Shown here: positions 1-22,736 of the stretch, piece after piece | Numbering within the stretch: the first letter of the stretch is position 1 | Layout of the letters: every line of letters begins with the position of its first letter | From: a virus | Direction: 5' to 3' (one strand) | Length of the DNA: 22,736 bases | IMG/VR virus record: IMGVR_UViG_3300008266_000952 | Coordinates: 3,184 to 25,919 of that record | The notes under the pieces: model-generated | The model's database searches: none | What the model saw: the letters and a program-made list of their open reading frames with translations, nothing else | Told to the model about the DNA's origin: nothing | Position numbers and translations under genes: made by a program

Positions 1-75
1 ACTGAAATTACGTCTTACACTTATCACTTTCACAAAAGTAATACCAACCCCTTGTAAACACTAGCTTATTACGGC

Positions 76-168
76 ATTACGTCTAAAGGGGTACGTTGAA
101 TCACAAAAAAAAAAAAAAAAAAAAATCACGGTCAACGTACCTATTATAGTACGCCGCACAGACGTAAT
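76..168. repeat. Nested inverted repeats around a poly-A tract
   Basis: An outer repeat ATTACGTCT (76-84) faces its exact complement AGACGTAAT (160-168). An inner perfect 10-bp repeat GGTACGTTGA (90-99) faces TCAACGTACC (132-141). The inner loop holds 21 A residues (105-125) bracketed by a direct repeat ATCAC (100-104 and 125-129). A further direct copy of ATTACGTCT lies at 7-15, and ACGTAAT recurs at 191-197. The layout could extrude as a cruciform with a homopolymer loop, or act as iterons around an AT-rich unwinding element. The function is inferred; the repeats are directly visible. Confidence 0.75.
105..125. repeat. 21-base poly-A homopolymer
   Basis: Twenty-one consecutive A residues lie at the centre of the inverted repeats. 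A homopolymer this long is unusual in a compact phage genome, and its exact length may be uncertain if it comes from assembly. Confidence 0.9.
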
Positions 169-331
169 AATCCTACTTATCAAGATAGAAACGTAATGGA
201 AAACGCGTACCCATTTAGTTTTTTCTATCGCTTCTCTTTCTTAACTTTCTATCAACAAAACCCCGGGCCATGGTCCATGATCCGTGCCCCTTTCCCCCTG
301 CCCAAAAGTACCCACATACGCCCGCCAGTTT

Positions 332-389
332 GGGGGTCTATTTTTATCGTTTTGTGGTGGGGGTGGGGGTTATACTTTGCCCGGGAGGG
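332..389 (+). other. G-rich tract with G-quadruplex potential
   Basis: Runs of five G lie at 332-336, 359-363 and 365-369, followed by GGG at 383-385 and 387-389. Four or more G runs on one strand could form a quadruplex, although the first loop would be long (22 bases). The stretch sits beside the AT-rich repeat region, so the base composition switches sharply within a few hundred bases. Confidence 0.35.
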
Positions 390-420
390 CATCCGTTTAG
401 GGTTGAACGCACCACGGCCC

Positions 421-446
421 GAATGAGAGAAAGGCGGGTGCCTTCC
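421..446 (-). terminator. Candidate terminator after the small-gene operon
   Basis: Read on the minus strand, GGAAGGC and GCCTTTC (446-440 and 435-429) form a 7-bp stem with one G-U pair and a four-base loop. A pyrimidine-rich tail TCTCATTC follows. It lies 18 bases past the stop codon of the last operon gene. The tail is a poor U tract, so termination may be weak. Confidence 0.35.
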
Positions 447-463
447 CGTCCTTGCCGGTTGTT

Positions 464-709
464 TTAGTGCGCAGTGATTGTCTTTGCGACAACCTTTGCC
501 ATTTCGGAGAAGAGGATGGGGTCGATGGTTTCGCCGAAGACGAAGTCGTTGATGTGGTCGTAGTCGGCTTCTTTGATCGGTGAGCCGAGGAACACGTATC
601 GTTGGCCGTTATCTGTGACGACGTAGAGCACCTGTACGCTTTCGCCTGCGGGCTGCTTTAAAAGGCTCTGGAGGGCCTCTGAAAAGCTTTTTTCCTCATC
701 CGTATCCAT
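464..709 (-). CDS. Small hypothetical protein, last gene of the operon
   Basis: This 81-residue acidic protein is of unknown function. The start is set at 709 because the ATG there has a near-perfect AAGGAGGT site five bases upstream; the in-frame ATG at 727 lies before that site. The protein has a charged N-terminus (MDTDEEKSFSEALQSLL), then alternating hydrophobic residues (VQVLYVVTDNGQRYVFLG) suggesting a beta hairpin, then a helical C-terminus. There is no signal peptide or membrane segment. The upstream gene ends two bases before this ATG, so translation is probably linked. I recognise no family. Confidence 0.75.
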   Translation of the reverse strand: MDTDEEKSFSEALQSLLKQPAGESVQVLYVVTDNGQRYVFLGSPIKEADYDHINDFVFGETIDPILFSEMAKVVAKTITAH

Positions 710-711
710 CC

Positions 712-978
712 CTACCTCCTTTTGCAAAAAGCCGTTCTAGCGGCCTGTAGGCCCTCTGTAGAGCTCCCTGTCCACCATTTAAGGCATGCGCCGTTTTGCT
801 GGGCTTCAGCATAACCTACTGCGCGTCCGGCGGCGCGTCCTTCTTTGTAGGCGGATTCTAGGAGTTCGGTGCAGGCGTTATCTTGGAGTTTCGTGGCCAG
901 TGTCCAGCCGAGGACGGCTCCTAGGAGGGCGAAGAGGCAGGCGAAGGTCAGGAGGAAGGTTCTTGGTGCGTGGTTCAC
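712..978 (-). CDS. Small membrane-anchored or exported protein
   Basis: This 88-residue protein begins with a hydrophobic helix (about residues 8-28, TFLLTFACLFALLGAVLGWTL), then a soluble region with Gly/Ala-rich helices (KEGRAAGRAVGYAEAQQNG). It could be a signal-anchor inner-membrane protein or have an uncleaved signal sequence. Four Cys (about residues 14, 36, 65 and 85), three of them beyond the hydrophobic helix, could form disulphides if the C-terminal part is periplasmic. The start codon is GTG, overlapping the stop of the upstream gene as GTGA, with no clear ribosome-binding site, so it is probably translated by coupling. A spanin or other lysis role was considered, but no lipobox or typical spanin arrangement is visible. 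Confidence 0.7.
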   Translation of the reverse strand: MNHAPRTFLLTFACLFALLGAVLGWTLATKLQDNACTELLESAYKEGRAAGRAVGYAEAQQNGACLKWWTGSSTEGLQAARTAFCKRR

Positions 979-1346
979 GGGACTTGTTTCTGTGTTTGTT
1001 TGATGAGGTCCCTGATTTCTTCGATGGACAGGAAGGTCTGGTCGTAGATTTTCAGGATCATTTGTGCTGAGACGAGTTGGGTTCCGCCTCGGATGCGGGA
1101 GACGCTGCCCATGGATATTTCCATGCGGTCGGCGAGGTCCTTATCGGACTCGACTTTGTAGAACTCCATCATCTTATCCAGCAATGGGTGGGGTTGTCTT
1201 TGCATGGTATTAGTTTTTTGCATAACTAGGAAGTAGGCGATCAGAATGCCTGAGATGGCCGCAGTTACGATGATGGTCATGATGTCCTCTAATAGTCCGT
1301 GGGTGGGTTCTTGGTCCTTGTCGCGTGATTCTTGATCCTCGCTCAT
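975..1346 (-). CDS. Membrane-anchored helix-turn-helix protein
   Basis: This 123-residue protein has three parts: an acidic N-terminal tail (1-20), a single hydrophobic span (about 22-42, IMTIIVTAAISGILIAYFL), and a C-terminal helix-turn-helix domain (about 54-112) with LADRMEISMGSVSRIRGG as the likely two-helix core. The C-terminal domain closely resembles the soluble protein encoded at 3350-3583, and both carry VSAQMILKI. The ATG at 1346 has a good GAGGAGG site and overlaps the previous stop as ATGA. Internal ATGs after the membrane span have no ribosome-binding site, so the fusion looks real. The family (Cro/CI-like) is inferred from the helix pattern. A transcription regulator tethered to the inner membrane is the likely form. 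Confidence 0.75.
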   Translation of the reverse strand: MSEDQESRDKDQEPTHGLLEDIMTIIVTAAISGILIAYFLVMQKTNTMQRQPHPLLDKMMEFYKVESDKDLADRMEISMGSVSRIRGGTQLVSAQMILKIYDQTFLSIEEIRDLIKQTQKQVP

Positions 1347-1582
1347 GTTGTTTCCTCCTCGGGTGGGTCGGTGGGGTCGTCATCTGGGATTTTGCCGGTA
1401 CGTTTTAGGAGGGCCACGGCGAAGACCTTGGCGGCTCCTAGTGTCAGAAATTCCTTGTCCTCGACGCGGTAGGTGCGGTTGGAGGCGTCGTAATTGACGT
1501 GGATTAAGACTTCACCGGAGGGCGCGACGAAGGAATGCTTCTCGTAGGTCAATTCGGTCCAGAAGTAATCGTCATAAATCAT
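1343..1582 (-). CDS. Small hypothetical protein
   Basis: This 79-residue protein has aromatic residues near its N-terminus (MIYDDYFWTELTYEKHSF), a central beta-rich part with NYDASNRTYRVEDKEF, a hydrophobic helix (LGAAKVFAVALLK) and an acidic proline-rich tail (DDDPTDPPEEETT). The ATG overlaps the stop of the upstream gene as ATGA and is preceded by GGAG about eight bases away. It also overlaps the next gene by four bases, so it is embedded in a coupled operon. No known family is recognised. Confidence 0.75.
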   Translation of the reverse strand: MIYDDYFWTELTYEKHSFVAPSGEVLIHVNYDASNRTYRVEDKEFLTLGAAKVFAVALLKRTGKIPDDDPTDPPEEETT

Positions 1583-2325
1583 AAAAAGTTCTCCGTGGTG
1601 GGCTCTTGGGCCGTGATCTTGTAGTCATGAAAGACGATGCCCTTGGTTGCGTCGCCGCGCTTATGGGGTTTTCTCCAGAAGCGTTTGTTATTTCTCGTGA
1701 CCCAATGTCCACGGACCTCGTGCAGGCGTGGGGTGGCGTGAGTTCCGCCAAGCGCTTCGCTCTTTTGTTTTCTTGGCTCGATGACGACGGTATGCCAATC
1801 GAAGAGGGGCAACTTCTTTTGGCGCAGACGCTTCGCGTGGTTCTTGCTGGGAATAGGCGTGTAGACGGTGGCTATAGTTTGCTCATTCAGGATGCGTAGG
1901 AACGTGGCGATGACCAAAATGTTTATTGCCGCAATGTCCTGCGCATAGTCCATTGTCGGCTTATGTTCATAAACTCGTTTGTCCTCAAAAAATATGGTAA
2001 TCCCCTCATCTCTAGTCTCTTCTAGCGGATCAAAGCGAAACGACGCATCTTTTTGTACGCGCAAATTATCGAAAGAGGCAATCGTATTAGCACCATGTAC
2101 TAACAGCATGTCCCCTTCTTGGCTGACCAGAAGGCCGTAGGTCTGCCCGTCTAGGTCAACGCCTGCTATCGCGCATTTGGGAAAGGGAAGCGGGTGTTTC
2201 AAGGCCTCCATGTTTTCCTTGTGCGTGAACTCAGTGCCATTCTCAATGTCCGCAATATCAAACCACCGATAATCAGCAGCCAACTCTGGGAAGAAGGTCA
2301 CTGCCTTAGTGATTAACGGAGTCAT
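1579..2325 (-). CDS. Phage protein of unknown function
   Basis: At 248 residues this is the longest gene of the small-gene operon. Its N-terminal two-thirds are mixed alpha/beta, with LDGQTYGLLVSQEGDMLLVHG suggesting beta strands, and a hydrophobic helix near the middle (AAINILVIATFLRIL). The basic C-terminus (about 195-235, RLHEVRGHWVTRNNKRFWR, then KPHKRG) resembles a conserved tail of phage proteins of unknown function, with RGHW, a W-x-K-P-H segment and a final HDYKI. That resemblance is from memory. The start ATG is preceded by GGAGGAG and overlaps the upstream 33-codon gene as ATGA. Confidence 0.8.
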   Translation of the reverse strand: MTPLITKAVTFFPELAADYRWFDIADIENGTEFTHKENMEALKHPLPFPKCAIAGVDLDGQTYGLLVSQEGDMLLVHGANTIASFDNLRVQKDASFRFDPLEETRDEGITIFFEDKRVYEHKPTMDYAQDIAAINILVIATFLRILNEQTIATVYTPIPSKNHAKRLRQKKLPLFDWHTVVIEPRKQKSEALGGTHATPRLHEVRGHWVTRNNKRFWRKPHKRGDATKGIVFHDYKITAQEPTTENFL

Positions 2326-2423
2326 GATTTTTTACTCCTCCACCATGCGCCAAAAAAGCCGCGCAGGAAAATCAAAAGACAACCAAAGGCAACGCCAAGC
2401 AGGAAGGAAAGAATGTCAGTCAT
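2322..2423 (-). CDS. 33-residue single-span membrane peptide
   Basis: This very short gene encodes a peptide starting MTDILSFLLGVAFG, with one hydrophobic helix (about 4-20) and then a basic, tryptophan-containing tail (WWRSKKS). The positive-inside rule puts the C-terminus in the cytoplasm. It is credible as a gene despite its size: AAGGGG lies at good spacing before its ATG, and it overlaps both neighbours by ATGA, filling exactly the gap between them. Its function is unknown; small phage membrane peptides can affect host membrane proteins or lysis timing. Confidence 0.65.
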   Translation of the reverse strand: MTDILSFLLGVAFGCLLIFLRGFFGAWWRSKKS

Positions 2424-2614
2424 CTTTGTCCCCTTGCGCGGATAGCTTTTGCTGCTTCGATGTATGTCTTTGCGTTAAATGCAATGACAGCACACGCCTC
2501 GCGCTCGGCTGCTGCGACTAGGGCAGCAAAGCGTTCAAGAGCTTTCGGGTGCGTTGTATGGCAGGACGGCAGATCAGCCTCCCGCGCCATACGGACAATG
2601 TCGTCGCGGTTCAT
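2420..2614 (-). CDS. Small phage protein with AIRARG tail
   Basis: This 64-residue helical protein begins MNRDDIVRMAREADLP, continues with ERFAALVAAAEREACAVIAF, and ends EAAKAIRARGQR. Small proteins of this type, with an AAAEREAC helix and an AIRARG end, recur in proteobacterial phages, as far as I recall, and have no assigned function. The ATG overlaps the upstream stop as ATGA, and AAGGGGAG precedes it. Its C-terminal tail matches that of the upstream gene product. Confidence 0.8.
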   Translation of the reverse strand: MNRDDIVRMAREADLPSCHTTHPKALERFAALVAAAEREACAVIAFNAKTYIEAAKAIRARGQR

Positions 2615-2847
2615 TGTTCTCCCCTTGCTCTAATCGCTGCGGCGATAGCCAGTGTCCCGTAACCCTCGATGCCCATCTGCTCAACAAGATCAGCCACGGC
2701 ACTGCGCTCAACCTTTACAGCGTCGTCCATGGCCTCTTTTGATCCTTCCAAGATCGCCATGTTGTGTTTGACCAAAACCTGTTCAATGAGCCAGAGCACG
2801 TTCTCCCCAAGCTCATGGGCAAACTCGCGTAACCTTTCGTCAGTCAC
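2611..2847 (-). CDS. Small helical protein with AIRARG tail
   Basis: This 78-residue protein looks mostly alpha-helical (LREFAHELGENVLWLIEQVL; AVADLVEQMGIEGYGTLAIA) and ends AAAIRARGEQ, sharing the AIRARG tail with the next gene product although the rest differs. The start is GTG, overlapping the upstream stop as GTGA, with AAGGAG nine bases before it. No membrane segment is seen. Function unknown. Confidence 0.75.
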   Translation of the reverse strand: MTDERLREFAHELGENVLWLIEQVLVKHNMAILEGSKEAMDDAVKVERSAVADLVEQMGIEGYGTLAIAAAIRARGEQ

Positions 2848-3140
2848 TGGAGCATCTCCTTTGCAGAACCATTTTCTTCTTCGTGTCGTTCTACATCACG
2901 ATAAGACGCTGCGATGCCTTCCTTGACGAACTCGAATGCTTGGTCAAGGGTCATGGCCCGTGGTTCGTGGTCCGAGTGCACCAGATCGTAATAAACGCTC
3001 ACTCCCATGAGACGAACCAACACGGCGATAACTACCATGGGGTCTTCCTCGTCGAGGATTTCTCCGACTTCCTCATACACGCGGTCAACGTCCTCGAGGA
3101 ATCGAGCCACTTTTTCTTTTACTTCACGTTCTTTGCTCAT
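2844..3140 (-). CDS. Small acidic helical protein
   Basis: This 98-residue acidic protein has an N-terminal charged helix (KEREVKEKVARFLEDVDRVY), a hydrophobic central helix (MVVIAVLVRLMGVSVYYDLV, probably a buried core helix or possibly a weak membrane segment), and a C-terminal helix rich in Glu. The start has AAAGGAG upstream, and its 3' end overlaps the next gene as GTGA. No family is recognised. Confidence 0.75.
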   Translation of the reverse strand: MSKEREVKEKVARFLEDVDRVYEEVGEILDEEDPMVVIAVLVRLMGVSVYYDLVHSDHEPRAMTLDQAFEFVKEGIAASYRDVERHEEENGSAKEMLQ

Positions 3141-3153
3141 GTCTGCTTCTCCT

Positions 3154-3321
3154 TTATTTCCTCATCTCGTTGAGGATTTCTTGCAGACGCTCGACTTCGG
3201 ATTGAAGCGATCTAAGCTGCTGCTCTTTTTGTTTAAGTATTTCAACCCATGCTGTCAGTACATGGAGTTGCTTCTCCATGAAGATCAGATCGGCTGCGAA
3301 TTTTGATGTGTGGTCTTCCAT
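3154..3321 (-). CDS. 55-residue coiled-coil peptide
   Basis: This short gene fills what would otherwise be a 209-base gap. Its ATG is preceded by AAAGGAG at good spacing, and its stop lies 13 bases before the next ATG. The product begins MEDHTSKFAADLIF and is then one long charged helix with heptad-spaced Leu/Val/Ile (KQKEQQLRSLQSEVERLQE), a likely coiled coil that dimerises. Function unknown; it may pair with the other coiled-coil protein encoded at 3959-4171. Confidence 0.7.
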   Translation of the reverse strand: MEDHTSKFAADLIFMEKQLHVLTAWVEILKQKEQQLRSLQSEVERLQEILNEMRK

Positions 3322-3349
3322 TACTTTCTCCTTTATCTGTACTGCTGGG

Positions 3350-3583
3350 TTAGACGATGTCGTCGTCAGGGCAATATTCCAAAAGCTCTTCGACAGGGAC
3401 GCGGGTCAAGAGGTGGATTTTTAAAATCATCTGGGCGCTGACTTTGTTAGTGCCGTTGCGGATTTTGGAAATGCAAGAGGGCTGAACGCTTAGGGCGTTT
3501 GCCAAGAGGCCGTCTTCTGTTATGTCCAAATGTTCCTTAACCGCGTCAAGTAGCTCGTGAGCATTGGTCAGTGTTCTGGGCAT
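3350..3583 (-). CDS. Cro/CI-like helix-turn-helix protein
   Basis: This 77-residue protein is almost entirely a helix-turn-helix domain (about residues 11-66). LLANALSVQPSCISKIRNG fits the two DNA-contacting helices, followed by VSAQMILKIHLLT and an acidic tail (PDDDIV). The product of 975-1346 shares the same domain at its C-terminus. This one has no membrane segment. TAGGAG precedes the ATG. The likely role is a small phage repressor or antirepressor-type regulator; the target is unknown. The regular tail EELLEY after the helices is typical of small phage-type regulators. Confidence 0.8.
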   Translation of the reverse strand: MPRTLTNAHELLDAVKEHLDITEDGLLANALSVQPSCISKIRNGTNKVSAQMILKIHLLTRVPVEELLEYCPDDDIV

Positions 3584-3592
3584 GATGATCTC

Positions 3593-3754
3593 CTACCAGC
3601 GGGCGCTGCCGTGTGTTGCAGGCGTAGGCGCGGGGGGTTGATGTTTGGCCTTGGTAACTAGCTTCCATCCGGGTTGCAGGAACTTCTGTGCTTCGTGCAG
3701 GTCCCAGAATTTGCGAAAGAGTTTGTTTGTCTCGTCGTAGACTTCGTATCTCAT
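3593..3754 (-). CDS. 53-residue hypothetical protein
   Basis: This short gene lies between the membrane peptide gene and the helix-turn-helix gene. The product starts MRYEVYDETNKLFRKFWDLH, continues EAQKFLQPGWKLVTKAK, and ends in a proline/threonine-rich tail. The fold may be a small beta-alpha unit: a strand RYEVYD and a helix DLHEAQKFL. AGAGGAAAAT precedes the ATG, and it overlaps the previous gene by ATGA (3751-3754). The pattern (strand, aromatic helix, PGWKL) looks like a genuine conserved small phage protein, but I cannot name a family. Confidence 0.7.
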   Translation of the reverse strand: MRYEVYDETNKLFRKFWDLHEAQKFLQPGWKLVTKAKHQPPAPTPATHGSARW

Positions 3755-3957
3755 ATTTTCCTCTGGCAGGCGAAGGCTTGATGATCGACGCGGAAAGTTT
3801 GCGCGTATTTGCAGTCGCTCATGATTCTGGATTCGCTGTTTCCAGCGCCGATGAAGATGCCTAATGCAAAAGCGCTCAAGGGCCAGAAGGCCAAGGACCA
3901 GATTATCTTCGCCCAGTGGATGAGTTGTTTTGTGTCAAAAAAGTTTTCTTTGTTCAT
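3751..3957 (-). CDS. Small single-span membrane protein
   Basis: The start at 3957 is preferred: the ATG follows the upstream stop TAA by one base and has AGGAA about nine bases before it, giving 68 residues. An in-frame upstream ATG at 4002 has no ribosome-binding site. The protein has a cytoplasmic-type N-terminus (MNKENFFDTKQLIHWAK), one hydrophobic helix (IIWSLAFWPLSAFALGIFIG), and a short C-terminal part with two Cys (SDCKYAQ, FACQRKI). Function unknown. Confidence 0.7.
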   Translation of the reverse strand: MNKENFFDTKQLIHWAKIIWSLAFWPLSAFALGIFIGAGNSESRIMSDCKYAQTFRVDHQAFACQRKI

Positions 3958-3958
3958 G

Positions 3959-4171
3959 TTATTGGTTCCTAAGGACTTGAATCTGAGCCAGTAATTTTTC
4001 ATTCTCTTTCTCCAGTATTGCGCAGCGGTCAGCCAGTTCTGCCCACTTGAGTTTATAGACGTTTTGGTTATCTATGATGTCTGCGGCGGTACGTAACATG
4101 CTACAGACACTGTCATTTGAATGGTCTTCAATGGATTGCGACACGTCGCGCAGGAGCTCAGTAAATCTCAT
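3959..4171 (-). CDS. Small coiled-coil protein
   Basis: This 70-residue protein has an N-terminal helix (MRFTELLRDVSQSIEDHSND) and a C-terminal heptad pattern (LADRCAILEKENEKLLAQIQ) typical of a leucine-zipper-like coiled coil. The ATG overlaps the upstream stop as ATGA, with AAGGTG upstream. A middle helix (SMLRTAADIID) is typical of small phage accessory proteins. It probably dimerises; no DNA-binding basic region is seen before the zipper. Confidence 0.75.
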   Translation of the reverse strand: MRFTELLRDVSQSIEDHSNDSVCSMLRTAADIIDNQNVYKLKWAELADRCAILEKENEKLLAQIQVLRNQ

Positions 4172-4392
4172 GGCAGCACCTTAAAGAGGTTTTTGATGCG
4201 TTGACGGATGGTGGCACTGGTCCGTGTAGCGCGAATCTGGCGCAGGTAATCGTGACCATCTCTTGCGCAGCCGGTGGCTATGTAAAGCTGCTTTTGCAGG
4301 AGTTGGATTTCACGCACTGCCATGTCACGTTGGCGGCGATACCGCTCGGACAAGCGCTTCCAGTATTCGATGCTATGCACTGAGTTATTCAT
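4168..4392 (-). CDS. Small basic hypothetical protein
   Basis: The start is set at 4392, where ATG follows GGAGGAG at good spacing; the upstream in-frame start at 4434 lies inside the previous gene and has no such site. The 74-residue product begins MNNSVHSIEYWKRLSERYRR, is strongly basic and helical through the middle, and ends RQRIKNLFKVLP. It overlaps the preceding gene by eight bases and the next by ATGA. Charge suggests nucleic-acid or protein binding, but no family is recognised. Confidence 0.7.
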   Translation of the reverse strand: MNNSVHSIEYWKRLSERYRRQRDMAVREIQLLQKQLYIATGCARDGHDYLRQIRATRTSATIRQRIKNLFKVLP

Positions 4393-4648
4393 GTTTGCTC
4401 CTCCATGCTTGGTAACGAAAGTAGTCGTTAACAAAATCGGGGTTCAAAATCTCATCTTCTAACGCCAATACCTCAGACTCAGAAAGTGCTGCGAGGATAT
4501 TAACCCGACGGCTTTTGCCTTGGGAAGAAGGAATTGAGATATAAACACCCGTGATATCTATTTGGAGGGGGATGTCAGGGCCGTCGAGGGGTTCGAGGAT
4601 ATCGAAGCCCACTTCAACGTGTAGTTGGATGGTCATTTTGGTTTGCAT
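4385..4648 (-). CDS. Small hypothetical protein
   Basis: This 87-residue acidic protein has an N-terminal beta region (MTIQLHVEVGFDILEPLDGP; ITGVYISIPSSQG) and a C-terminal helix with ALSESEVLALEDEIL. The ATG at 4648 has AAAGGAG seven bases upstream and lies inside the 3' end of the preceding gene (35-base overlap). The next gene also overlaps its end. No family is recognised. Confidence 0.75.
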   Translation of the reverse strand: MQTKMTIQLHVEVGFDILEPLDGPDIPLQIDITGVYISIPSSQGKSRRVNILAALSESEVLALEDEILNPDFVNDYFRYQAWRSKHE

Positions 4649-4961
4649 TTTCTCTCTCCTTTCTGCGTGCTGCTATTCGTGCCTTGTATTCCTCTTCTTC
4701 ACGGCGATTTTTAATGTCTTCGGCTTCGACTTTGGCCAAGGTTTTATTAAAGGCCGCTTCAATCATCCGATGTACCAAGTCCATCATTGATGTTTCGTAA
4801 TAACTGGCAAGTTCCTTGACCATGGCGTAGGTCAACGGGCGCAGGTTTAAAACCTTGTACTGATGCCTGCGTAAGGGAGAACCCGGGCCCGGGCCCTTGC
4901 GTTTGCGCTTCCTGCCACGCTTACTCGGGCGACCTACACGCTTTGGCTTGTATTCAGTCAT
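4614..4961 (-). CDS. AT-hook plus ribbon-helix-helix-like DNA-binding protein
   Basis: This 115-residue first gene of the operon is probably a transcription regulator. The basic N-terminal arm (about 5-22) contains GRPSKRGRKRKRK, resembling an AT-hook (GRP/RGR core) that binds the minor groove of AT-rich DNA. Residues about 34-72 (a strand YKVLNLRP, then helices LTYAMVKELASYYETS and MMDLVHRMIEAAF) fit a ribbon-helix-helix fold. A charged helical tail (RREEEEYKARIAARRKERE) follows. The start at 4961 has AGAAAGGAG just upstream; extending the frame to 5054 would run through the promoter and terminator. It may act on the operon's own promoter or on host DNA. Confidence 0.75.
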   Translation of the reverse strand: MTEYKPKRVGRPSKRGRKRKRKGPGPGSPLRRHQYKVLNLRPLTYAMVKELASYYETSMMDLVHRMIEAAFNKTLAKVEAEDIKNRREEEEYKARIAARRKERENANQNDHPTTR

Positions 4962-4982
4962 TCTTTCTCCTTTCTCACCTGT

Positions 4983-5011
4983 ATAGTATGCGACATTTCT
5001 GAAATACGCAA
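4983..5011 (-). promoter_or_regulatory. Sigma70-like promoter for the small-gene operon
   Basis: Read on the minus strand, TTGCGT (5011-5006) and TACTAT (4988-4983) are separated by 17 bases, a good match to sigma70 -35 and -10 boxes. The -10 box ends 21 bases before the first ATG (4961), giving a short leader with AGAAAGGAG. It lies directly after the terminator at 5025-5052, which makes a new transcript here plausible. Confidence 0.65.
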
Positions 5012-5024
5012 GGGGGTCTACGCT

Positions 5025-5052
5025 AAAAAAAGGGGCCCCGGAGGGAGGCCCC
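5025..5052 (-). terminator. Strong intrinsic terminator after the polymerase
   Basis: On the minus strand GGGGCCTC (5052-5045) pairs with GGGGCCCC (5039-5032) with one T-G pair, a five-base loop and then seven T (5031-5025). This is a classical rho-independent terminator. It separates the replication operon from the small-gene operon. Confidence 0.85.
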
Positions 5053-5131
5053 AAAACCTTCAGCGAGAAATGGGGATGCCGATCACCCCCAAAACCACTT
5101 TAGCATAAGGCCAGAAAATGTGAAGCCCTTT

Positions 5132-6778
5132 TTACAGCCCTGTCGCTTCTCCCCAAGAGGGCCCGACCTCGACATCCACGCTACTAGGAACCTCGATGGC
5201 CACGGCCTTTTCCATGATGTCCGCCGCCTCCCGGGCCTCCTCCTTAGATTTCACCGACATAGCCACTTCGTCATGGACCTGCAAGAGCAGATGAAAACCG
5301 GCCTTGTGTAATGCAACCATCGCAGCCTTGGTCTGATCCGCTGCCGAACCCTGAATCAAACGATTCAAACCTTTGTAAGTGAACGCTCGCTTCACCTGCC
5401 GCCCATATTCAATCACGGCCTGCTCATACGGCAGCGCCTTGTTTACGCCCCATTCGCGCGGCTCCCACAGAGGAAAACGGCACTTACGGCCCAAGAGCGT
5501 CCTAATCGCACCGCCCGACGCAGGGTGGTCAATGCGCTGCATTACCGCGTTCACCGTCCCCTTCAGGTAAGGCACCTTCTTGTGGAACACCTCTAAAAGC
5601 TCTGAGGCCTCCTCCATGTCCATGTCCAACGAGGCGGCAAGCTTTCCCTTGCCCATCCCATACATCAGCCCCAGACCAATCGTCTTGGCCTGCTTACGTT
5701 TGATCCCTGCCATATCTGCCACCATCTGGTGGAAGTCTGTATCCGGGTCACTGCGGTACGCTTCGACCATCTTCTCTGCCCCCGGCAAGTCCAAAAGACT
5801 GGCGTAATGCACCAAGAGCCGTGGTTCTTGAGACGAGAAGTCACAACTCGCCCAAAATTCGCCTTCTTCAGGTAGGAAAAGACTCCTGACCAGTGGGCCG
5901 ATGACCTCGTGCCGTGCAGGCACCTGCTGGAGATTCGGGTTTGCCATGGACAGACGCCCGGTCACTGTCCCGCCATCATCGCTGCGTAGCTGGTTGACGT
6001 GCGGATGGATGCGCCCATCCCGTTTGGAAAAGTCCAAGTAAGGCTGCAAGAAAGTCCCGTGGGTCTTGTTCAGTTCTCGGGCCTCTACGATCATTTTGGC
6101 CACAGGATGCTCACAGGATTCGAGGAAGGATCGAGTAAAGCTGGGTAGCCCGTTCGCGGTCTTTGGATAGGGCACCTTCAGCTTGTCAAAACCAGTGGCA
6201 ATGGAAGATGCGGCCCAGATGTCCACCGGGCTATCACATATCTTTCGGATATCTTTGATCAACTGCGTCTCACGATCTCGATAATCGGAGATCACGCGCT
6301 CTGCCTTATCTCGATCAAATCGAATGCCACGTAGCGTCAAGTTAATCAGAATAGGTAGAAGCTCTGTTTCGAGGTCAAAGATATGTTGAACCTCTTCACG
6401 GACTAAGAGCGGTTTGAAGGCTTGCCAGAGCTTGAGAGTAAGCGAAGCGTCCTGCTCTGCGTACTCTCCGACGTACATGGCGGGGAGCTTCCAGAGTTCT
6501 TTCTTAGCGTGTACGCCGAAGTCCCCAGCTGCTTCCTTGAGGCCTGACTCGCTCTTGACCTCTTTAAGGTAGTCGAAGCCAAGCGCATTGAGGCTGTACG
6601 AGAAACGGTTTTCGTCGAGGAGCGGGGCGGCGAGCATCGTATCGATAAGCCTGCCGTTGACGGTGAATCCAGAGGATAGTAACCACCCGGCATCATAGGC
6701 GGCGTTGTGCATGACCTTGTCGGCGGGGGTGGCGAGGACTTTCCTAATCCATCGCTCAACAACTCCTCTGTCACACAT
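5132..6778 (-). CDS. Family A DNA polymerase, main fragment
   Basis: This 548-residue fragment encodes the bulk of a phage replicative DNA polymerase. Exonuclease motifs ExoII (HNAAYD, about 24-29) and ExoIII (YAEQD, about 106-110) are followed by the polymerase domain: motif A (CDFSSQEPRLL, catalytic Asp about 313), motif B (RKQAKTIGLGLMYG, R361/K365/Y373) and motif C (VHDE, 501-504). The residue equivalent to E. coli Pol I Phe762 is Leu (about 369). The gene's beginning, with ExoI (DLET), lies upstream in a different frame. This frame is closed by a TGA four codons before its first ATG, so it can start only at 6778, which lacks a well-spaced ribosome-binding site. Polymerase catalytic residues look intact; proofreading is probably lost unless the sequence has an error. 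Confidence 0.9.
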   Translation of the reverse strand: MCDRGVVERWIRKVLATPADKVMHNAAYDAGWLLSSGFTVNGRLIDTMLAAPLLDENRFSYSLNALGFDYLKEVKSESGLKEAAGDFGVHAKKELWKLPAMYVGEYAEQDASLTLKLWQAFKPLLVREEVQHIFDLETELLPILINLTLRGIRFDRDKAERVISDYRDRETQLIKDIRKICDSPVDIWAASSIATGFDKLKVPYPKTANGLPSFTRSFLESCEHPVAKMIVEARELNKTHGTFLQPYLDFSKRDGRIHPHVNQLRSDDGGTVTGRLSMANPNLQQVPARHEVIGPLVRSLFLPEEGEFWASCDFSSQEPRLLVHYASLLDLPGAEKMVEAYRSDPDTDFHQMVADMAGIKRKQAKTIGLGLMYGMGKGKLAASLDMDMEEASELLEVFHKKVPYLKGTVNAVMQRIDHPASGGAIRTLLGRKCRFPLWEPREWGVNKALPYEQAVIEYGRQVKRAFTYKGLNRLIQGSAADQTKAAMVALHKAGFHLLLQVHDEVAMSVKSKEEAREAADIMEKAVAIEVPSSVDVEVGPSWGEATGL

Positions 6779-6882
6779 GTTTCCAAATCAATTGCAATCT
6801 CCTTTGCCTCAGAAAGGTCAGGAAAATGAGCCGGGGGCACCCATTCCGTTTTCACTGGGAACAATGGTAACGTCTTATTCAA
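6775..6882 (-). pseudogene. Out-of-frame N-terminal piece of the DNA polymerase
   Basis: Thirty-six codons here belong to the start of the polymerase: NKTLPLFPVKTEWVPPAHF, then SEAKEIAIDLETC, with DLET as the ExoI metal-binding motif. The likely start is TTG at 6882, seven bases after AAAAGGGG, overlapping the helicase stop (6875). After the ExoI motif the frame runs into unrelated residues, while the polymerase continues in another frame from 6778. Only about 28 residues separate ExoI from ExoII, against about 60 in T7 DNA polymerase, so a deletion of roughly 30-45 codons that also shifted the frame is the simplest explanation. No slippery heptamer is present. Confidence 0.7.
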
Positions 6883-8377
6883 TGCGAAACCCCTTTTGAT
6901 AATCTTTTGGCTTGACAATGTGCAGTGATTCTTTAGCCCGGGTCAATCCTACGTACAGCAAGCGGTTCACATCGTCCGCATTGTAGGCGTATTCCTTGGC
7001 AAACTTCGGAGACAAGTCCGTAAGCAGTAGTACGTTATCCGCTTCCCCACCTTTTGCACCGTGGATCGTGGACAGTTTTATCGGAACCTTGCCTGTTAGC
7101 TTCATGCCCCGACGGAGAATCGAGATGATGTACTGGCGCTGGGTATCGGATATCTTGGTCAGCACCTTATGCCAGATGTCATCCGTCAATAAGCCGTAAG
7201 AAGTTTGTAGCTCGGTCAGTGTGTATTCGTTGTTTGGATCGATGTCACGCAGCGTCTTGAACCCACGTTTGACGAACTCGGTGCCAAGATGCTTGTAGAC
7301 ACTCTTGACCACGGGCATGGGCATGGCTTTGCCTTTGCGCAAGGACTCCCAGCCCAAAACCGCAGTGAGGATGTTCTCGGAAATGCTCCGTTGTCCGTGA
7401 CGCTCGAACATCAGTCCTTGAGACTTTAGCCATTCGTGCAGATCGTTAAGCATGTAATTCGTAGAGGCGAGAAGCAGCCATTCGCCGTTTGAAACGTCTA
7501 CCTGCTCAAAGGCTTCGTAGTAATGAACATAGCCTTGTTCTTGCCGTGGGTGCCATTCCTTTTCTTGTCTGGATCGAATACGACGCACGACGCGATTAGC
7601 GAGTTCGTGTACCTTTGCAGGCACTCTGAAGGACTGTTCAAGCACCTTGATCTCGCCTTCCAAGGAGAGGAAGGTTTTGACATCTGCACCTGCCCACACA
7701 TACACGGCTTGATCGTCATCCCCTGCGATAAAGGTACGATCTGATCGCTGGGCCAAGTGCATGACTAGTTCCCACTGCAAGCGAGAAAGGTCCTGCGCTT
7801 CGTCGATGATCAGCACTTCAAGGCGGGGCAGGTAGTCTGGTTCTTGGACGATCTGTTCCAAGAGGTCCGTGAAGTCCATCAGATTGTTTTCGTACTTGTA
7901 GTGACGGTAGGCTCGCTCGACGTACTCGAAGTGAAACCACTCGATGCCGATGTTTGAACGGTTGTAGTGAGTCTTGAGATCGACGCCACGAATACGCGCA
8001 AGGTTGATCTCGTTCAATATGGGATTGTCCGTTTGCACGATGAACTCTTCGTCCCCTTCGCTAACAGTCATGTCCAGCCCCGCAGAGCGTGCAAACTCGC
8101 GGTAGTGCTCTGGCTTCATGATCTCGTTATTAGACACCCGTAAGCAACGATAAGCGAGGCTATGCAATGTCCGAAACCAAGGGAAGTCCGTCTCGGCGTT
8201 CAGGTTACTGAACTTGGAGATTGCCCGATCCTTGGCTTCATTCGCTGCTTTACGGGTGAAGGCAAAGTAACCTATGCCACGAGACTGAACGCCTGCCTCT
8301 AGCTCTTGTTCTACAAGATTTAGAAGGTATGTCGTTTTGCCTGAGCCGGGAGGCCCGAAGATTTTATGAATCTTCAT
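6875..8377 (-). CDS. SF1 (UvrD/Rep-like) DNA helicase
   Basis: This 500-residue ATP-dependent helicase probably unwinds DNA ahead of the polymerase or acts in recombination. Motifs in order: Walker A GPPGSGKTT (about 8-16), motif Ia FAFTRKAANEA (38-48), MDFTDLL (167-173), Walker B IDEAQD (191-196), motif III AGDDDQAVYVWAGA (218-231), motif IV EQSFRVP (247-253), motif V STIHGAKGGEADNVLLL (436-452) and motif VI LLYVGLTRAKESLHIV (473-488). The start at 8377 (MKIHKIFGPPGSGK) puts Walker A near the N-terminus, as is usual; upstream in-frame residues overlap the previous gene. At about 500 residues it is shorter than bacterial UvrD (about 720), as is common for phage enzymes. It overlaps the small upstream gene by 14 bases. 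Confidence 0.92.
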   Translation of the reverse strand: MKIHKIFGPPGSGKTTYLLNLVEQELEAGVQSRGIGYFAFTRKAANEAKDRAISKFSNLNAETDFPWFRTLHSLAYRCLRVSNNEIMKPEHYREFARSAGLDMTVSEGDEEFIVQTDNPILNEINLARIRGVDLKTHYNRSNIGIEWFHFEYVERAYRHYKYENNLMDFTDLLEQIVQEPDYLPRLEVLIIDEAQDLSRLQWELVMHLAQRSDRTFIAGDDDQAVYVWAGADVKTFLSLEGEIKVLEQSFRVPAKVHELANRVVRRIRSRQEKEWHPRQEQGYVHYYEAFEQVDVSNGEWLLLASTNYMLNDLHEWLKSQGLMFERHGQRSISENILTAVLGWESLRKGKAMPMPVVKSVYKHLGTEFVKRGFKTLRDIDPNNEYTLTELQTSYGLLTDDIWHKVLTKISDTQRQYIISILRRGMKLTGKVPIKLSTIHGAKGGEADNVLLLTDLSPKFAKEYAYNADDVNRLLYVGLTRAKESLHIVKPKDYQKGFRIE

Positions 8378-8612
8378 CTTCGATGGAACTCTTCCAGAGG
8401 ATGATGGGCTGGGTGTCCCCTGCAAACTTGAAGACGAATTCTCGTTCTATGTATTCTGCCGCCTCTTGTTCGCCCATGCTGTCCTCCTCTACCAAGATGC
8501 GGATCATTTCCATGGCGTCGTAGATGAGGCGCTCGACCAGTTGATCCCCATGCCACGTGGTGCAGATGCCTAGTTCCGCATCCTTGAATTTTTGAAGTTC
8601 TAGGATTTCCAT
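8364..8612 (-). CDS. Small acidic protein between primase and helicase
   Basis: This 82-residue acidic protein begins MEILELQKFKDAELGICTTW, has a helix with many Glu (EEDSMGEQEAAEYIEREF), and ends SSIEDEDS. Its ATG overlaps the primase stop (TAATG), and its end overlaps the helicase start by 14 bases, so the three are translationally coupled. The position suggests a replication accessory protein, but no family is recognised. Another frame of similar length here is a shadow: it lacks coupling and its composition looks non-coding. Confidence 0.75.
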   Translation of the reverse strand: MEILELQKFKDAELGICTTWHGDQLVERLIYDAMEMIRILVEEDSMGEQEAAEYIEREFVFKFAGDTQPIILWKSSIEDEDS

Positions 8613-10141
8613 TAGAACGGCGCTCCTTTCTGTTGTGGTGTTTCAAACGGTGTCTCTTGACGCGTGAACCGTGGTACGCGCCACGCTCTCACTGCTCGGC
8701 CTTTAAGGAACAGGCTGATCGGTTCGCCGCCCAGATCACGGATTTTTTGTGCCATGCGTGGGGCACTCATGCCATTAAAACTGCTGCGCTTCAAATGTGC
8801 TTCGAGGTCCTTCATACGGAAGTACACGCGTGCTTCATCTTCGTCGGTCCAAGGACGGCCCATGAGAATCTCCTCACGGTCCATCGCTTGTTGCAAGTGT
8901 GTGGTGAACTCTTCTAACAGGTCTTGGAAACGACCGCTGTAGCTTGTGTCTTCTGGTGCATCCTGTATCTGCTCAAGCTCCACCATTTCACGTAGCAGCC
9001 CGTTCAAGAAGCTTTCCCAATCCTGTCTACGCAGGGTGGGTGGGAGCACGTTCAATCGTTCAACACAGGCCTTTTGAAAAGCGGGTTGATTAAACAGCTG
9101 GTCTGTGTCTAGTTCAATGCGACGACCATTAACATCCAAGAACCACAAGGGCGGTTCAGAGTTGTATTTGGTAAGGCTGGATATCTTCGGTGCATCTGGG
9201 CCATCAGCACCTATGCCATGCTTGCGAGTACGACATAGGCCTGAATTGCAGAAGGAGTTTAAAGGTGCGTCTTTGCACTTGTACTTGTAGTCTTTTTTGT
9301 GCAGCTGCTTCGTGATCACCTGAAGTTCGTTCATGGGCAGAGGTGGCCCCATGTACTTCAGGTTGTACTCCATCAGTTTATCTTCCCAGTTGCTGCCATT
9401 CGCTTTCTTGAGGTAGATCGCGATATTAAATAATCCGTTGTTGCGAGTGCCTTCCGGAAATCCCTGATTGCATAGCGCCTGTAGGCAGGGCGGTCCATCT
9501 TTGATGGGAGCATCCGCGTCCTTTTTTTCCTCTTCCGGATGAACGAGCGGCAGTTCTTGAACGTGCTGTTCGTAAAGCCCGTAGAACTGATCAAGTGAGG
9601 CAGCCGTGCCATCATCATTGATCGCGTAACGCAGGGTTTCATCGCCCCCGTGATACGGAAGGTTAAGGAAGTTACCCGTGTCACCGCGCTCAACAAGTAC
9701 TTCAGTTTGTTTCGGAAAAATTTCACGGCCACTTTCTCCCAGTATGCTTGCACAAGTGATTAAATACCGCTGCATCTCTGCTGCGGCGACCGGTTCTTTT
9801 GTAAACAGGAAGACGTGTGCACCACCCGACTTGCTTCTGCAAACTACGAGGGGGAGTTTTAACCGACGTATTTTTTCCACCAACCCTTTATGGTCCAGTG
9901 GATATTGGTCAATATCAATGCAGCCCCATATGCAAGTGTTGTCAGGACGAATAGGAATGATGCCAAGAGAAGGCTCAACGCCTTCAAGATGAGCGATCCA
10001 TAGGTCATCCGTAGGCGGCTTTCTGACGACGACCGCCTTGCCTGCTTGTTTACCATTGTCCTTCTCCCGCTCAATCCGGTAGGTGCCATAGGCGATATCT
10101 GAGCCTTCAAATATCGACTTGAATTTTGCGATGTCAGTCAT
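8612..10141 (-). CDS. Archaeo-eukaryotic-type primase (PrimPol-like)
   Basis: This 509-residue protein is a primase, probably making primers for the phage polymerase. The catalytic core shows CIDIDQY (about 74-80, DxD metal ligands), SKSGGAHVFLF (103-113, the s-x-H motif), and FPKQ (142-145) with GNFLNLPYH (156-164), a pattern of archaeo-eukaryotic primases. A second domain (about 215-310) has GTRNNGLFNIAIYL and four conserved-looking Cys (about 219, 289, 298, 303) that could bind zinc or an iron-sulphur cluster, as in primase C-terminal domains. The last ~180 residues are helical and end KGAPF. No helicase domain is fused. A weak AGAAAGAAG site precedes the ATG, and a terminator-like hairpin lies upstream. 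Confidence 0.85.
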   Translation of the reverse strand: MTDIAKFKSIFEGSDIAYGTYRIEREKDNGKQAGKAVVVRKPPTDDLWIAHLEGVEPSLGIIPIRPDNTCIWGCIDIDQYPLDHKGLVEKIRRLKLPLVVCRSKSGGAHVFLFTKEPVAAAEMQRYLITCASILGESGREIFPKQTEVLVERGDTGNFLNLPYHGGDETLRYAINDDGTAASLDQFYGLYEQHVQELPLVHPEEEKKDADAPIKDGPPCLQALCNQGFPEGTRNNGLFNIAIYLKKANGSNWEDKLMEYNLKYMGPPLPMNELQVITKQLHKKDYKYKCKDAPLNSFCNSGLCRTRKHGIGADGPDAPKISSLTKYNSEPPLWFLDVNGRRIELDTDQLFNQPAFQKACVERLNVLPPTLRRQDWESFLNGLLREMVELEQIQDAPEDTSYSGRFQDLLEEFTTHLQQAMDREEILMGRPWTDEDEARVYFRMKDLEAHLKRSSFNGMSAPRMAQKIRDLGGEPISLFLKGRAVRAWRVPRFTRQETPFETPQQKGAPF

Positions 10142-10158
10142 TTCTTCTTTCTGTAAAG

Positions 10159-10192
10159 AAAAAGGGCCCTACTACCTAATGGGTTCGGGCCC
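10159..10192 (-). terminator. Candidate terminator or attenuator upstream of the primase
   Basis: On the minus strand GGGCCC (10192-10187) and GGGCCC (10169-10164) form a 6-bp stem with a 17-base loop that may pair internally (ACC/GGT), followed by TTTTT (10163-10159). It lies between the SSB-like gene and the primase. Partial termination here would make more SSB-like protein than primase, polymerase or helicase, but this is inference. Confidence 0.6.
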
Positions 10193-10197
10193 GTTAA

Positions 10198-10971
10198 TCA
10201 GAAAGGAGTGGAGCCTGCTGGCGCAGCCTGATCGTCGCTGTGACGCACGTTCACGTCACCTGCTCCAACGGACTGAGCAAACTGTTTAGCGGCCACGTAC
10301 ACACTGTCGTTTTCGACACTGCTTACGCGCTCGACCTCCCACCCATGCCATTGGCCTTTATCGTTAGACTCTTTAACCGTGGATAGTCGGTACACCTGAG
10401 AGTACATCGGCGGGGTATATAAGCCGTTCTTACCCATCAGCTTGACAGACATCATCATGCTGTTCCATTTCCGCGACTTTTTCAGTTGCGTGGATTTCAT
10501 GACAACCAAAGCGGGAGAGGGCACGCCATTGTCGTCGAGCACCATGACGTAATGGTTTGCCGTATTCTCGATATAATTGCCGTTATCGAGATAGTCCCGG
10601 TTGTCACCGGGTTCCCGGTGAGTTTTGGAGAGGATGTCGCTAGTACTGGGGTAATACGCCACAGGTGCGCCAGAGCCGCTGCCACGCGGTGCCCATTCTA
10701 TGTACTGCCGTACATAGGCACAGGGGACGACCAGAATACCCTTCTTGCCATCGAAGAGTTCCCCTGTAACGCTGTTGTAGATCATACCCGGCATTGCGCC
10801 GTCCAATGAACCAACTTCTGGCGACGTGTTGGTCAACAGACGGAGAAACGGGAGAGCAAAATCCTCCTGATTCATGCCAATGAAGCCGGACTGCGCATCC
10901 TCTTCAAAACGGCCTACGAGTGCCAATGCGCCGCTATTCGTCTTGACTTCTGCAACTTCTGCTTTACCCAT
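10198..10971 (-). CDS. Probable phage single-stranded DNA-binding protein
   Basis: This 257-residue protein is the best candidate for the phage ssDNA-binding protein. It has a beta-rich central part (ILVVPCAYVRQYIEWAPRG; NHYVMVLDDNG; SPALVVMKSTQLKKSRKWN), and its C-terminal tail contains acidic residues and ends with phenylalanine (HSDDQAAPAGSTPF), similar to the acidic, Phe-ended tails of T7 gp2.5 and bacterial SSB that recruit partners. No OB-fold motif is certain by eye. Position between the coiled-coil protein and the primase fits a replication role. AAGGAG precedes the ATG. An alternative is an annealing or recombination protein. Its family resemblance to known phage SSBs is remembered, not tested. 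Confidence 0.65.
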   Translation of the reverse strand: MGKAEVAEVKTNSGALALVGRFEEDAQSGFIGMNQEDFALPFLRLLTNTSPEVGSLDGAMPGMIYNSVTGELFDGKKGILVVPCAYVRQYIEWAPRGSGSGAPVAYYPSTSDILSKTHREPGDNRDYLDNGNYIENTANHYVMVLDDNGVPSPALVVMKSTQLKKSRKWNSMMMSVKLMGKNGLYTPPMYSQVYRLSTVKESNDKGQWHGWEVERVSSVENDSVYVAAKQFAQSVGAGDVNVRHSDDQAAPAGSTPF

Positions 10972-10991
10972 GATTCTTTCTCCTTGTGTCG

Positions 10992-11546
10992 TTAAACGGA
11001 TTTGATTGTCGCTTTTTGGCCAATGTATGCGCCGAACAACTCAGACGGAAATTCGCGACCCTTTTCCACCTGTTCCTTCACCCATGCCTTTAGAGTCATG
11101 GGCTCAACCTTCTCTGCCTGCTCAACCGGATAGCCAGCTTTACGAAGCGTCTCGACTGCATGAGCGCACAATGCTTCTTCACCGCGCCCAAAGCGAACAG
11201 AGATCGTGTTCTTGATAATGTCGTCGAAGCCGTTCTCACGCAGCCATTGAAACGCTTCTGCACGACGCGCTTCAGTGATTGACGCGCTGTAGAAAGCTTT
11301 GACCTCGATAGAGCTACCGTCTTCCATCTTGAAGCTCTTCATTCCCAGACTGGTCAGTGCCTCGGGAATCGCTTCTTCAGTCAGCTTACGGTACTGTTCT
11401 TTACGAACCTTGAGTTCAGCTTCGTGGTCCTCGATCTCTTTCTCAAGAGACTTTGCACGCTTTGCCATCTGCGCTATGCCCTGCAGGTCATTGTCCTTGA
11501 TCTGCAGTGCTGCTGCGTCTTCTTCAAAGATATTCGTCAAACTCAT
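10992..11546 (-). CDS. Coiled-coil phage protein of unknown function
   Basis: This 184-residue protein has a long N-terminal coiled coil (about 18-58, AKRAKSLEKEIEDHEAELKV) followed by a compact domain with GMKSFKMEDGSSIEVKAF and ITEARRAEAFQWLRENGFDD, and ends FGAYIGQKATIKSV. I recall this two-part architecture in other phages next to replication genes. The long helix resembles Gam-type nuclease inhibitors in outline only, so no function is assigned. Its ATG lies inside the end of the upstream gene (23-base overlap) with AGAAAGGAG before it. It is probably co-expressed with the SSB-like protein. Confidence 0.8.
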   Translation of the reverse strand: MSLTNIFEEDAAALQIKDNDLQGIAQMAKRAKSLEKEIEDHEAELKVRKEQYRKLTEEAIPEALTSLGMKSFKMEDGSSIEVKAFYSASITEARRAEAFQWLRENGFDDIIKNTISVRFGRGEEALCAHAVETLRKAGYPVEQAEKVEPMTLKAWVKEQVEKGREFPSELFGAYIGQKATIKSV

Positions 11547-11880
11547 TTTGTATTTCTCCTTTCTTGAATGCGTTGTTAAAGTCGATCTGTATGGGAATGT
11601 ATCGTCGTTCTCGCTTGTCCCACTTCAAGCATTTGAAGCGTCCGTTGTTTCGTTGTGCTGCAATCACCGAGACAATGGACATGGCGGTTGGATCGCCAAT
11701 GAATAAAAGATAGTCCTCGTCAGAAAAATTTTCAAGTACCCGATACGCCCTTCTTATTGTCGGCGTGACAGAAAAAGCTACCTGTGCATTTGGCGGCAAT
11801 ATCGTAACGATGTCTCCGAAGTCCAATGCAGAGGATATGTTGTGCTGCGACGTTTCGGATACAGCATAAACTGTAGGCAC
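11524..11880 (-). CDS. Small protein of unknown function, first gene of the replication operon
   Basis: The start is set at GTG 11880 (VPTVYAVSETSQHN), seven bases after AGAAAGGAG; a farther in-frame start (11940) would place that site inside the coding sequence. The 118-residue product has a beta-rich N-terminus (FGDIVTILPPNAQVAFSV), a central FSDEDYLLFIGDPTAM segment, and a C-terminus with RFKCLKWDKRERRYIPIQID. DYLLFIGDPTA resembles a conserved phage protein of unknown function. No membrane segment or nucleic-acid motif is seen. Being first after the promoter, it is probably an early protein. Confidence 0.75.
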   Translation of the reverse strand: MPTVYAVSETSQHNISSALDFGDIVTILPPNAQVAFSVTPTIRRAYRVLENFSDEDYLLFIGDPTAMSIVSVIAAQRNNGRFKCLKWDKRERRYIPIQIDFNNAFKKGEIQNEFDEYL

Positions 11881-11909
11881 TTCATTTCTCCTTTCTGTGT
11901 TCGAGGTTT

Positions 11910-11940
11910 GAGTATATACTCGGCTTTCGGGAGTTTGCAA
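11910..11940 (-). promoter_or_regulatory. Promoter for the replication operon with palindromic core
   Basis: On the minus strand TTGCAA (11940-11935) and TATACT (11916-11911) are spaced by 18 bases, a good sigma70-like promoter for the gene starting at 11880. The -10 box lies inside the perfect 12-bp palindrome GAGTATATACTC (11910-11921). Because of the symmetry, TATACT also reads on the plus strand (11915-11920) toward the SNF2-like gene at 11965, although no good plus-strand -35 box is seen. A palindrome overlapping the -10 box is a likely operator site for a dimeric regulator. Confidence 0.55.
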
Positions 11941-11964
11941 CCCCCTTTAGAAAGGAGAATCGAT

Positions 11965-13416
11965 ATGGATGAATTTTTGCAACGTTACCCTTACAAGAAT
12001 AAGCCGTTCCTTCATCAAGAAGCCTATTTAACGAGGTTTTGGAATAAGCAAGTGGCCGCTCTCTTTTCTGAGATGGGCACAGGTAAGAGTTTCATGTTGA
12101 TCAACAATCTGGCGATGCTGTATGACCAAGGGTCAGTAAATGCGGCTTTGATCATCGCGCCCAAGGGGGTCTATCGAAATTGGATGGACACGGAAATACC
12201 CAAGCATATGCCGGAACATATTGTGTACAGGATGGCCCTCTGGAGTCCTTCCCCTAAGAAAGCAGAAAAAGAAGCGTTAGACAACTTGTTCGAGATCACA
12301 GAGGATTTAAAAATCCTGATCATGAATATAGAGGCCCTGTCCACTGAGAAAGGGGTCAAGTTTGCCAGTAGGTACTTACTAGCTCATGATGCCTTTATGG
12401 CTATTGACGAATCTACAACAATCAAGACCCATACAGCCGCCCGTTCAAAGAACGCCACGAAGATCGGCAAGCAGGCAAAGTACAAGCGCATCATGACGGG
12501 CTCTCCGGTGACAAAAAACCCGTTGGACTTGTTCCAGCAGTGCGTGTTCCTTGATCCGCGATGCTTGGGCCATGACAGTTTTTACACGTTTCAGGCCCGG
12601 TATGCGGTGATGCAGGAGCGCCAGTTGGCCACACACAGCTTCAAGCAAATCTTGGGCTTTCGGCATTTGGAGGAGTTACGGGAGAAGCTGGATCGATTCA
12701 GTTTCCGCGTGACAAAGGAAGAGTGTCTGGACCTACCGGACAAGCTCTACACCAAGCGTGAGGTGGATTTAACTGAGGAGCAGGCAAAGGCCTACAGGGA
12801 GATGCGCCTGATGGCATTGACTTTGTTTAAGGAGGGGGAAGTATCCACAGTCAACGCGTTAACGCAGATCATGCGACTGCATCAGATCGTCTGCGGGCAT
12901 GTGAAGCTGGACAACGGAGACACCCTTGAGTTGCCCAACAACAGGATCAAAGAACTAATGAACATCGTCGAGGAATCCGACGGCAAGATGATCATCTGGG
13001 CCACCTACCGACACGATATCGAGGCAATCCGCATGGCCCTGTCCTCGGTCTATGGGATGAACTCCGCAGCAGCGTATTACGGGGACACGGAGGCAGACAA
13101 GCGGCAGGAGATCGTCAACGAGTTCCAAGACCCGAACAGCCCCCTACGCTTTTTCGTTGGCAACCCCACCACTGGCGGCTACGGGCTGACCCTGACTGCG
13201 GCTAATCTGGTGGTTTACTACAGCAATTCGTTCGATCTGGAAAAGCGCCTACAGTCCGAAGACCGGGCCCATCGCATTGGCCAGACCAAGAACGTGACCT
13301 ACATCGACCTCATCTGCCCCGGCACAGTGGACGAAAAGATCGTCAAATCCCTGCGCGACAAGATCAACATCGCAACCCAAGTCATGGGAGAGGAGTTAAA
13401 GGCATGGCTAATTTGA
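11965..13416 (+). CDS. SNF2-like DNA helicase/translocase
   Basis: This 483-residue superfamily 2 ATPase belongs to the SNF2-like group of phage helicases. Motifs: I SEMGTGKS (about 35-42), Ia ALIIAPKGVYRNW (61-73), II AIDEST (146-151, DEST rather than the common DEAH), III MTGSPVTKNP (177-186), V GGYGLTLTAANLVVYYS (404-420) and VI LQSEDRAHRIGQT (429-441), the last typical of SNF2/Rad54. The start is the ATG at 11965, eight bases after AGAAAGGAG; the frame stays open upstream to 11842, but that part overlaps the divergent gene. There is no accessory DNA-binding domain. It probably remodels or translocates on dsDNA in replication or recombination; the overlapping nuclease gene suggests joint action. 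Confidence 0.92.
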   Translation: MDEFLQRYPYKNKPFLHQEAYLTRFWNKQVAALFSEMGTGKSFMLINNLAMLYDQGSVNAALIIAPKGVYRNWMDTEIPKHMPEHIVYRMALWSPSPKKAEKEALDNLFEITEDLKILIMNIEALSTEKGVKFASRYLLAHDAFMAIDESTTIKTHTAARSKNATKIGKQAKYKRIMTGSPVTKNPLDLFQQCVFLDPRCLGHDSFYTFQARYAVMQERQLATHSFKQILGFRHLEELREKLDRFSFRVTKEECLDLPDKLYTKREVDLTEEQAKAYREMRLMALTLFKEGEVSTVNALTQIMRLHQIVCGHVKLDNGDTLELPNNRIKELMNIVEESDGKMIIWATYRHDIEAIRMALSSVYGMNSAAAYYGDTEADKRQEIVNEFQDPNSPLRFFVGNPTTGGYGLTLTAANLVVYYSNSFDLEKRLQSEDRAHRIGQTKNVTYIDLICPGTVDEKIVKSLRDKINIATQVMGEELKAWLI

Positions 13417-14096
13417 TACCTGTCAAGAATCTTTTTACGTATGAAAAGCTGGAAAGAATCGATTCCCCGAATGGCAGGACGTACCGCAAAGGAGAGGATG
13501 TCCCGGTCTACAGCGTGACGACCATTCTGGACAAAACCAAAGACAAGACATCCCTGAACGCGTGGGCAGCACGGGTAGGTTCCGCTGAGGCAGAAAGAAT
13601 AAAGAACGAAGCCGCCCACGTTGGCACCGCCATGCACTTTGTGATTGAAAAGTTCCTAGAAGGAAGTCCGCTGCCCCCGGCGGAGGATTGGCTGCAAATG
13701 CGCGGGTATGAGATGGGGCACAAGTTGATCAACGGGCACTTCGGTTCAGTAGACGAGGTCTGGGGGTCAGAAGTACCGCTGTATTACCCGGGCAAGTATG
13801 CCGGGACGACTGATCTGGTGGGCGTGTTCCGTGGGCGAGAAGCCATTGTGGACTTCAAACAGAGCTTGAAGCCGAAGCGTTATGAATGGATCACGGACTA
13901 TTTCCACCAGCTATCGGCCTATGCCATGGCGCATGACGTTCTCTACGGCACCAAGATTGATTTTGGAGTTGTACTAATTGCTGTACAAGACGGCACGACT
14001 CAGGAGTTCACGACCACAGGACGTGACTTCCAGCGTCAAAAGGAAGAGTGGATGGCAAGAGTGGAGAAGTTCTTGGTTAAAATTTCCGAAACCTAG
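13404..14096 (+). CDS. PD-(D/E)XK nuclease, RecB/Cas4-like
   Basis: This 230-residue exonuclease-type protein has the PD-(D/E)XK signature: GTAMHFVIEKFL with the early His (about 78), YAGTTDLVG with the catalytic Asp (137), IVDFKQS with the D-x-K motif (150-152), and YFHQLSAYAMA with the late Q-x3-Y motif (169-173). This matches RecB-type and Cas4-type nucleases. The four-Cys cluster of Cas4 is not seen, so an RecB-like phage recombination nuclease is favoured. It overlaps the helicase gene by 13 bases, so the two are probably co-translated. Its end overlaps the convergent gene on the other strand by 20 bases. Confidence 0.88.
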   Translation: MANLIPVKNLFTYEKLERIDSPNGRTYRKGEDVPVYSVTTILDKTKDKTSLNAWAARVGSAEAERIKNEAAHVGTAMHFVIEKFLEGSPLPPAEDWLQMRGYEMGHKLINGHFGSVDEVWGSEVPLYYPGKYAGTTDLVGVFRGREAIVDFKQSLKPKRYEWITDYFHQLSAYAMAHDVLYGTKIDFGVVLIAVQDGTTQEFTTTGRDFQRQKEEWMARVEKFLVKISET

Positions 14097-14316
14097 CGGT
14101 CTTTGCAGCGATACGTTTTGGTTGTTTGACGAATTGCTTGCCTGACTTCTTGCCTATGCGCTTTGCCTTTGTGGTGGCAGCATATTCAGCTGGACTTAGA
14201 GACTTGATGGCCTTCTCAGGCAGGTATCTCTCGCCAGTCTTTGACGAGGGCTTGCCTGACTTTGTTCGCCACTTCTGCTCGCCCCAAGCTTTCAAGCTCA
14301 TCTGTGGGGCTTTCAT
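14077..14316 (-). CDS. Small basic protein, DUF5872-like
   Basis: This 79-residue strongly basic protein contains KWRTKSGKPSSKTGERYLPE and KAIKSLSPAEYAATTKAKR, the pattern of DUF5872, a family of unknown function in aquatic viruses, as I recall it. It ends with several Lys/Arg blocks (GKKSGKQFVKQPKRIAAKTARF). High charge suggests binding to nucleic acid, perhaps in the virion. The ATG overlaps the upstream stop as ATGA; its own stop lies within the 3' end of the convergent nuclease gene. Confidence 0.75.
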   Translation of the reverse strand: MKAPQMSLKAWGEQKWRTKSGKPSSKTGERYLPEKAIKSLSPAEYAATTKAKRIGKKSGKQFVKQPKRIAAKTARFRKF

Positions 14317-15104
14317 TTATAGCCCCCGCCAGATGCTTTGTACTTCTTCGCCAGTAGTTGTGCTTTTCTTGCTGACCATTGCCCTGCTGCGGTGCCCTGT
14401 ACAGCAGAACCCCTGATCTGCTCAAACAAACGTTTGCGCATGCTGGGTTTTGTGTAGTTGCCGGACTGGTTGACCTTGGACTTCGTAGACTTTTTCACCG
14501 CTCCTCCTTTTTTCATCCCAGCGGGCTTCTCTTCCTGATTTTGAAGCGACCTCAAGGCTCTAGGAGCCATATCTAACGAAGTGGCATAAAGCGCCCTTTC
14601 CGTAGTTTTTAAAGCTTTATCTTTTGCCTCTTGTTTTATTAAGTCGTTTCTTGGAGGAAGTTTATTGCCTTTGATCTTCTTCAGTTCGTACCGCGTCCAA
14701 GCTTCCGCTTTTTCTTTAAGCTCTTTTTCGGGTATCTTGCGTCCTTCTGCCAAGGCCTCGTCGGCCATTCGACGCATCCTGTCGTATTCTTTTTTGTATA
14801 TGGCCTCAGGTGTTTTAGAGCCTATCTGTATGTCTCTTGTAATAGACCGGCTAGGTGCACGTTGTGTAAGGTTCTTAAGGTCTTTAACTAAAAGTCCCGC
14901 ACCCCGTTTTGCTGCTCCCACGCCTAGTAAAAACTCAAGGTCCTCAGTTGACGTTTCTAAGGCTTGTTTCTTTTCTAGCTGCTTTCGATAAGCAGGATCG
15001 CGCATATCATAAGAAGGTGAATCCATCACAGACCCACCTTCTCTGAATTTGCGCGTTTTTTTAGCGGGTGCCTTAGCCTTTGCTTTTACTGGCTTAGTTG
15101 CCAT
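14313..15104 (-). CDS. Basic structural-like protein, DUF6321-like C-terminus
   Basis: This 263-residue protein begins with a Lys/Ala-rich stretch (MATKPVKAKAKAPAKKTR) then FREGGSVMDSPSYDMRD. A central helical, charged region follows (KEYDRMRRMADEALAEGRK). The C-terminus (about 195-263) has MKKGGAVKKSTKSKVNQSGN and QWSARKAQLLAKKYKASGGG, which matches my memory of DUF6321 in marine and freshwater phages. Its place among large virion-like genes suggests a virion or DNA-associated role. TAGGAG, partly within the upstream stop codon, precedes the ATG. Confidence 0.75.
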   Translation of the reverse strand: MATKPVKAKAKAPAKKTRKFREGGSVMDSPSYDMRDPAYRKQLEKKQALETSTEDLEFLLGVGAAKRGAGLLVKDLKNLTQRAPSRSITRDIQIGSKTPEAIYKKEYDRMRRMADEALAEGRKIPEKELKEKAEAWTRYELKKIKGNKLPPRNDLIKQEAKDKALKTTERALYATSLDMAPRALRSLQNQEEKPAGMKKGGAVKKSTKSKVNQSGNYTKPSMRKRLFEQIRGSAVQGTAAGQWSARKAQLLAKKYKASGGGYK

Positions 15105-15112
15105 GACCTCTC

Positions 15113-18100
15113 CTACTGGATGGTAGTGTCAAACGGGAACAAACGCTTTAGCATCTCGCGGCTATTGCCACCAGCTGCTGGTTGAGGTCCAACTGTTTGA
15201 GGACCGCCACCACCTAGGTTTAGCCCCGGCACGCCACGTGTCGAGACAGTGGCAGGCTGGCGACGTGGGGTGACGCTACGTTGTACGGGTGGCGCTTGGA
15301 CCGTGGGCTCTGGGGGAGGCTCTGTGAAACGTTCGTAATTAAGGCCTGCAGCAGTCAAATACGCATGCATTTGACGAGCCAAACGAAGCTTTTCCCCTTC
15401 CGTGACACCCTTGCGCAAGAGCAACGCCATCATCTGCGGGTCTTTGGTGGCCTCCTCAATGATGCCGCGAACCATCATCATTGGAGACTTGTCAAACATT
15501 TCGCGCATGTAACTCGAGCCCCTACTAGCTGCCACAAGAGAACCGGGGCCTTGACCATGAAGGGTTGAGCCAAGTTTAGCGCCGACCACTCGGAGGGCTA
15601 GTTCCGTTGCAGCATCCGCACCTTGAATAACACCCGCCATCAATTGACGATCAGCCAAGGCTTGCTCCACACGTAGCATGGGTTCGGTGATGCGCTTTAG
15701 GTTCTTACCTTCGGTCAATGTCATCAAGCCTTGTGAGCGCATGATGTTGTAAACCGAAGGCTGGCCTTTTGAGATAGGCTTAAAGAAGGCATCTTGAAAT
15801 GCCTGCGGACTAAAGCCTTTATCTCCGCCTGCCTTGGTAAAAGCGTAGTCGTAAAGACTGGACTTCAACCCGGATACCGAATCTGGACCACCAGCTTTTG
15901 CTAGTTGCGTGATCCGTGAGAAGGTCTGCACGGGGTTTCTACTATTTATCGCATCCGCTATTGCCATGGTTGGCGATTCAAACTTCAATACCTGTGCAAA
16001 TGCCGTCTGGTCGCGCAGACTTTTTTGCATGAAGCTGTTACTCGCTAACGTGGCCTTTAACGCATTCTCTGCCTTGACGACATCTGTCAAATCAGAAGTG
16101 ATCTGAAGCTTGTCAAGCAAGGGTCTGCGCTTTTCAACAAAACGAGCTAGTCGAGTGGCGCTAACACGACCCGTGTTTGGGTCGATTGTTTCGGCAGCGG
16201 CAAGACGAAGAATGCGCTCTTGTGCATCACGAATTGATACCACACGCTCCGCAGACAAGTCAGCCAAAGGCTTCAAGGACTGGGCTTGAGCACTGCGTAG
16301 GCCAAACTTGTTAACGGCGTCCGTGTACTCACGGCCTAACATACCCACCGCGTCTTCAATGTCCGCCATACGCATTGCGGCCAGATCGTTGTTGGCACCA
16401 AAGGCGCGCTGCACTAGTACTTCGGGAGGCAAAGCGGGTGCGCCGGTTGCCTTCTTTGCCAGCATTTCACCTGCAAAGCTACGAGTAAAGTAGTCGTTCA
16501 ACGTGCGCGAAAAATCTCGTGCTTCGTCTAGCTTTGTAGATTTGACCTTTGATAGGTCCTCCAACATGCTGTCTGCTATGTTGCCGTAGAACCTTGCTTC
16601 GTTGTTGTCGCCTTTAATCGCCGCGTTGCGCGATAGTTCCAAGAGATTTGAACGAAGATTGACAATGTTGGGAATCTCCAAGGACTTTACCTTAGGCATG
16701 AAAACATCTGGTATGGCCCCCGTTTGTGCATACTGGGGGCTATACCGGCCTTGGCGATACGCTGCAATAGCATCATCTGTGACGCCCATGCGCTCCATCA
16801 CATCCTTGACGATCTTAGGTACAGTGTTTTTATAGACCGCTGGGTCTATCTTTATCACCTCGTCTAGGAAATTTCTAACGGTAGTTTCAGGTTGCAGTTG
16901 TGGGTAACGGACATAAGTTCTAGAAAACCCGTCGCCCCTCGTTTCGGTTTTTAGCTTGCCTTTTTCAAATTCTTTTGTTGCACGATCCCACAGGAAACGC
17001 TCATGTTTACGAGCATCTGACAGGGATTCATACGTCGCATCGCGAACAATTTCACCAATCTGTTGACGAGCTTCAGGAGTGTCTTTGCTGATATTACGAA
17101 TCTTCTGTGCAGCATTGGCCAAGGCAATGCCTTGACGATTTTCCAACATCGAATTAAAAGCCTCTTGCCGTAGTTGTGCCGCAGCACGAAGAGCTTGTGG
17201 CGTTCCTACATCACTTAGGTTTTCGGCAAGAAGTTGATAGGCCTTAAATGTTTGATTGGCCTGTTCGGCAATCTCCCCGCCATATTTGGCGTTTTCGCGA
17301 GCCAGTGTGTTTTCAAGAATACTTAGTACACGTACACCAGTCTTTTGACCCGCAGTAGGACGCGCCTTACCGGGAACATTTGCTTCTAGTGCACGGATGA
17401 CTTTGTTAACATCCTCTCCAGCATCCTGTAGGATGGAATAAAGCTTGTTCGCAGCGCGTGCTTCACGAGCACTCGGAGAAAACTGAGCACCGATATTTCC
17501 AAGTAAAGCTTTGGCAGAGCCCAGATGAATAAACAGCCGTGAAGGGGCAAGCACACCGCCAGTTACCTCTGCGAGCAGTCGAGTGCCGGGCTCTCCCGGG
17601 GCAGTCTCCTCTGCAATACCTCCACCAAGGCCCGCACCCGCTCCGGACACGACCTCTGCGGTTAGGAAGGATTTTGGATACTTCTGAGCAGTTCTGCCCA
17701 TCCCTGCCAAGACATCAGTGAAAAAACGAGAGGCGCTGGCAACACCCTCCATGCCAAACTTCTTGGCAGCTGGCAACGACAGGCGAATTGCTTCAGACAA
17801 ACGTTCTGCTTGGGGGACAGGGATATTGAAGGCGATAGGTGCTAAAGCAATCGTATCGCCCCATGTCTTTCCGCCTTCACGATAGGGGACTAAGTCTTGA
17901 CGAGAAACTCCGGGAAATTTGACATCGAATTCATCGCCTAACAAGTTGCCGATGCCTATACCAGACACTACGCCAGCCATAGTGCCACCAACAACCCCTA
18001 AAGGCGCGTAGGCTCCCATAAGAGGGGCGAGTTGCATACCAGTACGGAAACCAATGATTCCACCCGTTGTCGCAGGGGCCGTGCGTCTCATGCCCTCAAG

Positions 18101-18331
18101 CAGGCCATAGCCGACCTCAGTCGCTTTTTCTCCAACCGTAGGCTCTCCAGCGGCTGAAACAGTTTCTAAAGTTTCAGGTAGCCCCGTGATGGGATTAATA
18201 GCGCCTTGCGATCCTCCAGTGGGTGCAGGAGCTACTCCAGCAGGTGGAGTGCCTCCAAGTATTTCAGATACACGACTGCCCCCAGCGGGGGCAGACAAGG
18301 CTTCCAACTGTTTTTGGATGTCATCCGCCAT
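15113..18331 (-). CDS. Large probable virion protein (internal/ejection-like)
   Basis: This 1072-residue protein is the largest in the window. The N-terminus is Gly/Ala/Pro-rich and followed by a hydrophobic Gly-rich segment (about 88-131, LAPLMGAYAPLGVVGGTMAG) that could insert in or cross a membrane. A second Gly-rich region (about 225-245) follows, then a long, mostly helical body with no visible enzyme motif. The C-terminal ~60 residues are Pro/Gly-rich and end with LKRLFPFDTTIQ. Size, helical content and membrane-active segments fit an internal or ejection virion protein of a podovirus-like phage, but this is inferred. Lytic transglycosylase motifs were not seen. The ATG overlaps the upstream stop (TAATG). 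Confidence 0.75.
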   Translation of the reverse strand: MADDIQKQLEALSAPAGGSRVSEILGGTPPAGVAPAPTGGSQGAINPITGLPETLETVSAAGEPTVGEKATEVGYGLLEGMRRTAPATTGGIIGFRTGMQLAPLMGAYAPLGVVGGTMAGVVSGIGIGNLLGDEFDVKFPGVSRQDLVPYREGGKTWGDTIALAPIAFNIPVPQAERLSEAIRLSLPAAKKFGMEGVASASRFFTDVLAGMGRTAQKYPKSFLTAEVVSGAGAGLGGGIAEETAPGEPGTRLLAEVTGGVLAPSRLFIHLGSAKALLGNIGAQFSPSAREARAANKLYSILQDAGEDVNKVIRALEANVPGKARPTAGQKTGVRVLSILENTLARENAKYGGEIAEQANQTFKAYQLLAENLSDVGTPQALRAAAQLRQEAFNSMLENRQGIALANAAQKIRNISKDTPEARQQIGEIVRDATYESLSDARKHERFLWDRATKEFEKGKLKTETRGDGFSRTYVRYPQLQPETTVRNFLDEVIKIDPAVYKNTVPKIVKDVMERMGVTDDAIAAYRQGRYSPQYAQTGAIPDVFMPKVKSLEIPNIVNLRSNLLELSRNAAIKGDNNEARFYGNIADSMLEDLSKVKSTKLDEARDFSRTLNDYFTRSFAGEMLAKKATGAPALPPEVLVQRAFGANNDLAAMRMADIEDAVGMLGREYTDAVNKFGLRSAQAQSLKPLADLSAERVVSIRDAQERILRLAAAETIDPNTGRVSATRLARFVEKRRPLLDKLQITSDLTDVVKAENALKATLASNSFMQKSLRDQTAFAQVLKFESPTMAIADAINSRNPVQTFSRITQLAKAGGPDSVSGLKSSLYDYAFTKAGGDKGFSPQAFQDAFFKPISKGQPSVYNIMRSQGLMTLTEGKNLKRITEPMLRVEQALADRQLMAGVIQGADAATELALRVVGAKLGSTLHGQGPGSLVAASRGSSYMREMFDKSPMMMVRGIIEEATKDPQMMALLLRKGVTEGEKLRLARQMHAYLTAAGLNYERFTEPPPEPTVQAPPVQRSVTPRRQPATVSTRGVPGLNLGGGGPQTVGPQPAAGGNSREMLKRLFPFDTTIQ

Positions 18332-20301
18332 TATTGCCTCACACGAAGATCAGAGCCATTCCACAAAAAGGGTGTGCCAGAATCAAGTTTCTGTACTTCC
18401 TTGATCGTGTATATACGAACGGGTACGCCAAGTTTAGGCCTGAAGTTTTCAATCAGAGTTTTAATACGGGCATGCTCTTTACGCTGATCTACAGGCAGTG
18501 TGGAATTCGTTGAATTGCGTTCCGCATCCCTTAGTCGACCCATCAAGAAATTGTCTATACCGATCAGCTTGTTACGAAGTTTTGCAGGATCGTCAAAGAA
18601 ACGTGGCTCGACGTTCAATTCGTCTTCAATTGCCTTACGTTCCGCTTGTGCATATACGTTACTGGTTTGCAGACTCTTAACGAGCTCACGAAAATCGCCA
18701 AGGTAACGAGAGCGTGCTTGCGTCACATCCTTGCCTACATCACCAAAACCCGGAATGCTGGAGACTACGTCTTTTGCTGTGGGAATAGGACCCGTTAAAA
18801 TAGGTGTTAATTCCCATAGAGTAGGCTCTTTCCCTGCTTTCGCTACAGTGGGAGTGGGCGCAGGTCCTTGGTCCGTGGTCACTGCACCAGCAGTAGACGG
18901 CACTGCTGCGGTGCCCGGAGGTATTTCCGAAACAGGTCTATCAGCAGGCGCAACCCCTTTCTTACCGCCTTTAGAAGGAACAGCGGGTGTTGGTATGTTT
19001 TTGCGCAAGCTAAGTGCGTTAGTCACGAAATTCGGAATAGGCGGATCACGACGTGTCACATTTCCCGTGAAAGGATCAGTGTAATAAGTCGGCTCACTAA
19101 CAATTGCATAGGAGCTTTCAAACCGGCGATCCATTTCTGGATTCAGCTTCCCTGCCCCATATTCAGGAGCAAACCGCGTAACAAAGTTCCATGCAGCACC
19201 CTTGAGCCCAGAACCAAAGCCCTGTCCTTTTGCTGCTGCCTTGACGATGTCGGCAGAGGCCTTGCGCTGCGAATCCAACAGCTTGTAGTTGTATTCGCGA
19301 ATGACCGCGATGTCCTTCTCACCTGCTTGCAGCGCCAAGAGCTTCGCTTCGCGCTGGGCCTTGGAGAGCTCACCCGCACGTGCGCCGATCAATGCAGGCA
19401 CGTTACGCATGCCTGCTGCAATACGGCTAATTGGGGAGGCAGAGCCGCGAACAGGACGACCTTCGGCATCTACGCCCCCAGCCACGTTCAAGGCTCCTTG
19501 CGCAAGATCAAACAGCATCTGCGCCTGCACCGCCTCTTTGTCCGTACCCAGCAATCGCTGATACAAAGGCAAACGCGTAGCCATCGCCTGCTCAAGAGAA
19601 GGAGATTGCTGGGGCCTTTCTGACATCAGATTTGCCAAGTCTCTTTGCGCTCTTTCGACCAGTTCTGGAGGGTAGAAGGCACCTTGGCCTCCTGCGTCTA
19701 CTAGGGTCACGCCCTCCTCATCGGACCCCTGTTGAAAATGCTGCACAATCCCCCCGTTCCTCATGGCAATCGGGGCTTGTTGTTCAGCCGCAGCAGGTAA
19801 GGAACCAATCCCGCTCGGAGGCGCTGCTTCTGGAGCAGGCATCGGAGGAGGCGTGGTCTGTGGGCCTTGGTCCATGGCGGCTAAATCAGCAACCCCGCCT
19901 GCCGGTGCAGCCATCGGGCCGGGTGGGGTAGGGCCCATCATCGGTGCTGGAGGTTGCGCCATCGTGGCTTGTTGAGCCAAAACAGGCTGCAAGAGCGCCA
20001 AGACTTCAGTGGGAGTCTCTGAGGCTGCGCGGTATCCTACGAGGTCCGCAAGCTCTTCCACACGAGCGTCTACCGAGCGCATGTCGCCACGTAGGTTGTT
20101 CATCAGGATTTCAGGCGAGTCAGGGCGACGATCCAGCATCTTGCCCATATCGCTTTCATCATCGTCTTCTTCCATCTCATCCAAGTCTTCAAACTGATCC
20201 ATGAAGCCTTGCATGATGCCTACATTGTCCACCTCGTCAGGCGCAACAGATGCCCCTTTCTTTTTGAACAGAGGCCTGTCAATTACTTTCGATTTCATCA
20301 T
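18331..20301 (-). CDS. Probable virion protein with acidic and Pro-rich N-terminal regions
   Basis: This 656-residue protein (654-656 depending on which of two adjacent ATGs is used; the second is better spaced from AGGAGG) has an acidic stretch (QFEDLDEMEEDDDESDMG) followed by SPEILMNNLRGDMRSVDARV, a segment I recall as conserved in phage structural proteins. Next come a Pro/Ala/Met-rich linker (about 110-180) and MRNGGIVQHFQQGSDEEG, then helical and low-complexity parts. The basic C-terminal region has YAQAERKAIEDELNVEPRFF. It is probably a tail-related or internal virion protein; no enzyme motif is seen. Confidence 0.75.
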   Translation of the reverse strand: MMKSKVIDRPLFKKKGASVAPDEVDNVGIMQGFMDQFEDLDEMEEDDDESDMGKMLDRRPDSPEILMNNLRGDMRSVDARVEELADLVGYRAASETPTEVLALLQPVLAQQATMAQPPAPMMGPTPPGPMAAPAGGVADLAAMDQGPQTTPPPMPAPEAAPPSGIGSLPAAAEQQAPIAMRNGGIVQHFQQGSDEEGVTLVDAGGQGAFYPPELVERAQRDLANLMSERPQQSPSLEQAMATRLPLYQRLLGTDKEAVQAQMLFDLAQGALNVAGGVDAEGRPVRGSASPISRIAAGMRNVPALIGARAGELSKAQREAKLLALQAGEKDIAVIREYNYKLLDSQRKASADIVKAAAKGQGFGSGLKGAAWNFVTRFAPEYGAGKLNPEMDRRFESSYAIVSEPTYYTDPFTGNVTRRDPPIPNFVTNALSLRKNIPTPAVPSKGGKKGVAPADRPVSEIPPGTAAVPSTAGAVTTDQGPAPTPTVAKAGKEPTLWELTPILTGPIPTAKDVVSSIPGFGDVGKDVTQARSRYLGDFRELVKSLQTSNVYAQAERKAIEDELNVEPRFFDDPAKLRNKLIGIDNFLMGRLRDAERNSTNSTLPVDQRKEHARIKTLIENFRPKLGVPVRIYTIKEVQKLDSGTPFLWNGSDLRVRQ

Positions 20302-20306
20302 TCCTC

Positions 20307-21455
20307 CTAGAACAAGCCTGCTTTCTTAGCACCCGCTGCCGCAGTAATGCCCGCAAACCCTGTAGCCAATGCAGAGGTCAACGGGCTGGGGGACGGAGCC
20401 GTAGCCGATGTGATTGACGTTTGACTACCCGGAGTCTTGGACAAAATATCCGACTGGAAAGACAACAACTGGTAGGGCAAGAAGGCTTCCTGCGTCTTTG
20501 TTGCCCGCAGGGCATCCAGACGTGCCTGCTGCAGGGCTTGTTCTTGTCCACCGATCTGCGAAAGCAGCGCAATGTCTGCTTGACCGAGTTGCTGTTGCAG
20601 TCCTGCCAGATTGGCGCGTTGACCGGCCTGTTGACCCAGTTGCGCACCCATTGCACCCAAAGCGCCACCTTGTTGCAGCCCAAACTGACCCTGCTGCAGA
20701 CCTAGGCCACCAATACCTTGGGCGAGTTGACTGTAAAGGTTTGCCTGTCCACCCAGAATATTTGCTTGCTGGCCAGTGGCAGACAGCTGACGTTGTTGCT
20801 GGGCCTCGAAAGCCTGTTGCGCGGCTTGCTGTGCTTGGAGGTAATTCTGTGCGTAATCTTGTGCAATACGCTGGCCCATGACATCCATCAAGCCCCGTTG
20901 CATCTCTGCACGTTGAACGCCCTCACGGGTTCCGCCAAAAGCCCCACTACGCACTGCCTGAGCAGCTTGGGTCTGGGAGGCAATATCTGCCTGCCGCTGC
21001 ATCTCACGCAGCGCGTTTGCCGTCACCTGCTGCTGATACGGATTCATGAACGCAACGGCTTGCGACGGATCATAAGCACCCGTTGCCTGCCCTGCCGCAG
21101 CAGCAAGCTTGCCTATGTCTCCTGCAACGCCCGCCCCTGCCTGATACGCGCCGTAAGCCGCAGCCAAGGGCTGTGCGACGTTCAAGCCTGCGATACCTTG
21201 AGCAGCTTGCTGGGTCAGTTGCTGCCCCGCCACCATGCCTTTTTCAGCTTCGCTCAGAAGGGGCTGATATGCCCCGATTCCCTGCTCTGCAAGGTTTCTG
21301 GCTTGTATCTGCCCTGCGCCAAGTCCGGCTACTTCGTAGCCGGGTATGGTCATAGGAGTCCGGACCTGAGCCTCAGCTGATTTGAGAAGGGCAAGTCTGG
21401 CCCGTTCAATCTCTGGGGATTCTTGGATTGTTTGTACTTGATATTCAGTTGCCAT
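20307..21455 (-). CDS. Ala/Gln/Gly-rich probable virion protein
   Basis: This 382-residue protein is mostly helical and rich in Ala, Gln and Gly, with repeated LGLQQGQFGLQQGGALG-like units. Its core FMNPYQQQVTANALREMQRQ followed by AVRSGAFGGTREGVQRAEMQ is a pattern I recall from phage structural proteins. A Gly/Ala-rich C-terminal stretch (ALATGFAGITAAAGAKKAGL) could be membrane-active. The ATG at 21455 follows the upstream stop by three bases. Role in the virion inferred. Confidence 0.75.
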   Translation of the reverse strand: MATEYQVQTIQESPEIERARLALLKSAEAQVRTPMTIPGYEVAGLGAGQIQARNLAEQGIGAYQPLLSEAEKGMVAGQQLTQQAAQGIAGLNVAQPLAAAYGAYQAGAGVAGDIGKLAAAAGQATGAYDPSQAVAFMNPYQQQVTANALREMQRQADIASQTQAAQAVRSGAFGGTREGVQRAEMQRGLMDVMGQRIAQDYAQNYLQAQQAAQQAFEAQQQRQLSATGQQANILGGQANLYSQLAQGIGGLGLQQGQFGLQQGGALGAMGAQLGQQAGQRANLAGLQQQLGQADIALLSQIGGQEQALQQARLDALRATKTQEAFLPYQLLSFQSDILSKTPGSQTSITSATAPSPSPLTSALATGFAGITAAAGAKKAGLF

Positions 21456-21458
21456 GGC

Positions 21459-22736
21459 TTATGCCCTCTTTTCCAAGGACTTCATGAGCGCGTACATGCG
21501 TTTTGCGCCTTTGCGCCGTGAGCCGTTGCCCATGGCACGTACTGCTTTTGCTGTGAATACGAACTCTCCGTCCGAGAGCATCGCAGGGATGGAATCCGAC
21601 GTACCTGTTCCGGGACCGTTTATTGGGCCTGTTTTACGGGGGAAGTTACTTGTGCCACCCGTGGCCAAGTCCGCTATACCTCCGGCAGCAAAGGCGTAGG
21701 GAGTGCCTGTAGACGCCGATACAGTCCTTATTTCAGGACGGATGATGTAAGGGTTCCTGCGGTACAACTCCGCTCCGGATACAGGGATGTTTGGTTTTGG
21801 TACTTCAGGGGGTGTAAAGGCCCCGCCTAAATACGCCGCACCAAGGCCAACGCCTGCAAGAGGGCCGTAAGTGGCAAACATGCCGGGCATCGCTTTTTCA
21901 TATGCGGCTCTTGCAAGCACTTCGTCTCCGGTTTGGGCCAGTGTCTGTTTATAGGCATTAACCGCATCTGCTTGCCCTGCCTTTTGAATGCCAGAAGGGG
22001 ATAAGTATTCATCGTATATCCCCATCGCATCGCTGCCAGCCTTTTTGGCTATGCCAGTAAAGTCGCCTTTGCCAAGTAACTCCCCGTAGGTAGGTTTTGC
22101 AGCGGGAGGAATATCGCCCATTGCGTTTAGTCTCGGTTGGTTACTCACGTATCCGGGAGGACGAAGGCTTGCAATGCCACCTATTTCATCTGCTGCCTCC
22201 ACAGGGAAAGCCCTCTGGTAATCGGCAATAGCCCTAGTAGGCGAACCGGCAGCAAGGTCGATATTGGCCCTTAAATCAGCGCCAGTCATGGTGCTAGGCG
22301 GGGTAAGCCTTGCTTGCATCTCTGGACCGCTTAACGACCGAGCGCGGAAAGCCGCCAAATCATCGGCTTGTTGGAGGGCTTGCTCACCAATAGACGTATT
22401 TGTGTAACCACTTCCTTGTGGCAGAAGTGTCCCACGGGGTACAGCACCACCTTCAATAGTGCTACTGATTGGTCGTCCTGCCGCATCAAACTTGGTGACC
22501 GAAAAGGTGCCATCCGGGTTCGGACTTATGGCCGTGCTAGGAGGAACCTCCGCCCCTTGTACTTGACCAGACTTTAAGGCCGCTACATCATCTGCCCCTC
22601 CTGCAACCTGAGTCGCATCTACAGGGGCCTTGGCACCCAAAGATTGCGTGAACTGCTTCCACTGGCCAGAAATAGTCGTGGGTCCCGTGTAAGAACCTGC
22701 TTGGAAAGCTTGAGAACCGCCTAGCGCTCCGGCGGT
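21459..22736 (-). CDS. Probable virion protein, 5' end outside the window
   Basis: The reading frame is open through the right edge; the TTG at 22640 is unlikely to be the start because coding-like sequence (GSYTGPTTISGQWKQFTQSL) continues upstream of it. About 426 residues are visible. The C-terminus holds YAFAAGGIADLATGG, GTGTSDSIPAMLSDGEFVFT and AKAVRAMGNGSRRKGAKRMY, a motif set I recall in phage tail and structural proteins. The upstream part is Gly/Ala-rich with a mid-protein hydrophobic stretch (YGPLAGVGLGAAYLGGAF). Tail tape-measure-like or internal virion protein is possible. Confidence 0.75.
   Translation of the reverse strand, partial: TAGALGGSQAFQAGSYTGPTTISGQWKQFTQSLGAKAPVDATQVAGGADDVAALKSGQVQGAEVPPSTAISPNPDGTFSVTKFDAAGRPISSTIEGGAVPRGTLLPQGSGYTNTSIGEQALQQADDLAAFRARSLSGPEMQARLTPPSTMTGADLRANIDLAAGSPTRAIADYQRAFPVEAADEIGGIASLRPPGYVSNQPRLNAMGDIPPAAKPTYGELLGKGDFTGIAKKAGSDAMGIYDEYLSPSGIQKAGQADAVNAYKQTLAQTGDEVLARAAYEKAMPGMFATYGPLAGVGLGAAYLGGAFTPPEVPKPNIPVSGAELYRRNPYIIRPEIRTVSASTGTPYAFAAGGIADLATGGTSNFPRKTGPINGPGTGTSDSIPAMLSDGEFVFTAKAVRAMGNGSRRKGAKRMYALMKSLEKRA

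Follow-up and report, generated by a model that had tools for sequence, protein, structure and literature searches.

The poly-A tract near the start of this virus DNA is one part of a conserved non-coding control element of about 220 bases that adjoins the small terminase gene, terS, and the carriers of this element are a family of uncultured lake phages, Dishuiviridae-type tailed phage. The window (the whole stretch of 22,736 nucleotides analysed here) comprises bases 3184–25919 of a 25,919-bp virus contig and holds the right half of the element; the left half lies beyond a scaffold gap. The element is real, conserved and larger than the first-pass annotation of this DNA stated, and a role as a pac site or as an origin of replication is its candidate function, the packaging reading leading and the origin reading coming second. 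The Dishuiviridae group is so far known from metagenomes only, and the element gives a precise location for such a cis site. No description of a cis packaging or origin site for the group was found in the literature; in the text of the paper proposing 'Dishuiviridae', the term 'cos' occurs 0 times and 'origin' once (PMC10611076).

In window orientation, the element consists of an arm (L), an A/T tract, a GC-rich core, a TTAC block, ATTAC-type repeats, a second A/T tract and a second arm (R). The core is bracketed by L and R, whose outer span is mostly 216–253 bp. It usually reads CGCGCGCA (GCGCGCA), followed by CCCC or TTTT; the variants CGCGCGCTCCCT and, in G015, TCGCGGAGCCCC show that it is not invariant. 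A 13-N scaffold gap (G000:C1:3171–3183, which is L082:3171–3183) splits the element and abuts window base 1, the first base past the gap. Sequence comparison places the conserved core where this gap sits; in the close relatives G001, G002 and G007, which have 79–82% identity to the region, the sequence hidden by the gap is CCCGCGCGCGCACCCCGTAAATTT. Just before the 13 N the sequence is CTATATTGGTACGTTGACCAAAAAAA, and the repeat carries on there. The assemblies of relatives are likewise often broken inside the element.

All parts of the structure described in the first-pass annotation were recovered, and several take a new place in this plan. The ATTACGTCT repeat at 7–15 (plus strand) is the first copy past the gap hiding the core, and aligns with TAATTACGTC/AATTACACT of relatives. 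The ATTAC-type repeats TTATTACGGCATTACGTCT at 66–84 (plus strand) form a conserved interior block, which in most relatives reads TTATTACACC-ATTACGTCT; such repeats are often near-tandem at 9-bp spacing (TTATTACACC-ATTACGTCT-ATTACGTC). The outer 9-bp inverted repeat pairs ATTACGTCT at 76–84 with AGACGTAAT at 160–168, and the perfect 10-bp inverted repeat pairs GGTACGTTGA at 90–99 with TCAACGTACC at 132–141. The left half of this latter hairpin belongs to a middle arm, M (90–104, plus strand), made of GGTACGTTGA and ATCAC; the two ATCAC copies lie at 100–104 and 125–129, around a run of 21 A at 105–125 (plus strand), where relatives have an A/T tract of varying length and purity. Arm R, GGTCAACGTACCTATTATAG, occupies 130–149 on the minus strand; its minus-strand reading, CTATAATAGGTACGTTGACC, is identical in 18 of 20 columns to its partner arm L, which lies left of the window at G000:C1:3145–3163. 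As the outside arm matches minus-strand R, the box is present three times, in L (outside, left), in M (90–99) and, inverted, in R (132–141). Directly outside R is an inverted ATTAC-type repeat, AGACGTAATAA (160–170, minus strand), and the outermost copy is ACGTAAT (191–197, minus strand).

That the structure is not due to chance rests mainly on relatives, which conserve the element around it. The window contains a single perfect 10-bp inverted repeat whose loop is 40 or shorter, and the Markov mean is 0.99; being at chance level, that hairpin is by itself no proof of anything. The motif ATTACGTC has four copies in the window, three of them within these 200 bp, against an expectation of 0.45 (0 of 100 shuffles reach four), and the strand at 60–200 folds better than its shuffles (z −3.34). 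An Rfam search for structured RNA gave no match up to E = 1. A homologous element was found when the structure was sought in relatives. Further loci were gathered by core and flank pattern scans and by TerS search, and the comparison set drawn from them consists of 43 dereplicated elements, 15 of CCCC type and 28 of TTTT type, across which the core and interior repeats are conserved. The element is also present in DSL-LC04 (OR003939), a relative in GenBank whose sequence was assembled from lake metagenome data (PMC10611076); there the core is at 20,607 and terS at 19,130–19,963. An exact core pattern search of bacterial genomes gave 0 matches; the pelagiphages HTVC023P and HTVC027P have a related TerS, yet no CGCGCG in the stretches compared. 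Two loci, L120 and L130, probably match the core pattern by chance, their flanks being unlike the element.

Wherever its place was examined, the element is found upstream of terS. The distance from core to TerS start is 48–505 bp in the first set of relatives, and the same arrangement holds in the 96 element-bearing loci with terS in reach and in DSL-LC04. TerS matches Terminase_2 (PF03592) in Pfam with E 5e-8 (the DSL-LC04 protein is sub-threshold, E 0.001) and belongs to the SF6 TerS family; its nearest solved structures by phmmer are the small terminases 4zc3, 3zqp and 2cmp. The DSL-LC04 large terminase has a Terminase_6C domain. Between element and terS, most loci encode a conserved protein of 72–86 aa. 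Here it has 86 aa (L082:2800–3060, minus strand) and weak likeness to DUF7303; its predicted model is confident (pLDDT 88) and found no informative match in the PDB, and among viral proteins it matches mainly uncharacterised ones of phages, with one match annotated as having a DnaA C-terminal domain. On the other side, the right-hand neighbour changes among relatives, being the 87-aa ORF, an HNH gene or unrelated ORFs; the 87-aa small protein (464–727, minus strand) is the neighbour in many relatives, not all, and is context outside the element. The first-pass annotation had proposed a cis-acting origin or terminus that no gene explains, which is a fair class for an element that is non-coding, conserved and placed upstream of terS.

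L and R are matched within a phage and differ between phages (GGTACGTTGACC, GGTATGTTGACC, GGATACTTCCCACG, GATACACTCTCT, TTAGTTAGACTTTTTT and others). Each L was scored against the reverse complement of R, and own pairs were compared with 10,000 shuffled pairings, with the relatedness of the phages left in. On this basis the own-pair sum was 712 for the 15 CCCC-type elements, where shuffling gave a mean of 423 (sd 35), and 1381 for the 28 TTTT-type elements, where it gave 1052 (sd 50); for each type, 0 of the 10,000 shuffled pairings were as good. The result is the same for the mid-arm portion, from which the A/T tracts are largely excluded. By this measure, L and R are the two arms of an inverted repeat that keep their match to each other as their sequence changes from phage to phage. 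The arms of this maintained repeat are 130–149 and the arm outside the window, not 90–99 and 132–141. The proposed cruciform with a homopolymer loop found no support, since the pairing of 90–99 with 132–141 shows no covariation and is imperfect in the closest relatives, and since the A-run differs in length among relatives or is interrupted by other bases. As a conserved feature it is rejected, M–R pairing being matched or beaten by 2,482 of 10,000 shuffles; the alignments indicate that what is conserved at the A-run is an A/T tract, not a homopolymer loop.

Paired arms that are kept matched during sequence turnover, even with a constant TerS, are an unusual evolutionary signature. Loci L187 and L197 have 100% identical TerS and an identical small protein, and L arms that are 49% identical, so arm sequence is not dictated by TerS or by the small protein. 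TerS alone cannot account for sequence-specific recognition of the arms and is probably not what recognises them in this way, and constant TerS with changing arms makes the question of who reads the site directly testable. The DNA-binding domain of SF6 TerS shows no sequence specificity when it binds to pac DNA (PMC4737164), and by analogy TerS could possibly read the arms by shape. Alternatively, the matching might come from another host or phage protein, from a pairing requirement, or from recombinational homogenisation without selection. In several elements, among them L159, L170 and L208, the two arms match poorly, and arms behave as if they were recombined or exchanged as modules. A long shot is that the arms serve as a code for self-recognition, in which L and R have to match and this match, through base pairing or a shared adaptor, selects the concatemer that is cut or replicated; were this true, arms would drift or swap independently of TerS, and co-infecting relatives would not use each other's DNA.

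We tentatively favour, at somewhat below even odds, the reading of the element as a candidate packaging-initiation (pac-like) site upstream of terS, resembling pacL-pacC-pacR of SPP1. Under this model, a TerS ring and TerL would assemble on bent, A/T-tract-rich DNA between the matched inverted arms L and R, the ATTAC-type repeats would serve as internal binding sites of terminase, and TerL would cleave the concatemer in the GC-rich core, which usually reads CGCGCGCA, or close to it, whereupon packaging, presumably by the headful mechanism, would begin. In SPP1, the TerS sites pacL and pacR flank the cleavage site pacC, and pac overlaps the terS promoters (PMC6316719). The element shares with SPP1/SF6-type pac its position as a cis element at terS, immediately upstream and usually with one small ORF between; a Terminase_2-family TerS; two flanks around a centre, here covarying arms that bracket the core at the sequence level; and A/T-rich DNA. 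It is unlike them in that its arms are matched, inverted and change together, whereas pacL and pacR share no identity (PMC4856287), and in its additional ATTAC repeats and CGCGCGCA core. Intrinsic bending is a property of SPP1 pacL, and lambda cos requires a static bend formed by poly-dA (PMC4856287); the curvature of the element predicted with wedge parameters is in the top 2–7% of the genome in four of five cases, a value that is only suggestive.

The ends of contigs bear on both packaging and the idea that the core is a physical genome end, either a fixed cos or the terminus of a long direct terminal repeat. The 67,995-bp contig G003 has a 4,367-bp terminal redundancy (G003:C1:1–4600 / 63000–67995, L215/L216) and ends mid-core (...GTCCCGCGCG). 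The core is also near-palindromic and GC-rich, and is spanned by the N gap of this record. Like lambda-type cos (cosQ-cosN-cosB), the element has A-tracts and a core that is GC-rich and dyad-like, located upstream of terS where the packaging genes begin, with repeated sites next to it. Its sites, however, lie on both sides of the core, not one, and several family genomes are circular through the core: four near-complete contigs (G006, G015, G017 and G022) circularise with the core internal. Only a single contig ends in the core, and its opposite end, in GC-rich low-complexity sequence, may be an assembly break. Other contigs cross the core or break around it; their ends within the element are scattered between about −140 and +180 relative to the core, and the survey of contig ends found no pile-up at the core except G003, which speaks against sharp genome ends there. 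A fixed terminus is an unlikely explanation, and circular contigs without fixed ends are compatible with headful packaging.

A replication origin is the main rival to a packaging site and deserves a modest share of belief. The 9-bp ATTAC-type repeats would be iterons, the A/T tracts an unwinding element, and L and R sites for an initiator or helper, possibly in a rolling-circle origin that acts late and is coupled to packaging. The ATTAC repeats are near-tandem, and in five of six complete relatives the 150 bp with the highest AT content of the whole genome lie at the element, providing a local AT-rich region of the kind that unwinds at origins; this position suits an origin and a packaging site equally well. 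Short repeats, an AT-rich stretch and inverted repeats converging on poly-A are shared with iteron origins of the RepA_N type and with SPP1 oriL/oriR, and RepA_N iterons with inverted repeats converging on poly-A, as well as an ICP1 pac site near a predicted rolling-circle origin, are described (PMC7145576). The element differs from these origins in its place beside terS, where it does not adjoin the replication gene block, in its central CG-rich core, in its inconsistent skew and in lacking a RepA_N protein. Such an initiator was found in 0 of 11 family records, by which a RepA_N iteron origin is rejected; the iteron-flanked origin of the first-pass annotation stands as a rival without that initiator. 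A cumulative skew check, also proposed there, was run on the six complete relatives with divided outcome: the detrended GC-skew minimum lies +356 bp (G003) and +367 bp (G015) from the core, but 5.5–13 kb off in the other four. In third-codon-position skew, the core is the best boundary in G003 only, near-best in G015 and ordinary elsewhere. A site that combines a late origin with packaging, an arrangement suggested for ICP1 (PMC7145576), would by analogy fit both sets of facts.

It is improbable, though less so than a fixed terminus, that the element serves transcription control, with L and R as operators of terS and the right-hand genes or as phage promoters for them, in which a variable box follows a TATA-like outer end, kept matched by one regulator such as the nearby Cro/CI-type HTH proteins. 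A TATA-like CTATA stands at the outer end of both L and R, GGGTACGTT-like boxes occur near the start of the terS operon, and boxes that change together in several copies fit a co-evolving regulator. Two related small Cro/CI-type HTH proteins are encoded at window positions 975–1346 and 3350–3583 (both minus strand). A search of window 1–1000, however, found no sigma-70-like promoter; the arm sequences occur nowhere else in most sequence searched (0 extra copies in 28 loci), which also counts for the packaging reading; and a regulator alone leaves the conserved CGCGCGCA core unexplained. With most neighbouring genes running leftward, rightward transcription from a promoter at L would be antisense. 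Chance or an assembly artefact, namely a homopolymer and AT-rich repeats beside a scaffold gap, is very improbable. The window does begin at a 13-N gap, its 10-bp inverted repeat is unremarkable when taken alone, and homopolymer length is unreliable in short-read assemblies, but the 43 dereplicated homologous forms come from many independent assemblies, GenBank OR003939 has the element as well, and the homologous elements of relatives already contradict this explanation.

Two further observations concern genes of the window. The HTH protein at 975–1346 is fused to a hydrophobic N-terminal segment, and the matching stretch is interrupted by stops in the relatives G001, G002 and G020. At 8612–10141 (minus strand), the window encodes a phage primase-like protein that matches Pfam AEP-TOTE, the archaeo-eukaryotic primase domain found in TOTE conflict systems.
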